Origin: Microtetraspora fusca
GTDB lineage: Bacteria > Actinomycetota > Actinomycetes > Streptosporangiales > Streptosporangiaceae
Length of the DNA: 64,000 nt
NCBI RefSeq assembly: GCF_001570365.1
Contig: NZ_BBYK01000047.1
Location: 20,900-84,899, forward strand
Direction: 5' to 3'
Below, one piece after another: positions 1-64,000 of this stretch (the stretch's first letter is position 1; every line of letters begins with the position of its first letter). Under the pieces are notes generated by a model, which worked only from the letters and a program-made list of their open reading frames with translations, was not told where the DNA came from and ran no database searches. The translations under genes and the position numbers were made by a program.

Positions 1-751
1 CGCCCCCGCCGTAGGTACGGGTGGCAGACCCGGCTCTGATGGCCCAGGTGATCTGGGCGTCCTCAAGCTGGGCCAGGGCGATCAGTGTGGTGGCGGCCGA
101 GTGTCCCGCGCCGACCACGAGCGTGTGCTTGCCCGCGTAGGTCGCGCGGTCGGCACCCAGCACGTCGGGCAGAGCGTGGTCGATGACGTCGGCGGCATCG
201 GTTTCGCCGAAGGCGGGCAGGCCGCTCGCACCGAGCACGTTCGGCGTGGTCCATGTGCCGGAGGCGTCGATGACGGCCCTGGCCTGGATCTCCTCGCCGC
301 TGTCGAGCCGTACCAGGAAGGGGGCCTCCTCGCGTCCCTTGGTGCGGACCCGGTCGTAGCCGAGGCGGCTGATCGCGATCACCTTGACTCCGGTGCGCAG
401 CCGGTCCCCGATGGCGTCGGCCAGCGGAGCGAGGTAGCCGGAGACGATCTCAGCACCGGTCGGCAGCCACTCGGGATCGGGCGCGGTCCACCCACGGGCC
501 TCCAGCAGGCGACGGGCGGCGGGGTCGATGTTGTAGCGCCACGGACTGAACACCCGTACGTGGCCCCACTGCGTGATGGACGCGCCCGCCTGCTCGCCCG
601 CCTCGATGACCTGGAAGTCCAGGCCGCGCTCAGTCAGATGGGCGGCGGCGGCCAAGCCCACGGGGCCGGCGCCGATCACCACGACCGGAAGGCCGGCGCG
701 CGGCGTGAACTGCTCGATCTCCACGGTCTCTGTGCTGCAGCATCCACCCAT
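1..751 (-). CDS. FAD/NAD(P)-dependent flavoprotein oxidoreductase (ArsO-like), C-terminus cut by window edge
   Basis: The minus strand is open from ATG at 751 to the window edge, giving about 250 residues with no stop. The protein starts MGGCCSTETVEIEQF. A Rossmann FAD-binding motif, VVIGAGPVGLAAAAHL, lies near residues 24-39, and a second dinucleotide motif, VVGAGHSAATTL, lies near residue 225. This two-motif plan is that of flavin-dependent monooxygenases and thioredoxin-reductase-like enzymes. The Cys-rich N-terminus with this fold resembles flavoproteins in actinobacterial arsenic operons, but no ars gene is visible, so that link is inference. Upstream DNA carries a direct repeat and a palindrome (826-884) that could bind a repressor. 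The enzyme class is secure; substrate unknown. Confidence 0.75.
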   Translation of the reverse strand, partial: MGGCCSTETVEIEQFTPRAGLPVVVIGAGPVGLAAAAHLTERGLDFQVIEAGEQAGASITQWGHVRVFSPWRYNIDPAARRLLEARGWTAPDPEWLPTGAEIVSGYLAPLADAIGDRLRTGVKVIAISRLGYDRVRTKGREEAPFLVRLDSGEEIQARAVIDASGTWTTPNVLGASGLPAFGETDAADVIDHALPDVLGADRATYAGKHTLVVGAGHSAATTLIALAQLEDAQITWAIRAGSATRTYGGG

Positions 752-825
752 GGCGGCTGTCTCCTCGATTGTCGGCGAAGCATCAGGTCGGCGGTGTGAG
801 CACGGTCAGACAGAACCCACACCCT

Positions 826-884
826 CTGATTAGAAGCGTGTCGAAGTAATTCGAGCATGCCGCACTGATTAGAGACATGTCAAA
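826..884 (-). promoter_or_regulatory. candidate operator/promoter of the flavoprotein gene
   Basis: Two direct copies of a 20-nt element lie at 826-845 and 865-884 (both begin CTGATTAGA; 16 of 20 bases match). Between and overlapping them is the perfect palindrome TCGAAGTAATTCGA at 841-854. Read on the minus strand, the distal copy gives TTGACA, a good -35 hexamer, but I see no clear -10. Metal- or arsenic-responsive ArsR repressors often bind such paired elements; no regulator gene is adjacent, so the partner is unknown. Confidence 0.4.
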
Positions 885-992
885 TTAGACGTACGCCAAA
901 GCAGCCCACCCCAAGGACGGACGGGCCGCCGCCCCACCCTGTCACGTTCATGCCGCAGCTCCTTGGCGGCAAGGACGCGCTTGACGATCTCG

Positions 993-1014
993 CCTTGTTG
1001 TAACAAGGTTTGTT
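993..1014 (+). promoter_or_regulatory. Rrf2-type operator, copy 1
   Basis: CCTTGTT-GT-AACAAGG is a perfect 7-2-7 palindrome at 993-1008. The longer element GTTGTAACAAGGTTTGTT (997-1014) recurs at 1503-1520 with 16 of 18 bases identical. It lies just upstream of the Rrf2 gene start at 1031, so autoregulation is likely. Confidence 0.7.
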
Positions 1015-1030
1015 TCAAACGGGAGGCGAG

Positions 1031-1459
1031 ATGGCGGAGAACAGTCGGCTGACGATCGCAACACATGTGCTGACGTGGATGGCGCTTGCTCGCCGGCGCG
1101 GGCAGGACCTGTTGACCTCCGAGCAGGTGGCCGCCAGCGTGAACACCAACCCTGTGATCATCCGGCGCAGCCTGGGCGACCTCCGCCGAGCGGGCCTCGT
1201 GGAGGTACGCCGGGGCGCGGGGGCGGGCTGGATCCTGGCCCGCACGCCGGAGGAGATCACCTTGCTCGACGTCTACAACGCGGTCGAGCAGCACCCGCTG
1301 TTCGCGATGCATCACACCGACCCCAACCTCGAGTGCCCCGTCGGGAAGGGCATCCGCCCAGCGTTGGGTCACGTCTACGACGGCGTCGAGCAGGCCCTAC
1401 GTCACGAGTTGCAGCGCACCTCGATCGCCGATGTGCTGAAGCGGACTCTCCAGGAGTAG
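1031..1459 (+). CDS. Rrf2 family transcriptional regulator
   Basis: A 142-residue Rrf2 protein. The N-terminal winged helix-turn-helix reads SRLTIATHVLTWMAL, then LTSEQVAASVNTNPVIIRR, with the wing at GAGAGWILARTPEEITLLDVY. A single Cys in ECPVGKGI is the only candidate for redox or metal sensing, so a three-Cys iron-sulfur site as in IscR or NsrR is absent. I chose ATG at 1031 over an upstream TTG at 1010 because GGGAGG lies at 1021-1026 with good spacing. The same 18-nt element precedes this gene and the next one, so it probably represses itself and the NIPSNAP gene. The signal is unknown. Confidence 0.88.
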   Translation: MAENSRLTIATHVLTWMALARRRGQDLLTSEQVAASVNTNPVIIRRSLGDLRRAGLVEVRRGAGAGWILARTPEEITLLDVYNAVEQHPLFAMHHTDPNLECPVGKGIRPALGHVYDGVEQALRHELQRTSIADVLKRTLQE

Positions 1460-1502
1460 GTGATCCACGCTCAGAGCCGACCGTACCTACAGCACGCACT
1501 CA

Positions 1503-1520
1503 GTTGTAACAAGAATTGTT
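1503..1520 (+). promoter_or_regulatory. Rrf2-type operator, copy 2
   Basis: GTTGTAACAAGAATTGTT sits 19 bases before the NIPSNAP start and matches the element upstream of the Rrf2 gene (997-1014) at 16 of 18 positions. It contains AACAA-GAA-TTGTT as an inverted repeat. The match ties the two adjacent genes into one regulatory unit. Confidence 0.7.
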
Positions 1521-1538
1521 CTGAGAGAGGCAGGCGAC

Positions 1539-2267
1539 ATGGCGCCGATCGGCGAGTATCCGATCACCGAGCTGAGGCAGTACACGTTGCACCCTGGCCG
1601 GCGGGACATCCTGATCGATCTGTTCGACCGGGAATTCGTCGAAAGCCAGGAAGCCGTCGGCATGAGAATCTTGGGGCAGTTCCGTGATCTCGATGACCCG
1701 GACCGGTTCGTCTGGCTACGAGGATTCAGCGACATGCCGTCTCGCGCCGAGGCGCTGGCCCGCTTCTACGGCGGTCCGGCGTGGAAGGCGCACGGTCCCG
1801 CGGCCAACGCCACGATGATCGACTCCGACAACGTACTGCTCCTGCGTCCGGCGACGACGAGTTCCGGCTTCCCCGCCACGACGGCCATACGGCCCCCGAT
1901 CGGCGGCGCCGCGCCACCTCCGTCGCTCGTTCTGGCGACGATCTACCGGCGCGACAGGCCGTTCGACGAGGCGTTCACCGGCTTCTTCGATCGCGAGGTC
2001 CGCCCGCTGCTGACCGCGACCGGAGCGTCGCCGCTGGCGTATCTGCACACGGAGTACGCCGAGAACACCTTCCCCGCGCTTCCGGTACGTACGGGCGAAA
2101 ACGTCTTCATGTGGTTCGCGCGTTTTCCCAGCCAGGCTCACCTCGACGAGCATCTGACCCGGCTGAACGACTCGGACCGCTGGCGGGACCACGTGGCTCC
2201 CGTCCTGGAGCCGATGGTGCTGCAGCGGTTGCGGCTCACCCCTTCCGCCAGATCCCTACTGCGTTGA
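1539..2267 (+). CDS. NIPSNAP family protein
   Basis: 242 residues. The N-terminal part, ITELRQYTLHPGRRDILIDLF, is the typical start of a NIPSNAP ferredoxin-like alpha/beta barrel. A second similar half begins near residue 128 (LVLATIYRRDRPFDEAFTGFF), so the protein has two such domains. NIPSNAP proteins are small-molecule-binding or monooxygenase-like proteins of largely unknown role. A ribosome site (GAGAGAGG) lies about 10 bases before the ATG. It follows the Rrf2 gene and shares its operator, so the Rrf2 signal probably relates to the substrate of this protein. Confidence 0.8.
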   Translation: MAPIGEYPITELRQYTLHPGRRDILIDLFDREFVESQEAVGMRILGQFRDLDDPDRFVWLRGFSDMPSRAEALARFYGGPAWKAHGPAANATMIDSDNVLLLRPATTSSGFPATTAIRPPIGGAAPPPSLVLATIYRRDRPFDEAFTGFFDREVRPLLTATGASPLAYLHTEYAENTFPALPVRTGENVFMWFARFPSQAHLDEHLTRLNDSDRWRDHVAPVLEPMVLQRLRLTPSARSLLR

Positions 2268-2530
2268 AACGGGGTCGACCGAGGGCGGCTTGCCTGCTGC
2301 CGGACGGATGTCGGCCGACCGTGAGCGGTACTTCCCAGGCAGGTTGGTGACGCGGCTAAGGGGTGCCCGGCTGGAGCAGTCGGACATCCCCGCCGCGCCG
2401 TGCGGGGCGGTATCGCCTGGCCCATCGGGCGTCGGCGGTGTGGGCGTTCGGCTCTGCGGCGGACGCTCCAGTCGCCGCCGACGATGCGGCGGGCGACGCT
2501 AGGGGCCATGGTCTCCCCTGCGACGGGGTC

Positions 2531-2566
2531 GGTACATAGTAAACGAAGATTCGTTTACTATGTACC
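2531..2566. promoter_or_regulatory. long perfect palindrome, TetR autoregulatory operator
   Basis: The arm GGTACATAGTAAACGAA is followed by two bases (GA) and then its exact reverse complement, a 17-2-17 perfect inverted repeat. It ends one base before the TetR start codon at 2568. Such a site should bind the TetR dimer, or two dimers, and block transcription that would begin at or near the ATG. The 2268-2530 stretch upstream holds no gene that I can support. Confidence 0.8.
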
Positions 2567-2567
2567 G

Positions 2568-3185
2568 ATGACGCTAGGACGGCCCAGAACAGTCAGCGAC
2601 GAACAGGTTCTCGCCGGTGCCGCACGCGTGATCGCACGTATGGGTCCCGCACGCCTGACGCTGGCCGAGGTCGGCCGTGAGGTCGGATTGTCCGCGGCTA
2701 CCTTGGTGCAGCGGTTCGGCTCCAAACGTGGCGTCCTGCTGGCGGTGGCCGCTCACGGAGTCGACGCCTTGCCCCGTCAGGTGGCCGCCGCCAAGGATGC
2801 GAGCGCCCCCGCCGCGACCCTGATCGAGATCCTCGCCGCGGCGGCCGGCACCATCCGCGACTCCGAGGAGTTCGCCAACCACCTGGCGTTCCTGTTGCTG
2901 GACATGGCCGACCCGCAGTTCCAACGGATCAGCCGCGACTACGCCGCCGCCGTCGAACGTGCGATCGCAGACGTCCTGGCCGCGGGCCAAGCCGCCGGTG
3001 AGCTCATCAAAGGTGATCTCAGCCGACTGTCGCGGGCGGTTCACGCCGCCTACAACGGAGCACTCATCGCCTGGGGCCTGTCGGGTGACGGCAGCCCAGC
3101 CGAACACGTCCGTGAGCAACTGACCCTGCTCCTCGGCCCGTACCTCGAACCAACGAGTCCGGTCCGGCCACAACCGGCAACCTGA
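2568..3185 (+). CDS. TetR/AcrR family transcriptional regulator
   Basis: 205 residues beginning MTLGRPRTVSDEQVLAGAARVIA. The helix-turn-helix is at about residues 25-50 (LTLAEVGREVGLSAATLVQRFGSKRGVLL), followed by an all-helical ligand domain. A much longer open frame extends upstream to 2400, but the ATG at 2568 is preferred because homology starts there and the long palindrome ends one base before it. There is no ribosome-binding site, which suggests a leaderless mRNA. The neighbours on the other strand (PPOX and NmrA-like reductases) have a different operator, so the target genes are uncertain apart from autoregulation. Confidence 0.88.
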   Translation: MTLGRPRTVSDEQVLAGAARVIARMGPARLTLAEVGREVGLSAATLVQRFGSKRGVLLAVAAHGVDALPRQVAAAKDASAPAATLIEILAAAAGTIRDSEEFANHLAFLLLDMADPQFQRISRDYAAAVERAIADVLAAGQAAGELIKGDLSRLSRAVHAAYNGALIAWGLSGDGSPAEHVREQLTLLLGPYLEPTSPVRPQPAT

Positions 3186-3194
3186 CGACGACCA

Positions 3195-3509
3195 TCACCA
3201 GCCACAACCCGGAGGCGGGAGCGGCTCGGCCACCCTCCGCGGATCACTGGACACCGTGGCGGCGCCTTCGAGGGTGACCCAGCGAAATCCCTCGGCTTGG
3301 CAGAGCGCGGCACGTCCGCCTGGGCGGACGGCCACGTTGCGGGCCTTGCGCGAGGAGGCGACGGTCAGGACTCGGACCAGAGCCGCGGCGCGGTCCCAGG
3401 TGAAGCGCACCACCACCAGGTGCGGGGAGCCGTCCGGTCGCAACGTGGTCAAGGCGGCCGCGTGCGGCTCGGCCAGGAACGCCTCCGCCGAGCTCGGCGG
3501 ATCGCTCAT
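3195..3509 (-). CDS. PPOX-class F420/FMN-dependent oxidoreductase, shortened C-terminus
   Basis: 104 residues. The part AALTTLRPDGSPHLVVVRFTWD, followed by RKARNVAVRPGGRAALCQAEGFRWVTLEGAA, is the split-barrel pattern of pyridoxamine-phosphate-oxidase-like proteins, which reduce or oxidise substrates with F420 or FMN. Relatives usually run 130-140 residues; here the frame ends in PLPPPGCGW after DPRRVAE, where homology would continue, so about 30 residues are missing. The C-terminus lies only 9 bases from the end of the convergent TetR gene, which points to a deletion or frameshift. The start overlaps the stop of the NmrA-like gene by ATGA, so translation is coupled. It may be non-functional. 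Confidence 0.65.
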   Translation of the reverse strand: MSDPPSSAEAFLAEPHAAALTTLRPDGSPHLVVVRFTWDRAAALVRVLTVASSRKARNVAVRPGGRAALCQAEGFRWVTLEGAATVSSDPRRVAEPLPPPGCGW

Positions 3510-4321
3510 CGGAAGGCGGCGTTGTTTCGCGCCGCCCAGTCGGCGAAGGTGCGCGGCGTTCGGCCGAGGATTCGCTGCACGTCCGGGCTGACCTTCTGCT
3601 CGGCGGCGGTCGGCTCGCCCAGGATGGCCAGGGTGCCCTCCACGATCGGTTCGGGCATGAACTGCAGCATCTGCGCGCGGGCCTCCTCGCGAGTCTGCTC
3701 GACGAAGCGCACCGCCGTGCCCAACGCCTCCCCGATCGTCGCGGCGCGCTCGCGCGGGGTGACCAGCGCCGGGCCGGTGAGCTCGTACGTACGTCCGGCG
3801 TGCCCGGCTTCCCGCAGGATCACGGCCGCGACCTCGGCGATGTCGGCCGGATCGATGGCCGGCAGCCCGACATCGCCGAAGGGGGCGGCGACCGTACGGT
3901 CCGCGCGAATCTGCTCCGCCCAGGCGAAGGCATTGGAGTCGAAACCGCCGGGCCGCAGGATCGTCCAGTCCAGCCCCGAGCCGCGGACGGCGTCCTCGAA
4001 GGCGGCGGCGTGGCGGTAGGCCTGCGGCCGGGTCCCCGCACCCTGGGAGGACAGCAGCACCACTCGCCGTATCCCGCCCGCCTTGGCCATGTCGAGGATG
4101 GCCTGCGGATCCTGCCCCGCGACAAGCAGGAACAACGCGTCGGCCCCGTCGAAGGCCGCCTTCAGGCCGGCGGGCTCGGCGAGGTCGGCCACGCTGTGCC
4201 GGACCCCCTCAGGAAGCGGTGCCGACTGCCGGGAGAGCCCGGTCACCCGCTCCCCCGCCTCGCCAAGCAGGCGGACCAACTCGTGCCCGACTTTGCCGGT
4301 GGCACCGGTTACGACGATCAT
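3506..4321 (-). CDS. NmrA-like NAD(P)H-binding atypical SDR
   Basis: 271 residues. The N-terminus MIVVTGATGKVGHELVRLL carries the GxxGxxG dinucleotide fold, followed by FDGADALFLLVAG and a helical C-terminal part typical of the NmrA/QOR2-like quinone reductase or isoflavone-reductase-like group. The canonical YxxxK of classical SDRs is not obvious, as is normal for this atypical group. First gene of a two-gene operon with the PPOX protein (4-base overlap). The upstream DNA contains a pair of inverted repeats (4333-4418). Probable role: reduction of a quinone or enone; substrate unknown. Confidence 0.82.
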   Translation of the reverse strand: MIVVTGATGKVGHELVRLLGEAGERVTGLSRQSAPLPEGVRHSVADLAEPAGLKAAFDGADALFLLVAGQDPQAILDMAKAGGIRRVVLLSSQGAGTRPQAYRHAAAFEDAVRGSGLDWTILRPGGFDSNAFAWAEQIRADRTVAAPFGDVGLPAIDPADIAEVAAVILREAGHAGRTYELTGPALVTPRERAATIGEALGTAVRFVEQTREEARAQMLQFMPEPIVEGTLAILGEPTAAEQKVSPDVQRILGRTPRTFADWAARNNAAFR

Positions 4322-4332
4322 GGAACTAAGCT

Positions 4333-4418
4333 CGAGTTAGTTAGCTGACTGACTTAACGCGGATGACCATAACGTGCCGGACAGGCCTGTGTCCATAGTT
4401 AGTCAGACAGCTAACTCG
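4333..4418 (-). promoter_or_regulatory. paired inverted operator-like elements upstream of the NmrA gene
   Basis: CGAGTTAG at 4333-4340, leading into TTAGCTGACTGACTTAA (4341-4357), is mirrored by TTAGTCAGACAGCTAA (4399-4414) running into CTCG (to 4418). The second element, reverse-complemented, matches the first at about 13 of 16 positions. Two copies facing each other upstream of a reductase gene look like binding sites for a dimeric repressor. The partner is unknown. Confidence 0.5.
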
Positions 4419-4490
4419 AAGCGAGTGGGTCCCAACGGGAACGCATTCCACGCGCACGAGGAGCAGGAGCGGCCGGCCAGTGCCGCCGCG

Positions 4491-4530
4491 CCTGTACCGC
4501 TTCAGAACTCATCGCATAGGGCTTGAACTG
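4491..4530 (+). repeat. degenerate 40-nt direct repeat, left copy
   Basis: Matches 5284-5323 at about 31 of 40 positions; both contain CATCGCATA followed by GG and a TTGA block. The two copies are 793 bases apart in the same orientation, and the integrase remnant lies between them. They could be decayed attachment or terminal repeats of a lost element. Confidence 0.4.
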
Positions 4531-4571
4531 GGGAGTTCTCTGGAACGGCTACGCGACTCACTGCTACTCGG

Positions 4572-4700
4572 GGCCAGCGCCAACGTCGCCGCACCGTGCC
4601 GCAGGTCATGCCACCTCACCGCCGGCAGACCCCTCGCCCGCACCAACTCATGGACGCGGTGAGTGAGATGGCTCGGCTGCAACGCCGTCCCGCCCTCTCG
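4572..4700 (-). pseudogene. tyrosine recombinase (phage-type integrase) remnant
   Basis: On the minus strand TALQPSHLTHRVHELVRARG is followed by LPAVRWHDLRHGAATLALA. This is the box around the first catalytic HxLRH of actinobacterial tyrosine integrases. Downstream homology stops at once (PSSSESRSRS), so the second catalytic His and the nucleophilic Tyr are lost; upstream the frame also leaves homology. It is a fragment of about 45 residues and cannot be active. Confidence 0.75.
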
Positions 4701-5061
4701 GGGTGAACTCCGGCCGGCGGCTCGACGGTCCACACCGCGACCAACGGAGGCTCCCCGCCACGCCGCCTCTCGACGTGCCGTCCACGCCACCGGACGCGGT
4801 GACGAAAGAAGCCGTATCCCGGCGCCGGTTGTCCGCGATCAGATCCTCGGGGACCGCCTGGTTCGAACAGTGCCCGCAACGTCCTTGTCCTGCAGATCCA
4901 CCGGCAGGCCGGTCCGGACGGTGCCCATCACTGACTGGGGGTCTCAGGCTTCCGCCGAACGGGCCGGCCGGCGCGATCACAGGCAAAGAAGGACCGGCCA
5001 AGGGAGCGGCCGATCGCGATGAGTGAATCCGCGGTCCAACTGCGGAAAGGACCGCTGAGGA

Positions 5062-5217
5062 TCACCAATAGTGGCGTCGTCCTCCGACCGCGTGTCCGAG
5101 TGCTCCAAGGAGCCACAGGACAGCGCCGATCACCAGCAGCGCTATCCCGATAGCCCACAAGATGGAGATGCCGAACACGAACCCGATGATGAGGAGGATG
5201 ATTCCGAGAACAATCAT
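5062..5217 (-). CDS. DUF6131 family small membrane protein
   Basis: 51 residues, starting MIVLGIILLIIGFVFGISIL and ending AVGGRRHYW. It consists of two hydrophobic helices with a short basic-aromatic tail, the hallmark of the DUF6131 family found widely in actinomycetes. The ATG at 5217 is preceded by GGAGGG at good spacing; a longer upstream frame in this phase has no homology and is ignored. It is probably an inner-membrane protein of unknown function. Its strong start signal suggests it is expressed although its surroundings are decayed. Confidence 0.82.
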   Translation of the reverse strand: MIVLGIILLIIGFVFGISILWAIGIALLVIGAVLWLLGALGHAVGGRRHYW

Positions 5218-5599
5218 TGAGCCCTCCGATTCGTCCAGAAGGAGTAGTAACGTCCCTTTGCCCGACTGGTCGCTACATATGCCCCTATACCGCACCAAAG
5301 CCCATCGCATAAGGTTTGAGCTGCACGTTCTTCGAACATCCACCCGGCTCGGTGGTACTCGTTGATCGGCCCACCGAGTACCTTCCGACGCTTGATCCGA
5401 CCTTCCAGCGGTACGACAGTCCACTCGCCATGACCGGTGGCCGCTCAGAGTCGGAGAGGCACAAGAGAACGATCTTCCCTGAGCCGCTGTCTCAAGGTCG
5501 AGCCACAGGTCAAACGCCGGCGACCCCTCGCCCCGCGAACCTGCGCAAAGGCGGCTCCAGGCTCCTCTTCGTACACGCTCCCGGACGCGGGCTGCTCGG
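5218..5599. other. intergenic stretch without a supportable gene
   Basis: Only the right copy of the degenerate direct repeat (5284-5323) stands out. Open frames on the plus strand across 5316-5651 lack family motifs and ribosome sites. Confidence 0.6.
5284..5323 (+). repeat. degenerate 40-nt direct repeat, right copy
   Basis: Partner of 4491-4530, with about 31 of 40 identical positions. Both copies are followed by a GTTCT-containing stretch, so the resemblance may extend a little further. Confidence 0.4.
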
Positions 5600-6763
5600 T
5601 CAGGGCACCCGCACCAGTACGTCGGGGCCCAGGTCACTGATCGACCGGTAGCCGTTGAGTCCCATCGTCAGGTCCGCCTCGGCGAGCAGGCAGCGCAGCA
5701 CGTGCTCCGCGCCCGCGGCGCCTCCCAGCGTGATGCCCCAGCCGTAGGGGCGGCCGACCGCGACCGCGGTGGCACCCAGTGCGAGGGCCTTGACCACGTC
5801 GACACCCGTGCGCACGCCTGAGTCGAAGATGACCGGCATGCCCTCCGCCGCGGCGACGACGGCGGGCAGGAAGTCGAGCGCTGGAGCGCTGGCCGCCTGC
5901 CGGCCGCCGTGGTTGGAGCAGTAGACGCCGTCGACGCCGCCGTCGCGCGCCCGACGTACGTCGTCGGGGTGGCAGATGCCCTTGAGGAGCAGCGGCAGGC
6001 TGGTGAGGCCGCGCAGCCAGGCCAGGTCGTCCCAGGACAGGGCCGGGTTGCCGAACGTGAGGGCCCAGGCGAACGTCGCGGCGGCGGGGTCCTTCTCGGG
6101 TGTCTTCTCCAGCCGGCTACGGAAAACGGGGTCGCTGAAGTAGTTGGCCAGGCACAGTCCCTGCAGCTGGGGCATCGTGGCGTGCCGGAGGTCCCGCGGG
6201 CGCCAGCCCAGGGACCAGGTGTCGAGCGTGACCACGATGCCGGCGTACCCGGCGGCCTCGGCCCGGCGCACGAAGCTCTCCGCGAGCTCGCGGTCGTTGG
6301 GCGTGTAGAGCTGGTAAAAGCCCGGGGTGTCGCCCAGGGCGGCTGCCACGTCCTCCATCGGGTCCTGGGTGAGCGTCGAGGCGACCATGGGGACGCCGGT
6401 CGCGGCCGCCGCCTTCGCCACCTCGAGGTCGCCGTGCCGGCTCTCGTGCATGATGCCGACCACTCCGATCGGTGCCATCATCAGCGGCGTCGGGTAGCGG
6501 CGACCGAACAGCTCGACGGACAGGTCGCGCTCGGCGGCGCCGGAGAGCATCCGCGGCACGATCCCCCAGCGCTCGAACGCGGTGACGTTGCCGCGCTGGG
6601 TCACCTCGTCGCCGGCGCCACCGGCGACGTAGTCGTAGAGGACCGGGTCGAGCTTCTCCGCTGCGAGCGCCTCGAGATCGCTGTAGGCCACCGGGTACCC
6701 CGGCTTCTCGCCGTTCAGTCCGGCCAGGTAGATGTGCATGTTGAAGTCGGAGAAGTTCGGCAT
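5600..6763 (-). CDS. FMN-dependent alpha-hydroxy-acid oxidase, lactate 2-monooxygenase type
   Basis: 387 residues from ATG at 6763 (MPNFSDFNMHIYLAGLNG). The TIM barrel carries the family's FMN and active-site residues: Lys261 in LLLKGICHPDD and catalytic His285 with Arg288 in SNHGGRQ. Length and the N-terminal motif fit lactate 2-monooxygenase, which turns lactate and O2 into acetate, CO2 and water, better than the shorter membrane-bound lactate dehydrogenases. The reading frame is open for another 63 codons upstream, but those residues are an acyl-CoA-ligase remnant, so I start at MPNFSDF. The substrate could be another 2-hydroxy acid. Confidence 0.85.
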   Translation of the reverse strand: MPNFSDFNMHIYLAGLNGEKPGYPVAYSDLEALAAEKLDPVLYDYVAGGAGDEVTQRGNVTAFERWGIVPRMLSGAAERDLSVELFGRRYPTPLMMAPIGVVGIMHESRHGDLEVAKAAAATGVPMVASTLTQDPMEDVAAALGDTPGFYQLYTPNDRELAESFVRRAEAAGYAGIVVTLDTWSLGWRPRDLRHATMPQLQGLCLANYFSDPVFRSRLEKTPEKDPAAATFAWALTFGNPALSWDDLAWLRGLTSLPLLLKGICHPDDVRRARDGGVDGVYCSNHGGRQAASAPALDFLPAVVAAAEGMPVIFDSGVRTGVDVVKALALGATAVAVGRPYGWGITLGGAAGAEHVLRCLLAEADLTMGLNGYRSISDLGPDVLVRVP

Positions 6764-6998
6764 GTTCGGCCTTCTGAGGTCGAGTCGGGGGGCGGGTTGG
6801 GCGAGCTCGCGCTTCAGGACCTTCCCGGTGGCGGTCATCCGCAGGGCGGACACTACCTCAACGATGCGCCGGTACTTGTACGCGGCCAGCTGCTCCTTCG
6901 CCCAGGCATCGATCCCCGCAGACATCACCTCGGCGCCGCCCTTGGACAGCACGAACGCCTTGATCTCCTCACCCTGCCGGCGGTTGCCTGCGAGTCCT
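6764..6998 (-). pseudogene. C-terminal remnant of an acyl-CoA ligase, in frame with the downstream oxidase
   Basis: Read on the minus strand, GEEIKAFV leads to AWAKEQLAAYKYRRIVEVV and then MTATGKVLKREL. This is the end of the AMP-binding_C domain, with its catalytic-lysine loop (TGK). The N-terminal 450 or so residues of the ligase are gone. By chance or by deletion the remnant runs without a stop into the lactate-monooxygenase frame. Confidence 0.75.
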
Positions 6999-7035
6999 GC
7001 TGATCACCGGGTCGAGGCCCGCACGATCAATGGTG

Positions 7036-7602
7036 TCAGCTGTCCGCAGGGTGCTCGACCAGCTCCTGGAAGAGCCGGTCGAGCAGCAGGAGCGCCTCGT
7101 CCACACCCTTCCGGTCGCCGGTCAGCAGCAGGTCGAAGAGGAGGCCGCGGGTGGCGGCCAGGCTCAGCCGAGCGTACGCGCGGGCCTCCTCCGGGCCCAT
7201 CCCGCTCTGTCGGCAGATCTCGGTCAGCGGGGGCAGCCAGACAGCGATGAGATCGTTCCGCAGGCCCTGGGCGTATGGACGGTCCTGCATGGCGTGCGCG
7301 GAGAATTCGAAGAAGAGACGCCCGTAGATCAGGGTGGCTTCGACCAGTTTGTCCCAGAAACGCAGCCAGCTCTCCCTTAGGGGCAGGTCGTCCACGGCCA
7401 GGTCCGCGAGGGCCGCCCGCTGCCGTGCCTCGACCTCTCGCACGACCTCGGACAGCAGCCCTTCCCGGGAGCCGAAGTGGTGAATCAGCATGCGGTGACT
7501 GGTGCCGAGGCCGGTCGCGATGGAACGGAGGCTGGCATCCCCGACCCCGTGGGCGGCGAAGTACTCGATCGCCTTGGCCAGCCACTTCTCCTTGGGCGTC
7601 AC
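7036..7602 (-). CDS. TetR/AcrR family transcriptional regulator
   Basis: 188 residues from GTG at 7602 (MTPKEKWLAKAIEYFAAHGV). The helix-turn-helix is ASLRSIATGLGTSHRMLIHHFGSREGLL, residues about 24-50. The start overlaps the stop of the SRPBCC gene by GTGA, so the two are translationally coupled and transcribed together from the palindrome-bearing promoter at 8017-8034. The ligand domain ends EALLLLDRLFQELVEHP. It probably represses its own operon; the inducer may be the ligand of the SRPBCC protein. Confidence 0.88.
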   Translation of the reverse strand: MTPKEKWLAKAIEYFAAHGVGDASLRSIATGLGTSHRMLIHHFGSREGLLSEVVREVEARQRAALADLAVDDLPLRESWLRFWDKLVEATLIYGRLFFEFSAHAMQDRPYAQGLRNDLIAVWLPPLTEICRQSGMGPEEARAYARLSLAATRGLLFDLLLTGDRKGVDEALLLLDRLFQELVEHPADS

Positions 7603-8018
7603 GCCTGCTCGCTGCGCGCCTTCAGGCCCGCGGCCTCCACCGCGAGGTAGCGGGTGGTGAGCTTGCCGGTCAGCCGTGCCATGAGTGGACCGAGCGGCCC
7701 CTCCTGGTCGATGGTGAACCGGCACACCGTGCCGTCCGGGGCGGCCTCCACCCAGTGCCCTCCGATGACCCGCACGCCCGGGCTCCTGCTCGCCCAGGCG
7801 AAATACTCGCCTTCCACCAGCTCGGTCACTTCCCAGACCGCCGTCAGCAGCTTCGGCTGCTTGACCTTCGCCCGCGACCCGACCTTCAACGGCCCCGGCT
7901 CGGCGAGTTCCACCGACGTGACCGACTCGGCCCATTCGGGCCAGCGTTCCACGTCGCTGAACACCTCCCACACACGCTGCGGGCTGGCGGCGATCCTGAC
8001 CGAAGATTCAAAGCGCAT
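7599..8018 (-). CDS. SRPBCC (polyketide cyclase/START-like) family protein
   Basis: 139 residues from ATG at 8018 (MRFESSVRIAASPQRVWEVFSDVERWPEWAES). The helix-grip fold with the typical VWEVFSDVERWPEW motif puts it in the SRPBCC superfamily, whose members bind hydrophobic ligands in a deep cavity. The longer frame to 8099 is rejected because the operator palindrome covers the start codon and the extension has no homology. First gene of an operon with the TetR gene. It has no ribosome-binding site and is probably leaderless. Ligand unknown. Confidence 0.85.
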   Translation of the reverse strand: MRFESSVRIAASPQRVWEVFSDVERWPEWAESVTSVELAEPGPLKVGSRAKVKQPKLLTAVWEVTELVEGEYFAWASRSPGVRVIGGHWVEAAPDGTVCRFTIDQEGPLGPLMARLTGKLTTRYLAVEAAGLKARSEQA

Positions 8019-8034
8019 GTACCAAATGGTACAT
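8017..8034 (-). promoter_or_regulatory. palindromic TetR operator overlapping the SRPBCC start codon
   Basis: ATGTACCA-AA-TGGTACAT is a perfect 8-2-8 palindrome whose last two bases (minus-strand sense) are the AT of the start codon. This arrangement fits a leaderless transcript with repression right at the transcription start by the TetR encoded in the same operon. Confidence 0.7.
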
Positions 8035-8086
8035 CTCGGGCGCGGGCGACGCTCGTGCGACGCCGTGCCCGTCTCGGCGAGTGATG

Positions 8087-8362
8087 TCAGGGGCGCCACT
8101 CCGGGCGGTAGTCCTCGTGCCAGTCATAGGCGGCGGCCTCCAGACGCAGCAGATGCTCGGCCTGGGCGCGCTTCCCCGCATCGCCCCGGCTCCCGTCCAC
8201 CACGTGAGCCAGATACTTCAGACGGTCCTGCTTGACGGCCAGTTCGTTCAGGACGCGGGCCGGGTCGTTGTGCACGATGTGCCGCTCATACGAAACGTCC
8301 AGGGTGACCGCGATCCGCGGCTGCGCGCAGTCGGGCACCTCCATGTCCTGGTGGCCGTACAC
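8087..8362 (-). CDS. DUF6221-like small protein
   Basis: 91 residues from GTG at 8362. The C-terminal two-thirds (ERHIVHNDPARVLNELAVKQ, later YDWHEDYRPEWRP) follows the pattern of DUF6221 proteins: a DPARVLxExxxKR segment and a terminal HPDYRxEWRP. The usual N-terminal part is short here and no strong ribosome site precedes the GTG, so it may be trimmed. DUF6221 genes often lie in accessory regions of actinomycetes; function is unknown. Confidence 0.55.
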   Translation of the reverse strand: MYGHQDMEVPDCAQPRIAVTLDVSYERHIVHNDPARVLNELAVKQDRLKYLAHVVDGSRGDAGKRAQAEHLLRLEAAAYDWHEDYRPEWRP

Positions 8363-8425
8363 GGACTGACGGGTAAAGCGCTTCGGATCATTCCGGGTAC
8401 TCCGTCGCGCGTGGTTTCTGCGTCG

Positions 8426-8466
8426 CTGCCGGCCCCGGCGAGCACTGCGCGCATCGGGGCCGGCAG
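8426..8466 (-). terminator. hairpin terminator after the carboxylesterase gene
   Basis: CTGCCGGCCCCG at 8426-8437 and its exact complement CGGGGCCGGCAG at 8455-8466 form a 12-bp stem with a 17-nt loop, 17 bases past the carboxylesterase stop. There is no U-tract, as is common in actinomycetes. Confidence 0.6.
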
Positions 8467-8482
8467 CATGCTGTCGTACTGG

Positions 8483-10033
8483 TCAGCTCGGGTTGAGCTC
8501 GTTCTTCCAGAGCTCGCGCTCGTCGCGGCGCGGGTCGGAGACGATGGTGTTGCCCGGCTTGTTGTCGCGATGGAAGGTCATCACCGGGCGTTCGGTGGTG
8601 TTGTAGGGAGCCCATCCGGCGAGATCACCGGTCTTGACGAACTCGACCCAGCGCCCGTGCAGAGCGTCTGCGAGGTCTTGGGGCGGGTTCGGGCCGGTGA
8701 ATTCTTCGCTGTCGGGGTTGTCGAGTGTGTCCCAGGCGAAGGGCAGCGGCAGGCTGTGGCAGGCGCCGAGCTTGACACGCAGGGCGTTGGGTGCCGTCGG
8801 TGAGCGCCAGCCGAACTCGAACACGTGGGTGGTGGCGATCGCATCGATGCCGGTGCGGGCTTCGGCGATGCGGTAGGTGGGGATGCGGAACATCCGGTCG
8901 GTCAGTGCCGCGGAGGCGATGCCGGACGGGGCGTTGCGGGCGTAGGGCTCGACGTTGGTCTCGGCATAGCGGTCGTAGAACCCGGCCGGGACACCGTAGA
9001 CCTCGGTCCTGGTCCTGAACGGCCGCGCGCCGGGCCAGGCCACCATGGGCGTGGGGACGATGAAAAGCCGGAACTCCTCGACGGCGGTGCCGATCAGCAG
9101 CGGCACATCAGCGCCCCGGCCCTCGGCGATGGCGTCGATCGGCAGTTGCGGCACCACATCGCCATCGATCACCGGCATGAACGACATCCCGCACGAGGCG
9201 ATGGTGCTCGCCCCGTACCGCTGTGGGTCGGCCGTGGTGGTGACGTCATCGCTCACTTCGCCCTGTGCCGAGATCAGGTCGGCGATGTCCACCGCGGCGA
9301 GGGCGCGGGCGGTCGGTTCGACACCCAGTCGCGCGGCGACGGCGGCGGTGATGAGGGCGGCGTCCTCGCGAGTCTGACCGATGTGCGCGCTGCCGCTTTC
9401 AACGATGGCCTTGTGGAACAGGCCCTGGTCGAGGGAAAGCAGGGTCAGCACGCTCATCGCGCCGGCGGACTCGCCGGCCACGGTGACGTTGTTCGGGTCT
9501 CCGCCGAAGTTGGCGATGTTGTCCCTCACCCATTGCAAGGCGAAGATCTGGTCGAGCAGGCCGCGGTTGGCCGGGGCGGGAGCGTCGTCGATGCAGGCGA
9601 AGCCGTCCACGCCGAGGCGGTAGTTGATGGTGACGCAGACCACGCCGTCACGGGCGAACGTGGCACCGTCGTAGGCGGTCACCGCGGAAGAGCCAGTGGT
9701 GAACGCGCCACCGTGGATCCACACCAGCACCGGTGCGCCACCGTGGACGTCTGGACTCCACACGTTCAGGTTGAGGTAGCCGTCCCCCGGGATGACCGGA
9801 TTGCGGAACAGCTCGCCGAGCTTCCCCTTGAGGCGCGGCTGCGGCGGGGTCGGCCCGAACTGGTGGGCGTCCAGCACCTTGCTCCATGGCTTGGGCGGCA
9901 CGGGCGGGCCGAACCTGTTCGGCCCGACGGGGGCGGCGGCGTAGGGGACGCCGCGGAAGGAAGCGATTCCGTTCTCGATCAGCCCCGACACGGGACCATA
10001 GGCGGTCTGGACGTCAACCGTGGTAGGCGACAT
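8483..10033 (-). CDS. carboxylesterase/lipase family protein (type B)
   Basis: 516 residues. N-terminal GIASFRGVPYAAAPVGPNRF is the classical carboxylesterase opening. The oxyanion hole is HGGAF (about 107-111), the nucleophile is Ser189 in GESAG, an acidic residue lies in GTAVEEFRLF, and the catalytic His is in GACHSLPLPFAW. No signal peptide is seen, so it is likely cytoplasmic and hydrolyses carboxylic esters or amides. A 12-bp hairpin follows the stop. It is divergent from the small peptide gene at 10473; whether the two are related is unknown. Confidence 0.9.
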   Translation of the reverse strand: MSPTTVDVQTAYGPVSGLIENGIASFRGVPYAAAPVGPNRFGPPVPPKPWSKVLDAHQFGPTPPQPRLKGKLGELFRNPVIPGDGYLNLNVWSPDVHGGAPVLVWIHGGAFTTGSSAVTAYDGATFARDGVVCVTINYRLGVDGFACIDDAPAPANRGLLDQIFALQWVRDNIANFGGDPNNVTVAGESAGAMSVLTLLSLDQGLFHKAIVESGSAHIGQTREDAALITAAVAARLGVEPTARALAAVDIADLISAQGEVSDDVTTTADPQRYGASTIASCGMSFMPVIDGDVVPQLPIDAIAEGRGADVPLLIGTAVEEFRLFIVPTPMVAWPGARPFRTRTEVYGVPAGFYDRYAETNVEPYARNAPSGIASAALTDRMFRIPTYRIAEARTGIDAIATTHVFEFGWRSPTAPNALRVKLGACHSLPLPFAWDTLDNPDSEEFTGPNPPQDLADALHGRWVEFVKTGDLAGWAPYNTTERPVMTFHRDNKPGNTIVSDPRRDERELWKNELNPS

Positions 10034-10472
10034 GGCACTCCTGGGGCCGGGAAAGGGCGGCGAACGCTCGCCCGGGCGGCCGTCCCCCTTCGAGCACCGG
10101 CCCGGCCGCCATTCGCGCCAGGCACCACGTTGACTACCCAGCGTGATGACAATTCACCCCAAAGTGACGGATTTGGGGATATACACCCTAAAAGGAATCC
10201 CCGCGTAAGCACTCCCTCTGGGATCGCGCGAGCGCCGGCGAATCGGCGCCCTGATCAGCCGAGGTCGCATCCCTCCAATCGAATCACCCAGTAATATCGG
10301 TGATTCCCAAAGGTCAAAGTCTTCGCGATCGCTTGCCCAACGTTGCCATTCACAATAATTCGCTTTAGTTGGGATTCGCTATCTACTGCGAATTGACCGG
10401 AACGCCTGGCCCGGCAACCTACCCGCGGGTAAGGATGTAGACGCACTGCGTTTCATGCAGGAGGTGAAGTCC
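10034..10472. other. intergenic region between esterase and peptide-P450 locus with two hairpins
   Basis: This 439-base, relatively AT-rich gap contains two perfect inverted repeats: CCCCAAA-N8-TTTGGGG at 10157-10178 and GAATCACC-N10-GGTGATTC at 10281-10306. Either may be an operator or attenuator. It should hold the promoters of both divergent transcripts; no convincing -35/-10 pair stands out. Confidence 0.5.
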
Positions 10473-10544
10473 ATGACGGCTCTCAAGAACCTTCTGGCGA
10501 AGAGGCGGGTGGCCCGGCTCAGGCCCTACACCAGCTGGAGCTGA
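10473..10544 (+). CDS. 23-residue peptide gene, candidate precursor of a P450-modified RiPP
   Basis: An ATG at 10473 is preceded by AGGAGGTGA (10459-10467), the strongest ribosome-binding site in the window. It encodes a 23-residue peptide that starts MTALKNLL, has a basic middle (AKRRVARLR) and ends RPYTSWS, followed by TGA at 10542-10544. An in-frame ATG at 10455 would add six residues but lacks a ribosome site. The P450 gene starts 6 bases after the stop. Biarylitides, cittilins and atropopeptides also pair a tiny precursor with an adjacent P450 that cross-links Tyr and Trp side chains near the peptide's C-terminus. Here Tyr19 and Trp22 are the candidate residues (i, i+3). Product and cross-link are inference. 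A leader peptide controlling the P450 is the alternative. Confidence 0.6.
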   Translation: MTALKNLLAKRRVARLRPYTSWS

Positions 10545-10550
10545 TCCGTT

Positions 10551-11855
10551 GTGGCGGGGAGGATGTCCGTGGATCGGCCGCCTGGGCCGCGAAACGGGGA
10601 GATCCCGGGAGTGGCGCCGTTCGCGGCCGACCCGACATCTTTCCTCGTCGAGGGCACGGCGCGTTACGGCGATGTATGGGCGATCCGTCCACGCGTTTAC
10701 GTAGTAGCCGGGTCGGAGCTGACCAGAGAAGTATTTCGCCGCACGGGAAAGGGCTTCGACGTCCTTGAGGGAGCGTTCGCGGCCCCGCCCGTGGAGCGCC
10801 GTGCCCGGCAACAGGTCGGCGGCCACTCCGCCATGGCCCTGGTGCGCGGACTTCGTCCCGCCGCGGTCCATGAGAAGACCGGCATGCTGGCGGCGGAGGC
10901 CGCCGCTTTGGCTACTGATTGGCCGCTGGACCAAGAGGTGGATGTACTCCCTCAGGTCAATCGCACGATTTCGCGCATGGGGGCCTATTACTGTTTCGGC
11001 CCGGACGCTCCAGCTCTGATGCACGCAGAAGAAGAGCTTGCCCGCCTGCGCATAGAGCTCACCCACAGGTACCTTTATCTGCCGTCGTGGGTCCCTTCAC
11101 CGTCGCGGATGCGCGTGTACCGCTGTCAGAGGAGACTCGCCGGGCGCATTCGTGAAGTCATCGATCAGCGTCTGGCCGAGGGCCGCCGTGAGCAAGATCT
11201 GCTCGCCGCCGCGATGCAGGCATCGCAAGAGGACGGCATGCGCCCCGGTAATCGCATCGCCTACGGCTTGGCCACCTTGATGGTGGCCGCCCAGGAGATG
11301 CCCACGCGTGCGACCGGCTGGCTCATGATGGAGCTGGCGCGCCACCCCCAGTGGGCCGACCGCATCTCCGCTGAGGCGGTGAGCCTCCCCGAGAACCCGG
11401 CCGAGACCGACTCCACGCATCTTGCCCGACTCCGTCTCACCAACGCGTTCGTCCGCGAGACGCTGCGCCTCCACCCGCCCACCTGGCTGATCTCCCGTTC
11501 GATCACGGCACCGACCGAGCTCGGCGGATTCCGATTGCTTCCCGGCGACAACATCCTGGTCTCGCCTTACCTGCTGCACCACGATCGGCGCTACTTCGCC
11601 GACCCGGACGATTTCCGTCCGCAACGCTGGCTCGGGCCGGATAACGCCGATCACAACCCCGCCTACCTGCCCTTCGGGGCAGGGCCGCAGATCTGCCGAG
11701 GAGCGGCGCTGGCCACGACCGAGATGATTCTCATCGCCGCGATGATGGCCGGCCGCCACCGGTTCTCCGGTCATGCGACCACCCCCTACCGACTGGACGC
11801 CAAAGGCGCTCTGACCCCCGCAGGCCTCCGGCTGGTATGCCGCCAACGTGCTTGA
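10551..11855 (+). CDS. cytochrome P450 coupled to the upstream peptide gene
   Basis: 434 residues from GTG at 10551; ATG at 10563 is an alternative, but its GGGGAGG touches the codon. The K-helix ExxR is ETLR (303-306). The PERF region reads PDDFRPQRW. The heme loop is FGAGPQICRG with axial Cys382. The I-helix reads VAAQEMPTRATGW: the acid of the usual AGxET is present, but the Thr position is Met-Pro, which is unusual and suggests altered oxygen activation. No ferredoxin or reductase gene is nearby. Tight coupling to the 23-residue peptide suggests it modifies that peptide, for example by aryl cross-linking, rather than a small metabolite. Confidence 0.85.
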   Translation: MAGRMSVDRPPGPRNGEIPGVAPFAADPTSFLVEGTARYGDVWAIRPRVYVVAGSELTREVFRRTGKGFDVLEGAFAAPPVERRARQQVGGHSAMALVRGLRPAAVHEKTGMLAAEAAALATDWPLDQEVDVLPQVNRTISRMGAYYCFGPDAPALMHAEEELARLRIELTHRYLYLPSWVPSPSRMRVYRCQRRLAGRIREVIDQRLAEGRREQDLLAAAMQASQEDGMRPGNRIAYGLATLMVAAQEMPTRATGWLMMELARHPQWADRISAEAVSLPENPAETDSTHLARLRLTNAFVRETLRLHPPTWLISRSITAPTELGGFRLLPGDNILVSPYLLHHDRRYFADPDDFRPQRWLGPDNADHNPAYLPFGAGPQICRGAALATTEMILIAAMMAGRHRFSGHATTPYRLDAKGALTPAGLRLVCRQRA

Positions 11856-12043
11856 ACTCCAGCGAGGAGCGTGCCTTTCTCCAACGCGGGATGGCTCTGG
11901 CGATGGACTGGGCGACGCCGGCTCACGTACAGGCGACGACGGGCTGCCCCTCCGTCGCCGGCCCGCTCCCCCGCGCTGCCCCGCGCTGGCAAAAGAGGTC
12001 GAACCGCACGGGCACAAGGTACGAAGCGGTACAGGGCGGATGC

Positions 12044-12796
12044 TCAGCGGGACGTCTTGCGCAGCAGATAGGTGTCCATGATCCACCCCTTGCGTGCTCG
12101 GGCTTCGGCTCGCACCTCGCGGATGCGGTCGGCGACCTCGGGCACCGGCCCGGCGACCAGGATCTCGTCGGGTGTGCCCAGGTAGGCGCCCCAGTAGATG
12201 TCGTACTCATCACCCAGATCGGCGAACGCGCAGTGCGCGTCCAGCATGACCACGACATCGTCGGCGGACGGCCCCTCCTCGGCGAGGCGGCGGCCGGTGG
12301 TGACGTGCACCGGCCGGGTGAGGCGGGTCAGGCCGGTACGGTGCCGGGCGGTGAGGGCGGACACGCTGCTGACCCCGGGGATGACCTCGTGGTCGAACCG
12401 GACCGAGCCCCGCCGGTGGATCTCTTCGACGATCGCCAGGGTGCTGTCGTACAGACCAGGGTCGCCCCACACGAGGAACGCGCCTACCTGGTCGTCCGCC
12501 AGTTCGTCACGGAAGAGCCGTTCGCAGATGTCGGCGCGACGCGAGCGCCAGTCCTCCACCGCGGCGGCGTAGGCCGGGGTGATGCGATCCCGTTCGGGAT
12601 CGTCCACCGTGACGATCCGGTACGGCTGCCGGGCGTGAGCCTCGATGAGGTCGTGCCGCAGCCGTACGAGGTCGTGTTTGACCTCGCCCTTGTCGAGGAT
12701 GAAGAACACGTCGGTGGCGGCGATCGCCTTGACCGCCTGCAGGGTGAGGTGGTCGGGATCACCGGCCCCGATGCCGATGATGAGGATGCGCTTCAC
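12044..12796 (-). CDS. cobF: precorrin-6A synthase (deacetylating)
   Basis: 250 residues starting MKRILIIGIGAGDPDHLTLQAV, the SAM-dependent tetrapyrrole-methylase fold with the GIGAGDPDHLT motif specific for CobF. It methylates precorrin-5 at C1 and releases acetate in aerobic cobalamin synthesis. The central VWGDPGLYDSTLAI and EVIPGVSSVSALTARH match the family, and length is normal. It stands alone, away from any other cob gene, and is convergent with the P450. Standalone cobF occurs in actinomycetes, so the rest of the pathway is probably elsewhere. Confidence 0.9.
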   Translation of the reverse strand: MKRILIIGIGAGDPDHLTLQAVKAIAATDVFFILDKGEVKHDLVRLRHDLIEAHARQPYRIVTVDDPERDRITPAYAAAVEDWRSRRADICERLFRDELADDQVGAFLVWGDPGLYDSTLAIVEEIHRRGSVRFDHEVIPGVSSVSALTARHRTGLTRLTRPVHVTTGRRLAEEGPSADDVVVMLDAHCAFADLGDEYDIYWGAYLGTPDEILVAGPVPEVADRIREVRAEARARKGWIMDTYLLRKTSR

Positions 12797-12975
12797 ACGG
12801 GCAAGTCTGCCCCTCCCTGACCGAGGGAGCCGACGCGGCCGGGTGCCGTGGAGCGCTGCGGATCACCTGTAGGGGCGCGCGCCTTCCCTGGCAGTGCCCG
12901 CACGGCGGCGCCGCCAACGCCTACCGAGCATGGCCCCAATCCCGGCGTTCCCGGTCAGGGATCAACGTCCGTGCG

Positions 12976-13905
12976 CTACCACGAAACCGCGATCTCACCA
13001 TTGAGCACCTTGATGGCGTTGGCGAGGCGAGCCTCGTTGAGCAGCCTGATCGTGTTCAGCCGGCCACGGTGATCTGTGATGATCTTGTTCTGGTGTTCGG
13101 TGTACACCGCCTCGCGTATGCCGTAGTAGTCGACCTCCCGGCGGCACGCGGAATCCGCGAGCGCGGTGCGGATCTCCTCCGGTGTGCCGCGTGGCGGTTC
13201 TATCTCGTCGTTCGCGGCGGTCGTCGCCCAGCGCGGGTCGCCCATCGCGTCGACCGGGGTCCGGTAGTCGAAGCCCGCCCGCTTCATGCAGTCGCTCCAG
13301 GACCGCTCGGCCGCCTTGACACGCTCGTCCTGCCAGGCCGCGTCTGACGCGTTGTCGGCCAGCCCTTGGACCTCCTTCCGGTTGAACGTCTTCGTGACCT
13401 CGGTGGCGGGAACGCCCTTGGCTCCCTGGTTGAGCACACTGTCCACCTTGGCCTCGCACCCGCCGGGCGGCACCGCCTTGCCGTGGAAGCGTTTGATCTT
13501 TCCCGTCAACACGTAGAACTGCTCATCGGTGACGGAGTACGGCTCGAAACCGTCCGTCGCCATAATCGACGCGTGCCCGGGCGGCCCGGCATATCCGTAC
13601 CGTCTGACCTGCCGATCGTCCATCCACCCCAGGTAATCGGCGTTCTTCGGATAGGTCGCCGGTTCGACGGCGGGCGCCTGGAAATCGATCCGGTACTGCT
13701 GCAGGCATTCCGTTATCAATGCGAACCGGGCGCGCAACACCTGTGCGCGATCGACAGGGCCGAGTTCGTAGGCGTCCAACGGAAGACTGAACGTGGGAAC
13801 GCCGTCTCCGAAGACGCCGCCGATCAGACCGCATCCCGCGAGCGTGGCACCACACAGCGCCACCATGGCATTCCTGAGACCTCTGCGCATGGTCGTAAAG
13901 ATCAT
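12976..13905 (-). CDS. hypothetical secreted lipoprotein
   Basis: 309 residues. MRRGLRNAMVALCGATLAGC is a signal peptide with a lipobox (LAGC), so the mature protein is lipid-anchored from Cys25. The rest is soluble. It includes SWSDCMKRAGFDYRTPVDAMGDPRW, a motif shared by a group of actinomycete lipoproteins of unknown role. ATG at 13905 and a second Met (residue 6) are both possible starts; neither has a good ribosome site. No partner gene. I do not recognise a function. Confidence 0.75.
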   Translation of the reverse strand: MIFTTMRRGLRNAMVALCGATLAGCGLIGGVFGDGVPTFSLPLDAYELGPVDRAQVLRARFALITECLQQYRIDFQAPAVEPATYPKNADYLGWMDDRQVRRYGYAGPPGHASIMATDGFEPYSVTDEQFYVLTGKIKRFHGKAVPPGGCEAKVDSVLNQGAKGVPATEVTKTFNRKEVQGLADNASDAAWQDERVKAAERSWSDCMKRAGFDYRTPVDAMGDPRWATTAANDEIEPPRGTPEEIRTALADSACRREVDYYGIREAVYTEHQNKIITDHRGRLNTIRLLNEARLANAIKVLNGEIAVSW

Positions 13906-14143
13906 CAGTCATTTGTATCCGACCAGCGGGAGTCACGTCTGTCAGAATCCGGAAAAATCCGCCCCGACTCGAACAGCGTGAAAGACACGCGTGCACCGGA
14001 AAAGACCTGGCCCCCAAGCCGCTACAGACGACCGGCGCCAAGAGAGGAAGGAGCAGGAGGAAATGGCCGAACTTCATGATCCCTGCCCCGAACAGCCTCT
14101 GGCGACCCTGCGGGTCAATACAGACAGGCGTTGACGATGTGGA

Positions 14144-15040
14144 TCAGGTCTGGTCGGTGAGGAGGTCGTGGGCTGCCTTGGTGAAGGCGCGGACGCGGGC
14201 GGTGGTGTTGTCGGCTTGCCACAGCAGGCCCCATTGCAGGCGTGGGGCGTCGTCGAAGGGGACGTAGGCGACGTCGGGGCGGGCGTAGTAGCGCCTGGCG
14301 TGTGCGCCGACGGGGAAGACGCCGCGGCCGGCGCCGATGAGGGTGAGCATCTCGTTGAAGGTGGAGGCCGAGGGGCCGGGGGCGATCGGTTGTCCGGACG
14401 GGGTGGTGCTGGGGGTGCGGTCCCGGCGCACGGAGTCGGGCAGGGTGTCGGGAAGTTGGAGCAGGGTGACTCGGGCGAGGTCCTCCAGACTGACCGATGT
14501 GCGGCGTGCAAAGGGATGCACGGCGGGGACGGCGAGCATGCGCACCTCCGACACCAGGACCGGCCCGGTGGCGATGCCGGGGTCGTCGATGGGGAAGGTG
14601 CCCAGGGCTATGTCGACGTCGCCGTTGCGCAGCCAGGGCATCAGGTCGATCATCTGCGCTTCACGTAGCTGGACGTCGCAGTCGGGATGGCGTCGGCGGA
14701 ACAGCTCGGTGGCGCCGGCCAGCAGTTGACCGCCCGCGGCGCCGACGAAGGCGACCCGCAGCAGACCGGTCACGTCGCGGCCACTGGCGATGGCCTGCTC
14801 GAACGCGGCGGTGAGCTGGTCCCAGGCCGGGCGCAGGCCCTCGTGCAACCGCCGCCCGGCCGCGGTCAGCTCCACGCGGCGGCTGGTGCGGTTGAACAGC
14901 GGTACCCCGGTGCGGCGCTCCAGCTTGGCGATCGTCTGGCTGATCCGGGCGGTGGACACGTGCAGCCGTTGCGCCGTCCGGCCGAAATGCAGTTCCTCGG
15001 CGAGGGTGAGAAACACCTCCACTTCGTGACGCTCCAGCAT
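14144..15040 (-). CDS. LysR family transcriptional regulator
   Basis: 298 residues. The N-terminal winged helix (MLERHEVEVFLTLAEELHFGRTAQRLHVSTARISQTIAKLE) is classical LysR, followed by a periplasmic-binding-protein-like effector domain (LLRVAFVGAAGGQLLAG). It is divergent from the SnoaL gene at 15160 across 119 bases, the usual position for a LysR activator of its neighbour. It probably controls the SnoaL/BBE-oxidase group; the effector is unknown. Confidence 0.9.
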   Translation of the reverse strand: MLERHEVEVFLTLAEELHFGRTAQRLHVSTARISQTIAKLERRTGVPLFNRTSRRVELTAAGRRLHEGLRPAWDQLTAAFEQAIASGRDVTGLLRVAFVGAAGGQLLAGATELFRRRHPDCDVQLREAQMIDLMPWLRNGDVDIALGTFPIDDPGIATGPVLVSEVRMLAVPAVHPFARRTSVSLEDLARVTLLQLPDTLPDSVRRDRTPSTTPSGQPIAPGPSASTFNEMLTLIGAGRGVFPVGAHARRYYARPDVAYVPFDDAPRLQWGLLWQADNTTARVRAFTKAAHDLLTDQT

Positions 15041-15159
15041 GACCCTCCATCGTTAAGGCGCGCTTCACGATCGTTGCACAGGGTCGCATTGATCCGCCAG
15101 TCGCCCGGGCAGAGGGTGGAAGCGCTCGTCAACCCCTCTGATCTGCACGGGAGCACACC

Positions 15160-15666
15160 ATGTGCACTATCGATGAACATGCGTTGTCCACTTTGGCCGC
15201 CGACACTGAAGCCGTCGTCGTGGAGCTGCGGGACCGGACCGAAATTCTGGACGCGCTGTACCGGTTCGGCCTCGGCCAGGACCTCAAGGACGCTGAGCTG
15301 TTCGCCTCGGCCTTCGCCGCCGACGCCGAGGTGGATTTCCGCCCCGCGGCCGCCAAGTGGGGCGGGCGTCCGCCGCTGCTGTCCGGACGGGACACGATCG
15401 TCACCACCATCCTGCGGACGTTCGCCGGCCGCGTCGACACCACGCACCAGGTCACCAACCCGCGCATCGCCATCGACGGCGACACCGCCCGCCTGACCGC
15501 CCTGGTGGAGGCCCAGCACCTGCTCACCGCCGACCACTCCACGTTCGCCCTGTTGAAGAACCCGTACGACGTCGAACTGGTCCGCGACGGGCGGCGCTGG
15601 GTCGTACGCCGGATGCGCATCGACAACGCCTGGTACCTCGGCGACCCGACCGCGATCTTCGGCTGA
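15160..15666 (+). CDS. SnoaL-like (NTF2-fold) protein
   Basis: 168 residues. EILDALYRFGLGQDLKDAELFASAFAADAEVDF and later VTNPRIAIDGDTARLTALVEAQH are the cone-shaped NTF2 fold of the SnoaL/nuclear-transport-factor-2 group, which contains cyclases, isomerases and hydroxylases of polyketide and steroid pathways. It follows the divergent LysR gene and precedes a BBE-type oxidase 192 bases downstream, so the pair may work on one aromatic substrate. The catalytic residues cannot be named from sequence alone. Confidence 0.85.
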   Translation: MCTIDEHALSTLAADTEAVVVELRDRTEILDALYRFGLGQDLKDAELFASAFAADAEVDFRPAAAKWGGRPPLLSGRDTIVTTILRTFAGRVDTTHQVTNPRIAIDGDTARLTALVEAQHLLTADHSTFALLKNPYDVELVRDGRRWVVRRMRIDNAWYLGDPTAIFG

Positions 15667-15770
15667 CGCTCGCGATCCCCCGGCCGAGCGGATCCCCGGT
15701 CATCTCGCGCGTGTGTCATCACACGCCGCGCCGTTTCATCTTTCTTAGTTCTTCACGGAGGTGTGTTCCA

Positions 15771-15830
15771 TTGCCGGCGTTGCGTGCCGCCACCACCGAC
15801 GGCCTGCGCATCGCCGTGTTCGCCGCCTGA
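15771..15830 (+). CDS. possible 19-residue peptide ORF
   Basis: TTG at 15771 lies 7 bases after CGGAGGTGTG, a very good ribosome site, and the frame ends with TGA at 15828-15830 (begins MPALRAATTDGL, ends AVFAA). It sits between the SnoaL and oxidase genes. It could be a leader peptide, the stump of a deleted gene, or an upstream ORF that couples translation to the oxidase. There are no family matches. Confidence 0.3.
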   Translation: MPALRAATTDGLRIAVFAA

Positions 15831-15858
15831 CCTGCCGCTCCCAACCCAAGGAAGATCA

Positions 15859-17163
15859 ATGAATGAGCTGAACAGCCTGCGGTCCGCCGTCCGAGGACGG
15901 ATCCTGCTGCCCGGCGACCCCGGCTTCGACTCCGCCCGCCGTCCCTGGAACCTGGCCGTCGAGCAGCCCGTGGCGGCCGTGGTCGAGGCCGCCGACGCCG
16001 ACGACGTCGCCACGCTCGTCCGGCACGCCCGCACCGCCGGACTGGGGATCGCCACCCAGCCCAACGGGCACGGCGCCACTGGCCACACCGACGGCACCGT
16101 CCTGCTACGCACCCGACGGCTGGACAGCCTGCACATCGACCCCACCACGCGCCGCGCCCGCATCGGCGCAGGCGTCGCCTCCGGCCGGCTGCAGGCCGCC
16201 GCCGCACCGCACGGCCTGACCGGCCTGCCCGGCAGCTCCCCGATCGTCAGCGTCACCGGCGTCGCCCTCGGCGGCGGCCTGAGCTGGTTCGGCCGCAAAC
16301 ACGGCTGGGTCGCCGACAACGTCACCGCCCTCGACATCATCGACGCCGACGGCCACCCGCGGCACATCACCGCCGGCACCGACCCCGACCTGTTCTGGGC
16401 GCTGCGCGGCGGAGGCGGCGACTTCGCCATCGTCACCGCCCTCGAACTCGCCCTGCACCCCGCCCCGCACCTGTACGGCGGCCGCATGCTGTGGACGGCC
16501 GAGCACGCCCCCGACGTGATGGACGCCTACCGGCAGATCACCGCCACCGCCACCGACGAACTGACCCTCTGGCTGGACCTGCTGCACTTCCCCGGCTCCG
16601 ACCCCATGGTCGCCATCGACGCCACCTACCTCGGCGACGAAGACGAGGCGCGCGACCTGCTGCGTCCGCTGGACCGCCTGCCCGCCCCACTGTCCGACGG
16701 CAGGGCGACCATGACGGTCGCCGAACTCGGCACCATCACCGCCGAACCCACCGACCCCGGCCCCGGCTCCTCCCGCGCCGAACTGCTCACCGCACTCGAC
16801 GACACCACCGTCAAGACCCTGCTCGCCGACCCGATCGCCCCGCTGCTGAGCGCGCAGATCCGGCACCTGGGCGGCGCGTTCACCCACCCCTCCGACTCCC
16901 CGCACGGCCCCCTGACCGAGCCCTACGCCCTCTACCTGTTCGGCGTCCCCACCGACCCGGCCGTCGCAGCCGCGATCGCGACCAAGCAGCGGGAACTCGC
17001 CGACGCCCTCCCCGTCAGCGGCCGCAAACCCCTCACCTTCCTCAACCCCGGCGAGACCGCGGCCGACGCCTTCACCCCCGCCGCACTGGAGCGCCTGCGC
17101 GCCATCAAGCGCCACCACGATCCGCACGACATCTTCCGCAGCAACTTCCCGATCGGCCGCTGA
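15859..17163 (+). CDS. FAD-linked oxidase, BBE (berberine bridge enzyme)-like
   Basis: 434 residues from ATG at 15859, with AAGGAAG upstream. The FAD_binding_4 (PCMH) domain includes GIATQPNGHGATGHTDG, whose His is the expected 8-alpha covalent FAD ligand, and VSVTGVALGGGLSWFGRKHG. The BBE C-terminal signature is RHHDPHDIFRSNFPI. The Cys that forms the second covalent FAD bond in bicovalent enzymes is replaced (GLPGSSPIVSVTG), so FAD should be monocovalent. These enzymes use O2 to oxidise sugars, alkaloids or polyketide alcohols. It lies in the LysR/SnoaL group; substrate unknown. Confidence 0.87.
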   Translation: MNELNSLRSAVRGRILLPGDPGFDSARRPWNLAVEQPVAAVVEAADADDVATLVRHARTAGLGIATQPNGHGATGHTDGTVLLRTRRLDSLHIDPTTRRARIGAGVASGRLQAAAAPHGLTGLPGSSPIVSVTGVALGGGLSWFGRKHGWVADNVTALDIIDADGHPRHITAGTDPDLFWALRGGGGDFAIVTALELALHPAPHLYGGRMLWTAEHAPDVMDAYRQITATATDELTLWLDLLHFPGSDPMVAIDATYLGDEDEARDLLRPLDRLPAPLSDGRATMTVAELGTITAEPTDPGPGSSRAELLTALDDTTVKTLLADPIAPLLSAQIRHLGGAFTHPSDSPHGPLTEPYALYLFGVPTDPAVAAAIATKQRELADALPVSGRKPLTFLNPGETAADAFTPAALERLRAIKRHHDPHDIFRSNFPIGR

Positions 17164-17177
17164 GCCCGGCGACCGGT

Positions 17178-17214
17178 CCGGAGCGGCGGGGCGAAAGCCG
17201 GCCCGCCGCTCCGG
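17178..17214. terminator. bidirectional hairpin terminator
   Basis: CCGGAGCGGCGGG (17178-17190) and its exact complement CCCGCCGCTCCGG (17202-17214) enclose an 11-nt loop. It lies between the stops of the convergent BBE oxidase and FHA-dioxygenase genes, so it can serve both. Confidence 0.7.
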
Positions 17215-17262
17215 CCGCCGGTCCGCGGATCGGCGCCGCCGATCCCTTGTCGCGATCGAGCG

Positions 17263-20200
17263 TCAGTCGGGAAGCGGTAGTGGACCGCCGTGGCCGGGCA
17301 GGCCCCGGTCGGCCGGGATCGCCTCCTCTGCCGCACCGTCGGCGGTGATGCCCTGGCCGCGGGTCTGCTCGGCGAGGCGCTGGTAGTAGGTGGAGACCGC
17401 GGCGAGCGCCTCGCGCACCGCGGTCAGCAGCGTGGCTCCCGCCTGCTCGACGACGTCGCCCTCGTGGATCTCGAACGCGCGGATTCCTTCCAGCACAGCG
17501 GTTTTCAGGTCGCGCAGCAGTTGGACGTCAACGTGCGCGTAGGTGCGGCACATCGCCGTGACTCGCCGGAAGTCGTCCCCGGCGAGCAGGAGCTCCTTGA
17601 CGGCGGATACGGAATGCCGGACCAGCCCGACATCCGGCCGCGCGGACATGGCGGCGAGATCGGTGTCGAAGGACCGGATGTCCAGGTGCGGGTCGCAGAA
17701 GCCGACGGTGAGCTGCCACAGGGTGCGCAGGTCCTCGTGCACCAGCCCGTCCAGATAGCTGACGAGGAACCGCCGGTGCGCCTCGAGGACGTACTGCGCC
17801 TTGAAGGGCGTCAGCTCCTGCGGGTCTTCGCCCAAGGTGGTGACCGACGTGGTGAATCCGTAGTCGGCGGCCAACGCGTTTTCCATGCCGACCAGCAGGT
17901 ACACGAACCGCACCCAGGTCCGGAACAGTTCCTCCAGCGGCAGCGCGCGCAGACCGTCCTCGGTGAGCACCACGCCCCACCGGGCGCCGAACTGCAGCCG
18001 GCGCAGGTGGCCGATCTGGTACATCGCGAGTTGGGCGTCGATCTCGGCGTGCGCGTGGTGCAGCACCTTTCGATACGCCGCGGTCGCGTCGAGCCCGACG
18101 TGATTGCGGACGATGTGCGGGCCGCCGATGTGCAGGTGCAGGAATTCGCCGACGTCGAACACCGCACCGCCGATCGCCATCCAGTAGCCCGCGTCGGGGG
18201 TGTTGTGCTGTGCCAGATCCGACACCTCGAAGCGGGGACCCTGCTGCGCGTGACCCATGTAGGTGGTGAAGACGTCCTGGCCCAGACGTCCGTCGGCCAC
18301 CAGTCGGCGGAGGAACTCGCGGCCGTCGCCGGGCACGATGTCGGTCAACGCCTCGAGTACGGAGACGGCGAACCGTGCGCTGCCGCACACGTAGACGAAT
18401 GCGCCGCGCCCGCCGTCGTCGGTGGACCGCAACAGCTCCCAGAGTGCGTCCGCCTCGGCGCGGATCACGTCGTCCACCCGGCGCCCCTGTCCGGTTTGGA
18501 CGACGTGACGCCGGCCGTCGAATCCGATCGCGGCGTCGGCGCGGGAGAACGCGACGGAGAGTTTCAGCCGGCCCGCGGCCGCCGCCGCGTCCAGGCCGGT
18601 GTGCTCGACGAACTCCTCCGGCGTCCGGATGCCCAGATAGAGCCGGTTCTCGCCCGGCCCGGTGCGCGCGGCGACGAACCCCAGGAACGGGGCGATCCCG
18701 GAACCCGCCGCGAACATGACGACGGGCCGGTCCGGATCGGCCGGCAGCCGGAACCGCGGCGTGGGGACGATCTGCAGCGACAGCCGGTGCCGCCCCTCGA
18801 CGCTCGCCCGGCGCAGGAAATGCGATGCCGTGCCTTGTCGCTCCCGCGGGTACGACCACGGCGTCCGGGCGGAGGTGTAGTCGAGACCGGCGACCACCAG
18901 CTGCAGCGTGGTGGCCGGTTGGCCGGGCGGCGGCGCCGAGGCGATCGAATACAGCCGGAACGGCTCGGGCGGAATCACCGCGCAGAACGCGTCGTCCTCG
19001 CGTGGATCGGCCTTCCACAGCCGGGTGACGTCATATCCGCCCGCGTACAACAGGTTCAGGACGTCCCACAGCTCCCACTGGTCCTCCATACGGGCGTCCA
19101 CCACTCGCTGCCACGAGCCCACGGCTGTCAGTTTCACCAGCCGTTTCGCCACCTCCCGCCCCATCGGCCGGAGCCGGGCGAAGCGCAGCAATGTCCGCAG
19201 GGGCAGCACGTCGACCTCGCCGTAGCCCGCCCGGCAGGCCACCGCAGCGCGCCACTTCGGGGTGAGCCGTACCAGCTCGTCGCCGGTCGCCTGCAGGGCG
19301 GCGACAGTGCGGCGCACCAACTCGTCGTCGTTCTCGGCCAGCACGCCGACCCGGTCACCGGGCAAGTGGTGGACGCCATGCCCAGTGACGTCGAGCTCCA
19401 GATAACAGGTCCAGGCGCCGGACTCTCCGGTGACGACACGGCCCCGACGGGCGGTCCCGAACACCACCGGCGGACCCACCGGCGGGCGGCGCTCGTCACG
19501 GGCGACGGCCAGCTCGCCGTCCACCTTGTCCCAGGTCCGGTCCTTGAACAGTCCGGTGAACCGGGCGCCGGTCGTCACCTGGCGGCCGACCTTGAACGCC
19601 ACCTCCAGAAAGCCGTACGTCTTGATGCGGTGCAGGCCCATCCAGCCGCGGTCGCCCACATAGGCGTCGAGCATGGCGTTGTAGATGCCGCGCAAGGTCC
19701 TGTTGCGGGTGTCCTCGACGTACTGGCGCACCGACACCTCACGCAACGCGGCCACCAGCTCCTGCCAGTGCCGCGGGAAGAATCCGGAGAGGTAGACGCT
19801 CTGCCGCCCGACCAGCGAGCCGAAGTCGCGGCGCTCGAGAAACGCGTCCAGCGCGTGGATCTGCGGTTGCGCGGTGCCGCTCGGGCTGGGTGCGCCGTCG
19901 AAGATCGGGACGCCCGCGGTGCCGACCGTCTTGGCCCACAGCACCTGGTCGAGCGGATGCCGGGCGCGGAGGTTGGGATCGATCTGCGGATAGATGGCCT
20001 GGGTGACGTGCTGCAGCCGGTCGAGGATCACCAGTAGCGCGCTCTCCAAGGCGGCCGGATCGTCCGCGACAACGGCCTCCTGAGCGTCCAGCATGGCGCC
20101 CAGCACGGGCGTGAGCTCCATCGCGAACTCGGTGGTGACCAGGTAGAACACCCGCTCCGCCGGGTTGTTCCAGGCCGGAACGAGCAGGTCCATGTTGTCC

Positions 20201-21009
20201 AGCGCCCGCGGCCCGGCGGGATCGCGCAGCCGCCAGTTGTAGAAGAACAGATCGATGTAGGAGACGGCCGGGATCTTCTTGCCCAGCCGGCGCGAGACCG
20301 TGGTCCACGGTCGCAGCAGCGAATCGGGCAGAGCGGTCGGCGGATCGATCGCCATGTACTGGTAGGCGTGGGCGAAAACGCCGAGCAGAGTCGAGGCGCG
20401 TAACAGGTATCGGTCGGGCAACGCCTCGGGCCGGGCGTCGAGCACCGGCATCGCGTCGAACGCCCGGCGCAGCGACAGCCGGCGGAACAGCTCGGGGAGC
20501 CGGTCGGTCATCTCGTCCCAGGCTCGGTGCGATTCCGGGAAGGCCAGCAGCGGCGGCTCGACCGGCAGAAATCCGTGCGCGAGCGACAGGAATCCGTCGA
20601 GTTCGTGCCCGACCCGCCGGTTGTGCTCCTCGGCGGCCTCCACCACGCGTCGTGCGGCGACGCGCGGCGGCCCGACCGGCCGCAGCACGGTCAGCTGGCC
20701 CGGATCGACGAGCGCCGTCACATCCGGGTCGAGGAACGTCCACGTCAGCTCGTATCGGCCGATGCGCACCCGATCCCCGGGGGCGAGCACCTGGCGCGTC
20801 ACCCGCGTGTCGTTCACGTAGGTTCCGTTGGAGCTGCCGAGATCGGTGAGCACCAGCTGGTTGTCGACGGCCTCCAGCCGCGCGTGGCGCCGGGAGACGG
20901 TGCCGTCGTCCAGCACCACCGCCGCCGCGCCGCTGTCCCGGCCGAGAGTGGCCGGCAGCGTGCACACCCGCTCGCTGGACTCGTGAGTGTGCCGATCGGT
21001 GAGGATCAA
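17263..21009 (-). CDS. FHA - indoleamine-dioxygenase-like heme domain - FAD/NADPH reductase - cytochrome b5 multidomain protein
   Basis: 1248 residues. (1) FHA domain, about 1-100, with GRDS, SRRHARL and LGSSNGTYVN, binds phosphothreonine. (2) Residues about 130-490 follow indoleamine 2,3-dioxygenase: PAVSYIDLFFYNWRLRDP, GTAQPQIHALDAFL and a helix with His460 (WMGLHRIKTYGFLE) at the proximal heme position. Human IDO1's tryptophan-binding Arg231 aligns with a non-Arg (about W358), so the substrate may not be tryptophan. (3) About 515-915, the FAD/NADPH half of a diflavin reductase: LPGDRVGVLAENDDELV, RLYSIAS, FAAGSGIAPFLGF, YVCGSARF; no FMN flavodoxin domain. (4) About 935-1000, cytochrome b5 with heme His960 in LHLHIGG and another in VLHHAHA. 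(5) About 250 helical residues of unknown role. Electrons could pass NADPH, FAD, b5, then dioxygenase heme within one chain. Starts at TTG, 7 bases after the CBS gene's stop. Confidence 0.85.
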   Translation of the reverse strand: MILTDRHTHESSERVCTLPATLGRDSGAAAVVLDDGTVSRRHARLEAVDNQLVLTDLGSSNGTYVNDTRVTRQVLAPGDRVRIGRYELTWTFLDPDVTALVDPGQLTVLRPVGPPRVAARRVVEAAEEHNRRVGHELDGFLSLAHGFLPVEPPLLAFPESHRAWDEMTDRLPELFRRLSLRRAFDAMPVLDARPEALPDRYLLRASTLLGVFAHAYQYMAIDPPTALPDSLLRPWTTVSRRLGKKIPAVSYIDLFFYNWRLRDPAGPRALDNMDLLVPAWNNPAERVFYLVTTEFAMELTPVLGAMLDAQEAVVADDPAALESALLVILDRLQHVTQAIYPQIDPNLRARHPLDQVLWAKTVGTAGVPIFDGAPSPSGTAQPQIHALDAFLERRDFGSLVGRQSVYLSGFFPRHWQELVAALREVSVRQYVEDTRNRTLRGIYNAMLDAYVGDRGWMGLHRIKTYGFLEVAFKVGRQVTTGARFTGLFKDRTWDKVDGELAVARDERRPPVGPPVVFGTARRGRVVTGESGAWTCYLELDVTGHGVHHLPGDRVGVLAENDDELVRRTVAALQATGDELVRLTPKWRAAVACRAGYGEVDVLPLRTLLRFARLRPMGREVAKRLVKLTAVGSWQRVVDARMEDQWELWDVLNLLYAGGYDVTRLWKADPREDDAFCAVIPPEPFRLYSIASAPPPGQPATTLQLVVAGLDYTSARTPWSYPRERQGTASHFLRRASVEGRHRLSLQIVPTPRFRLPADPDRPVVMFAAGSGIAPFLGFVAARTGPGENRLYLGIRTPEEFVEHTGLDAAAAAGRLKLSVAFSRADAAIGFDGRRHVVQTGQGRRVDDVIRAEADALWELLRSTDDGGRGAFVYVCGSARFAVSVLEALTDIVPGDGREFLRRLVADGRLGQDVFTTYMGHAQQGPRFEVSDLAQHNTPDAGYWMAIGGAVFDVGEFLHLHIGGPHIVRNHVGLDATAAYRKVLHHAHAEIDAQLAMYQIGHLRRLQFGARWGVVLTEDGLRALPLEELFRTWVRFVYLLVGMENALAADYGFTTSVTTLGEDPQELTPFKAQYVLEAHRRFLVSYLDGLVHEDLRTLWQLTVGFCDPHLDIRSFDTDLAAMSARPDVGLVRHSVSAVKELLLAGDDFRRVTAMCRTYAHVDVQLLRDLKTAVLEGIRAFEIHEGDVVEQAGATLLTAVREALAAVSTYYQRLAEQTRGQGITADGAAEEAIPADRGLPGHGGPLPLPD

Positions 21010-21016
21010 CCGGAGC

Positions 21017-21460
21017 TCAGGAATGGTAGATCACCGCCCGGCACAGATCGGCCCGGGACAGTGTGCCCACGAGGGTTCCGTCGTCGACCACGGGAAGCCT
21101 TCGGATCCCGCGGTCGATCATCACGATCGCCGCCCGGGCGAGTTCGTCGACCGATCGGACCGTCACCGCGTCGCGCACGACGAGGGGGTCGATGACGCGG
21201 TCGGCGAGAGCGCGGCCCCGCTCCAGGAAGATCTGGAACGCTCCGGCGAGCGTGCCGCCGGCGGCGGTCACGTCGTCGAAGCCGGGCAGCATGGCCCGCA
21301 CCAGGTCCTCCTCGGACAGTGACCCGACGAACCGGCCGTCGTGGTCCAGGACCATCAGTTGGCCGACCTCCGACACGCTGATCAACTCAGCTGCCCGCCG
21401 AATGGTCGCGCCGAGCCGTATGTAGGCCGGGAACGCCGTCATGACGTCGCTGACGAGCAC
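21017..21460 (-). CDS. tandem CBS-domain protein
   Basis: 147 residues from GTG at 21460, with GGGAGGTGGC directly upstream; a longer GTG start at 21496 has no ribosome site. Two CBS motifs are visible: VSDVMTAFPAYIRLGATIRRAAELI with GQLMVLDHDGRFVGSLSEEDLVRAML, then VRDAVTVRSVDELARAAIVMID with RRLPVVDDGTLVGTLSRADLC. CBS pairs bind adenosine nucleotides and regulate partner enzymes. The stop is 7 bases from the start of the FHA-dioxygenase gene, so they form an operon; this protein may sense the energy state for it. That role is inference. Confidence 0.87.
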   Translation of the reverse strand: MLVSDVMTAFPAYIRLGATIRRAAELISVSEVGQLMVLDHDGRFVGSLSEEDLVRAMLPGFDDVTAAGGTLAGAFQIFLERGRALADRVIDPLVVRDAVTVRSVDELARAAIVMIDRGIRRLPVVDDGTLVGTLSRADLCRAVIYHS

Positions 21461-22240
21461 GCCACCTCCCAGGTCCACCCCGCGGTCGTCCCGCACAATC
21501 GGTTACCTGGCCACTCATCCGAAAGAATCATCCGCGAGTATAAATTCACTCTGAATGCGGTGTACACCCTCTCGAACGCGGTCGGCACGTACGTCAGGTC
21601 GGCAAACCAACCGCCGGTTCGATGCCGACGCGTCGAAGTCGCGTTTCAGCAGTTCAGCCGGTTGCTTCCCCGGCGCCTGGTGCGAACGACCAGGGAGCGA
21701 TTGTCTCGGCCGGTGCTCGACGGACCCACGTTCAATCCCATCGAATGCGTTCGCCGGCACTTTCACGCGGATGTCTCTCCACACCCGGACGAGTTGATCT
21801 TCGTCGGCCGAGTTACGCATAGACCGAAAACGGCCGTCCGCGTCTCGTGGCGGCCGCTTGCCGCTTTGAATGTTCCGCCCGCTCGCCGTTGAAGGACGGA
21901 AAAGGCCATCCGGCGCCACATCCGTAGATCGCCTTCGGGTGTGCCGGACGCAGCGGCATCGGAGGCGTGATGGTCGGCGAGTGTCCCTACTCCCCTACGA
22001 TCCCGTCATGTCCTGGGATGCGAGCCGACCGCGTCGACCACGCGGATCGCCGGTCCCGCGCGATCTCCGGAACCGGCTGGATCAGCAGTCGCCCTTGGGG
22101 ACGTGACGCGGCTTCGCGCAGGACCACGGCGAAGCCCGATGCCGATCGCCAGGTGCTGGTTGAGGTCGTCTCGGATCAGCACGATCGAGGCGCCGGCGCG
22201 CGTGAGTGCTGGCAGACGTACGAGACAGGTTGAAAAAATC
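21461..22240. other. AT-richer gap with IS debris
   Basis: About 780 bases between the CBS gene and the next operator. It contains the IS3-type transposase remnant at 21500-21740. I find no supportable gene in the remainder; short frames lack ribosome sites and motifs. The CBS/FHA promoter should lie in the first part. Confidence 0.5.
21500..21740 (-). pseudogene. IS3-family transposase (OrfB) remnant, frameshifted
   Basis: On the minus strand AELLKRDFDASASNRR in one frame continues as WFADLTYVPTAFERVYTAF and then NLYSRMIL in another. This is the DDE-domain opening of IS3/IS150-type transposases (NxxWVADxTYVPT, first catalytic Asp in ADLTYV). A frameshift after NRR and loss of both ends make it non-functional. 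Confidence 0.7.
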
Positions 22241-22256
22241 TACAGACCGGTCTATT
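22241..22256 (+). promoter_or_regulatory. LmrA/YxaF-like operator, copy 1
   Basis: TACAGACCGGTCTATT contains the perfect palindrome AGACCGGTCT (22244-22253) and ends 8 bases before the TetR start. A near copy precedes the target gene at 22869-22885. The core resembles the TAGACCRGTCTA-type boxes known for Bacillus LmrA/YxaF repressors. Confidence 0.75.
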
Positions 22257-22264
22257 TTCGCGCC

Positions 22265-22822
22265 ATGGGACAGAAGGGAACGGCGACGCGGGCCCGGATA
22301 CTGACCGCGACCCAGGAGTTGGTCGAGACCGGGGGGTACTTCAGCGCCGGGCTCAATCAGGTGATCGCGGCCAGTGGCGCACCCCGCGGCTCGCTCTATT
22401 TCCACTTCCCCGACGGCAAGGATCAGCTCGTCGGCGAGTCGATCCGGCGTGCCGGCCAGGCGATGGGCGACGCCTTCGCGGACCTGGCCGAGTCCAGCGC
22501 GTCCGCGGCCGAGTTCGTCGAAGGAGTGCTACGGCACCTGGCTGATCGGCTGGAGGAATCGGGCTGGCAGAAGGGGTGTCCGGTGGCCACCGTGGCGCTC
22601 GAGATGGCCGGCGCCAGCGACCCGCTGCAGCAGGCCTGTTCGGAGGTGTACACCTCATGGGCGGCTGCTCTGCGTGCGCGGCTTGAGGGACGCCCGGACG
22701 CCGACGACCTCGCGGTCACGATCCTGGCCCTGATCGAGGGGGCGCTGCTGCTGGCCAAGGCACACCGGAGCAGAGAGCCACTGGATCGTGTCACCGGCCA
22801 GCTCAGGGCCTTGCTGCGCTGA
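22265..22822 (+). CDS. TetR family regulator, LmrA/YxaF-like
   Basis: 185 residues from ATG at 22265 (MGQKGTATRARILTATQELVETGGY). The helix-turn-helix reads AGLNQVIAASGAPRGSLYFHFPDGKDQL. The PRGSLYFHFPDGKDQL segment and the GCPVATVALEM motif near residue 100 belong to the subgroup with a YxaF-type C-terminal domain. The same operator lies before this gene and before the SDR-hydrolase gene that follows, so it likely represses both. A U-rich hairpin terminator separates the two. Confidence 0.88.
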   Translation: MGQKGTATRARILTATQELVETGGYFSAGLNQVIAASGAPRGSLYFHFPDGKDQLVGESIRRAGQAMGDAFADLAESSASAAEFVEGVLRHLADRLEESGWQKGCPVATVALEMAGASDPLQQACSEVYTSWAAALRARLEGRPDADDLAVTILALIEGALLLAKAHRSREPLDRVTGQLRALLR

Positions 22823-22826
22823 CCCG

Positions 22827-22855
22827 GGCCCGCCACACGAGGCGGGCCTTCTTTC
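22827..22855 (+). terminator. rho-independent terminator after the TetR gene
   Basis: GGCCCGCC-ACACGA-GGCGGGCC followed by TTCTTTC: a perfect 8-bp GC stem, 6-nt loop and pyrimidine tract, starting 4 bases past the stop codon. It is the most canonical terminator in the window. Confidence 0.85.
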
Positions 22856-22868
22856 AGTCGCGAAAATA

Positions 22869-22885
22869 TGTAGACCGATCTATTT
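22869..22885 (+). promoter_or_regulatory. LmrA/YxaF-like operator, copy 2
   Basis: TGTAGACCGATCTATTT contains TAGACCGATCTA (22871-22882), one base different from the core of the copy at 22241-22256. It overlaps the region just before the ribosome site TAGGAG of the SDR-hydrolase gene. Confidence 0.75.
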
Positions 22886-22895
22886 AGGAGTGCTC

Positions 22896-24560
22896 ATGGA
22901 CGCGATCGTCTTCGGCGCGACCGGTTTCATCGGACGTTCCCTCGTCGCCGAGCTGCTCAGCAGGGGCCAGCGGGTGGGGGCAGCCGTGCGGAACGACACT
23001 CTCACCCCCTGGCTGGACTCACAGGACGTCGACACCAGCCGGCTGACGGTCGTCACCGCCGACATCACCCGGCCGCTCACGGGACTGCCCCAGGTGCGCG
23101 ACGTCTACAACACCGCGGCGCGCTTCGCGTTCGGCCTCGGCGTGGAGGAGGCACGGGCGACCAACGTGACCGGGGCGCTCAACGTGCTCGAATGGGCCGC
23201 CACGCTGCCCGGACTGCGGCGGCTCGTGCACATCAGCGGATACCGGGTGAGCAACGCCCACCCGGACTACGCCAGGCTGGGCGCGTACGAGGCGTCGAAG
23301 GCCGAGGCCGATCTCGCGGTGCGCGCCAGGGCCCGCGAGCTGGAGGTCCCGCTGACCGTCGCCAATCCCAGCACGGTGATCGGCCCCGGCCAGCACATCG
23401 GCCTGGCCTCTCTCGTCGAGAACCTGTGGAACGGGCGGCTCCCCGCGCTCCCGGGCGGCCCCGACGTCTTCCTGCCGATCGTCACTATCGACTACTTCTC
23501 GCGGTTCCTGGCGGAGCTCCCCACCTCGCCTGCGGGACAGGACCACTGGGTGCTCGACGACACGACGCCGCGCCTCCCTGAGCTGGTCGGCACGATCGCC
23601 GACCACATTGGCGTGCGAGCGCCGCGCCGTACCATCCCCGTCGGCCTCGTACGCCGCCTGCCACGGAAGATCACCGGCGCCGACCCCGAGACGCTCTCGT
23701 TCCTGTCGGCCGACCGCTACCCGACGGCCTCCGCCCGCGCTCTCGCCGAAGCGGCCGGCCTGGAGATGCCCCCGGCCCCCGACGCCCTGCGCGCGTGGGC
23801 CGACGACCTGGTGGCCGCCCGCTTCGGCGCCGCGTCGCCATGGTTGAGCCCGTACGGCTTCCGCGGCGGCACCTGGAGGATGGGAGACGCGCACCGACCC
23901 GCCCACGTCCTGTTGCACGGGCTGCCGATGAACGCCGACCTGTGGGCGCCCCTCGCCGCGCACCTGCCCGGCCCGATCCTGGCCCCCGACCTGCCCGGCC
24001 TGGGACGTTCGGCTCCCACCGCCCAGCCGATGGACGCGTGGCTCGCCGACCTGATGCGCCCGGTGCGGACCCGCCCCGCGCTCGTCGCGCACTCGCTGGC
24101 CTGCGGGCCGGCGCTCCGCTTCGCCGTCGAACATCCCGGGCGCATCAGCAGGCTTGTCCTCGTCGCCCCCGCGTTCCTGCAGGCTCCGAGCCCGCGGCTC
24201 ACCCGCTCAGCCCTGGCCGTACCCCTGCTGCGCCGCATGTCCGCCGCTCGCCTGGCCGCCACGCTCGGCGTTCCCGAGGGGCCGGAGGTGGCGAGCGCCG
24301 CTGCGGACCTGCGCCGTCCAGGGGTGGCGCGCCGCGTGATCGCGGCGATGCGCACGGCCTTCGCCGAACGCGAGACGTCACGATCGCTGCTGGAGCGGGT
24401 CAGCGTTCCGGTCGAGATCCTCGTGGGCTCGGCCGACCCGCTGACCGTGGGCGTCGGCCACCCGGTGACCGAGATCGCCGGCGCGGGGCACTACCCGCAA
24501 CTCACCCATCCGGCCCAGGTCGCCCGCCACCTCGGCCTGGTCTCCGACCCGATCGGATGA
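22896..24560 (+). CDS. fusion of NAD-dependent epimerase/SDR and alpha/beta hydrolase
   Basis: 554 residues. Residues 1-325 are an extended/atypical SDR: MDAIVFGATGFIGRSLVAEL (GxxGxxG), HISGYRVSN and a Y-x3-K in YEASK. Residues about 340-550 are an alpha/beta hydrolase: oxyanion region VLLHGLPMNADLW, nucleophile motif AHSLA in place of GxSxG (the Ser is kept but both flanking Gly are Ala), acid in GSADPLT, and His in GAGHYPQLTHP. A single chain may reduce or epimerise and then hydrolyse one substrate. ATG at 22896 with TAGGAG; controlled by the TetR upstream through a shared operator. Substrate unknown. Confidence 0.85.
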   Translation: MDAIVFGATGFIGRSLVAELLSRGQRVGAAVRNDTLTPWLDSQDVDTSRLTVVTADITRPLTGLPQVRDVYNTAARFAFGLGVEEARATNVTGALNVLEWAATLPGLRRLVHISGYRVSNAHPDYARLGAYEASKAEADLAVRARARELEVPLTVANPSTVIGPGQHIGLASLVENLWNGRLPALPGGPDVFLPIVTIDYFSRFLAELPTSPAGQDHWVLDDTTPRLPELVGTIADHIGVRAPRRTIPVGLVRRLPRKITGADPETLSFLSADRYPTASARALAEAAGLEMPPAPDALRAWADDLVAARFGAASPWLSPYGFRGGTWRMGDAHRPAHVLLHGLPMNADLWAPLAAHLPGPILAPDLPGLGRSAPTAQPMDAWLADLMRPVRTRPALVAHSLACGPALRFAVEHPGRISRLVLVAPAFLQAPSPRLTRSALAVPLLRRMSAARLAATLGVPEGPEVASAAADLRRPGVARRVIAAMRTAFAERETSRSLLERVSVPVEILVGSADPLTVGVGHPVTEIAGAGHYPQLTHPAQVARHLGLVSDPIG

Positions 24561-24689
24561 GCCGCCGCAGGAGCTCCGGCTCCTTGGCCGGCAGGTGACG
24601 ATCGTTGGCGAACTCTCTCGTCGACGCTCTGCGGAAGCGGGAGAACGTGTAGAGACGGCCCAGTTCAACCGAGCGTACGGATGCCCATC

Positions 24690-24830
24690 AGGCGGCGGCT
24701 TCTCGGAAGCCGACGCCGACTTCGTGTGGACGGCGATCGCCCTCCACACCACGCCCGAGGTCCCCTACAAGATGGCCCCGGAGATCGCCGCGACGACCGC
24801 GAGAGCCGGGACGTCGTTCCGTGATGGGCG
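24690..24830 (+). pseudogene. HD-domain phosphohydrolase remnant
   Basis: GFSEADADFVWTAIALHTTPEVPYK then MAPEIAATTARAG matches the second helix pair of HD-domain (cyanamide-hydratase-like) hydrolases, including the VWxAIALHTT metal-ligand His. The first HD motif and the C-terminus are missing and the frame leaves homology on both sides. The 24561-24968 gap holds no other gene. Confidence 0.65.
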
Positions 24831-24968
24831 TCGCGCCTGGAAGGGCCACGACCGGCTACGAGCCGCCGGTCCGAGATCGTCATGGGCTCGGTGGGCCGGC
24901 GCATGGCGCGCGCCTCCTTCGGCTACGTCATAAAATAGTAAGGGAGCCTAAGAAGGTGAGGTTATAAG

Positions 24969-25448
24969 GTGCCCGAAGGATCTACAAATGCGGTGCCGTT
25001 CCTGCCGCAGCTGATCGGTCAGGCGTTCAATCTGATCCTCGACGAGCTCTACCAGCGCCTTGTCGAGAGCGGGCACGAGGATCTACGCCCCACCCATTGC
25101 CTGAACGTGTTCCGGTTCATGGACTGTGACGGCACCCGGCCCACCACGCTGGCCCGCCGGGCCGGGATGACGCCTCAGGCGATGAGCGAACTCGTGGGCT
25201 ACCTGGAACAACGCGACTACGTGCGACGTGTCCCCGACCCGACCGACGGCCGGGGCCGCATCGTCGTCTACGCCGATCGTGGGACACGCGCCGCCGAGAT
25301 CAGCGCCACCTACTTCGCCGACATGGAGGCCCGCTGGGGTGCCGTCGTCGGACCCGACCGCCTCCATGACGTCAAGTCCGCGCTCGCTCAGATCCTCAAC
25401 GCGTCCCAGGCCGGCGGCACCCCAACGCCGAAGGTCGCAGCACCATGA
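24969..25448 (+). CDS. MarR family transcriptional regulator
   Basis: 159 residues from GTG at 24969. The winged helix is TTLARRAGMTPQAMSELVGYLEQRDYVRRVPDPTDGRGRIVV, with the characteristic DPxDGRxR wing. The stop overlaps the start of the methyltransferase gene by ATGA. Just upstream, TAGTAAGGGAGCCTAAG (24936-24952) is an imperfect palindrome in an AT-rich promoter stretch and may be its operator. It probably represses its own operon in response to a small phenolic or lipophilic compound. Confidence 0.88.
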   Translation: MPEGSTNAVPFLPQLIGQAFNLILDELYQRLVESGHEDLRPTHCLNVFRFMDCDGTRPTTLARRAGMTPQAMSELVGYLEQRDYVRRVPDPTDGRGRIVVYADRGTRAAEISATYFADMEARWGAVVGPDRLHDVKSALAQILNASQAGGTPTPKVAAP

Positions 25449-26065
25449 GCCGGTCATCCGGCGAACTCGTCGGCTACTGGGACCGGCAAGCAGCCACCTA
25501 CGACAGGAGATCGGCCGGGGTCGAACGCCGGTTCTTGGCGGATAGCCGCCGCTGGGTCTGCGGCCGGGCCCGCGGCGCCACTCTGGAGCTCGCCATCGGC
25601 ACCGGCGCCAACCTCCGTCACTACCCCGAGGACGTCGACCTGACCGGCATCGACTGGAGCGCCGCCATGGTCGACGCCGCACGCCGGCAGGCAGACCGGG
25701 TCCACCGGGCCGTCAGGCTCCACCAAGCGGACGCGACCGCGCTGCCCTTCCCCGCGGCGACGTTCGACACCGTCGTCAGCACCTTCGCCCTGTGCTGCGT
25801 CCCCGACGAACGCGCCACTCTCATCGAGGCGCTCCGCGTGCTGCGGCCAGGGGGACGCCTGCTGCTCGCCGACCACGTCGCGGCGTCCTTCTGGCCACTA
25901 CGTGCGCTGCAGCACGCCGTGGACCTGATCAGCGTCCCTCTGCAGGGCGAGCACTACACCCGCCGCCCCGTCACCACCCTGCGTGGTCTCGGCGTCACCA
26001 TCGAGGAGACCGAGCGCCTGACCATGGGCGCGATCGAACGCGTCGACGCCCGCAAGCCCCACTGA
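25445..26065 (+). CDS. class I SAM-dependent methyltransferase
   Basis: 206 residues. Motif I is ELAIGTGANLRHYP, followed by LTGIDWSAAMVDAARR, then a motif around FDTVVSTFALCCVPDER and VLRPGGRLLLADHV. This is the Methyltransf_11 type, close to phospholipid or quinone methyltransferases. Start ATGA overlaps the MarR stop, so the pair is co-transcribed and coupled. A second enzyme of the same class lies at 34799. Acceptor unknown. Confidence 0.87.
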   Translation: MSRSSGELVGYWDRQAATYDRRSAGVERRFLADSRRWVCGRARGATLELAIGTGANLRHYPEDVDLTGIDWSAAMVDAARRQADRVHRAVRLHQADATALPFPAATFDTVVSTFALCCVPDERATLIEALRVLRPGGRLLLADHVAASFWPLRALQHAVDLISVPLQGEHYTRRPVTTLRGLGVTIEETERLTMGAIERVDARKPH

Positions 26066-26458
26066 CCCGAAAACGGCACCCGGTGGATCACTTCGCGGGA
26101 GATCGACTCATCCTCGGGGAGTCGCCCCGGAGTCGGCGAAACACTCCGCCATCCGGCGCGGATTTCCCGCTCCGACCCGGTTCCCGAATGCGGGCCTTGA
26201 CCTGCCCGTTCTTCTCTTCCGCAGTGGCCTCTGTACTCAAATTACCGGTATCGAAAATGCGAATGATCGTGCGATCGGCCATGATGAGGCGGATGAGTAG
26301 TTATGGCACGAATTGCGCGCGGCGATTGCCGTGCTGACCGAAGAGTCCAGCAATGAGGCCATAGCACCGTGGGTGTGACGTGGCGCGCCATGCGGATGCC
26401 GAAGGTGCCCCGCCTGCGAGGCCTGTTCGATTAATGACATCTTGGGGTGAAAGACGGG
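26066..26458. other. intergenic region with no convincing gene
   Basis: A 64-codon minus-strand frame (26088-26282, beginning MADRTIIRIFDTGNL) is the only candidate and lacks a ribosome site and homology. The promoter of the lipoprotein/OmpA pair should lie near 26400-26445. Confidence 0.5.
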
Positions 26459-27106
26459 ATGCGAAAAAGGGACACTCCGACGCTGTCCGGGTATGTGCTG
26501 ACGGCCGTGCTGGCGGGCCTGCTCACCGGCTGCGGGATGCTTCCCGGGCAGCAGGGCGGTGGTGAGGAGAAGCAACCGGTCGCAAAGGAGAGGCAGGCCG
26601 TCGACCTTGGGAGTTCCGACGACTCCCCCGCGCCCGCCTCCACTGGCGACGGCGACGGCGCCGAGCCCGCTGGGCAGACGAGCGCGCCCGCCGAGCAGGA
26701 CACAGTGATCGCCGGCAAGAAGATCAAGGTCAGCGGCACCGACCTGACCGTGGAGATCAACGGGCTCAAGCGGCAGGGCCGGCTGTCCACGCTGACCTGG
26801 ACGATCACGAACGAGGGCGACAAGCGCTGGGAGATGCACAGCGACCTGGGCGACACCCCGGCCGGTCTCGGCCTCACCGTGGCGGGGATCAGCCTGGTCG
26901 ATCCGGTCAACGGCAAGCGGTACACCGTCGCGCGCACGGGAGCCTATCCCAAGGCCAAGTGCCTGTGCTCGGACTACGACGTGTTCACCGAGCCCGGTGA
27001 GGTGCTGCCACTGCACGCCACGTTCGCCGCCCCGCCGGCTGATGTCACGAAGATCAACGTGGACCTCAAGGTGCTGGGTGTGCTTACCGATGTCCCGATT
27101 TCCTGA
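26459..27106 (+). CDS. hypothetical lipoprotein
   Basis: 215 residues from ATG at 26459. MRKRDTPTLSGYVLTAVLAGLLTGC is a lipoprotein signal (lipobox LTGC). A disordered Ser/Pro/Glu-rich linker of about 60 residues follows, then a beta-rich domain (IKVSGTDLTVEINGLKRQGR onward) resembling DUF4352-type immunoglobulin-like folds. The last 17 bases overlap the start of the OmpA-like gene in another frame, so the two are coupled. It is likely an outer-face partner of that protein. Confidence 0.78.
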   Translation: MRKRDTPTLSGYVLTAVLAGLLTGCGMLPGQQGGGEEKQPVAKERQAVDLGSSDDSPAPASTGDGDGAEPAGQTSAPAEQDTVIAGKKIKVSGTDLTVEINGLKRQGRLSTLTWTITNEGDKRWEMHSDLGDTPAGLGLTVAGISLVDPVNGKRYTVARTGAYPKAKCLCSDYDVFTEPGEVLPLHATFAAPPADVTKINVDLKVLGVLTDVPIS

Positions 27107-27659
27107 ACGTCTCGCGGTCCTTGCGGTCACGGTCGCGCTGACAGCCGGAGCCGTGGCCGGTCCGGCGGGCGGCGCGTGGGCGGATCCGGTGGACGTCACG
27201 GCCGACGTGGAGGACGTCATCGCGACCGTCGAGGACGTCATCGCCGAGGTGGAGTCGCTCGACGGCGCCGAGAGCGAGTCGAAGCAGGGCGAGCAGGTCA
27301 CCGTGGCGCTCACCAGCGACGTGCTGTTCGCGCTCGACAAAGCCGTGCTGACGGCCAGGGCGAAGGCGCGCCTGCGCCAGATCGCCGGGAGAATTCAGGC
27401 CGAATCCGCCGGCGGGGTCGTCAGGATCGAGGGACACACCGACGACCAGGGCAGCGACGCCTACAACAACGTGCTGTCGCTCAAGCGGGCCCAGGCCGTA
27501 CGGCAGGTTCTGCAGGGCACGTTGTCCGGCGTGACCTTCCAGGTCAGGGGCTTCGGTAAGAGCAGGCCCAAGCTGCCCAACCTCGTCGACGGCAGGCCTG
27601 TCGAGGAGAACCGCGCCAAGAACCGGAGAGTGGAGATCGTCTTCACCGCCAAGCAGTGA
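27090..27659 (+). CDS. secreted OmpA-family (peptidoglycan-binding) protein
   Basis: 189 residues. MSRFPERLAVLAVTVALTAG onward to GGAWA is a Sec signal peptide. The mature N-terminus is short and acidic. The C-terminal OmpA-like domain runs from VLFALDKAVLTARAKARLRQ through IEGHTDDQGSDAYNNVLS to NRRVEIVF. The conserved Asp and Arg that bind diaminopimelate are present (GHTDD; NRRVE). It anchors non-covalently to peptidoglycan. It overlaps the lipoprotein gene by 17 bases. Confidence 0.86.
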   Translation: MSRFPERLAVLAVTVALTAGAVAGPAGGAWADPVDVTADVEDVIATVEDVIAEVESLDGAESESKQGEQVTVALTSDVLFALDKAVLTARAKARLRQIAGRIQAESAGGVVRIEGHTDDQGSDAYNNVLSLKRAQAVRQVLQGTLSGVTFQVRGFGKSRPKLPNLVDGRPVEENRAKNRRVEIVFTAKQ

Positions 27660-27726
27660 TCTCCGAACTCTCCGCCGCCGGCCGGGCGGGGGTGGTGCCG
27701 CAGTTCAGGCCCTCCGCAAACGCGAA

Positions 27727-27755
27727 CACCCCGGAACCGGCGGCGGCGGTTCCGG
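27727..27755. terminator. hairpin between convergent OmpA-like and DUF2306 genes
   Basis: CCCCGGAACC-N9-GGTTCCGGGG, a perfect 10-bp stem with a GC-rich loop, about 70 bases past the OmpA-like stop and facing the DUF2306 stop. Confidence 0.65.
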
Positions 27756-27763
27756 GGCGGGCG

Positions 27764-27796
27764 GTCCGGGATCGGCCCGGGATCGGCCCGGGATCG
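27764..27796. repeat. three tandem 11-bp repeats
   Basis: CCGGGATCGGC occurs three times without gaps. The tract lies 10 bases from the DUF2306 stop codon. It is likely a slippage-prone tract and may add to termination. Confidence 0.7.
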
Positions 27797-27806
27797 GCCT
27801 CCGGGA

Positions 27807-28526
27807 TCAGGTCGCGAGCGCGGTGCGGCGGCCGCGGCGGGCCACCTCGCGCTCCAGGTACCACTCCACGGCCAGCAACGGGATCGTCCAGCCGAGCCAG
27901 CCGGACAGCCCGGAGATCGTCCACGCCATCAGGTCGGGGTCGCCGTGGAAGACGGTGTCCTGCAGCGGGGGCAGGGCGATGATCATGATCCCGGTCCACA
28001 CCCGGTTGGTGATGATGGAGTAGGTCAGCACGGCGCTGCGCAGCATCCAGCGCCGGTGGTCGGCGTACCGGCGGGCGCGGGCGGCGCGCCAGCCCGCCAC
28101 GGTGAAGGCGAGCCACAGCAGGGCGAGGAGCACGTCGCTGACGGCGAGGAACGGCCCGAACGGGGTGCGCGCCCCGATGACCAGGCCGGTCAGCCCGGCC
28201 GGCAGCACCCCGGCGAACACGTAGACCCGCCCGGCGCGCCGGTGCCACACCGGGTGCCGCCGGCGGAACCACGGCCACACCTGGAAGAACGCGGTGACCA
28301 TGGCGACCGAGGCGAACAGCACGTGCGCCACGAGCAGCGGATAGTGCAGGCCGAACCCCTCCGGCTGCGGCACCCGGGACAGCGACGGGTCCCCGGTCAG
28401 GTACGGCGGCAGCGAGAACGCGAGGAACCCGGCCGTGACCAGGCCGAGCGGCACCGTCCAGCGGCGCCGCCACCACGGACGCCGGCGGGCCGGTACCGGC
28501 GGAGGACTGTCGATCGTCGTGTGCAT
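27807..28526 (-). CDS. DUF2306 family membrane protein
   Basis: 239 residues from ATG at 28526, with TTGGAG upstream. A short cytoplasmic N-terminus is followed by six or seven hydrophobic helices (PLGLVTAGFLAFSLPPYL; LLVAHVLFASVAMVTAFFQ; YVFAGVLPAGLTGLVIG; VLLALLWLAFTVAGW; others). HRRWMLRSAVLTYSIITNRVW matches DUF2306, integral membrane proteins of unknown function. It is divergent from a TetR gene across three palindromes, so probably repressed by it. Confidence 0.85.
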   Translation of the reverse strand: MHTTIDSPPPVPARRRPWWRRRWTVPLGLVTAGFLAFSLPPYLTGDPSLSRVPQPEGFGLHYPLLVAHVLFASVAMVTAFFQVWPWFRRRHPVWHRRAGRVYVFAGVLPAGLTGLVIGARTPFGPFLAVSDVLLALLWLAFTVAGWRAARARRYADHRRWMLRSAVLTYSIITNRVWTGIMIIALPPLQDTVFHGDPDLMAWTISGLSGWLGWTIPLLAVEWYLEREVARRGRRTALAT

Positions 28527-28556
28527 GACGACTCCAAGGGGGGCGGTCGAGTGGAT

Positions 28557-28609
28557 GCGTATGTCATACGCTCTTTGCGTACTATATACGCAACGCGTAG
28601 GCCATACGC
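28557..28609. promoter_or_regulatory. three consecutive TetR-type palindromes between DUF2306 and TetR genes
   Basis: GCGTATGTCATACGC (28557-28571, 6-3-6), TTGCGTACTATATACGCAA (28575-28593, 7-5-7) and GCGTAGGCCATACGC (28595-28609, 5-5-5) share the half-site GCGTA/TACGC. All three fit in the 103-base intergenic region, so the TetR can control both divergent promoters cooperatively. Confidence 0.8.
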
Positions 28610-28629
28610 AAACTGGTAAGCTCCGTGGA

Positions 28630-29370
28630 ATGCCGGACGACATCGCAGACGAGCTGCCGCACGCGCTGAACGTGCTGTGGGGGCGGGCCAAGCCGAAGGG
28701 GCGGGGACGCACGCCCGCGCTCAGCCTGGAGCGGATCGTGGCGGCGGCCGTCGCCCTCGCCGACGAGGAGGGCCTGGCCGCGCTGTCCATGGCCCGGCTC
28801 GCCGAACGGCTCGGCTGCGCGCCCATGTCGCTGTACCGGCACGTGGCCGGCAAGGACGACCTGCAGCTGTTCATGCTGGCCGCCGCGCCCGGCCCGCCGC
28901 CGGAGTTCGGCACGGCGCCGGCCGACTGGCGCGGCTCACTCTCCCGGTGGGCCGTCGAGCTGTTCGGCGTCTACCTGCGGCATCCGTGGATCGTCCAGCT
29001 GGTGAACTCCCCGCCGGTGGACCCCGGCCAGCTCGCCTGGCTGGACGCCGCGCTGCGCTCCCTCGGCGGCACGCCGCTGGACCCGCGGGCCCGGTTCTCG
29101 GTGGTCATGCTGGTGCTGCACTACGTGCGCGGCGCGGCCCAGCTCCTGACGTATATGACCGCCGAACCAGAGGAAGGGGCCGACGGGGCGTACGCCGCCC
29201 TGCTTACAGAGCTCGCCGACCCCGGCCGGTTCCCGGCGCTGGCCGGCGCCGTCGAGGCCGGGGTGTTCGCCCCCCACCCGGAGGCCGGTCCGGACGACGA
29301 CTTCCGCGCCGGCCTGGACCACCTGCTCGACGGGGTGGGGGTGGCGATCGAACGCGCCGCCCGAGCCTGA
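28630..29370 (+). CDS. TetR family regulator (TetR_C_1 type)
   Basis: 246 residues from ATG at 28630 (MPDDIADELPHALNVLWGRAK). The helix-turn-helix ALSMARLAERLGCAPMSLYRHVAGKDDLQLFML sits after about 45 residues, the arrangement of the tetracycline-repressor-like subgroup. The longer upstream frame to 28435 is antisense to the DUF2306 gene and is ignored. Divergent from that gene; the three palindromes between them are its likely operators. The target is probably the membrane protein. Confidence 0.87.
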   Translation: MPDDIADELPHALNVLWGRAKPKGRGRTPALSLERIVAAAVALADEEGLAALSMARLAERLGCAPMSLYRHVAGKDDLQLFMLAAAPGPPPEFGTAPADWRGSLSRWAVELFGVYLRHPWIVQLVNSPPVDPGQLAWLDAALRSLGGTPLDPRARFSVVMLVLHYVRGAAQLLTYMTAEPEEGADGAYAALLTELADPGRFPALAGAVEAGVFAPHPEAGPDDDFRAGLDHLLDGVGVAIERAARA

Positions 29371-29635
29371 GCGGGTCAGCCGGCCGGCCACGTACAGGAG
29401 GCGCGACCTTCGGCTCCGGCAGCAGTTCGACGTGGTGGACCGGCAGCGCGAACCCGCCCCCGGACACCCCTGCGCGCAGGGGCCGGGCCCGTGCCCGACT
29501 GCGTGATCAGCGGGATGTCGCCTCTGTCGGCGTCGCCGTACCGCCATTCCAGCAGTTGGGTAACGTCGAACAGCCGCCGGCCGACCCGTCTCCGCGTGGC
29601 GTGGTGGGAGCCTTCGGCTGCCGTCGACCAGATCC

Positions 29636-30484
29636 CTACTGAGGGGGCTGGTCCGTCCAGTCGGCGGTCACGGAGATGAAGTCACGGCCGCTCCAGATCA
29701 CGCCTCCGTCGTTGGTCTGGAGGTAGTTGGTGCGAGTCACCTGAGCGGTCTCGGGATCGACGACCAATTTGATCTCCGGCCCGCCGTCAGGATCAGGGAA
29801 CAGCAGTTCCTGCCCACCTGCGACCGCACCCGCGCTCTCGACTCCCGGCATCGCGGCGAGTGCCCGGAACGCCGCGGAACGGACCTCCGGCGGCGCCGGC
29901 AGCTCCGAGATCAGCGCGACCAGGGTGCGGGTGGGGTCACCTCGCTGCTCAGATGCGGCCATGTCGCTGTCACGCCCCTGAAGCTCGGCGATCCGCGCTT
30001 TCAACGTCTCTGGATCTGTCGGCAGGCTTTCGAGATCCTCGAAGTCCACCTTGGCGCCCTTGAGCATGAACGAGGTCGAGTCCGACACGACGACGCCGGG
30101 AGTGCGGTCGGACTCGCCCGTGGTCCAGCGCCGGCCGTCGCGCGTGGTCCAGCTCTCCATGTCTTCGCCCAGATTCGGCCACCAACGTTTGACGTGCCAA
30201 TAGGTCCCGGAACCTTGGGGCGTACGTTCCGCACTGGCCGCGGCCATGAGCAAGATCTCCTTGCCCGAGGCCGGTGCGCCGGCGGGCGCGGTCACGCCCG
30301 TGGCGAGCACGGCGACGGCCGCCGCGGCGGCGGCGGCCAGGCTGAGTGCCGGCATGAGCCACCCGTTCCGCCGTCGCGCGCGGCCGCGCATCCTGTCCTG
30401 GAGCCGACCCCTGCTGCGGCTGATCGCCTCGGTGGACGGCTCCGGCTTGGCCAGCAGGGTGGCGAGCGCGTTCAGGTCATCCAT
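29636..30484 (-). CDS. CU044_5270 family protein (sigma-factor partner)
   Basis: 282 residues from ATG at 30484. A short cytoplasmic N-terminus (MDDLNALATLLAKPEPSTEA) is followed by one transmembrane helix (LMPALSLAAAAAAAVAVLATG) and an extracytoplasmic domain with YWHVKRWWPN and SRTNYLQ-like features of the CU044_5270 family. The start overlaps the stop of the ECF sigma gene by 8 bases. This pairing is common in Streptosporangiales. The protein likely acts as a membrane sensor or anti-sigma-like partner. The 265 bases beyond its stop hold no gene. Confidence 0.83.
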   Translation of the reverse strand: MDDLNALATLLAKPEPSTEAISRSRGRLQDRMRGRARRRNGWLMPALSLAAAAAAAVAVLATGVTAPAGAPASGKEILLMAAASAERTPQGSGTYWHVKRWWPNLGEDMESWTTRDGRRWTTGESDRTPGVVVSDSTSFMLKGAKVDFEDLESLPTDPETLKARIAELQGRDSDMAASEQRGDPTRTLVALISELPAPPEVRSAAFRALAAMPGVESAGAVAGGQELLFPDPDGGPEIKLVVDPETAQVTRTNYLQTNDGGVIWSGRDFISVTADWTDQPPQ

Positions 30485-31049
30485 TGACGGTCTCCTTGTC
30501 GATGAAGGCGTGGATCTTCGTGCGCGCCCGGCTGAGCCTGGAGCCCACCGTGCCGGTGGACACGCCGAGCGCCTGGGCCACCTCGTGGTAGCTGAGCTGG
30601 CCCAGGGCCACGAGAAGCAGAGCGTCGCGCTCACCACCGGACAGCGCGGCGAGCGCCTTGGCGAGGTGCGGCTGCATGCGCTGAGCCTCGACAGAGGCGA
30701 CGACCCGGTTCTCGTGGCCTTCCATGACGGGTTCCGGGGCCAGCCGGGCCAGCGCCCTGTAGTGGCGTGCCTCCTTGCGCCGGTGCCTGGCGATCAGGTT
30801 GGTGGCGATGCCGAACAGCCAGGGCCGCAGGCTCCCCCGTTCCGGGTCGAACCGGTCGCGCCGGTCGAAGGCCAGCAGGAACGTCTCGGCCGTGATGTCC
30901 TCGGCGATCTGCGTGTCCAGCCGGCCGGCCACGTACAGGTAGATGTCGCGGTAGTAGCGGTCGTGCACGGCGGTGAACAGGTCAGGGTTCCGCCGGTACC
31001 GGGCGACGAGTTCGGCGTCGGTCACCTGTTCGCACACGTCGACGATCAA
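30477..31049 (-). CDS. ECF-type RNA polymerase sigma factor
   Basis: 190 residues from TTG at 31049, with GGAGACAAG upstream. Region 2 contains DRYYRDIYLYVAGRLDTQIAEDITAETFLLAF and WLFGIATNLIARHRR; region 4 contains LSYHEVAQALGVSTGTVGSRLSRAR. No C-terminal SnoaL domain. First gene of a two-gene operon with the CU044_5270 protein. Its promoter targets are not visible here. Confidence 0.88.
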   Translation of the reverse strand: MIVDVCEQVTDAELVARYRRNPDLFTAVHDRYYRDIYLYVAGRLDTQIAEDITAETFLLAFDRRDRFDPERGSLRPWLFGIATNLIARHRRKEARHYRALARLAPEPVMEGHENRVVASVEAQRMQPHLAKALAALSGGERDALLLVALGQLSYHEVAQALGVSTGTVGSRLSRARTKIHAFIDKETVNG

Positions 31050-31398
31050 GTTCTTGTCTCCGACATAAGCCTGCCTTCCGAGCGGTGGTTACGATCACTC
31101 ACCCTTCGCCGCAAGCCGGGATCGTCTTCCCTCCAGGCCATCGAGGTAGGCGGTGCACCGGCCAGAGCGAGGCCCGGGGGGCCTCGCGTGGACACGACCG
31201 GCCAGGACCACGGCGCGCCTTCGACGGCGCCGCGCCGCTCGTCCCCTCAGATCCGGCCCCTGAAGGCGGCGATCGTCAGTGCGCGGGCCAGGTCGGTCCA
31301 CACAGGGCATGGGCGCTGTCGACGTACTCGTCGACAGCGCCGATCAAGAGAAGCACGGCCATCGGACGACACCGGTAGCGCCGCCTGCTCGGCGTGGG
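31050..31398. other. intergenic region without a supportable gene
   Basis: The 349 bases between the sigma factor and the MFS stop contain short frames only, with no motifs. Several GC-rich self-complementary stretches around 31170-31220 may terminate transcription. Confidence 0.5.
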
Positions 31399-32655
31399 TC
31401 AGGACGACGGGGAGCCCTTGCGCGCGGTGACGAGGAGGAAGATCAGAGCCACCGCGGCGAGCGCGGCGCCGCTCAGGTAGACGAGGGGCGTCCCGTGCGG
31501 CAGGGTGAGCCCGCCCAGCAGAGTGCCGGCACCGATGCCGGTGTAGATCGCCGAGGAGTTCAGCGAGACGACCAGCGGGGCTTCCTGCGGTGCCGCGGTG
31601 ATGAGCCGGTGTTGCTGCGGTGGCGTCTGGCACCAGCTGCTCCCGCCCCAGACCAGCACGAGCAGGCCCGCCACTGCGGGAAGCGCGATCCCGGAGGCCG
31701 CCATCCAGGCCAGCAGCGCCAGCCCGGCGGCCATGGTGAGGTATCCGGTGCTCAGGACGCGGACCGAACCCCAGCGGTCGGTGGCGTACCCGGCGGCGAG
31801 GTTGCCGAGCACGGCGCCGGCTCCGTACAGGAACAGCATCCACACCGTGGAGGATTCGCCGATGTCCATCGCGCGCAGGGCGGGCACGATGTAGGCGTAT
31901 GCGCTGTACGCGGCGGCCATGCCGAGCACCGTCAGGGGCAGCACCGTCAGGACGGCGGGCCGTCGCAGTACGGCCAGCCGGGTGCGCAGCGCGACTTGCG
32001 GGCCGCCCGGCAGCATCGGCATGGTCACGGCCACAGCGGCGGCCACGAGCAGACACATCGCGGCCACCGTGCCGAGAGCGCCGCGCCAGCCCAGCCACCT
32101 GCCGATGACGTCGCCGAGCGGGACGCCGAGGGCGGTCGCGACGGTCAGTCCGCCCACCACCACGGCCAGGGCGCGGGCCCGCGCTTCGGGACGGACCAGA
32201 GTCGCGGCGACCGCGCCCGCGTTGGGTGTGAAGGCGGCGGCCCCGGCGGCAGCGAGGATCCGGGTGCCGATGAGCACCGGGAACGACGGGGACAGCGCCG
32301 AGCCCAGGTTGGCCAGTCCGAGCAGGACGAGAGCGCCGACGAGCAGGGCCCGCCGTGGCATGCGCGCGGTCACGGTGGCCAGGATCGGGGACACGACGGC
32401 GTAGGCGGCCGCGAACACCGTGACCGACTGACCGGCCGTCGCCGGGGTCACGTTCAATGAGGCGGCCATGTCCGGCAGGAATCCCGCGACCACGAAGGCG
32501 TCGGTGCCGACCGCGAACGTGCCCACGGCCAGGACGGCCGTCGAGGGCAGGCCGCGTGCCCGGGGTTCGTCGTGGCCGGACGCGGGTCCCGCCGTCGGAG
32601 GGTTCGACCGCTCTCCTTCCGTCGCCCGGCGCGGCGTAATCGGGATATTCGACAT
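31399..32655 (-). CDS. MFS transporter (DHA1/Cmx-like drug efflux)
   Basis: 418 residues from ATG at 32655, with GGGAGGAG 6-14 bases upstream. Twelve hydrophobic helices; TVLAVGTFAVGTDAFVVAGFLPDMAASLNV (read in two parts) is the opening of the AraJ/chloramphenicol-efflux type proton antiporters, and ATLVRPEARARALAVV is the loop-4 motif. It lies downstream of an Rrf2 regulator with the same GGGATAT palindrome before both genes, so export is probably induced by the Rrf2 signal. Confidence 0.87.
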   Translation of the reverse strand: MSNIPITPRRATEGERSNPPTAGPASGHDEPRARGLPSTAVLAVGTFAVGTDAFVVAGFLPDMAASLNVTPATAGQSVTVFAAAYAVVSPILATVTARMPRRALLVGALVLLGLANLGSALSPSFPVLIGTRILAAAGAAAFTPNAGAVAATLVRPEARARALAVVVGGLTVATALGVPLGDVIGRWLGWRGALGTVAAMCLLVAAAVAVTMPMLPGGPQVALRTRLAVLRRPAVLTVLPLTVLGMAAAYSAYAYIVPALRAMDIGESSTVWMLFLYGAGAVLGNLAAGYATDRWGSVRVLSTGYLTMAAGLALLAWMAASGIALPAVAGLLVLVWGGSSWCQTPPQQHRLITAAPQEAPLVVSLNSSAIYTGIGAGTLLGGLTLPHGTPLVYLSGAALAAVALIFLLVTARKGSPSS

Positions 32656-32658
32656 CCC
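32642..32658 (-). promoter_or_regulatory. Rrf2 operator at the MFS start
   Basis: GGGATATTCGACATCCC: same 17-nt architecture (7-3-7) as the palindrome upstream of the Rrf2 gene (33208-33224), with one arm mismatch. It overlaps the MFS start codon (32653-32655), so binding would block initiation of either transcription or translation. Confidence 0.6.
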
Positions 32659-32723
32659 CAATCTCCTCCCGTTGAAGCCCGGCGGGGCGCCGGGGGATCG
32701 ATCAGCCGCCGGTCGGCCGTGGT

Positions 32724-33197
32724 TCAGCTTCCGAGGCGTTCGTAGAACCGGCGGGCCCGGCGGGGCGCCCCGGCCGGCGCGTCGGCGATCAGGTCGGCGA
32801 GCGTCTGTGCGGCCAGTTCTCGGCGCCAGGCCAGCTCGGCGCGGCGCATGGCCGTGGCGATGCCGCATGGACGTGCGAACTCGCGGGCGGGGGCCTCGAC
32901 TCCCGCGCCCTGCCGGCGGATCTCGGTGCACCGGAACGCCTCGTCCCGCCCCTCGACCGCCGCGACGACGTCCATCAGTGTGATCTTCTCGGGCGGCCGG
33001 GCCAGCCGGAAACCGCCCTGGACGCCCGGCGTCGAGGTGAGGATGCCCGCGCGGACCAGTGCCTGCAGGCGTTTCTTCAGATAGACCGGCGGCAGTTCGA
33101 ACAGGGCCGCCAGCCTGCCCGTGGACACCGGCGCCTCATCGTCCAGCCATGCCAGGACCAGGCAGCAGTGCAGGCCCCACTCGACTCCTTCACCCAT
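32724..33197 (-). CDS. Rrf2 family transcriptional regulator
   Basis: About 157 residues; ATG at 33197 or GTG at 33203 could start it. The winged helix is STGRLAALFELPPVYLKKRLQALVRAGIL, with the wing GVQGGFRLARPPEKITLMDVVAAVEG. Two Cys, in FRCTEIRR and ARPCGI, are separated by about 20 residues, which is not the three-Cys iron-sulfur pattern. A perfect palindrome lies immediately upstream and a variant precedes the MFS gene, so it should regulate both. Confidence 0.87.
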   Translation of the reverse strand: MGEGVEWGLHCCLVLAWLDDEAPVSTGRLAALFELPPVYLKKRLQALVRAGILTSTPGVQGGFRLARPPEKITLMDVVAAVEGRDEAFRCTEIRRQGAGVEAPAREFARPCGIATAMRRAELAWRRELAAQTLADLIADAPAGAPRRARRFYERLGS

Positions 33198-33207
33198 TCG
33201 CACAAAG

Positions 33208-33224
33208 GGGATATTACATATCCC
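33208..33224 (-). promoter_or_regulatory. Rrf2 autoregulatory operator
   Basis: GGGATAT-TAC-ATATCCC, a perfect 7-3-7 palindrome 4 bases upstream of the GTG start and 10 upstream of the ATG. A one-mismatch version lies at 32642-32658. Confidence 0.75.
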
Positions 33225-33329
33225 GGTTCACCGGTGCGCGACGGGCACCCGAAGAGCACACGCTCGGGGGACGCCGACATGCCGGCAGTCAGGAGCGTCG
33301 CCATGAAGCACGACCGACGGAACAGGCCG

Positions 33330-33749
33330 TCAAAGTTCCGTTTGGTGGGAGGGAAGAGCGGCGGCCATGACCCCGCGCACGGCCTGACCGATGCGCTCAG
33401 CGGCCTGATCGGGATCGGGTCGGCCGGCGTCGAGCCATGCGATGACGGCTTCCAGGGTGAAGGTGGGGATCAGGTTGGCGGCCCAGTCCAGCCACGGGCC
33501 CGCGGGGATGCGGCGGGCGAGGTTGCGGCGGGCGACATCGCGGGAGGCGGCGGTGACGGAGTCGATCAGGTCGCGGAAGTCGGGCTCGCGGGCGGCGTAG
33601 CGGAACAGCAGCTTGAAGCCGTCGGGGTCGACCGCGGCGGCGCGCAGCAGGGCGGGGATGGCGTCGCCGTCGAAGTCGTCGGTGCCGACGGCCTCTGCCA
33701 GGCGGGTGCAGGCGCGGTCGAGCACGGCCCGGTACAGGTCGGCCTTGGA
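33330..33749 (-). pseudogene. TetR regulator lacking its DNA-binding domain
   Basis: The minus-strand frame reads SKADLYRAVLDRACTRLAEA, then FRYAAREPDFRDLIDSVTAAS. This is the region from the end of the helix-turn-helix through the ligand domain of a TetR protein. Everything before SKADLY is missing: at 33747-33752 the sequence switches to the divergent P450 gene. A GTG at 33725 could start a shorter 131-residue protein without DNA-binding ability. Confidence 0.8.
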
Positions 33750-34793
33750 TATGAGGAGGTACGCCGACTACTGGATGACGACCGTCTCGGCCGTGCCCAC
33801 CGCGATCCCGAACGTGCCTCCCGTACCGGGGAGTCGGCGATGTTCGGCGGCCCGCTGGGCGGCTTCGACACCGAGCAGGCCGACCACCGCAGGATGCGCT
33901 CGCTGCTGCAGCCGCACTTCTCGCCGAAACGCATGCGCGCGCTACGCGAGCGCGTCGAGACGCTGACCGCGAACTTGCTGGACGAGCTGGCCGCCGCAGG
34001 GCCGCCCGCCGACCTGCACGCCGCGCTGGCGCTGCCGCTGCCGATCGCCGTCATCTGCGAGCTGCTCGGTGTCCCGTACGCCGACCGCGCGCAGTTCAGG
34101 GAATGGACGCAGGCCGCGGCGGACACCACCGACCGCACCCACTCCGAGCAGGGGTTGGCCGAGCTGTTCGGCTACGGGCAGCGGCTGGTGGCGCGCAAGC
34201 GGGCCGAAGGGGACCCGGACGCCGACGTGATCTCCCGGCTGGCCGCCACCGATGGAGTCAGTGACGACGAGGCCGCCGCGATGGGCATGTTCCTGCTCTT
34301 CGCCGGCCACGAGACCACGGTCACCGCGATCGGCATGGGCACGCTGTGGCTGCTGGCCACCCCCGGGCAGTGGCAGGCCCTGGTGGACGACCCGTCACGG
34401 ATCGACGCAGCGGTCGAGGAGATCCTGCGCGCGCCCCGTCTGGGCGGCGGGGGCATCCCCCGCTACGCCCGTGCCGACCTGGAGATCGGCGGAGTCCACG
34501 TCCGGGCCGGCGACCTGGTGCTGCTGGACACCGGCGCCGCCAACCACGACCAGGCCGTCTTCGCCGACCCCGACCGCTTCGATCTCACCCGCCCGGCTGT
34601 GCCGCACCTGTCCTTCGGCCACGGAGCGCGCTACTGCATCGGCGCACCACTGGCCCGCATCGAGCTGAAAGCTGTCTTCTCCCAGCTGGCCGCCCGTTTC
34701 CCCACCCTGAAACTCGGCTGCGCGGTGGAGGAGCTGACCTTCAACCGGCACGTGCTCGCCGGCGGCCTGACCGCCCTGCCCGTCACCTGGTGA
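33747..34793 (+). pseudogene. cytochrome P450 lacking its N-terminus (CYP105/107-like)
   Basis: The frame begins homology at YEEVRRLLDDDRLGRAH and runs to the end: ADHRRMRSLLQPHFSPKRMR, I-helix LLFAGHETTVTAIGMG (intact AGHET), a K-helix region EEILRAP with the usual ExxR arginine retained (EILR), and heme loop FGHGARYCIGAPLARIE with the axial Cys. About the first 50 residues are absent. The frame stays open upstream only because it is antisense to the TetR remnant. ATG at 33838 could give a shorter product that would lack the A-helix and first sheet, so activity is doubtful. Confidence 0.8.
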
Positions 34794-34798
34794 CCGCG

Positions 34799-35437
34799 AT
34801 GGCGAAGACGAACCCACGGCGGCCGGTCTTCGGCCGGATGTATCCGAAGGTGGCCCGCGCCATGGACGAGGGCGGCCTGGCCGAGCGCCGCCGCGAGCTG
34901 CTGGCGGGCCTGACCGGCGAGGTGATCGAGGTCGGAGCCGGGCACGGCGTCAACTTCGCGCACTACCCGGCCGAGGTGGCCCGCGTGCTGGCAGTGGAGC
35001 CGGAACCGCGGCTGCGGGAGCAGGCCCGGACAGCCGCGGCCGGTGCCGCGGTCGCCGTCGAGGTGGTGCCCGGCTTGGCCGACCGGCTTCCTCTGGCCGA
35101 TCACAGCGTGGACGCGGTGGTGTTCTGCCTGGTGCTGTGCTCGCTGCCCGACGTCGGAACGGCGCTGGCCGAGGCAAGGCGGGTGCTCAAACCGGACGGA
35201 CAGGTACGTTTCCTGGAGCGTGGACGCGCCGATACACGCGGCCTGGCCCGGGTGCAGGCACTGCTGGACGCCACCGTCTGGCCGCGCCTGGCCGGCGGCT
35301 GCCACACCGGGCGCGACACCCTGGCCGAGATCGAGCAGGCCGGTTTCACCGTGGGGGACGTCGAGCGTTTCCTGTTCCCGCGGGCGCGCACCCCGTTCTC
35401 CTTCTACGTCCTCGGCGCCGCCACGCCTCGCGTGTGA
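34799..35437 (+). CDS. class I SAM-dependent methyltransferase
   Basis: 212 residues. Motif I is VIEVGAGHGVNFAHYP, followed by VLAVEPEPRLREQAR, then VDAVVFCLVLCSLPDV and RVLKPDGQVRFLERG. This is a Methyltransf_11 protein of the same subgroup as the one at 25445. It follows the P450 remnant by 5 bases; a GTG at 34790 overlapping the P450 stop is an alternative start and would couple them. Loss of the P450 N-terminus may have disturbed its expression. Confidence 0.82.
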   Translation: MAKTNPRRPVFGRMYPKVARAMDEGGLAERRRELLAGLTGEVIEVGAGHGVNFAHYPAEVARVLAVEPEPRLREQARTAAAGAAVAVEVVPGLADRLPLADHSVDAVVFCLVLCSLPDVGTALAEARRVLKPDGQVRFLERGRADTRGLARVQALLDATVWPRLAGGCHTGRDTLAEIEQAGFTVGDVERFLFPRARTPFSFYVLGAATPRV

Positions 35438-35814
35438 TCTGCTCACTCCGGGCGGGACCGTGATGCGGGTCGGCCCTGTGCGGCGCGCTGCCGATCCGCC
35501 GCAACCTACGTACCAGCGAGAGCGGGCCTGCGGCACGCTCTCACCCTGTTGAGCCACCGGATAGCCGGCCGCCACCACCGCGCCCGAGATGAGCGGCCAC
35601 CACTCGTCGCGCGTGCACCCCTTGGCGAACGGGCACGTGGTGGGGAGAGGAACTCGACTCGACGGGCTCGCCGCCGTGGCGGTTGCCCGTTCCGCTGATC
35701 CAGTGGCTGACGATCTCGCAGGCCACACGTCGTGTACTGCCCGATCAGGCAGTGACCTCGCCGGCGGTCAGCGTCGACGACGTCCGCCTGCTAGCGGGAC
35801 AGGAGGAGACGAAC
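35438..35814. other. intergenic region, no gene recognised
   Basis: A minus-strand stretch includes CPFAKGCTRDEWWPLISG in an open frame (about 35590-35640), but it has no start signal and overlaps nothing known. Otherwise nothing stands out before the AGGAGGAG ribosome site of the holin-like gene. Confidence 0.45.
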
Positions 35815-36231
35815 ATGGCAAACCACAACAAAACTCCCCAGGCCGAGGAAGACGCCGCGAGTCGGCTGGCGGCTGACGCGGCGGGGCTGGTGCGCGAGGA
35901 GATCACACGGCTACGCGCGGAATTGGCGACAGACATGCGGCGTGCCGGTGTCGGCGGCGGCCTGCTGGCGGCAGGCGGCGTCTTCGGCCTGCTGGCCCTG
36001 CACGCGGGCTCGGTCGCGCTGCTCCGGGCGCTCGAGTCGGTGATGCCTCCTCGACGCGCCGCTCTCGTGCTGGCCACCGGCTACCTGACCGCGGGCGCCG
36101 CGCTCACGCTGCTGGGGGTGGGACGACTGCGTGAGACAGGGGTCGTCACCAGGCGGGCGGTGTCGCAGGTGAAGCAGGAGGTGGCGGAGGCCGCCGAGGC
36201 CACACGCCGTCCCCCGGCCGAAGTCCGTTGA
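35815..36231 (+). CDS. phage holin family (DUF1469-like) membrane protein
   Basis: 138 residues from ATG at 35815 with AGGAGGAG upstream. A charged amphipathic N-terminal helix (AAGLVREEITRLRAELATDM) precedes two hydrophobic helices (GVGGGLLAAGGVFGLLALHA and AALVLATGYLTAGAALTLLG) and a charged coil at the C-terminus. This is the Phage_holin_3_6 (DUF1469) pattern, common in actinomycete chromosomes and not evidence of a prophage. Role unknown. Confidence 0.8.
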   Translation: MANHNKTPQAEEDAASRLAADAAGLVREEITRLRAELATDMRRAGVGGGLLAAGGVFGLLALHAGSVALLRALESVMPPRRAALVLATGYLTAGAALTLLGVGRLRETGVVTRRAVSQVKQEVAEAAEATRRPPAEVR

Positions 36232-36266
36232 GCTCACGCATCTCCGTGACAGCGTGATCAACGGTC

Positions 36267-37760
36267 TCAACGGGTGCTCTCTTCGGAGGCGACGGCGGTC
36301 GCGACATCGCGCGGATACGTATGCCGCGCGCGCAGCAGGATGACGCCGTTGGCCACCAGTGGCGCCAGCATGATGAGGAAGGTGTATTCCAGGCCGGTCG
36401 CCCGGCTCGCGGGGCCGCTGAGCATGTCCACGACGAACCCGAACACCACCGGGGCGCCCGCTTCCGCGGTCATCCGCAGGAGTGTGCGGGCGCTCTCCGC
36501 TCGTCCCCAGAGCCGGAAGTGCATCACATCGAGGCGCGCGGCGTCCAACGGGGGGTTGGCCGCCGCCAGCCCGAACGCCGCGGCCGTGTACAGGGGGACC
36601 GCCATCACCAGCGACGTGGTCACCATCGCGGGGAGAAACAGCACCACCGAGATGATGTAGGCCGACGCGGGCACGAGGACGCGCGCGTTCGGATGCCTGT
36701 GTCGCATGAGCCGGTCCGCCAGGCGTCCTCCGCTCAGCACTCCCAGGAGGGCGCCGAGGCCGACGATCGGGATCAGCCCGCTCACCGCCACCCTGCTCAA
36801 GCCGTAATGCCCGCCGACGAACTGGACCGCGAACGTGCGCAGGCCGGCGAAGAAGAAGTAGCCGACCGCGGACGCGGTGATCATCACACGGTTGGTCGGA
36901 ATCCGCAGCGTGTAGACGACCGCGCGCCACATCGACATCCCCGCGGGGTCCCGGCGCAGGACCAGCGCCGGTTCAGGGGCGATCTCCTGCTGCTTGACGA
37001 CTTCCTGCGCGAGGTCGTCTTGTCGGCCCTCTTGCCCGGCGTCCTCTCCTGCGTCGTCGCTCTGTCTGTGCGGCTGTTGCGGTCCTTCTTCCGGTTCCAT
37101 GCGACTCTGGCCGCCACGCGCCGGCTCGGCGAGCCCGCGCTTGACCGTCCAGAGCAGGACGAGCCCGATGAGGGCGAGGAACCAGAAGGAGTAACGCCAC
37201 GACAACAGGTCGCCGAGGTCTCCGATCACGACCAACCCGAAACCGGCGCCGAGCATTTCGCCCGCGAGGATGAACCCGTAGATCCGGCCCCGCTCGGCGA
37301 CCGGGAAGTAGTCACCGACAAGCGAGGCGATGGTCGGCCCACTGGTCGCGGTCACCGCTCCCAATGCCACCCTCGAAAGCAACAGCATCTCGAACGACCC
37401 CGACAGGCCGCCTACCGCCATGGCCGCGGCCCACATGCCGATGCTCACGAGCAGCAACCGGACCCGGTTCACCTTGTCGGTCAACAGGCCCACGGGCAGC
37501 GCCGCCAGCGCTCCGGCACCGGACGACACGGCGGCCAGGGCCCCCACCTCGGTTTCGCTGATGCCGAGATCCCTCTGAAGCCCTGGAGCCAGCGCTCCGA
37601 CCGTTCCTTTGTCAGCGGCGTCGAGGGCGAGCACGCAGGCGAGGATGACGATCACCTGGGCGCGGGCCCGGCCGCCCACCAGGGTCGTCAACCGGCGCAG
37701 CAGCGCGTCCGCGGCCTTGCGGAAAGGGCCGCGGTCATCGCGTCCGACATGCCCAGACAT
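36267..37760 (-). CDS. MFS transporter (spinster/metabolite-carrier type)
   Basis: 497 residues, twelve hydrophobic helices. DAADKGTVGALAPGLQRDLG in helix 1 and DYFPVAERGRIYGFILAGEM in the loop 4-5 region are typical of the spinster-like/ACS group. A long charged central loop (GQSRMEPEEGPQQPHRQSDD onward) separates the halves. The end (SEESTR) is 36 bases from the holin-like stop, convergent. Substrate unknown, probably an organic anion or lipid. Confidence 0.82.
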   Translation of the reverse strand: MSGHVGRDDRGPFRKAADALLRRLTTLVGGRARAQVIVILACVLALDAADKGTVGALAPGLQRDLGISETEVGALAAVSSGAGALAALPVGLLTDKVNRVRLLLVSIGMWAAAMAVGGLSGSFEMLLLSRVALGAVTATSGPTIASLVGDYFPVAERGRIYGFILAGEMLGAGFGLVVIGDLGDLLSWRYSFWFLALIGLVLLWTVKRGLAEPARGGQSRMEPEEGPQQPHRQSDDAGEDAGQEGRQDDLAQEVVKQQEIAPEPALVLRRDPAGMSMWRAVVYTLRIPTNRVMITASAVGYFFFAGLRTFAVQFVGGHYGLSRVAVSGLIPIVGLGALLGVLSGGRLADRLMRHRHPNARVLVPASAYIISVVLFLPAMVTTSLVMAVPLYTAAAFGLAAANPPLDAARLDVMHFRLWGRAESARTLLRMTAEAGAPVVFGFVVDMLSGPASRATGLEYTFLIMLAPLVANGVILLRARHTYPRDVATAVASEESTR

Positions 37761-37935
37761 CGGGCAAGGACTTCACTCCAAGTTCAACCAGCATGGTCCC
37801 CGGCTCTGTCCGGCGCAGGGCGGTTGTTTCACGTCCTATATCCAGGTTGCCGCACAGCGGCCCTCTCCCAACGCAGAGGGAGACTTCCGCCTCGGCGGAC
37901 GAGATCGGAGTGACCGACTCGCGTCCGGCCGCTGA

Positions 37936-39387
37936 TCACGACTGCCGCAGGAGAGCATCGACCGCCGTGTTCAGCTCGTCCGGCCTGGTCGCGCCCATTG
38001 TGCGCACTACCCCGTTCGCGTCGACGAACACATTGGTGGGCACTCCGTGGATTCCGAGCTGTGCCGCATATTCACCGGTCTCGTCGAGGAGCACGGTGCC
38101 GTCAAGGCCCCAGACGGCCGCGAAGTTGCGCGCTTCGGTGGCGGCGTCCACGCTCTCCCATACATTGATCATGATGACGTCCAGCCCCGACCGGGCTGTA
38201 CGGCGGCGCAGTTCCTCAAGGACCGGCGCCTCCGCGTTGCAGGGGCCTCACCAGCTGGCGAAGAAGTTGATGACGTACTTCTTCTCCGCCCACTCCCGGG
38301 TGGTACGGATCCGCCCGGTCCGTAGATCCGGCAGCGCGAACTCGGGCAGCGAGCGGCCGACCATCGGATGGAGGGCCCGCGCCGATGGCCCGGGCAGCCA
38401 CGGCCGGTCCACGATGGTCAGCGTGCCGCTGCCGGCGTTGGACACCAGCAGCCGACCCGTAACCGGGTCCAGCGCGCAGTCCCCGGGCCCGTTGCCGACC
38501 GCGATGCGATGTGATTCCGTCCCGCGAAGCGTGTCGAGCACGCTGACGGTGCCGGCCCCGCGGTTGCAGACGTACAGCCACCGGCCGTCCGGCGACACGC
38601 ACATCCCCACCGGGGCCCGCTCCACCGCGAGTTCACCCAGGTTCTCGCCTGTGCGCAGGCTGATCCGCGCGATCGTGCCGTGCAGCGAGCCGGCCACGTA
38701 CAACCGGTCGGAGACCGGGTCGACGACGACCTTGCACGGTCCCTCGGGCACCGCGATCCGGTCCAACGGCCGAAGCGTCGCCGCGTCGAAGACGGTGACC
38801 GAGGCGGACATGAAGTTGGCGCAGTAACCCCGGTCGCGGCTGATGTCCACCGCGATGCTGCCGGCGCCGAGTTCCGCGGGAACGATCCCGATCACGCGCA
38901 TGTGATCGGCGTCGAGCGCCGTGACGGTGCCGGCGGCGGTATCTCCGGAGAAGACCCGGCGCAGCCCGGGATGGTGGCCCAGCCCTGCCGGATAAACGCC
39001 AACGGGTACCTGTGCGAGACGGGTCCCGCTGTCGGCGTCCACGACGGTGACCGTGTCCGTGCGGGCGTCGGCGGTGAACAGCCGCCGGGTCGGCAGGTCG
39101 AAGATGACGGGGATCGGCTCCCGACCGACCGGGGACCGCCATGCCGTCCGGCGTCGGTCGAGGTCCACCGCCACCACCGTGTTGCTGCGGGAACAGGCGA
39201 CGAAGGCACGCCGCGCGGCCGCGTCGACCACGACCGCCTCCGGCCCTCGCCCGACGGATATATGGGCCAGGACCCGGTGCGCGAGGTCGACACCGCACAC
39301 GCCTCCGGGCACGACCGGCTCCCCCGCTTCCACATCGTCTGCGTGCCCCTGACAATCCGCGGGAAACGGACCCGCCTTTCCGGACAT
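37936..39387 (-). CDS. YncE-like beta-propeller fused to TlpA-like thioredoxin, with in-frame TGA in the CxxC motif
   Basis: Two open frames in one phase are separated by a single TGA at 38248-38250. Residues 1 to about 335 form a seven-blade YVTN-type propeller (GPEAVVVDAAARRAFVACS; SPDGRWLYVCNRGAGTVSVL). Then VGRSLPEFALPDLRTGRI opens a TlpA/AhpC-like thioredoxin fold: VINFFASW, TGA, GPCNAEAPVLEEL, with the cis-Pro loop GVPTNVFVD and a normal C-terminus. The TGA replaces the first Cys of WCGPC (TGC to TGA, one base). Read through, the protein has 483 residues. It is either a selenoprotein (UGPC), a nonsense mutant or a base-call error. A hairpin with a UUGA loop follows at 38206-38229, not decisive. 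No signal peptide is seen. Confidence 0.7.
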
Positions 39388-39484
39388 ATCGGTCGATTAC
39401 GGTACGAATCGGCTGGGTAGCACGCTGCTATGGCATGCCGTGGCGCCGCGGTCGGGGCCGGGCCGAACAGAACAGGGAGTGTGG

Positions 39485-39787
39485 ATGCGCACCCTATTGG
39501 TCCACGGCGAGTTCTACCGGGAACTGGTGCGGGCCCAGGCGGTGATGAACCGCAAGCACCTCGGCGTGGCAGGCGCGGCCAAGACCATGGGGATCATCGG
39601 CCGCAACCTGCTGCGCGGGCAGACCAACTTCGTCAGGGCGATCTGGAAGTTCCCCTCCGTCTACAACGCCGACCGGCAGCACGGAGATCATCTTCGTGAA
39701 GTCCGCTATGAGCTGCCGGTGCCCGACCAGCGTGCCGTCCAGCAGGCCGACCGCCGGGAACTGTACATCCACCAGCGGCCGCACTGA
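39485..39787 (+). CDS. small hypothetical protein, possibly a C-terminal fragment of a larger enzyme
   Basis: 100 residues from ATG at 39485 with GGGAG 5 bases upstream. The middle (NRKHLGVAGAAKTMGIIGRN, then LLRGQTNFVRAIWKFPSVYN) looks like the C-terminal tail of B12-binding radical SAM proteins, which end in NLLxGQTNFxRxLWKFNxVYN. No catalytic part lies upstream, so it is either a remnant with a fresh start or an unrelated small protein. Resemblance is from memory and weak. Confidence 0.45.
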   Translation: MRTLLVHGEFYRELVRAQAVMNRKHLGVAGAAKTMGIIGRNLLRGQTNFVRAIWKFPSVYNADRQHGDHLREVRYELPVPDQRAVQQADRRELYIHQRPH

Positions 39788-39828
39788 GCCCCGCCTGTGG
39801 CGAGTGTGGGACTTCGATCACCATCGGC

Positions 39829-41766
39829 TCAGAAGAGCAGGAGGTGGTAGTTGAAGGCGATCGTGAAATAGGCGGCCGCCGCCAGCGTGAGCAGGGTGTA
39901 CGCGATCCGGGAGGGCAGGCTCCACCAGCGGGCGCGCCACGCGACGGCGACGGCCGGGACCATCGGGACGGCGAAGGCCAGGGCGAGGGTGGCCAGGACG
40001 GGGAGGGCGGCGAGAAGCGGAGAGTTCAGGGGCAGCGCCGCCATGAGGACGTTGGGGTCGGCCATGAGGAGCGCGAACCCGGCGAGGAAGACGGTGGCCA
40101 GGACGCCGCCGATCCAGGCCGTGAGGGTGGCGAGGCGGGCCGGGAGCGGTGAGCGAGCCCTGCGGACACGGCGGACGGCGGCGGCCAGGGGCAGGCCGAG
40201 GGCGGCGAGGAGCAGGGCGAGGGCGCCGACCGCGAAGAGCGGAACGTTCAGGGTGGGGGCGTCGTACCAGGGGACTTCCTCGTAGACCTCCGAGGGGAGG
40301 GCGGAGGAGACGAGGGTCCCGTCGCCGGGGAAGGAGATGCGGGCCTGGCCGTCGCGTTCCTGGAAGAGGCCCGGGGCGATCTGGATCCAGTGCTGGGTCG
40401 ATCGGTCGGGGTCCGGGGAGAGGCCGGACGTGGTGAGGGTGCCGTCGGGGTTGGCCGTGACGGTCGGGACGAAGAACAGGGTCGAGGCCTTCATCAGGCT
40501 GCTGCGGCTGGTACGGGCGGAACGGTAGGAGCCGGCGTACCTGGAGACGTCCGTGGTGAGCGGCGTGGGCGCGGACGCGGTGGGCGCGGCGGGCGCGGGG
40601 AAGCGCCGGTCGATGATCTGGGTGAGGAGCTTCTGCGCGTCCCAGGCGGCGGCGCCGGATGTGCCGTCGCCGTTGAAGGCGACGTAGACGCCGAACCTCT
40701 GGTCCGGCATGAGGGCCATGGCGTTGTGATAGCCGGGGACGTCGCCGTCCTTGTAGAGGATCCGGCGGCCGTTTCGCGGCCGTTCCTCCAGGGTGTAGCC
40801 CATGCCGGGCATGCGCCGGTCAGCGGTGAAGTGCCGTTCCTGCATCTGCCGGGCGATGGGATCGCCCTTGAGCTGGTCGATCATGTACCGGGCCATGTCG
40901 GCGGGCGTGACGACGGGACCGGTGCCGGACGGCGTCCAGGGGCTGTACTGGCCCTTCTGCTCGGCGTAGCCGTCGCCGTCCGGGCGGTAGCCGTGGGCCA
41001 GCCGTGTCCCGATCGCGGCGGAGTGCGGGAGGGCGGCGCTCGAGCCGGTCATGCCGTGTGCGGCGAAGACGTGCTCGGCGACGTACTGCGCGAACGGTTC
41101 GCCTGACGCCACTTCGACGAGGTAGCCCGCGAGGGCGAGGGCGTAGTTGTCGTAGGCGATCAGGGTGCCGGGCGGCCGGACCCGGCGTGGCTGGGCAGCC
41201 TCGACGCTCTCGGCGAGGGAGGGCAGCGTCGCCGGATCCTCGCGGGCGAGGCCGACGATGTCGTCGTCGAAGCCCGCGGTGTAGGTGAGCATGTGCTCCA
41301 AGGTCACCGGACGGCCCGGGTAGGTATCCTCGATCTTGAAAGTCGTGAGGTAGCGGTTGACGTCGGTGTTCAGATCGAGCTTGCCCTCCCGGACCAGGCG
41401 CAGGACGGCCTCGGCGGTGAACACCTTGGCCAGCGAGCCGGTGAGGAACGGCGTGGCGGTGTCGACCGGCCGGCCCGATCCCACGTCCGCGAGCCCGTAG
41501 CCCTTGCTGAACACCGTCTTCCCGTTCTCGACGACGACGACGGCCGCACCCGGGATCTTGTCTTCGGCGAGGAGGGCGGGGACGGCCCGGTCGATCGTCG
41601 CGCCGAGCTCGTCGCCGTGCGCGGAGGCGCCGTGCGCGGAGGCACCGTGCGCGGCGGCGCCGTGCGCGGCGGCGGGGCGGGCCGCGGTCGCTCCGAGGTC
41701 GTCGGCGTGAGCAGGGGCGGCGTGAAGGGTGAGGACGGCGAGGGCCGCGATGACCGCTTTCTTCAT
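39829..41766 (-). CDS. secreted/membrane serine hydrolase (beta-lactamase class C fold)
   Basis: 645 residues from ATG at 41766. MKKAVIAALAVLTLHAAPAHA is a signal peptide, followed by an Ala-His-Gly repeat (AAHGASAHGASAHG) encoded by 12-nt repeats around 41625-41690. The class C/PBP domain has SxxK in TGSLAKVFTAEAV, YxN in AYDNYALAL, and YKDGDVPGYHN near the third motif. The last 150 residues form four membrane helices. Such proteins are DD-peptidase- or esterase-like rather than resistance enzymes. Divergent from a histidine kinase 60 bases away. Confidence 0.83.
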   Translation of the reverse strand: MKKAVIAALAVLTLHAAPAHADDLGATAARPAAAHGAAAHGASAHGASAHGDELGATIDRAVPALLAEDKIPGAAVVVVENGKTVFSKGYGLADVGSGRPVDTATPFLTGSLAKVFTAEAVLRLVREGKLDLNTDVNRYLTTFKIEDTYPGRPVTLEHMLTYTAGFDDDIVGLAREDPATLPSLAESVEAAQPRRVRPPGTLIAYDNYALALAGYLVEVASGEPFAQYVAEHVFAAHGMTGSSAALPHSAAIGTRLAHGYRPDGDGYAEQKGQYSPWTPSGTGPVVTPADMARYMIDQLKGDPIARQMQERHFTADRRMPGMGYTLEERPRNGRRILYKDGDVPGYHNAMALMPDQRFGVYVAFNGDGTSGAAAWDAQKLLTQIIDRRFPAPAAPTASAPTPLTTDVSRYAGSYRSARTSRSSLMKASTLFFVPTVTANPDGTLTTSGLSPDPDRSTQHWIQIAPGLFQERDGQARISFPGDGTLVSSALPSEVYEEVPWYDAPTLNVPLFAVGALALLLAALGLPLAAAVRRVRRARSPLPARLATLTAWIGGVLATVFLAGFALLMADPNVLMAALPLNSPLLAALPVLATLALAFAVPMVPAVAVAWRARWWSLPSRIAYTLLTLAAAAYFTIAFNYHLLLF

Positions 41767-41825
41767 GGCCGTCAGTGTGTTGCGCGGGCCTCGCCCCTCG
41801 ACAGTGTCTGGCGCCATGGTCCGGC

Positions 41826-43514
41826 ATGGAGAATGCACGATCAGGACATATGGTGCGTAACGTGCTGATCGTTCTGGTGGTTCTCCTGGGCGTCGCGGTG
41901 GATCCGCTCCATCCGGTGCCGAGCCCGCCGTTCGCCCTCGTTCTCGCACTCCAATTGGTGTACTGCCTGACGCCGTGGCGCAGCCGCTGGCCGTTGGCGG
42001 CCCAGGTCCTGCTCCTGCCGTGGGCGGGGCCGGCCGCGGCGGGCATGGTCGCGGCGTCGGCGCTGCTCGTCCTGCGCGGGGCGGCCCGCTGGTGCCTCTT
42101 CGGGGCGGTGGTCGCCGCGGCGGCCCTTCTCGCGCCCGCGACGCCGTTCGGCATCGCGCTCGCGGTGCTGAACGCCGCGTGCCAGGGGCTGGTCCTGTTC
42201 GGGGTGACCCGGCTCGGCGACACGCGCGCCGCCGTCCACGCGGCACGCGCGCAGTTCGCCGCCAGGGCGGTCTCCGCCGAGCGGTCACGGGCCGCCCACG
42301 AGCTGGAGGCCGCCCTCGGAACGATCCTGTCCACGATCATCGCTCTCGTCGGGCGCGGTGACACGGCGCGGATCGCCGAGGTCTCCCGGTCGGCGGCCTC
42401 GCGAGCCCGTGCCGTACCGAGCGCGGCGGGCGAACCCGTGCCCGAGCCGGATCTCACACCCCGGCTGGCGCTGCCGATCCTGGTCGCGGTGCACGCCGGG
42501 TACCTCGCGACCTCGCTGATCTACCTCCAGGGGCGTCCCGCGCTCTCACTGCTGGCCGCGGCGATCCTCGGGTTGCAGCTGCACCACGCGCTGCCGCGGC
42601 CGCCCGGCGCGCGGCCACGGCACGCCGTCTGGACGTCCGCCGCGATGGTCCTGCTCACTGCCGTCACGCTCCTGTATCCGGGGCAGCCCTATCCGCAGCT
42701 CGCCGGGTTCGCCGTGGCCGGTTTCCTGATCTTCGGGCGGCCCTGGTGGCCGCTGGCCGGAGTGATCGTCATGTCGCTGCCGGCCGTACTCGCCGTCCGC
42801 GGCTACTCCCCCGCCGAGAACCTGTACTGGACGTTCAACGCCGTCGCCATCGCGGCCATGTTCTACGGGCTGACCACGCAGACCGCGCTGGTATTCGAGG
42901 CGAGGGAGGCGCGGCGCGCACTGGCGGCGCTCGCCGCGGCCGACGAGCGCAGGCGCATCTCCCGCGACGTCCACGACCTCCTCGGCTACGGGCTCTCCGC
43001 CATCACGGTCAAGGCCGAGCTGGCCGGGCGGCTGGGGCCGGAGGGCTCCGGAGAGCAGCTCGCGGAGATCGCCGCGATCGCCCGCCGATCCCTGGCCGCG
43101 CTGCGCGCCATCCCCGCCGATCCCGACCCTCGGCTGTCGCTGGCCGCCGAGCTGGACTCGGCCCGCTCCGTCCTCGAGGCGGCGGGCGTCGAGGTCACCG
43201 TACGCCGGGAGTCGGGGCGGGACGACGCGCTGCTCGCGATCGTCCTGCGCGAGGCCGTCACCAACGTGCTGCGGCACAGCGACGCCACGTACTGCCTCAT
43301 CGACATCACCCCGGCCGGACTGCGGGTCGTCAACGACGGCGCCCGCGCCGTCCGGGGAACCGGCAGCGGAACGGCCAACCTCACCGCACGCGTCGCCGCC
43401 GCGGGCGGCACGCTGACCGCCGGGAGCGACGGCGGCGAGTACCGGCTGACCGTCCTATATCCAGCCGTTCTCGGCGGCGATGCGGACGGCGTCGAGCCGA
43501 TTGCGCGCGTCTAG
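41826..43514 (+). CDS. two-component sensor histidine kinase with a duplicated, decayed DHp segment
   Basis: 562 residues. Five or so membrane helices (about 10-130) are followed by AERSRAAHELEAALGTILST (151-170), which looks like a decayed HisKA_3 box (compare AERxRIAxELHDxxGHxLS). Then a second membrane block (about 215-350) and the intact box DERRRISRDVHDLLGYGLSA with phospho-acceptor His383. The HATPase_c domain has IVLREAVTNVLRHSDAT and ends VNDGARAVRGTGSGTANLTARV. It is NarL/DesK-type. The last 60 bases overlap the 3' end of the response-regulator gene on the other strand. Cognate regulator: the neighbour at 43455. Confidence 0.87.
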   Translation: MENARSGHMVRNVLIVLVVLLGVAVDPLHPVPSPPFALVLALQLVYCLTPWRSRWPLAAQVLLLPWAGPAAAGMVAASALLVLRGAARWCLFGAVVAAAALLAPATPFGIALAVLNAACQGLVLFGVTRLGDTRAAVHAARAQFAARAVSAERSRAAHELEAALGTILSTIIALVGRGDTARIAEVSRSAASRARAVPSAAGEPVPEPDLTPRLALPILVAVHAGYLATSLIYLQGRPALSLLAAAILGLQLHHALPRPPGARPRHAVWTSAAMVLLTAVTLLYPGQPYPQLAGFAVAGFLIFGRPWWPLAGVIVMSLPAVLAVRGYSPAENLYWTFNAVAIAAMFYGLTTQTALVFEAREARRALAALAAADERRRISRDVHDLLGYGLSAITVKAELAGRLGPEGSGEQLAEIAAIARRSLAALRAIPADPDPRLSLAAELDSARSVLEAAGVEVTVRRESGRDDALLAIVLREAVTNVLRHSDATYCLIDITPAGLRVVNDGARAVRGTGSGTANLTARVAAAGGTLTAGSDGGEYRLTVLYPAVLGGDADGVEPIARV

Positions 43515-44063
43515 CTTCGTGACGATCGCGCCGAGATAGTTCCGCACCGTCCCCTTGCTCAGGAACAGGCCGGCCGCGATCTCGGCCAGGTCGGCGCCCT
43601 CACCCGCCCGGCGCAGAACCTCGGCCTCGCGCGGGGTCAGCGGGTTCGGCCGCTCGGTGATGGCCGCGGCGGCCAGGCTCGGATCGATGACGGACTCGCC
43701 CGCGGCGACCCGCCGGATCGCCTCGGCCAGCCGGGCGGGCGGCGCGTCCTTCAGCATGAAGCCACGCGCCCCGGCCGCCAGCGCCCTGCGGAGCGTCTCC
43801 GTCCTCCCTGCCGAGGTCAGCATGAGGAGCGCACACTCCGGCGCCCGCGCCCGCAACTCCTCCGCCGCCGCGATCCCGTCCAGCCGTCCCGGCATCTGGA
43901 TGTCCAGCACCACGACCTCAGGACGCAGTTCGAGCCCGCGCGCGACCGCCTCCTCCCCTGTGGCCACCTCTCCGACGACCCGCATGTCGTCCTCCAACTC
44001 GATCAGCGCGGCCAACGCCCCCCTGATGAGATGCATGTCCTCGGCCAGCAGCACGTTGATCAC
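43455..44063 (-). CDS. NarL/LuxR-type response regulator
   Basis: 202 residues if GTG at 44063 (MINVLLAEDMHLIRGALAAL) is used; an upstream GTG at 44093 adds 10. The receiver has the phospho-acceptor Asp in VVVLDIQMPG and Lys in FMLKDAPP. The C-terminal LuxR HTH is LTPREAEVLRRAGEGADLAE, then LFLSKGTVRNYLGAIVTKL. It converges on its kinase gene with a 60-base tail overlap, an unusual layout for a cognate pair. It probably regulates the membrane hydrolase or acyl-ligase genes nearby; targets unknown. Confidence 0.88.
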   Translation of the reverse strand: MINVLLAEDMHLIRGALAALIELEDDMRVVGEVATGEEAVARGLELRPEVVVLDIQMPGRLDGIAAAEELRARAPECALLMLTSAGRTETLRRALAAGARGFMLKDAPPARLAEAIRRVAAGESVIDPSLAAAAITERPNPLTPREAEVLRRAGEGADLAEIAAGLFLSKGTVRNYLGAIVTKLDARNRLDAVRIAAENGWI

Positions 44064-44197
44064 GTCCGCCCCCCCAGCAACTCCACTACGCACATGTCCG
44101 CCCCAATGATCCCGGTGCCGGAGTCGTGATCGGGTTGGACCTCTGACGGAGCGCTCCTTGGCGTGAGGCCCGCCGCATCACGGTTGGGGCGGAGCGA

Positions 44198-45835
44198 TCA
44201 CGCGTTGCGGACGCGGGCCGCGTCGTGCAGGTCGAGGATCTCGACGGCGCGCTCGCGCATCTCCACCTTGCGGATCTTTCCCGTGACCGTCATGGGGAAC
44301 GCGTCCACGACATGGATGTAGCGCGGGATCTTGTAGTGGGTGAGCCGCCCCGCGCAGAACTCCTTGACATGTGCGCCGGTGAGCGGCTCGGTCCCCGGCC
44401 GCATGACGATCCAGGCCATGAGCTCCTCGCCGTACTTCTCGTCCGGCACACCGATCACCTGGACGTCGGCGATGTCGGGATGGGTGTAGAGAAACTCCTC
44501 GATCTCGCGCGGGTAGATGTTCTCGCCGCCGCGGATGACCATGTCCTTGATCCGGCCCACGATGTTGACGTAGCCCTCGGCGTCCATGACGGCCAGATCG
44601 CCGGTGTGCATCCAGCGGGCGGTGTCGATCGCCTCGGCCGTGGCGTCCGGCTGCTCCCAATATCCGAGCATGACCGAGTATCCCCGGGTGCACAGCTCCC
44701 CGGTCTCACCGCGCGGCAGCGTCAGGCCCGACGCGGGGTCGACCACCTTGACCTCGATGTGCGGCATGGCGCGGCCGACCGTCTCGGTACGGCGGGCCAG
44801 GCCGTCGTCGCGCCGCGTCATCGTCGACACCGGAGAGGTCTCCGTCATGCCGTAGCAGATCGCCACCTCGCTCATGTTCATCTCGGCGACGACGCGCTTC
44901 ATCACCTCGACCGGGCAGGGCGAGCCGGCCATGATCCCCGTACGCAGGCCGGACAGGTCGAAGGCGGCGAAGTCCGGGTGACCGAGCTCGGCGATGAACA
45001 TGGTGGGCACGCCGTACAGGGAGGTGCAGCGCTCCTGCTCGACGGCGCGCAGCGTGAGCTCGGGGTCGAAGCCGGGTGCGGGAAGCACGATGCACGAGCC
45101 GTGCGAGGTCACGGCCAGGTTGCCCATGACCATCCCGAAGCAGTGATACAGCGGGACCGGCAGGCAGACCCGGTCGGCCTCGGTGTAGCCGACCAGCTCG
45201 CCCACGAAGTAGCCGTTGTTCAGGATGTTGTGGTGCGACAGCGTGGCTCCCTTGGGGAAGCCCGTGGTGCCCGAGGTGTACTGGATGTTGATCGGGTCGT
45301 CGAAGGTCAGCGTCGCCGCCCGTTCCCGCAGGAGGGCGGGGTCACCGCGCCTGCCGCTCTCGACCAGGTCGTCCCATCCGTGCTCGCCGATGAACACGGC
45401 GTCCGCGAACCCGATCTCGGCGATCATCGCCCGGTAGTCGCTGCCCCGGTGCGCGACCGCGCTGACCAGCAGCCGCATGCCGGACTGTCGCACCACGTAG
45501 GCGAGCTCGTGGCTGCGGTACGACGGGTTGACGTTGACGAGGATCGCGCCGATCTTCGCGGTGGCGTACTGCAGGAGCACCCATTCGGCGCAGTTGGGAG
45601 CCCAGATGCCGACCCGGTCGCCCTTGGCGACGCCGCGGGCCATCAGTCCGAGCGCGACCTCGTTCACCGCGGCGTCGAACTCGGCGTACGTCCAGCGGCG
45701 CCCGGTCGCCACGTCCACCAGCGCCTCGCGATCACCGAAGCGCGCCACGGTGCGTTCGAGGTTCTCCCCGATCGTCTCCCCGAGCAGAGGGACGTCCGAG
45801 GTGCCGGAGGAGTACGAGAGAAGTAAGTCGCCCAT
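44198..45835 (-). CDS. acyl-CoA synthetase (AMP-binding, fatty-acid-CoA ligase type)
   Basis: 545 residues from ATG at 45835. The P-loop is [11 protein letters not shown], followed by [31 protein letters not shown] and the C-terminal Lys in MTVTGKIRK. It is of the FadD/medium-chain CoA ligase class (AFACS-like): ATP, CoA and a carboxylic acid give acyl-CoA. Start is 87 bases from the divergent GAF-LuxR regulator, which likely controls it. Exact acid unknown. Confidence 0.88.
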
Positions 45836-45922
45836 GGACGCAGCATCGGCATGAATGCCGCGGTCCACTACCCCCGTTCGGGGGATGGCTCCGACCAGCA
45901 AATCTCATTACATTCCGGTGAT

Positions 45923-46795
45923 ATGGCCGTAACACCCGCGCCGGTCAGCAACCCGGAACACGAACGCGAGGCGCTGCACACCGCCCTGGCGCGGATGCGC
46001 CGGATGACGGGACTCCCCGTCGCGTTCGGCGGTGCGGTGTCAGCCGCGCGGCGGGACGTACGGCTCATGGAGTTCACCGGGACGCTGACCGGCGCCCTGC
46101 GTGGCCTGGTCATCGGCGCCGGCAACGGACTCGGCGGCCGGGTGCTCGTCACCGGACGCCCCGGCAGCGTCGACGACTACACCACCGACGTGCGGATCAG
46201 CCATGAGTACGACAAGCCCGTGATCGCCGAAGGGATGCGGGCGATCGCGGCCGTGCCGGTCACGATCGACGGCTCGGTGTTCGGGGTCCTGTACGGCGGG
46301 ACCCGCGAGTCGCTGTCCCTCAGCACCCGCGTGCTGGACGCCATGACTCAGGTCGCCCTCCGCATGGGCATCGAGCTGACCGTACGGCGCGAGGTCGAGC
46401 GCCGAATGGTCGAACTGGAGACGGCCGCGATCATCCGCGCGGCGCGTGAGGCGCCGACCGCCCCGGAGTGGGAGGAAGTCCGCCAGGTGCACGCCCAGCT
46501 GCGGTCGATCGCACAGGAGATCGCCGATCCCGCGCTCCGTCTGCGCCTCCAGGACGCCTGCGACCGGCTGGCGCGCTCCAACGGCGGGCCCCTTCGTGAG
46601 AACCCGCTGTCGCCGCGGGAGCTGGACGTGCTGGCCCTGGTCGCGATGGGGTGCGGAAACGCCGAGACGGGGCGCCGCCTCGGCATACTCCCCGAGACGG
46701 TCAAGAGCTACCTGCGCACCATCATGCGCAAGCTCGGCACCCACAGCCGGATGGAGACCGTGATCGTCGCCCGGCGTTCGGGGTTCATGCCGTAG
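45923..46795 (+). CDS. GAF-LuxR transcriptional regulator
   Basis: 290 residues from ATG at 45923. A GAF-like sensor (RGLVIGAGNGLGGRVLVTGR, SVFGVLYGGTRESLSLS) is followed by a coiled linker and a LuxR HTH (LSPRELDVLALVAMGCGN, then TVKSYLRTIMRKLGTHSRM). Similar proteins sit beside acyl-CoA ligase/dehydrogenase genes in actinomycetes and regulate them. Here it diverges from the acyl-CoA synthetase, which supports that role. Ligand of the GAF domain unknown. Confidence 0.87.
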   Translation: MAVTPAPVSNPEHEREALHTALARMRRMTGLPVAFGGAVSAARRDVRLMEFTGTLTGALRGLVIGAGNGLGGRVLVTGRPGSVDDYTTDVRISHEYDKPVIAEGMRAIAAVPVTIDGSVFGVLYGGTRESLSLSTRVLDAMTQVALRMGIELTVRREVERRMVELETAAIIRAAREAPTAPEWEEVRQVHAQLRSIAQEIADPALRLRLQDACDRLARSNGGPLRENPLSPRELDVLALVAMGCGNAETGRRLGILPETVKSYLRTIMRKLGTHSRMETVIVARRSGFMP

Positions 46796-46973
46796 CCGCC
46801 GAGCCGGTCGGTCACCGGTTCGACGGCCGCTCCCCCGCGCCCTCGTACGAGCGGCCTGGCTGGATCCGCACGTCGGCGGTCTGCGGATCCCGAGCGATTC
46901 ACATACCGGCACATGCCATCTATATTCGGGGCGACTTGATCGCGTTCGGGGGCGTCTACAGGGGGATTCCCAC

Positions 46974-48044
46974 ATGAACGATTCTCAGCGCCGCGTTGTC
47001 TCGCACACCGGGGCCGCCCTCCTCCTCACCTTCGCCATGAGCGTGTGCGCCGGACCGGCCGGCGCCGCGGCGAGCGCGAATGCCGCCGGGAACACCGGTA
47101 CCCCAGCCGGGAAAATCAAGGTCGGCATCGCGTACGGCATCGGGGGCCGCGGCGACCAGGCGCTCAACGACAGCGCGGCGGCGGGTCTGGACCGAGCCGT
47201 GCGGAAGCTGAGGCTCGGCCCGAGCCAGGAGCTGGAGGCGAGCGTCAGTGACAGCGACGCGGATTTGGAGAACCTGCTCCGCAAGCTCGCCCGCAGCGGT
47301 CACAACCCCGTCATCGCGGTCGGCTTCTACTACGACTTGGCGGTGCTGAAGGTCGCGGAGGAGTATCCCCGTACGACCTTCGCCATCGTGGATGACGAGT
47401 CGCCCCGGCGGGCGAACATCTCCAACCTGGTCTTCGCGGAGAACGAGGCCGCCTTCCTGGCCGGCGCTGCTGCCGCGTTGAAGTCGGACACCCGCCACAT
47501 CGGCTTCCTGGGCGGCGTGAAGGTGCCGCTGATCCAGAGGTATCAGGCGGGGTTCCAGGCAGGTGCGAGGGCGGTCGACCACGACATCCAGATAGACGCG
47601 CGCTACATCACCATGCCCCCGGACTTCAGCGGCTTCAACAGCCCGGATCAAGGCAGATCGAAAGCCCGCGCCCTGTTCGACAAGGGCGCCGACGTGGTGT
47701 TCCACGCTGCGGAGCGCTCGGGCCAGGGCGTGTTCGCGGCCGCCAAGGCGGCGGGTGGCATGGCCATCGGTTGCGACTTCGACCAGGCCAGGAGCGCCGA
47801 CGCCAGGGTGAAGGACGTCATCCTCACCTCAGCCGTGAAGAAAGCCGACGTCGCGGTTTACGACTTCCTCAAGCGTTTCCTCCGCAAGGAGGCGAGGCAT
47901 GGCGTCACCGTGTACGGGCTGAAGGCCGGAGCCGTGGGCTACGCCACCACCGGCGGGCGGGTCAACGACATCAAGGCCACGCTCGACGCGTTCGCCAGGA
48001 AGATCGCGAAAGGCGAGATCAGAGTGCCGACGAAGGTCTCCTGA
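46974..48044 (+). CDS. BMP family substrate-binding protein
   Basis: 356 residues. A Sec signal peptide (about 1-32, no lipobox despite a Cys at position 25) precedes IKVGIAYGIGGRGDQALNDSAAAG, the opening of the basic-membrane-protein family that binds nucleosides or purines. FAENEAAFLAGAAAALKS and DKGADVVFHAAERSGQGVF are also family motifs. The usual lipid anchor is missing and no ABC permease or ATPase gene follows, so it may be a secreted orphan or work with a transporter elsewhere. Confidence 0.83.
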   Translation: MNDSQRRVVSHTGAALLLTFAMSVCAGPAGAAASANAAGNTGTPAGKIKVGIAYGIGGRGDQALNDSAAAGLDRAVRKLRLGPSQELEASVSDSDADLENLLRKLARSGHNPVIAVGFYYDLAVLKVAEEYPRTTFAIVDDESPRRANISNLVFAENEAAFLAGAAAALKSDTRHIGFLGGVKVPLIQRYQAGFQAGARAVDHDIQIDARYITMPPDFSGFNSPDQGRSKARALFDKGADVVFHAAERSGQGVFAAAKAAGGMAIGCDFDQARSADARVKDVILTSAVKKADVAVYDFLKRFLRKEARHGVTVYGLKAGAVGYATTGGRVNDIKATLDAFARKIAKGEIRVPTKVS

Positions 48045-48143
48045 TCGTCTCCGCCTCACCCGGCGCGCCCACCTCGCGCGCGCCGGTCCGCGGTGACGGC
48101 TCCATCGATCCGAGGCTTAAGCGTTCGCCAAGACGGGGCGATC

Positions 48144-48264
48144 AGAGTGGATCGCCCCAACACGATCGTCGCCGACCGGATCACCTTCATGGAAGGCGGA
48201 CGCGTGCCCGCCGAAGGCACATTCACCGAACCGACGTCCCGCCCCGGGCTCTTCCGCGACCTGC
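48144..48264 (+). pseudogene. ABC transporter ATP-binding C-terminal remnant
   Basis: RPNTIVADRITFMEGGRVPAE then GTFTEPTSRPGLFRDL matches the end of an exporter-type ABC ATPase (HRxxTIxxADRIxxxxxGRxxExGTxxEL...GLFxxL). Walker A, Walker B and the signature are absent. Confidence 0.65.
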
Positions 48265-48334
48265 GGCCCCCAACAAGGTCGCGCTGCCGTTCAGGACAGC
48301 GATAGCGGCGTCCGGATTATCACTCAAGCGTGAT

Positions 48335-48829
48335 TCAGGGTGCCGCGTACTGGTCGTGCTTGGCATACAGCTCAGTCCATTCCTCCTCGGTGAGCCGGCG
48401 GCCGGAAGCGACGATTTCGGCGAGTTCCTGGAAGTACGCCTCCCGGGGTGCACCCGGCGTGAACAGCACCAGCATGGAAGCAGGCGCATCGGAATTGTTA
48501 CTGAAGGCGTGGACCCCGCCCGGCGGCACGTACAGGAAGTCGCCCGGTGTCGCGTCCAGCCACCGCTCGCCGTTGTACAGCGAGACGGTGCCCTCCAGGA
48601 CGAAGAACGACTCGGAAATGGTCCGGTGGAAATGGGCGCCGGGCCCGTTCGGGATCGCGGCCATGTCCCAGCGGTAGAGACCGAATTGGCCATCCGTGCT
48701 CGCTCCGGTGGCCAGATAGCCGACCCGGGACTTGACGCCGATCGTGAGGTCCGGTGGTACGTCGGCCGACCGGAAGGTTGCGCTGGCGATCCCGTGATCC
48801 TTCAGATATCGCGGCGGCGGATAGGACAT
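48335..48829 (-). CDS. cupin-domain protein
   Basis: 164 residues. The cupin motifs are GPGAHFHRTISESFFVLEG (G-x5-HxH-x-E-like, with one His followed by Arg) and PGDFLYVPPGGVHAFSN. The metal-binding set His, His, Glu, His is thus mostly present. It is a single small cupin of the quercetin-dioxygenase-like or storage-protein fold and could be an isomerase, dioxygenase or sensor. Standing alone, minus strand; neighbouring DNA is debris. Confidence 0.83.
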   Translation of the reverse strand: MSYPPPRYLKDHGIASATFRSADVPPDLTIGVKSRVGYLATGASTDGQFGLYRWDMAAIPNGPGAHFHRTISESFFVLEGTVSLYNGERWLDATPGDFLYVPPGGVHAFSNNSDAPASMLVLFTPGAPREAYFQELAEIVASGRRLTEEEWTELYAKHDQYAAP

Positions 48830-49158
48830 CGTTACCGGCTCCTAGCGGTGGAATCGATCTGAGCGGCATGACCCTAGACGATGAAGCGGCTCCGTCGGGA
48901 GATCCAATTCCTGCCTGTTCGATCGAGCCAAGACCCGGCGTGCTCCGGTGCGCCCCTGGTTGGTCGAGCAGCGTACGAGCTGGGTCAGGAACCGGCGGGC
49001 GCTCGTTCGTCAGCAGGTGCCCACCGGCTGCGAGGTCAGATCGGAGGCCTCCTTACCCGCGGAGCCGACCATCACTGCGGTTCCTGCCCGTCGGGATGTC
49101 TGGGGCGTTTCGATACGTGCCCGACCAGTCCGGCGACAACCGCCGCCGGTCGCTGACC
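48830..49158. other. intergenic region without a supportable gene
   Basis: Short open frames only. The promoter of the cupin gene should lie in the first 60 bases (minus strand). Confidence 0.5.
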
Positions 49159-49617
49159 TCAGTCCCAGGTCAGAAACCGGTAGTGCAGCCCAGTTGACGA
49201 CTCCTGCCACGCCCCAACCGAGTCCGGTGAGCGCCCCACATCCGGCGCGTACGTGTCGCCTTCGAAGAACTCCCGGATCTCGGTGACCACGATCCGGTCC
49301 GCGAACGGCAGCGCCGCCCGATACACCGCCGCGCCCCCGATCACCCACACGTCCCCCGACATCGCGTCGAGCGCCTGTGACAGGTCGGGGAACGTGTCCA
49401 CGCCCTCCTGCGGCGTACGCGACAGCACGAGATTGCGCCTGCCCGGCAGCGGCCGGAACCGCGGGGGCAGCGACTCCCATGTGCGGCGGCCCATGAGCAC
49501 GGTCGCGCCCGCGGTCAGGGAGCGGAAGTGCTTCAGGTCCTCCGGCAGGTGCCATGGCAGGGTGCCGTCACGGCCGATGACGCCGTTCGCCGACTGCGCC
49601 CAGACGAGCCCGATCAC
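49159..49617 (-). CDS. folA: dihydrofolate reductase
   Basis: 152 residues. [35 protein letters not shown] contains the Met20-loop signature and substrate-binding Asp/Glu (PEDLKHFR). [20 protein letters not shown] and [12 protein letters not shown] are NADPH contacts. Catalyses NADPH-dependent reduction of dihydrofolate to tetrahydrofolate. The start overlaps the stop of thyA by ATGA, the usual thyA-folA operon, in which the synthase makes the dihydrofolate that this enzyme recycles. Confidence 0.95.
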
Positions 49618-50411
49618 ACCGCCACCGGCGCCTTGATGCCGGGGTGCGGGTCGTAGCCGTCGAGCGTGATGTGCTCGTAGGTGTAGTCGAACAGGCTGTC
49701 CGCAGGCTTCAGGCTGAGCGTGGGGAACGGCCGCGCCTCGCGTGCGAGCTGCGTGCGGACCTGGTCCTCGTGGTTGTCGTAGATGTGACAGTCGCCTCCG
49801 GTCCAGATGAAGTCACCGACGCCGAGGCCCACCTGTTCGGCGATCATGTGCGTCAGCAGCGCGTAGCTCGCGATGTTGAACGGCACGCCGAGGAACAGGT
49901 CCGCGCTGCGCTGGTACAGCTGGCAGGAGAGCTTGCCGTCGGCGACGTAGAACTGGAAGAACGCGTGGCACGGCGGCAGCGCCATCCGGGGGATGTCGGC
50001 GACGTTCCACGCGGACACGATGATCCGCCGAGAGTCGGGGTTCTCGCGCAGCGTGCGCAGCACCTGGCTGATCTGGTCGACGTGCCCGCCGTCCGGGGTC
50101 GGCCACGACCGCCACTGCACGCCGTAGATCGGCCCGAGATCACCGTCCGGCGCCGCCCACTCGTCCCAAATCGTGATGCCGTTCTCCCGCAGCCACTTGA
50201 CGTTCGCGTCGCCGCGCAGGAACCACAGCAGCTCATACGCGATCGAGCGGAAGTGGACCTTCTTCGTCGTGATCAGCGGGAAGCCGTCCGCCAGCCGGTA
50301 GCGCAACTGATGACCGAAGATCGACCGCGTGCCCGTGCCCGTGCGGTCCTCCTTGTGGGCGCCTGTGTCGAGCACGTGGCGGAGCAGATCTTCGTACTGT
50401 GTGTCCGGCAT
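49614..50411 (-). CDS. thyA: thymidylate synthase
   Basis: 265 residues from ATG at 50411 ([20 protein letters not shown]). [17 protein letters not shown] binds phosphate, the catalytic Cys is in [14 protein letters not shown], and [19 protein letters not shown] and [16 protein letters not shown] are invariant blocks. It makes dTMP from dUMP with methylene-tetrahydrofolate. Operon with folA. An upstream start at 50441 is possible but has no homology. Confidence 0.95.
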
Positions 50412-50445
50412 GCCCGCGAGCCTAGACGAGTAGTTCCCCACGGGG

Positions 50446-50830
50446 TTAATGGTCGTAGTCGTAGGCGGTCTGGGAACGCGTGATCGGTTGGCCGGCGGCT
50501 CGGTTGTGCCGGATGGCGGCGTTCAGGGCCAGAAGGCGTTGCGCGATGCGGACTCCTACGCCGTCGATGGTGCGTCCGCCGTGCTGTTCCCGGTCGAGAT
50601 GGCCTCCGAGAGTGTCGTTGACCGACTCGATGAGCCGGCGGATGCACGTGAGCAGCGGTTCACCAGGGTGGGGCGTGCGGTCGCGGTCGGATCAGCCGGA
50701 TGCCGCGCTCGGCGGGGAACTGGTCGAGCGCGCAGGAGAAATAGCCTTTGTCCGCGCAGGCGACCCCGGGCCGCAACCCCACGGGACGCGGCCCGGGCGG
50801 TTTCAGCCCCTCGTCCAGCCCTGGTCTGCG
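50446..50830 (-). pseudogene. IS982-family transposase remnant
   Basis: Minus-strand fragments in two frames: ADKGYFSCALDQFPAERGIRL, then [40 protein letters not shown] and a terminal [12 protein letters not shown]. This is the C-terminal half of IS982-type DDE transposases (RWIESVNDTLKGQLDLExHGGRT). It is frameshifted and lacks the N-terminus. The end lies 35 bases upstream of thyA, so the insertion could once have affected that operon's promoter. Confidence 0.8.
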
Positions 50831-50869
50831 ATCACCGGCTAGTCGGCTGCCACGGACGCCCGCACGGGA

Positions 50870-51295
50870 TCAGCCGCGTTTCGCCGGCGGCCAGCCGTGC
50901 CCCCACCCGCCTTGCACCATCGTCTGGAATGCCCATCCGTCCTCGGTGCGCACCAGCAGGTCGGCGTAGTGCATGCTTTCCCGCCGGCCCTCGATCGTCA
51001 TCGTCGCCGTGGTTTCCACCAGCACGAGATTCTGGCTGATGAAGCGCGGCGTCCTCGTGGACTCCAGGTCGAGGCCCGCCGTGCCCCCGCCCATGGCGTC
51101 CTTCATCGCCTCGATGTACTCCTCGCGCGTCCACTGCCGGACCGCCGCGAAGGCGCCCGGCACGTCGGTGGCCAGGTTCATCGGGAAGACCGCCAGATCG
51201 GCCAACCTCTCGATCTCCCCCTGTTCGGCCAGCGCATCGTACTGGCCGAACCAGTCTTCGACGCTCTTCAGTTCCTCATCGCTCGGCTCGTACAA
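50870..51295 (-). CDS. SnoaL/NTF2-like protein
   Basis: 141 residues from TTG at 51295, with GAGAAAGGGG upstream. DEELKSVEDWFGQYDALAEQ then IERLADLAVFPMNLAT and YADLLVRTEDGWAFQTM describe the NTF2 cone fold. Longer starts (to 51367) would place the operator palindrome inside the coding region and are rejected. The palindrome 22 bases upstream suggests TetR control. Function unknown; ketosteroid-isomerase-like relatives bind small hydrophobic molecules. Confidence 0.72.
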   Translation of the reverse strand: MYEPSDEELKSVEDWFGQYDALAEQGEIERLADLAVFPMNLATDVPGAFAAVRQWTREEYIEAMKDAMGGGTAGLDLESTRTPRFISQNLVLVETTATMTIEGRRESMHYADLLVRTEDGWAFQTMVQGGWGHGWPPAKRG

Positions 51296-51316
51296 GCCCG
51301 CGCCCCTTTCTCTTCC

Positions 51317-51332
51317 GTACGGTGTACCGTAC
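51317..51332 (-). promoter_or_regulatory. TetR-type palindromic operator
   Basis: GTACGGT-GT-ACCGTAC, a perfect 7-2-7 palindrome of the TACGGTGTACCGTA type bound by many TetR repressors. No TetR gene is adjacent; those nearby (53130) have a different site. Confidence 0.6.
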
Positions 51333-51777
51333 AGCATACGGCGAGTTCGGCCAAACGAGGCCCACACAGGGAAGACGACCGCTGGAACGCGCAGGCCAGA
51401 GGCTGTGGTCCAGTCCTTCGAGCCGAGGATGGCAGCCGGAGCGACGACCTCTTCGGCGTCGGCGAGGCGCGTGCCCGCTCACGTCACACCATGGACGACG
51501 GCCTGCCACGGCGACGTACGACGCGCTCCGAAATAGGAGCGATATCAGTGATATTTCGACCTATCGGCGGCATTCGGGAGAACCGCCCCGCAAAGTAACT
51601 CGCGTCCACCAAAAAACGAAAATGAAATCGGCAAGAGCTGCCCGCCTCCGTTTAGATTGCCACCGAACGGGAGAGGCCAAGCGGCGTTCAGAGAAAATCT
51701 CGAGCGGTTATCAAGGTTGGGTATTTTCCACCATCAACCGATTCGAGAATTATTACTCCGGGACGCGAGACCTTTCC
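51333..51777. other. AT-richer upstream region of the repeat-protein gene
   Basis: No gene supported. It contains nested inverted repeats: ATATCA-G-TGATAT at 51542-51554 and CGAAATA-N16-TATTTCG at 51529-51558. From about 51590 the DNA is unusually A-rich for this window, ending in AAGGAGAA before the TTG start at 51791. It should hold the promoter of the secreted repeat protein. Confidence 0.5.
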
Positions 51778-51790
51778 AAGGAGAACCAAG

Positions 51791-52792
51791 TTGCTCAAGT
51801 CCAGCAAGCTGGCCAGAGTGCTCATGATCAGCACTGTGGCGGTCGGGGGCGCCCTGGCCGCGGGTGGCGTGATCACCCCCGCGTTCGCGGACGGCGTCCC
51901 CGTCCCCGTGGTCACGAGCCACCATCGAGGCTCCACCTGTCCTTCCTGTGGCATCGGCAGGAACAAGAACCACAACCGGAACCACAACCGGAACCACAAT
52001 CGGAACCGCCAGCACCAGCGAGAGCGACAGCACGAGCGCCAGCATCAGGACCAGACGGTGCGGAACATCGTCGTGACGCCGCACAGGCCGCGGGTCCGTA
52101 CGGAGCCGACTCGGCCGACACTGCCCCCACCGCCCCCCGTGCCGCCCAGGCCGACACCGACTCCGACGCCCAGGCCGACGCCGACGCCATCGGTGACTCA
52201 AACCCCACCGACCACCGGGGTCACCACCAATACGGGCACCACGAATACAGGCACCACCAATACGGGCAACACGGAGACGGCCACCACCAATACAGGCACC
52301 ACCAATACAGGCACCACCAATACGGGCACCACGGAGACGGCCACCACCAATACAGGCACCACGGAGACGGTCACCACAGAGAACGTCTCCACAGAGAACG
52401 TCTCCACAGAGAACACCGAGAACGTCTCCACCGAGAATGTCTCCACGGAGACTCTCACCACGGGCGTCGAGGCGACCGGTGCGACGTGCGCCTGCGGGCT
52501 CGGCATCGCCGGGCTTTCCATCGGGGCGAACGCGGGGCTTTCCCTCGACGCGAATGTGACTACCGCATGGGTGCCCGCACCTCTCATTGTTGGACATTCC
52601 GCGGACGTCGCGGCCGCGGCGGGCGTCAACGCCGACCTCGGGACACTCGCCACCGCGAACGTCAACGCCGACCTCGGGACACTCGCCACCGCGAACGTCA
52701 ACGCCGACCTCGGGACGCTCGCCACCGCGAACGTCAACGCCGGTCTTGGACTGGGCCTCTGGACGAACGTCTGCGGCATCCTCTCCCTCTGA
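51791..52792 (+). CDS. secreted low-complexity repeat protein
   Basis: 333 residues from TTG at 51791 (AAGGAGAA upstream). Signal peptide about 1-34, ending ITPAFA. Then: a CPSC motif; an Asn/His/Arg tract (NHNR repeats); an RQHQ/RERQHE tract; a Pro-rich tract (PTPTPTPRPTPTP); a Thr-rich tract of TNTGT and TETAT units (about 145-190); TENVS repeats; a TCACGLGIAGL segment; and three exact copies of NADLGTLATANV encoded by 36-bp DNA repeats (about 52626-52733), ending in a Cys-containing tail. It is likely exported and wall- or surface-associated. No catalytic domain. The Thr-rich part could be glycosylated. Recent repeat expansion is clear. Confidence 0.7.
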   Translation: MLKSSKLARVLMISTVAVGGALAAGGVITPAFADGVPVPVVTSHHRGSTCPSCGIGRNKNHNRNHNRNHNRNRQHQRERQHERQHQDQTVRNIVVTPHRPRVRTEPTRPTLPPPPPVPPRPTPTPTPRPTPTPSVTQTPPTTGVTTNTGTTNTGTTNTGNTETATTNTGTTNTGTTNTGTTETATTNTGTTETVTTENVSTENVSTENTENVSTENVSTETLTTGVEATGATCACGLGIAGLSIGANAGLSLDANVTTAWVPAPLIVGHSADVAAAAGVNADLGTLATANVNADLGTLATANVNADLGTLATANVNAGLGLGLWTNVCGILSL

Positions 52793-52802
52793 CCCTCGCG
52801 TC

Positions 52803-52845
52803 GTATGCAGCGGCCGTCCGATCAGTCGGTACGGCCGCTGCATAC
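52803..52845 (+). terminator. long hairpin terminator after the repeat-protein gene
   Basis: GTATGCAGCGGCCGT (52803-52817) and its exact complement (52831-52845) form a 15-bp perfect stem with a 13-nt loop, 10 bases past the stop codon. Confidence 0.75.
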
Positions 52846-53129
52846 GGGCTCTTCGAACATGTCCCGGCCCCAGATGGTGCGGTTCCCCCGACTCGACGCG
52901 GGGCTGCGGCGCACCTGAGCCGTCCACAGCCCACAGCGGGTACGCGAGCGGTCGGAGAGCGTGGCGCCCGGATCACCGGCTCCGACCTGATGCGGCGCCC
53001 CACAAGAACAGCGGCGGCACGTCACAGGCTGAGCGCGGCATCACGCACGCGCCCGGGACGCACACCGGCGCCGCCCCGCATGGATGTACATTCGGCACCC
53101 TCGTGGCGCCGATCCCCGGCGGGATCGGG
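52846..53129. other. intergenic region with no supportable gene
   Basis: A 67-codon minus-strand frame starting MTCRRCSCGAPHQ (52822-53025) overlaps the terminator and has no ribosome site; not annotated as a gene. Confidence 0.5.
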
Positions 53130-53801
53130 TCACCGAGGAGGCGCGAGGAACCCCTCGATCACGTGACGGACCTTGTCCCCGGCGTCCTTGTCGCCGAGCC
53201 GCAAGGCGGTGTTGGCGGCGCAGAGCACCGCATCGATCTGGAAGGCGGCGAGGTCGGCGTCCAGGTCGGCGATCTCGCCGGTGTCGGCCGCGAATCGCAG
53301 TTCGCCGGCGATGAGACCGCGCCAGTCTCGCTGGTGCCGGAAGAGCGCGTCATGGACCTGCCCCGGCCTGCTGTCGAAGTCCGCGAGGTTCGCCGCCCAG
53401 AAACAGCCGCCCGGGAACAGCGGCGTCTCGGCGTAGGCCATCCATCGTTCGATCAGCGCCCGCAACCGGGCGGCGCCGCGGGACACGGCCTGCGTCGGGC
53501 GGACGACCGTGTCGGTGAACACCTCACGCGCGGCCTCGACGGCGGCGACCTGCAGATTCTCCTTGGTCGCGAACAACGTCTGGATGCCGCTCTTGCTGAG
53601 CCCGAGGTCGGCGGCCAGCCGGCCGAAGCTGAGGCCGTTGAGCCCTTCCAGCGACGCCACATCGACGGCGTGGCGTGTGATCGTCCGTCTGGCCCGCGCG
53701 CCGCGGAGGAGGCGTTGGTCGGACACCGCCACGCCTGCTCCGTCGGGGCGGGTTCCCGCGTCTGCCCCTGATCGCTGCGCCGGCTCGTTCATCGACTCCA
53801 T
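53130..53801 (-). CDS. TetR/AcrR family transcriptional regulator
   Basis: 223 residues from ATG at 53801, or 220 from a second ATG at 53792. Helix-turn-helix LSFGRLAADLGLSKSGIQTLFATKENLQ is followed by a TetR_C ligand domain (RWMAYAETPLFPGGCFWAANL). It diverges from the GDSL-hydrolase gene; the palindrome at 53827-53846 lies between them and close to the GDSL start. It likely represses the hydrolase and the downstream exporter. Confidence 0.87.
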   Translation of the reverse strand: MESMNEPAQRSGADAGTRPDGAGVAVSDQRLLRGARARRTITRHAVDVASLEGLNGLSFGRLAADLGLSKSGIQTLFATKENLQVAAVEAAREVFTDTVVRPTQAVSRGAARLRALIERWMAYAETPLFPGGCFWAANLADFDSRPGQVHDALFRHQRDWRGLIAGELRFAADTGEIADLDADLAAFQIDAVLCAANTALRLGDKDAGDKVRHVIEGFLAPPR

Positions 53802-53826
53802 CCTGCCACAGCCCGCATTGCGAAAT

Positions 53827-53846
53827 ACATACGACCGACCGTATGT
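53827..53846. promoter_or_regulatory. TetR operator between divergent TetR and GDSL genes
   Basis: ACATACG-ACCGAC-CGTATGT, a perfect 7-6-7 palindrome, 25 bases before the TetR start and 7 before the GDSL start. The central ACCGAC is itself near-symmetric, giving a QacR-like operator. Confidence 0.75.
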
Positions 53847-53853
53847 TTTCTTT

Positions 53854-54561
53854 GTGACCATGTATCCCACAGAGGAGTCCGACCCCTTCTGCCTGTCGGC
53901 GGCGAGCGCCACGCGGCTGCTGGCCGGCGCGCCCTGGCGACGGTTCGCGTCGATGGGCGACAGCCTCGCGGCCGGGACCGGGGACCCGACCCCCGGCTAC
54001 GCGAACCTGGGATGGCCCGACCGGCTGGCCGACATCCTTCGCCGGGCACGCCCCGACCTGGCGTACCTGAACGCCGCGAAAATCGGGGCGACGACCACCA
54101 AGACGTTGGAGAACCAGGTAGGCCCGGTCCTCGAGTTCGGCCCCGACCTGATCCACATCTCGTGCGGCGCGAACGACATCTGGCAGCCGGATCCCGACCT
54201 CGTCGAGATCGGGCGGAACCTGCGGCGGATATTCGCGCGTGCCGCGGAGACCGGCGCCCAGCTGACGACGTTCACCCTCGGCGCGGCCTTCGTCGTGCCG
54301 AGGTTCCCGGACTGGCACGACCGGGTGCGCGCACTCAACGACATCACCCGCGAACTGGCGGCCACCCATGCCGCCGTGCTCGTCGACATGTGGAGCCACC
54401 CCGTCAATTCCCGGCCGAACCTCTTGAGTACGGACCGCGTCCACTTCTCGACATCAGGTCAGGCCGTGATGGCGTCCGAGCTGGTCAAGGGACTCGCGGG
54501 CGTGCTCGGCACGCGTTCTGTGACAAGCGATCGAGCGTCCGAGCGATGTGGAAAGGCATGA
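53854..54561 (+). CDS. SGNH/GDSL hydrolase
   Basis: 235 residues from GTG at 53854, with ATG at 53860 as alternative; no ribosome site, so probably leaderless. Block I is FASMGDSLAAGTGD (nucleophile Ser in GDSL), block II has Gly in KIGATTTKTLENQ, block III is SCGANDIW, and block V is STDRVHFSTSG (Asp, His). It hydrolyses an ester, likely of a lipid or acylated metabolite. No signal peptide. Next comes a DHA2 exporter 58 bases downstream, so the two may process and export one compound. Confidence 0.87.
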   Translation: MTMYPTEESDPFCLSAASATRLLAGAPWRRFASMGDSLAAGTGDPTPGYANLGWPDRLADILRRARPDLAYLNAAKIGATTTKTLENQVGPVLEFGPDLIHISCGANDIWQPDPDLVEIGRNLRRIFARAAETGAQLTTFTLGAAFVVPRFPDWHDRVRALNDITRELAATHAAVLVDMWSHPVNSRPNLLSTDRVHFSTSGQAVMASELVKGLAGVLGTRSVTSDRASERCGKA

Positions 54562-54619
54562 GACCGCCGCCGCGCCACCCGGCGTGCTCGGCGGCGAACG
54601 GAACAAGGGAGACGCCCGC

Positions 54620-56086
54620 GTGACCGACATCGACGAATCCCTCCAAGCGCGAGGGGCCGCGCCGCCGACCTCGTCTCCCACGCCGTGGCGCGCCGTGTCC
54701 GTCGTGATGGTCGGCACGTTCATGGCGATTCTGGACTCGTTCATCGTCGTCGTCGCCGAGCCGGCCATCAAAGCCGACCTCGGCGCGTCCAGCGGCGAAC
54801 TGCAGTGGATCATGGCGGGCTACCAGCTCACCTACGCGGTGTGCCTCATCACCGGAGGCCGCCTCGGCGACCTGCACGGGCGCAAACGGATCTTCACGCT
54901 GGGAATGGCGCTCTTCACGCTGTCCTCGACCGCCTGCGCTCTGTCCGGCACGGCGATCGCTCTCATCGCGGCACGGCTCGCACAGGGATTGGGCGCCGCG
55001 CTGATGGTGCCGCAGGTCTTCGCCGTCATCACATTGCTGGTCCCCGAGAAGGACCGCCACCGTGCCTTCGGCGTCCTCGGCATGGTGATCGGACTGGCGA
55101 CGAGCGGCGGTCAGCTCATCGGCGGCCTGCTGATCGGCGCCGACCTTTTCGGCTCCGGCTGGCGGCCGGTGTTCTGGATCAACGTCCCGATCGGGCTCGC
55201 CACGATCCTGCTGGCGATGCGGTACGTCCCCGAGTCACGGGCGACGCGCGCACGCGGCATCGACATCCCGGGAGTCACGGTTCTCACCGTCGCGTTGTTC
55301 CTGGTCGTCTTCCCGCTCATTCAGGGTCACGAGGCAGGCTGGCCGTGGTGGACGTGGGCCAGCCTCGCCGCGAGCGTCGCGGCCTTCGCCGTTTTCGCCC
55401 ACGTCGAGCGCTGGATCGGCAACCGAGGCGGCGATCCCCTCCTGAGGCTCTCCCTTTTCGCGACGCGGTCCTTCTCCGTCGGCATCGTCCTCGTGCTCGC
55501 CATCTACGCCGTCCTCACCTCGTACTACCTCGTGCTGTCCATCGCACTGCAAGACGGGTTGGACATGTCGGCGCTCGGGGCCGGCCTGGTGTACACCCCT
55601 GCGGCGCTGACGTTCTTCGTCTTCAGCGTGATCGCGAGCAGGCTGGTGCCGAAGTACGGCCGCCGCGTGCTGGAGATCGGGGCGATCGTGCTCGCCGTCG
55701 GCTACGCGTCGACCGTGATCGTTCTGACGTCAGGGCTCCAACTGACACCCGGTCTGATCATCCCGACCCTCATGCTGCAGAGCGTCGGCGGCGGCCTGCT
55801 GATCACGCCGTCGCTCAACGCGGTCCTGAGCCGAATCGACCCGGACGACGTCGGCCTCGCCTCCGGGGTGCTCTCCACCTCCCAGCAGGTCGGCGGCGCA
55901 CTCGGGGTCGCGATCATCGGACTCGTGTTCTTCAGTTCCTTCCGTCCCGCTGCGGAAGGCAAGGTCGGGGCTGCCGCGCACGCGTTGGCGATGTCCTCGA
56001 TCTTCACCCTCATCACCGCGATCGTGGCGACACTGCTGGTCTACCTGCTGCCCGCCGGCCGGGCGCGTGGCGGCGACCGCCCATGA
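54620..56086 (+). CDS. DHA2-family MFS exporter (14 TMS)
   Basis: 488 residues from GTG at 54620. Motif A-like GGRLGDLHGRKRIFTLGM; motif C-like region LGVLGMVIGLATSGGQLIGGLL; helix 1 VGTFMAILDSFIVVVAEPAI is typical of EmrB/QacA drug antiporters. Around 14 hydrophobic helices. It follows the GDSL hydrolase gene by 58 bases and should be co-transcribed, hence controlled by the TetR at 53130. Probably expels an antibiotic or detergent-like compound using proton motive force. Confidence 0.9.
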   Translation: MTDIDESLQARGAAPPTSSPTPWRAVSVVMVGTFMAILDSFIVVVAEPAIKADLGASSGELQWIMAGYQLTYAVCLITGGRLGDLHGRKRIFTLGMALFTLSSTACALSGTAIALIAARLAQGLGAALMVPQVFAVITLLVPEKDRHRAFGVLGMVIGLATSGGQLIGGLLIGADLFGSGWRPVFWINVPIGLATILLAMRYVPESRATRARGIDIPGVTVLTVALFLVVFPLIQGHEAGWPWWTWASLAASVAAFAVFAHVERWIGNRGGDPLLRLSLFATRSFSVGIVLVLAIYAVLTSYYLVLSIALQDGLDMSALGAGLVYTPAALTFFVFSVIASRLVPKYGRRVLEIGAIVLAVGYASTVIVLTSGLQLTPGLIIPTLMLQSVGGGLLITPSLNAVLSRIDPDDVGLASGVLSTSQQVGGALGVAIIGLVFFSSFRPAAEGKVGAAAHALAMSSIFTLITAIVATLLVYLLPAGRARGGDRP

Positions 56087-56229
56087 GACGCCCGCCCGAT
56101 GCGGACCGCGTTCGATCGCATCGGGCGGCCAACGGCGAGGCACCGCCATCTGGATCTCACCGTCGGGCAGTTGGAGCCCTCCTGCGCCTCGTGGATCTCC
56201 CCCGCTGTTCGCTGAGCATCCCTGGAACC

Positions 56230-56673
56230 GTGAAGTTTCCGTGCTTCACCGCCGACGATCGGGGACGAATACTGCTGACCGTGACGTGGGACGGCGCCGA
56301 CCAAAGGAACGGCGGAAAACTCGCCGCCCTGGGCATCGTCTGGTTCGCGGGCACGCCGTTCCTGGCGATGGTGGCGTTCTGGTTCGGCTTCTCGCTGGCG
56401 GGCGCCGAGCCGGTGAACGCCCAACTGGCCGTCGTCTTCGCCTTCGCCGCCGCGATACTCGGCCTGGGAGCACCGGTCGTGGGCCTCCTCTTCTCTCTGA
56501 CGAGCCGCAACAAGATCGGCGCATGGATCTACGGCCTGATCACGGCCGCGATCGGGGTCCTCCTCTACACCCAGGTCGTCGCGCCGATGATGGCGAGATA
56601 TCCGGCCTACGTCGAGGACCCTCCCGTCTGCACAGCACCGCCGGACAGGGCGGCAGGTGTACCGGGCTGTTAG
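56230..56673 (+). CDS. small hypothetical membrane protein
   Basis: 147 residues if GTG at 56230 is the start. A short soluble N-terminus precedes three hydrophobic stretches (LAALGIVWFAGTPFLAMVAF; LAVVFAFAAAILGLGAPVVG; GAWIYGLITAAIGVLLYTQV), then a Pro/Cys-containing tail. No clear ribosome site, and the frame is open further upstream, so the exact start is uncertain. I do not recognise a family. It is 143 bases past the exporter gene and may be in its transcript. Confidence 0.55.
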   Translation: MKFPCFTADDRGRILLTVTWDGADQRNGGKLAALGIVWFAGTPFLAMVAFWFGFSLAGAEPVNAQLAVVFAFAAAILGLGAPVVGLLFSLTSRNKIGAWIYGLITAAIGVLLYTQVVAPMMARYPAYVEDPPVCTAPPDRAAGVPGC

Positions 56674-56848
56674 GTCGTGTCTGACACTCGCCTAGCCGAT
56701 CAGGTGGGCATCTGCCAGTTCACGCCTGTCCGTTTGCTCTCCAGCGTGGCTCTAACCGGGCTCGAATGTGGTCGGGTACAGATCGGTGGGGGGCCGTGGC
56801 TCGTCGGTTCCTGCGAATCGTCGTGCAGTCTGACCGAGGAGCACGCCT

Positions 56849-59056
56849 GTGAACGCCCTCACACGTCTCGCGCTGAGGCGACCCGGACTGGTCGTCGCGA
56901 TCTGGCTCGTCCTTGCCGCCGTCTCGGTGCCGCTGATGCTCCAGCTACCCGGCGCGCTCAAGGCGGGAGGCTTCGACAACCCCCGCGGGGAGAGCGCGGC
57001 CGGACAGCGGATCCTGGAGCGGGCCTTCGCCGAGGTCCCGGAGGAACTGCAGGTCGTCCTGCACGACGCCTCGGGGGATGTCACCCGGGTCGTGGACCAC
57101 GCCGCGGCGCTGGCCCGGCCCCTCCCCCACGTCGCCTCGGTCTCCGACTACCGGCAAGAGCCGCGGTGGCTCTCCGCCGACCGGCACACCACCTTCCTGC
57201 GGCTCGGGTTCCGCGCCGACCCGACCACCGTGCAGAACCTGATCCCCGACCTGCGAGAGCGGATGACCGCCGCGCTGCGCGGCCATGGCGTACGGGTGCA
57301 TGTAACCGGCACGCAGGCGCTGGACTACGACCTGAGCATCCAGTCGGAGCAGGACGCGGCCACCGCGGAGATGATCGCCTTTCCGCTGCTCGTCGTCGTG
57401 CTGCTGCTGGTGTTCCGTTCGGTGGCGGCGATGCTCGTGCCGGTCGTGCTGGCCGGGCTCGCCCTCGTCACCGCCATGGCCGTCGGCTACCTGATCGCCG
57501 GCGTCACCGACGTCTCCATCCTCTTCACGAACGCGGTCTCGATCATCGGACTGGCCGTCGCGGTCGACTACTCGCTGTTCATCATCCGGCGCTACCGGGA
57601 AGAGCTCGCCGCCGGCGCGGACCACCTCACCGCGCTGGAGACCGCCATGCGCACAGCGGGCCACGCCGTGCTGTTCAGTGGCCTCGCCGTGGTGGCCGCG
57701 CTGATGGCCCTGTTCATCCCCCGGCTGATGGTCTTCACGAGCATCGCGCTGGCGGGCATCACGGTGACGATGGTGGCGCTGGCCATGACCATGACGCTGT
57801 TGCCGGCCGTACTGCGGCTCATGGGCAGGCGCATCGACTGGCTGTCGATCGGCCGCGGCGGCACCCCCGCGGACCGGGCGCGCGGCGCGGGACCGCTCGC
57901 CCGGCTGCACCGGCGGCCGGTGCCGCTGCTGCTGGCGTTGGCCGTGCTGTTCGCACTGCTGGCGTGGCCGATGGGATGGATCAGGCTGCAGGCGCCGGTG
58001 GCGAGCGCGTCCATCCTGCCCTCCTCCGCCGATTCCCGGCAGGGCATCGAACGGCTGCAGGCCGACCTCGACCCCCGCGATCTGTTCCCGCTCCAGGTCG
58101 TCCTGACCGCCCCGGTCCGGAACGGCCCGGCACCGCTGCTCGACGGCGTACGGGCGGTCACCGAGGTGACGGGGTCGCTGCGGCAGGCGGTGTCGTCGGC
58201 CCAGGCCGTCACCGACCTCGGCCTCCCGCGAGAGGCGCTCGGCGCGGCGGCGGCCGGGGACCTCGCCGGGCTGCCCGACGAGGCCAGGGCCGCGTTCGCC
58301 GCACTGTGGGGCGAGAGTGCGGGCCGGTACGTCACCAGGGTGGTGACCACGGCGGCGGAGGGCCCGGACAGCGACCGGACGCACGATCTGGTGCGGGACC
58401 TGCGCGACCGGCTGCCGTCGGCCGTCGGGCCGGATGTGGACGTGCACGTCGTCGGCCCGACGGCGCACGGGGTGGACTTCGACGACGTCCTGGTCCGGTC
58501 GATGCCGGCGATCCTCGGCACCGCCGCGCTGATCACCTTCGTGCTGCTGGCCGGCGCGTTCCGGTCGTGGCGGCTGCCGCTGCTGGCGCTGATCCTCAAC
58601 GCGATGGTGGTCGCGGCGAGCCTGGGTCTGCTCACCCTGATCAGCCAGACCTGGCTGGGCCAGCGGATCGACAGCACCACCCCGGCCCTGGTGTTCGCCG
58701 TCATGTTCGGGCTGAGCATGGACTACATGGTCATCATGATCTCCCGCATGCGCGAGTCCTACCTGGCGCAGGGCGACCACCTGAACGCGGTGAACGAGGG
58801 GATGCGGCGCACCGCCGCCCTGGTCAACAGCGCCGCCCTCATCATGGTCGCGGTGTTCGTGTCGTTCCTCGCCGCGAAGATCAGCATCGTCCAGCAGCTC
58901 GGACTCGGGCTGGCCATCGCCGTGGTGCTGGACGCGGTCATCGTCCGGCTGCTGATCATGCCCGCCACGCTGCACCTGCTCGGCCCGCGTGTCTGGGGCG
59001 GGCCGCCGCGGGTCTGCCCCGACATTCCCGCGGAGGAGCCGCGCCCCGCCCGCTGA
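56849..59056 (+). CDS. MMPL/RND-family transporter
   Basis: 735 residues from GTG at 56849. Helix 1 (RRPGLVVAIWLVLAAVSVPL) is followed by an extracytoplasmic loop and two MMPL repeats: GLAVAVDYSLFIIRRYREEL in the first and MFGLSMDYMVIMISRMRESYL (in two parts) in the second. The Asp-Tyr pairs in both are the proton-relay residues of MmpL proteins. It probably exports a lipid or polyketide. It converges on the acyl-AMP ligase/aminotransferase cluster, which fits a role in exporting that product, though the transcripts are separate. Confidence 0.9.
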   Translation: MNALTRLALRRPGLVVAIWLVLAAVSVPLMLQLPGALKAGGFDNPRGESAAGQRILERAFAEVPEELQVVLHDASGDVTRVVDHAAALARPLPHVASVSDYRQEPRWLSADRHTTFLRLGFRADPTTVQNLIPDLRERMTAALRGHGVRVHVTGTQALDYDLSIQSEQDAATAEMIAFPLLVVVLLLVFRSVAAMLVPVVLAGLALVTAMAVGYLIAGVTDVSILFTNAVSIIGLAVAVDYSLFIIRRYREELAAGADHLTALETAMRTAGHAVLFSGLAVVAALMALFIPRLMVFTSIALAGITVTMVALAMTMTLLPAVLRLMGRRIDWLSIGRGGTPADRARGAGPLARLHRRPVPLLLALAVLFALLAWPMGWIRLQAPVASASILPSSADSRQGIERLQADLDPRDLFPLQVVLTAPVRNGPAPLLDGVRAVTEVTGSLRQAVSSAQAVTDLGLPREALGAAAAGDLAGLPDEARAAFAALWGESAGRYVTRVVTTAAEGPDSDRTHDLVRDLRDRLPSAVGPDVDVHVVGPTAHGVDFDDVLVRSMPAILGTAALITFVLLAGAFRSWRLPLLALILNAMVVAASLGLLTLISQTWLGQRIDSTTPALVFAVMFGLSMDYMVIMISRMRESYLAQGDHLNAVNEGMRRTAALVNSAALIMVAVFVSFLAAKISIVQQLGLGLAIAVVLDAVIVRLLIMPATLHLLGPRVWGGPPRVCPDIPAEEPRPAR

Positions 59057-59088
59057 TCCGGCGCGAACCGGTCGGGAGGGACGGCCGC

Positions 59089-59117
59089 GGCGGGAGGGCC
59101 GGGAAGCCCGTCCCGCC
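59089..59117. terminator. bidirectional hairpin between MMPL and acyl-AMP ligase genes
   Basis: GGCGGGAGGGC (59089-59099) pairs with GCCCGTCCCGCC (59106-59117) with a single bulged base and a 6-nt loop, between the two convergent stops at 59056 and 59125. Confidence 0.6.
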
Positions 59118-59124
59118 CCGCGCT

Positions 59125-60873
59125 TCATCCGGCCTCGGTCCCGGTCCCGGCAGTCCCCTCGGCCAGCATGGCGGCCAGGAGCGGACGGCGCAGCTTCCCG
59201 CTCGACGTCCTCGGCAGCATCCCCGGCCGTACGACATCCACCCGGCCGGGGCGGACGCCGGTGCCGGCGGAGACGGCGCGCTCCACCTCCCGGCGCAGCA
59301 GCTCGGCCCGATCGGCGTCCCGGTAGAGCGGGGTCTCGACCACGAGCACCAGCCGCTCGGTGCCGCTGTCCGCGTCCGGCAGGCCGAGCGCCGCCACTCC
59401 GGTGGCCCTGACCCCGTCCACGGCGGCGGCGGCCAGTTCGAACAGCTGCGGCTGGTGGTTGCGCCCGGCGACGATGACGAGGTCCTTGCTCCTCCCGGTG
59501 ACGAACAACTCGCCGTCGAGCGTGAACCCCAGGTCGCCGCTGTCCAGCCAGCCGTCGCGCGGCGCGGCCGCGCCCCCGGGCTCGCCCTCGGCCAGATAGC
59601 CGGCCATCATCGAGTCCCCGGACAGCAGCACCCTGCCGACGACGCCGTCGGGCAGCCCGGCTCCGTCGCCGTCGACGACGCTCACCTTGACGCCGGGCAC
59701 CGGCCGCCCGGACGACACGAGATCCCGTCCGTCGTCCTCACCGGCCGGCGGCTGTACGACGCCGTCGCGCGACAGCGCCGAGGCGGACACCGTCGCGATC
59801 CGGGGCACCGCCCGCGCCTCGGAGAACGTGGCGGCCAGCCCGACCTCCGCGAGGCCGTAGCAGGACCGCATCGCCTCGGGGCGGAAGCCGTGCGGCCCCA
59901 ACGCCGCCTGCCAGGCCCGGATGGTGGCCGCGTCCACCACCTCGGCCCCGTTGAACGCCACCCGCCAGCAGCCAAGGTCGAGCCCGTCCAGCTTCATGCG
60001 GCCGGCCATGGAGGCGACGAGCCGGTAGGCGAAGTTCGGCGCGGGTGAGACCGTGGCCCGGTAGCGGTGCACCAGGTCCAGCCATGTCCGCGGCCGCGCG
60101 GTGAAGGACAGCGGGCTGACGAGCACCGCCGGCACGCCGTAGACGAAGGTCGTCAGTGTGGCGCCCACGAGGCCCATGTCGTGGTGGAGCGGCAGCCAGC
60201 TCACCGCGACATCATCACTCAGCAGCGGGGTGGCCCGGCCGATGGCGTCCACCGCGGCGCGCAGCCCGCGATGGCTCAGCGCGATCCCCTTGGGGGCCGA
60301 GGTGGTGCCCGAGCTGAACTGGATCAGCGCGGTGTCGCCGGGATCGGCTGCCGCGCCGACGAGCGGTGCCCCTTGCCCCTGGTACGGCGGGCACACGACG
60401 GAGGTCCGCGGGCCGGCGGCCTCCTCGGCGAGCGGGCGCAGTTCGGGATCGCAGACGAGTACGGCGGGCCGGACCGTCCGTACGATGTGCCGCGTCCGGT
60501 CCAGCCAGGCGTGGTGGCGGCCGAAGGCCGTCGGCGGCTCGACCAGAACCGGCACGGCGCCCATCAGCACGGCGCCGTACAACGCGGCGAGCAGGTCGGG
60601 CGAGGTGTCCAGGCACAGGCAGGCCCGGTCTCCGGGCTCCAGCCCGGCGTGGGCCAGGGCCGCCGCGGCGGTCCCGGCCCGCGCGTACAGGTCGCCCACG
60701 GTCAGGCGGTCCTCGCCCGGAGGGCGCTCCGGCAGGTAGTAGGCGACCGTGTCGGGCTCCCGGGCCGCCCGCGCGGCGAGGACCGCCGCCAGGTTCTCCG
60801 CGCCGGGCGGCGGCTCGGCGGGAGCGGCCTCGGGCCGCTCCCCTCTCCGGTCGGGGTGGATGTCGAGTGTCAT
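59125..60873 (-). CDS. fatty acyl-AMP ligase (FAAL-like adenylate-forming enzyme)
   Basis: 582 residues from ATG at 60873 (MTLDIHPDRRGERPEAAP). P-loop LIQFSSGTTSAPKGIALSHRG; SWLPLHHDMGLVGATL and SPLSFTARPRTWLDLVHRYRA then SPAPNFAYRLV are the FAAL pattern. CYGLAEVGLAATFSE and DSGDLGFTLDGELFVTGRSKD complete the core; the C-terminal Lys lies in PRTSSGKLRR. FAALs make acyl-adenylates for loading on carrier or PKS proteins. The start overlaps the aminotransferase stop by ATGA. It probably activates the starter acid of the neighbouring type III PKS pathway. Confidence 0.87.
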   Translation of the reverse strand: MTLDIHPDRRGERPEAAPAEPPPGAENLAAVLAARAAREPDTVAYYLPERPPGEDRLTVGDLYARAGTAAAALAHAGLEPGDRACLCLDTSPDLLAALYGAVLMGAVPVLVEPPTAFGRHHAWLDRTRHIVRTVRPAVLVCDPELRPLAEEAAGPRTSVVCPPYQGQGAPLVGAAADPGDTALIQFSSGTTSAPKGIALSHRGLRAAVDAIGRATPLLSDDVAVSWLPLHHDMGLVGATLTTFVYGVPAVLVSPLSFTARPRTWLDLVHRYRATVSPAPNFAYRLVASMAGRMKLDGLDLGCWRVAFNGAEVVDAATIRAWQAALGPHGFRPEAMRSCYGLAEVGLAATFSEARAVPRIATVSASALSRDGVVQPPAGEDDGRDLVSSGRPVPGVKVSVVDGDGAGLPDGVVGRVLLSGDSMMAGYLAEGEPGGAAAPRDGWLDSGDLGFTLDGELFVTGRSKDLVIVAGRNHQPQLFELAAAAVDGVRATGVAALGLPDADSGTERLVLVVETPLYRDADRAELLRREVERAVSAGTGVRPGRVDVVRPGMLPRTSSGKLRRPLLAAMLAEGTAGTGTEAG

Positions 60874-62337
60874 GGGAGGATGAAGGGGAATCCGTGTTTG
60901 TCCAGTTCCAGGGCGGAGTCGGTGACCGCCGCGCACAGCTCGTCGATGTCGGCGTCGTCGTGCGCGTCCCCGGTGTAGAACATGGGCAGGCTGAGCGTGT
61001 AGACGCCGCGCCGGCGCAGCATCAGCGTGAGCAGGAACAGCCCGACCGGGTTCACCGCCGCCGCGAAGGTCCGGTAGTCGTCGTAGGAGTCCTCCGCGAC
61101 GAACCCCAACGTCCCGGCGAAGTCGCCGAAGCCGAGCAGCCGCAGCGGGATGCCGGTCTCGGGCGCGGAACGCGGCCAGCCGCTCCTGGACCCTGGCCAC
61201 CTTGGCCCGCGTCCGCTCGTAATAGGCGTCGCCGGCCTCGCGCAGCAGGCTGAGCGACGCGAACGACGCCGCCAGCGCGAGCTGGTTCCCCGAGTGGGTG
61301 TTGCTGGCGTACGTCTTGCGGCCGATGTCGTCGAGGGGCTGGCCCGAGGTCAGCAGCCGGTCCAGCAACTCGGCGCGGCCACCGACCACCGACATCGGGA
61401 TCCCCAGCCCGGAGACGACCTTGCCGTACGTGTAGAGATCGGCGGGGATGCCGAAGCGGCCGGCCGCCCCGGCGGCGCCGAACCGGAACCCGGTGAGCAC
61501 CTCGTCCAGGACGAACGGCACGCCGAGCGCCCTGCACCGCTCGGCGATCTCGATGACCTCGGGAACGGTCCGTTCGGGGAACGGGAAGGACTGGCACACG
61601 GGATCGGCGATCACGCAGGCCAGGTCGTCGCGGTGCCGGTCGATCAGCGCTCCGGCCACCGCGGCGTCGTGCGGCAGCACCAGCACGTCGCCCGGCTCGA
61701 CCCCGGCGAAGGCGGGCAGCCTGCGGACGCCGTCCTCGCCGATCTCGGGAAAGGGCTGGACGCGGGGGTGGCCGTGCGCCATGAACGCGGTGTTGTGCGC
61801 GGCGATGTCGTGGATGCCGTGCCAGCAGCCCTCGAACTTGGCCACCAGCCGGCGCCCGGTGTGCGCCCGGGCCAGCCGGATGGCGGCGTTCGTGGCGTCC
61901 GTGCCCGAGTTGAGGAACGCGAACTTCTCGCAGTGGGGCACCAGCTCCTTCATGAGCCGGGCGAGGTCGAGCTCGATCGGGTTGAGGTAGCCGTTGCCGG
62001 TGCTGCGGGCGAGCTGGTCGCGGACGAACTCGACCACGCGGGGCGGGTTGTGGCCCCAGAGAGACTGACCGCCGAAGCCGAGGTGGAGGTCGAGATAGGT
62101 GTTCCCGTCCACGTCGAGGAGTCTGCCGCCGGACGCCTCCGCGACCACGAGCGGGAACGGCGGGGCGTGGAACGGCAGGAAGACGTCGTTGGTCACGGAC
62201 AGCTCGCGGACCTGACCGGCCAGCTCACCCGAGCGTCGCTGCCGTTCGGACAGCTCGGTGAGCAGGTCGGCCATCCATTGCCGGCCGAGCAGGTCGTCGA
62301 TCAGCTCCTGGGCGGGCGTGGCGGTGGGAGGGGACAT
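60870..62337 (-). pseudogene. class III aminotransferase, paralog 1, frameshifted by one base
   Basis: From ATG at 62337 the protein follows paralog 2 (62348-63802): GTDATNAAIRLARAHTGR; DEVLTGFRFGAAGAAGRFG; PLP Lys in LYTYGKVVSGLG. At 61161-61163 it has GGG where paralog 2 has GG. This shifts the frame after LAAFRA; the true C-terminus (GFVAEDSYDDYRTFAAAVNP to HGFPFILP) continues in the next frame to TGA at 60870. The unshifted frame runs on into the acyl ligase. A base-call error or a real inactivation are both possible; flanking sequence is otherwise intact, so the gene is young if dead. GSA-aminotransferase-like enzymes transfer amino groups to or from aldehydes or ketones. Confidence 0.82.
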
Positions 62338-62347
62338 GGATGCTCCT

Positions 62348-63802
62348 TTAGGACAGGATGAAGGGAAATCCGTGCTTGCTCAGTTCCAGGGCCGAGTCGG
62401 TGACCGCCGCGCACAGCTCGTCGATGTCGGCGTCGTCGTGCGCGTCCCCGGTGAAGAACATGGGCAGGCTGAGCGTGTAGACGCCGCGCCGGCGCAGCAT
62501 CAGCGTGAGCAGGAACAGCCCGACCGGGTTCACCGCCGCCGCGAAGGTCCGGTAGTCGTCGTAGGAGTCCTCCGCGACGAACCCGAAGGAGCCGATGAAG
62601 TCGCCGAAGCCGAGCAGCCGCAGCGGGATGCCGGTCTCGGCGCGGAACGCGGCCAGCCGCTCCTGGACCCTGGCCACCTTGGCCCGCGTCCGCTCGTAAT
62701 AGGCGTCGCCGGCCTCGCGCAGCAGGCTGAGCGACGCGAACGACGCCGCCAGCGCCAGGTGGTTGCCCGCGTGGGTGGTCTGCACGCAGGTCTTGCGGCC
62801 GATGTCGGTCAGGGGCAGGCCGCTGGTCTGCATGTGATCGAGGAGGTCGGCGCGGCCGCCGACCACCGACATCGGGATCCCCAGCCCGGAGACGACCTTG
62901 CCGTACGTGTAGAGATCGGCGGGGATGCCGAAGCGGCCCGCCGCCCCGGCGGCGCCGAACCGGAACCCGGTGAGCACCTCGTCCAGGACGAACGGCACGC
63001 CCAGCTCACGGCACCGCTCGGCGACGCGGCGGACGACCGGCACGGTCCGCTCGGCGAAGGGGAACGACGACGACACCGCCTCGCCGATGACGCAGGCCAG
63101 CTCGTCGCGGCGCCGTTCCACGAGGTCCAGCGCCGCCTCGGCGTCGTTGGGGAACACCAGCAGCTCGGCCGCCGAGGCGGGGGCGACGCCGGTCAGCGCG
63201 GGCAGCGGCGCGACGCCGTCCGGGCCGATCTCGGGGAACGGCTCGACCGGGTGGCCGTGGTACCAGAACGCGGTGTTGTGCGCGGCGATGTCGTGTACGC
63301 CGTGCAGGGCGCCCTCGAACTTGGCCACCAGCCGGCGTCCGGTGTGCGCCCGGGCCAGCCGGATGGCGGCGTTCGTGGCGTCCGTGCCCGAGTTGAGGAA
63401 CGCGAACTTCTCGCAGTGGGGGACGAACTCCCCGAGCAGCCCGACGAGGTCGTCCTCGATCGGGTTGAGGTAGCCGTTGCCGGTGCCGCGGGCGAGCCGG
63501 TCGCGGACGAACTCGACCACGCGGGGCGGGTTGTGCCCGAACAGGGCCTGCGCGCCGAAACCGAGGTGGGAGTCCAGATAGGAGTTCCCGTCCGCGTCGA
63601 GGATCCGGCCGCCCGACGCCTCGGCCGTGACCAGGGGGAACTGCGGCGCGTGGAACGGCCAGAAGACGTGGTTGGACGCCGACCGCTCGCGGACCCTCCC
63701 GGCGATCTCCGTCGATCGGCGCTGCCGTTCGGACAGCTCGGTGAACAGGTCGATGACCCACTGCTGGGTGAGCAGGTCAGCGACCAGATCCTGGATCGTC
63801 AT
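62348..63802 (-). CDS. class III PLP-dependent aminotransferase, paralog 2
   Basis: 484 residues. N-terminal SDLL-type helix (IQDLVADLLTQQWVIDLFTE), then ASGGRILDADGNSYLDSHLG, NSGTDATNAAIRLARAHTGR, FEGALHGVHDIAAHNTAF, the PLP-ring Asp in FVLDEVLTGFR and the Schiff-base Lys in LYTYGKVVSGLGIP. It is similar to glutamate-1-semialdehyde aminotransferase but lacks the heme-pathway context. The gene lies 10 bases upstream of paralog 1. Large tracts are nearly identical in DNA between the two. With the PKS and FAAL it probably aminates an acyl or polyketide intermediate. Confidence 0.88.
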   Translation of the reverse strand: MTIQDLVADLLTQQWVIDLFTELSERQRRSTEIAGRVRERSASNHVFWPFHAPQFPLVTAEASGGRILDADGNSYLDSHLGFGAQALFGHNPPRVVEFVRDRLARGTGNGYLNPIEDDLVGLLGEFVPHCEKFAFLNSGTDATNAAIRLARAHTGRRLVAKFEGALHGVHDIAAHNTAFWYHGHPVEPFPEIGPDGVAPLPALTGVAPASAAELLVFPNDAEAALDLVERRRDELACVIGEAVSSSFPFAERTVPVVRRVAERCRELGVPFVLDEVLTGFRFGAAGAAGRFGIPADLYTYGKVVSGLGIPMSVVGGRADLLDHMQTSGLPLTDIGRKTCVQTTHAGNHLALAASFASLSLLREAGDAYYERTRAKVARVQERLAAFRAETGIPLRLLGFGDFIGSFGFVAEDSYDDYRTFAAAVNPVGLFLLTLMLRRRGVYTLSLPMFFTGDAHDDADIDELCAAVTDSALELSKHGFPFILS

Positions 63803-63840
63803 GGGTTCTCCTCGGGTGAGGCCGGAGGTGTCAGGACGGA

Positions 63841-64000
63841 TCAGAACCGGACCAGGGCCGACTCCAGGGTCAGCCCCGGCCCGAAGGCCATGAACACGCC
63901 GTATTCCCCGGGGGCGGGGCGCACGTCGCGCAGGATGTGGTCGAGGATCAGCAGGATCGTCGGTGACGAGCAGTTGCCCCAGGAGCGCAGGATCTCCAGC
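63841..64000 (-). CDS. type III polyketide synthase, C-terminal end only
   Basis: The last 52 residues plus stop are visible: LEILRSWGNCSSPTILLILD with the catalytic-triad Asn in GNCSS, then PGEYGVFMAFGPGLTLESAL with the family's GFGPG loop, here AFGPG. Both are diagnostic of chalcone/stilbene-synthase-type condensing enzymes. The rest lies beyond the window. Stop at 63841 is 38 bases upstream of aminotransferase 2, so it is in the same operon. Starter and chain length cannot be predicted. Confidence 0.85.
   Translation of the reverse strand, partial: LEILRSWGNCSSPTILLILDHILRDVRPAPGEYGVFMAFGPGLTLESALVRF

What the first reader, a model, noticed from the sequence alone, without database searches (positions are those of the whole stretch)
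17263..21009. A single protein with FHA, indoleamine-dioxygenase-like, FAD/NADPH reductase and cytochrome b5 domains
Five modules are readable in one 1248-residue chain. IDO enzymes need an external reductant (cytochrome b5 or P450 reductase) to keep the heme ferrous; here both donor types are fused on. The reductase half lacks the FMN flavodoxin domain, so the route is NADPH to FAD to b5 to dioxygenase heme. An N-terminal FHA domain implies control by or docking to a phosphothreonine partner. I recall no described enzyme with this layout. IDO1's Arg231 is not conserved, so the substrate may be new. The domain calls are secure; the electron route and novelty are inference.
Basis: partly seen in the sequence, partly recalled or inferred. 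Interest (0 to 1): 0.93.

Follow-up and report, generated by a model that had tools for sequence, protein, structure and literature searches.

The report
Self-powered IDO-like heme enzyme family
One large actinobacterial protein carries an indoleamine-dioxygenase-like heme domain together with the NADPH-to-cytochrome-b5 wiring that such enzymes normally borrow from other proteins; relatives, usually beside a gene for a likely small-molecule sensor, turn up in several bacterial phyla, and I found no description of them.

Summary
The ORF (17263-21009, minus strand, 1248 aa) is real, and the reported modules are confirmed: FHA, IDO-like, a P450-reductase-type FAD/NADPH module without FMN domain, cytochrome b5.

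It is not a one-off: one genome scan gave 56 loci in at least five phyla. A CBS gene lies just upstream on the same strand in 55 of 55 reductase-bearing loci (fragments excluded) with upstream sequence. The core (IDO-reductase-b5-helical) is constant; FHA is accessory (34 of 54). The proximal His460 and both b5 histidines are invariant (34 of 34), but the Arg231 and GTGGS-loop features of IDO/TDO are absent. Two actinobacterial relatives are IDO-b5-helical without reductase, which supports b5 as direct donor. TDO is encoded separately in 12 of 19 hosts tested, so kynurenine production is probably not its job.

Best reading: a self-sufficient, signal-gated heme oxygenase (NADPH to FAD to b5 to IDO-type heme), substrate unknown. 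Architecture, residues and gene pair are shown; electron route, reaction and gating are inferred. Ten paper searches found no description.

The parts
17263..21009 (-). Whole fusion gene, 1248 aa, FHA-IDO-reductase-b5-helical domain; TTG start
   Evidence: homologues
20758..20949 (-). FHA domain (residues 21-84), accessory in the family
   Evidence: Pfam E 6.1e-18; 34 of 54 relatives' N-termini; phosphothreonine-pocket motif (recalled pattern) in 33 of 54
19495..20664 (-). IDO-like heme domain (residues about 116-505)
   Evidence: Pfam E 1.2e-28; 34-row profile finds IDO2 and IDO1 in the PDB at 2.9e-36 and 9.3e-32
19630..19632 (-). His460, candidate proximal heme ligand (IDO1 His346 position)
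   Evidence: invariant in 34 of 34; the PDB profile alignment ends just before it, so the match to His346 is by position
18253..19467 (-). P450-reductase/sulfite-reductase-type FAD + NADPH module (residues about 515-919), no FMN domain
   Evidence: FAD/NADPH residues
18004..18222 (-). Cytochrome b5 domain (residues 930-1002) with His960 and His984
   Evidence: Pfam E 5.5e-13; both His invariant in 34 of 34
17344..17988 (-). Sixth domain (residues 1008-1222): beta hairpin and long helices, no known family
   Evidence: A4; model pLDDT 93.9; no match at E <= 0.001 in Pfam, PDB sequence or PDB fold
21017..21496 (-). Upstream CBS-pair protein; the GTG at 21460 behind a GGAGG is a likelier start than 21496 (inference from the sequence and from the shorter homologues)
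   Evidence: PF00571 E 6.3e-21; sequence; 55 of 55 loci
21010..21016 (-). 7-nt gap between CBS stop and fusion TTG (likely translational coupling)
   Evidence: identical offset of the fusion's open frame in 27 of 54 loci
21537..21566 (-). Weak sigma-70-like promoter match upstream of the CBS gene
   Evidence: 9 of 12 matches; 1 found against 0.3 expected; not evidence of function

Best explanation
A self-sufficient, signal-gated heme oxygenase. NADPH reduces the FAD of a P450-reductase-type module; FAD passes single electrons to the fused cytochrome b5; b5 reduces the heme of the IDO-like domain, which binds O2 and oxidises a small, probably aromatic or indole-like molecule that need not be tryptophan. 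Because electrons are hard-wired, the domain need not be a pure dioxygenase: continuous supply would also allow monooxygenation. The helical C-terminal domain, which stays beside b5 even in relatives without reductase, is proposed to dock or order b5. The CBS partner, and FHA, receiver or cyclic-nucleotide-binding domains in different branches, are proposed to gate the enzyme. Shown: architecture, conserved cofactor residues, conserved gene pair, reductase-less natural variants. Inferred: electron route, oxygenase reaction, gating, docking role. Unknown: substrate.
For: Domains: (of 34 cores at E <= 0.001: IDO 34, b5 34, NAD_binding_1 33, FAD_binding_1 30). Cofactor residues: H460 34/34, D388 34/34, b5 H960 and H984 34/34, R685 34, Y687 33, S688 33, C875 34, S822 33, R823 26 of 34. 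Whole-core model pLDDT 88, pTM 0.88; reductase fold = BM3 FAD domain. Reductase-less IDO-b5-helical proteins L088 and G629. CBS gene upstream in 55 of 55 loci; REC on 6 of 54 CBS proteins; cyclic-nucleotide domains on L077; FHA on 34 of 54. Literature: b5 and P450 reductase support IDO1 (PMC4191572, PMC13142367, passages); an electron donor drives the related MarE to monooxygenation (PMC12312684, passages); human IDO has monooxygenase activity (PMC12921851, abstract).
Against: No spectroscopy, turnover or binding data. The fold search of the whole core listed only reductase-like chains in its 50 rows, so the IDO fold was tested by sequence profile, not by structure; atomic positions and FAD-b5-heme distances could not be inspected. 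R823, the NADPH 2'-phosphate candidate, is kept in only 26 of 34. No known CPR-type FAD domain that passes electrons straight to b5 is cited here. Most CBS-adjacent loci are close relatives, so 55 is not 55 independent events. FHA, REC and cyclic-nucleotide domains are each in part of the family only.
Confidence: 0.55

Rival explanations
1. A tryptophan 2,3-dioxygenase after all: an IDO with its reductants fused on, making N-formylkynurenine; the pocket changes are mere divergence.
For: PF01231 match E 1.2e-28. Some IDO pocket positions are kept: F288 (IDO1 Phe163) 31/34, S377 (Ser263) 30/34. Two hosts, G787 and G794, have kynureninase above cut-off but no TDO match.
Against: No conserved Arg in the Arg231 segment and no GTGG motif. 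TDO is separate in 12 of 19 hosts and sits beside kynureninase in the window's genome (contig C95). G196, G785, G786 and G793 show neither TDO nor kynureninase at E <= 0.001. No kynurenine gene was seen among the conserved neighbours.
Confidence: 0.12
2. A heme redox or gas sensor, or an NO/O2-handling protein (flavohemoglobin-like), in which the IDO fold binds ligand but does not oxygenate an organic substrate.
For: Signalling modules around it: CBS, FHA, REC, cyclic-nucleotide-binding domains. IDO-fold myoglobin exists in abalone (PMC4191572, passages). The Trp-binding features are lost.
Against: The IDO domain has many invariant family-specific polar or aromatic residues (Y216, D253, N258, W358, K360, K463; 34/34 each), as expected of a substrate pocket; a complete reductase is more than a sensor needs.
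Confidence: 0.17
3. A detoxifying or thiol-linked redox enzyme, acting on reactive amines/imines or on low-molecular-weight thiol metabolites.
For: RidA-family gene upstream of the CBS gene in 9 of 37 diverse loci (Pfam checked in L067 only). BshA and BshB1 above cut-off downstream in L060, the same four gene clusters in L063, L065 and L071.
Against: Each association holds in a minority of loci (9 and 4 of 37) and was not seen in the window's clade, where only the CBS gene recurs.
Confidence: 0.08

Closest known systems
Indoleamine 2,3-dioxygenase (PF01231; IDO1/IDO2), of the histidyl-ligated heme-dependent aromatic oxygenases
   Same: Sequence profile over most of the domain, proximal His and Asp274-type position kept, flexible loop predicted after the His
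   Different: No Arg231, no GTGGS loop; fused to its own reductase and b5; extra helical domain; CBS neighbour
MarE, PrnB and other heme-dependent aromatic oxygenases (TDO-like)
   Same: IDO/TDO-related chemistry; MarE shows reductant-dependent monooxygenation and an altered GTGGS loop (SLGGR; PMC12312684, passages)
   Different: Stand-alone enzymes as described there; not compared with the window protein by any search
P450 BM3, SiR flavoprotein and NADPH-P450 reductase (FAD/NADPH half)
   Same: FAD/NADPH module by sequence and fold; BM3 is likewise a self-sufficient heme enzyme
   Different: No FMN domain; b5 takes the place after FAD; catalytic heme domain is IDO-type, not P450
Ncb5or, nitrate reductase, flavohemoglobin (recalled, not tested)
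   Same: Flavin module coupled in one chain to b5 or to a gas-binding heme
   Different: Other flavin-module type and order, other catalytic domain

Membership tests
Indoleamine 2,3-dioxygenase | PF01231 profile above its cut-off | tested here: met
   100.4 bits against 26; 34 of 34 cores match at E <= 0.001
Indoleamine 2,3-dioxygenase | Proximal heme His and the Asp274 position | tested here: met
   H460 and D388 invariant, 34 of 34; by sequence position only, IDO1 numbers recalled
Indoleamine 2,3-dioxygenase | Substrate residues Phe226, Phe227, Arg231 | tested here: not met
   no conserved Arg or Phe pair in residues 340-366; K360 is the invariant basic residue; local alignment to IDO1 is low confidence
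Indoleamine 2,3-dioxygenase | GTGGS/GTGGT active-site loop | tested here: not met
   no GTGG in residues 436-497 of 34 rows; T-x-G-G-F-like in many, TTGARF in the window
Indoleamine 2,3-dioxygenase | IDO fold by structure comparison | tested here: inconclusive
   the 50 rows listed for the whole core are reductase-like; the other aligner was not available
Indoleamine 2,3-dioxygenase | L-Trp to N-formylkynurenine activity | not testable with these tools
   needs enzyme assay
Diflavin reductase (CPR/SiR/BM3 reductase) | FAD- and NADP-binding modules with RxYS, GxxPF and Cys-Gly motifs (recalled) | tested here: met
   R685 34, Y687 33, S688 33, G769/G771/P774 34, C875/G876 34, S822 33, R823 26 of 34; fold
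Diflavin reductase (CPR/SiR/BM3 reductase) | FMN (flavodoxin) domain | tested here: not met
   no such family
Cytochrome b5 | Profile and two axial His | tested here: met
   E 5.5e-13; H960 and H984 34 of 34
FHA domain | FHA profile and phosphothreonine-pocket motif | tested here: met
   window E 6.1e-18; 34 of 54 relatives, motif 33 of 54; partner unknown
CBS-domain regulator (neighbour) | CBS pair | tested here: met
   54 of 54 partners scanned match PF00571; ligand not testable

The most novel reading that the evidence does not exclude
A new, phylum-crossing class of self-sufficient heme oxygenase, the IDO-fold counterpart of P450 BM3: NADPH-FAD-b5 delivers electrons so that the IDO-type heme works as a sustained monooxygenase on an unknown substrate, held under on/off control by a near-obligatory CBS partner and by interchangeable FHA, receiver or cyclic-nucleotide domains, with a new helical domain that docks b5.
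Probability: 0.35. Interest if true: 0.88.

Novelty: new variant of a known kind. Interest (0 to 1): 0.72.

Why it matters
What reduces IDO in cells is still open (PMC13142367 calls it unclear whether the known reduction systems act in vivo), and in the related MarE the electron donor shifts the outcome between mono- and dioxygenation (PMC12312684). A natural single-chain IDO-type protein with its own FAD and b5, plus a natural version without reductase, would make both questions testable in one scaffold. It would also add a BM3-like oxygenase scaffold, a new protein domain, and a case of bacterial oxygenase control by CBS/FHA modules.

Tried and rejected
Chance ORF or assembly chimera, and one-off fusion: rejected, full-length collinear homologues exist in many genera and several phyla. 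Kynurenine-pathway role by neighbourhood: no support. The kynureninase model also rings, mostly below cut-off, in 10 of 14 control genomes (2 over the cut-off), so I count only hits over it. C-terminal domain as a known fold: 4 weak PDB-sequence hits, best E 0.21; 749 fold matches at E <= 10, none at E <= 0.001. C-terminal domain as a mobile domain: found only in the fusion, in 3 of 396 phylum genomes, and in the reductase-less relatives. FHA as a constant part: rejected. Literature: the ten searches listed no paper on this architecture; several lists were capped (25 of 6,525, 12 of 254, 10 of 45) and most subscription papers are not held. I first noted a GGAG before the TTG; the window reads TGAG there, so that is withdrawn. 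The ORF picker took a wrong frame for L088; tblastn gave the right one.

Rows dropped: of 59 loci (56, the window, L026, L027) 34 are in the core alignment and tree; left out were near-duplicates and the partial or broken L076, L081, L082, L085, L086, L088. For the CBS count L076 (contig starts at the gene), L086 (contig starts inside the gene), L081 (isolated reductase fragment, no CBS found) and L088 (no reductase, no CBS found) were set aside, leaving 55.
Full report
OBSERVATION. The 1248-aa frame on the minus strand (17263-21009, TTG start) is open. Pfam gives FHA (21-84), IDO (143-449), FAD_binding_1 (534-584, below its cut-off), NAD_binding_1 (765-882, just above) and Cyt-b5 (930-1002). 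The reductase is firmer than Pfam suggests: sulfite-reductase-alpha and CysJ models run over it (E 1.2e-30, 4.1e-25, below their equivalog cut-offs), solved SiR and P450 BM3 flavoproteins match by sequence, and the model matches the BM3 FAD domain by fold (TM 0.75-0.78 by target length). No flavodoxin domain was found.

Residues 1008-1222 form a sixth domain, conserved in the 34 core proteins (invariant W1032, N1044, F1179, E1180) and predicted with pLDDT 93.9 as a beta hairpin followed by long helices, the last of 72 residues. No Pfam family, no convincing PDB sequence (best E 0.21), no PDB fold match at E <= 0.001. In 396 genomes of the phylum it was found in 3, each time in the fusion. Just upstream lies a CBS-pair protein (21017-21496, PF00571 E 6.3e-21) whose stop codon is 7 nt from the TTG.

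A FAMILY ACROSS PHYLA. Full-length relatives: three congeners (93-94%) and one other genus (84%) among 60 genomes. PF01231 over 396 phylum genomes hit 4; of its 5 hits 3 are fusions and 2 are high-scoring ordinary IDOs. The genome-contig scan, which used only two peptide patterns, gave 56 loci: Streptosporangiaceae and Micromonosporaceae (81-95% best segment), Trebonia (84%), Pseudonocardia (61-67%), Actinomycetospora (55%), and at 35-48% Chloroflexota, Armatimonadota, Chromatiaceae, proteobacterial, Polyangia and actinobacterial MAGs; many of the distant ones rest on metagenome bins, whose taxonomy may be wrong. The window's genus is Microtetraspora, judged from congeners whose contigs recur as named records. 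Of 34 representative cores, 34 match the IDO and b5 models, 33 NAD_binding_1 and 30 FAD_binding_1 at E <= 0.001.

ACCESSORY AND CORE PARTS. FHA is found on 34 of 54 N-termini. On the 34-row tree (15 rows labelled FHA) the label needs two changes and well-supported branches force both; the root is only a midpoint and L027, L077, L079 and L074 are long branches. L077 carries two cyclic-nucleotide-binding stretches at the C-terminus, L074 runs on in frame into a saccharopine-dehydrogenase-like part. Two relatives are IDO-b5-helical without reductase: L088 of Streptomyces coelicoflavus (694 aa from its likely start) and the unnamed actinobacterial genome G629 (698-aa frame, 61% identical to L088; the only such hit in 394 class genomes, against 4 with the full fusion). 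No CBS match was found near L088 (about 9.9 kb upstream held) or in L096 (about 1.5 kb). That b5 stays with IDO when the reductase is gone is my best evidence for b5 as the direct donor.

THE CBS PARTNER. Of 55 loci put through ORF clustering, 54 have a member of the CBS cluster upstream on the same strand, the fusion's open frame starting at most 283 nt after its stop; the 55th, L076, begins at base 6 of its contig. L082, not in the clustering, has it too. That makes 55 of 55 reductase-bearing loci with upstream sequence, fragments set aside. Two more fusion genomes, G452 and G561, also have it (L100, L099). In 27 of 54 the fusion's open frame starts at the same offset from the CBS stop. 54 of 54 partners match PF00571, 6 also a receiver domain. 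Many loci are close relatives, so these are not independent events; among 37 loci picked for diversity it is 36, L076 being the other.

OTHER NEIGHBOURS. A RidA-family gene precedes the CBS gene in 9 of 37 diverse loci (Pfam run on L067 only). Four loci share downstream gene clusters which in L060 include BshA and BshB1 above cut-off; a 391-405 aa member hit no family and resembles BshC only by eye. L058 has a Ser/Thr kinase 16 nt downstream, 1 of 55 loci. In the window's clade only the CBS gene recurs.

RESIDUES. Kept: H460 and D388 34/34, F288 31/34, S377 30/34. Invariant and family-specific: Y216, D253, N258, W358, K360, G378, K463. Lost: any conserved Arg in the Arg231 segment, and GTGG. 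The local alignment to IDO1 is of low confidence there and ends just before the proximal His, so position matches are provisional. The model (pLDDT 88, pTM 0.88) is disordered at 478-485, where IDO has its flexible loop. FAD, NADPH and b5 residues are largely kept; R823 in 26 of 34. Residue numbers of IDO1, CPR and b5 are recalled, except GTGGS/SLGGR, read in PMC12312684. The fold search listed only reductase-like chains for the whole core, so the IDO fold itself was not tested by structure.

METABOLIC SETTING. TDO is present in 7 of 8 genomes and 12 of 19 (4 genomes are in both sets; without the reductase-less host it is 11 of 18). Kynureninase over cut-off: 7 of 19. In the window's genome TDO and kynureninase sit side by side on contig C95. 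G196, G785, G786 and G793 match neither family, which is hard to square with a kynurenine role; G787 and G794 have kynureninase without TDO, which would fit one. Many are drafts, so absences are soft.

MECHANISM. From print: b5 and P450 reductase can support IDO1 (PMC4191572, PMC13142367, passages read); an electron donor pushes MarE to monooxygenation (PMC12312684, passages); human IDO has monooxygenase activity (PMC12921851, abstract). Beside the anatomy these suggest NADPH to FAD to b5 to IDO-type heme, with oxygenation of an unknown substrate and control through CBS and accessory signalling domains. Electron transfer, reaction and control are inference.

NOVELTY. Ten full-text searches of the held open library listed no paper on this architecture (some lists capped). 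The catalytic modules are known; the combination and the helical domain appear not to be described, so I file it as a new variant of a known kind.

Noticed in passing
L088:9941-12022 (+); L096 (G629): IDO-b5-helical proteins of about 700 aa without reductase and without a CBS gene found nearby.
   Followed up: partly
L077, C-terminal part to 6143; L074, C-terminal part to 6045: Fusion proteins extended by two cyclic-nucleotide-binding stretches (L077) and by a saccharopine-dehydrogenase-like part (L074, possibly a separate in-frame gene).
   Followed up: partly
L060, downstream 13570-19817; same clusters in L063, L065, L071: Bacillithiol genes (BshA, BshB1 over cut-off in L060) behind the fusion, plus a 1018-aa PIG-L protein that itself has a cyclic-nucleotide-binding domain.
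   Followed up: partly
L060 and L062 (one genome, G784): Two fusion paralogues in one Chloroflexota genome.
   Followed up: no
L081:5601-6476 (Acrocarpospora corrugata; G030): Isolated reductase piece, 88% identical to the window protein, without the other domains: remnant, rearrangement or assembly artefact.
   Followed up: no
L101-L103, L105 (genomes of 1.2-1.4 Mb): Stand-alone IDO-like frames of 390-438 aa in very small actinobacterial genomes of one family.
   Followed up: no
window 59128-62337 (-): Gene joining a class III aminotransferase to an AMP-binding (adenylation) domain, perhaps part of a biosynthetic cluster.
   Followed up: no
window 33168-34790 (+): Cytochrome P450 match in the C-terminal part of a 541-aa frame.
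   Followed up: no
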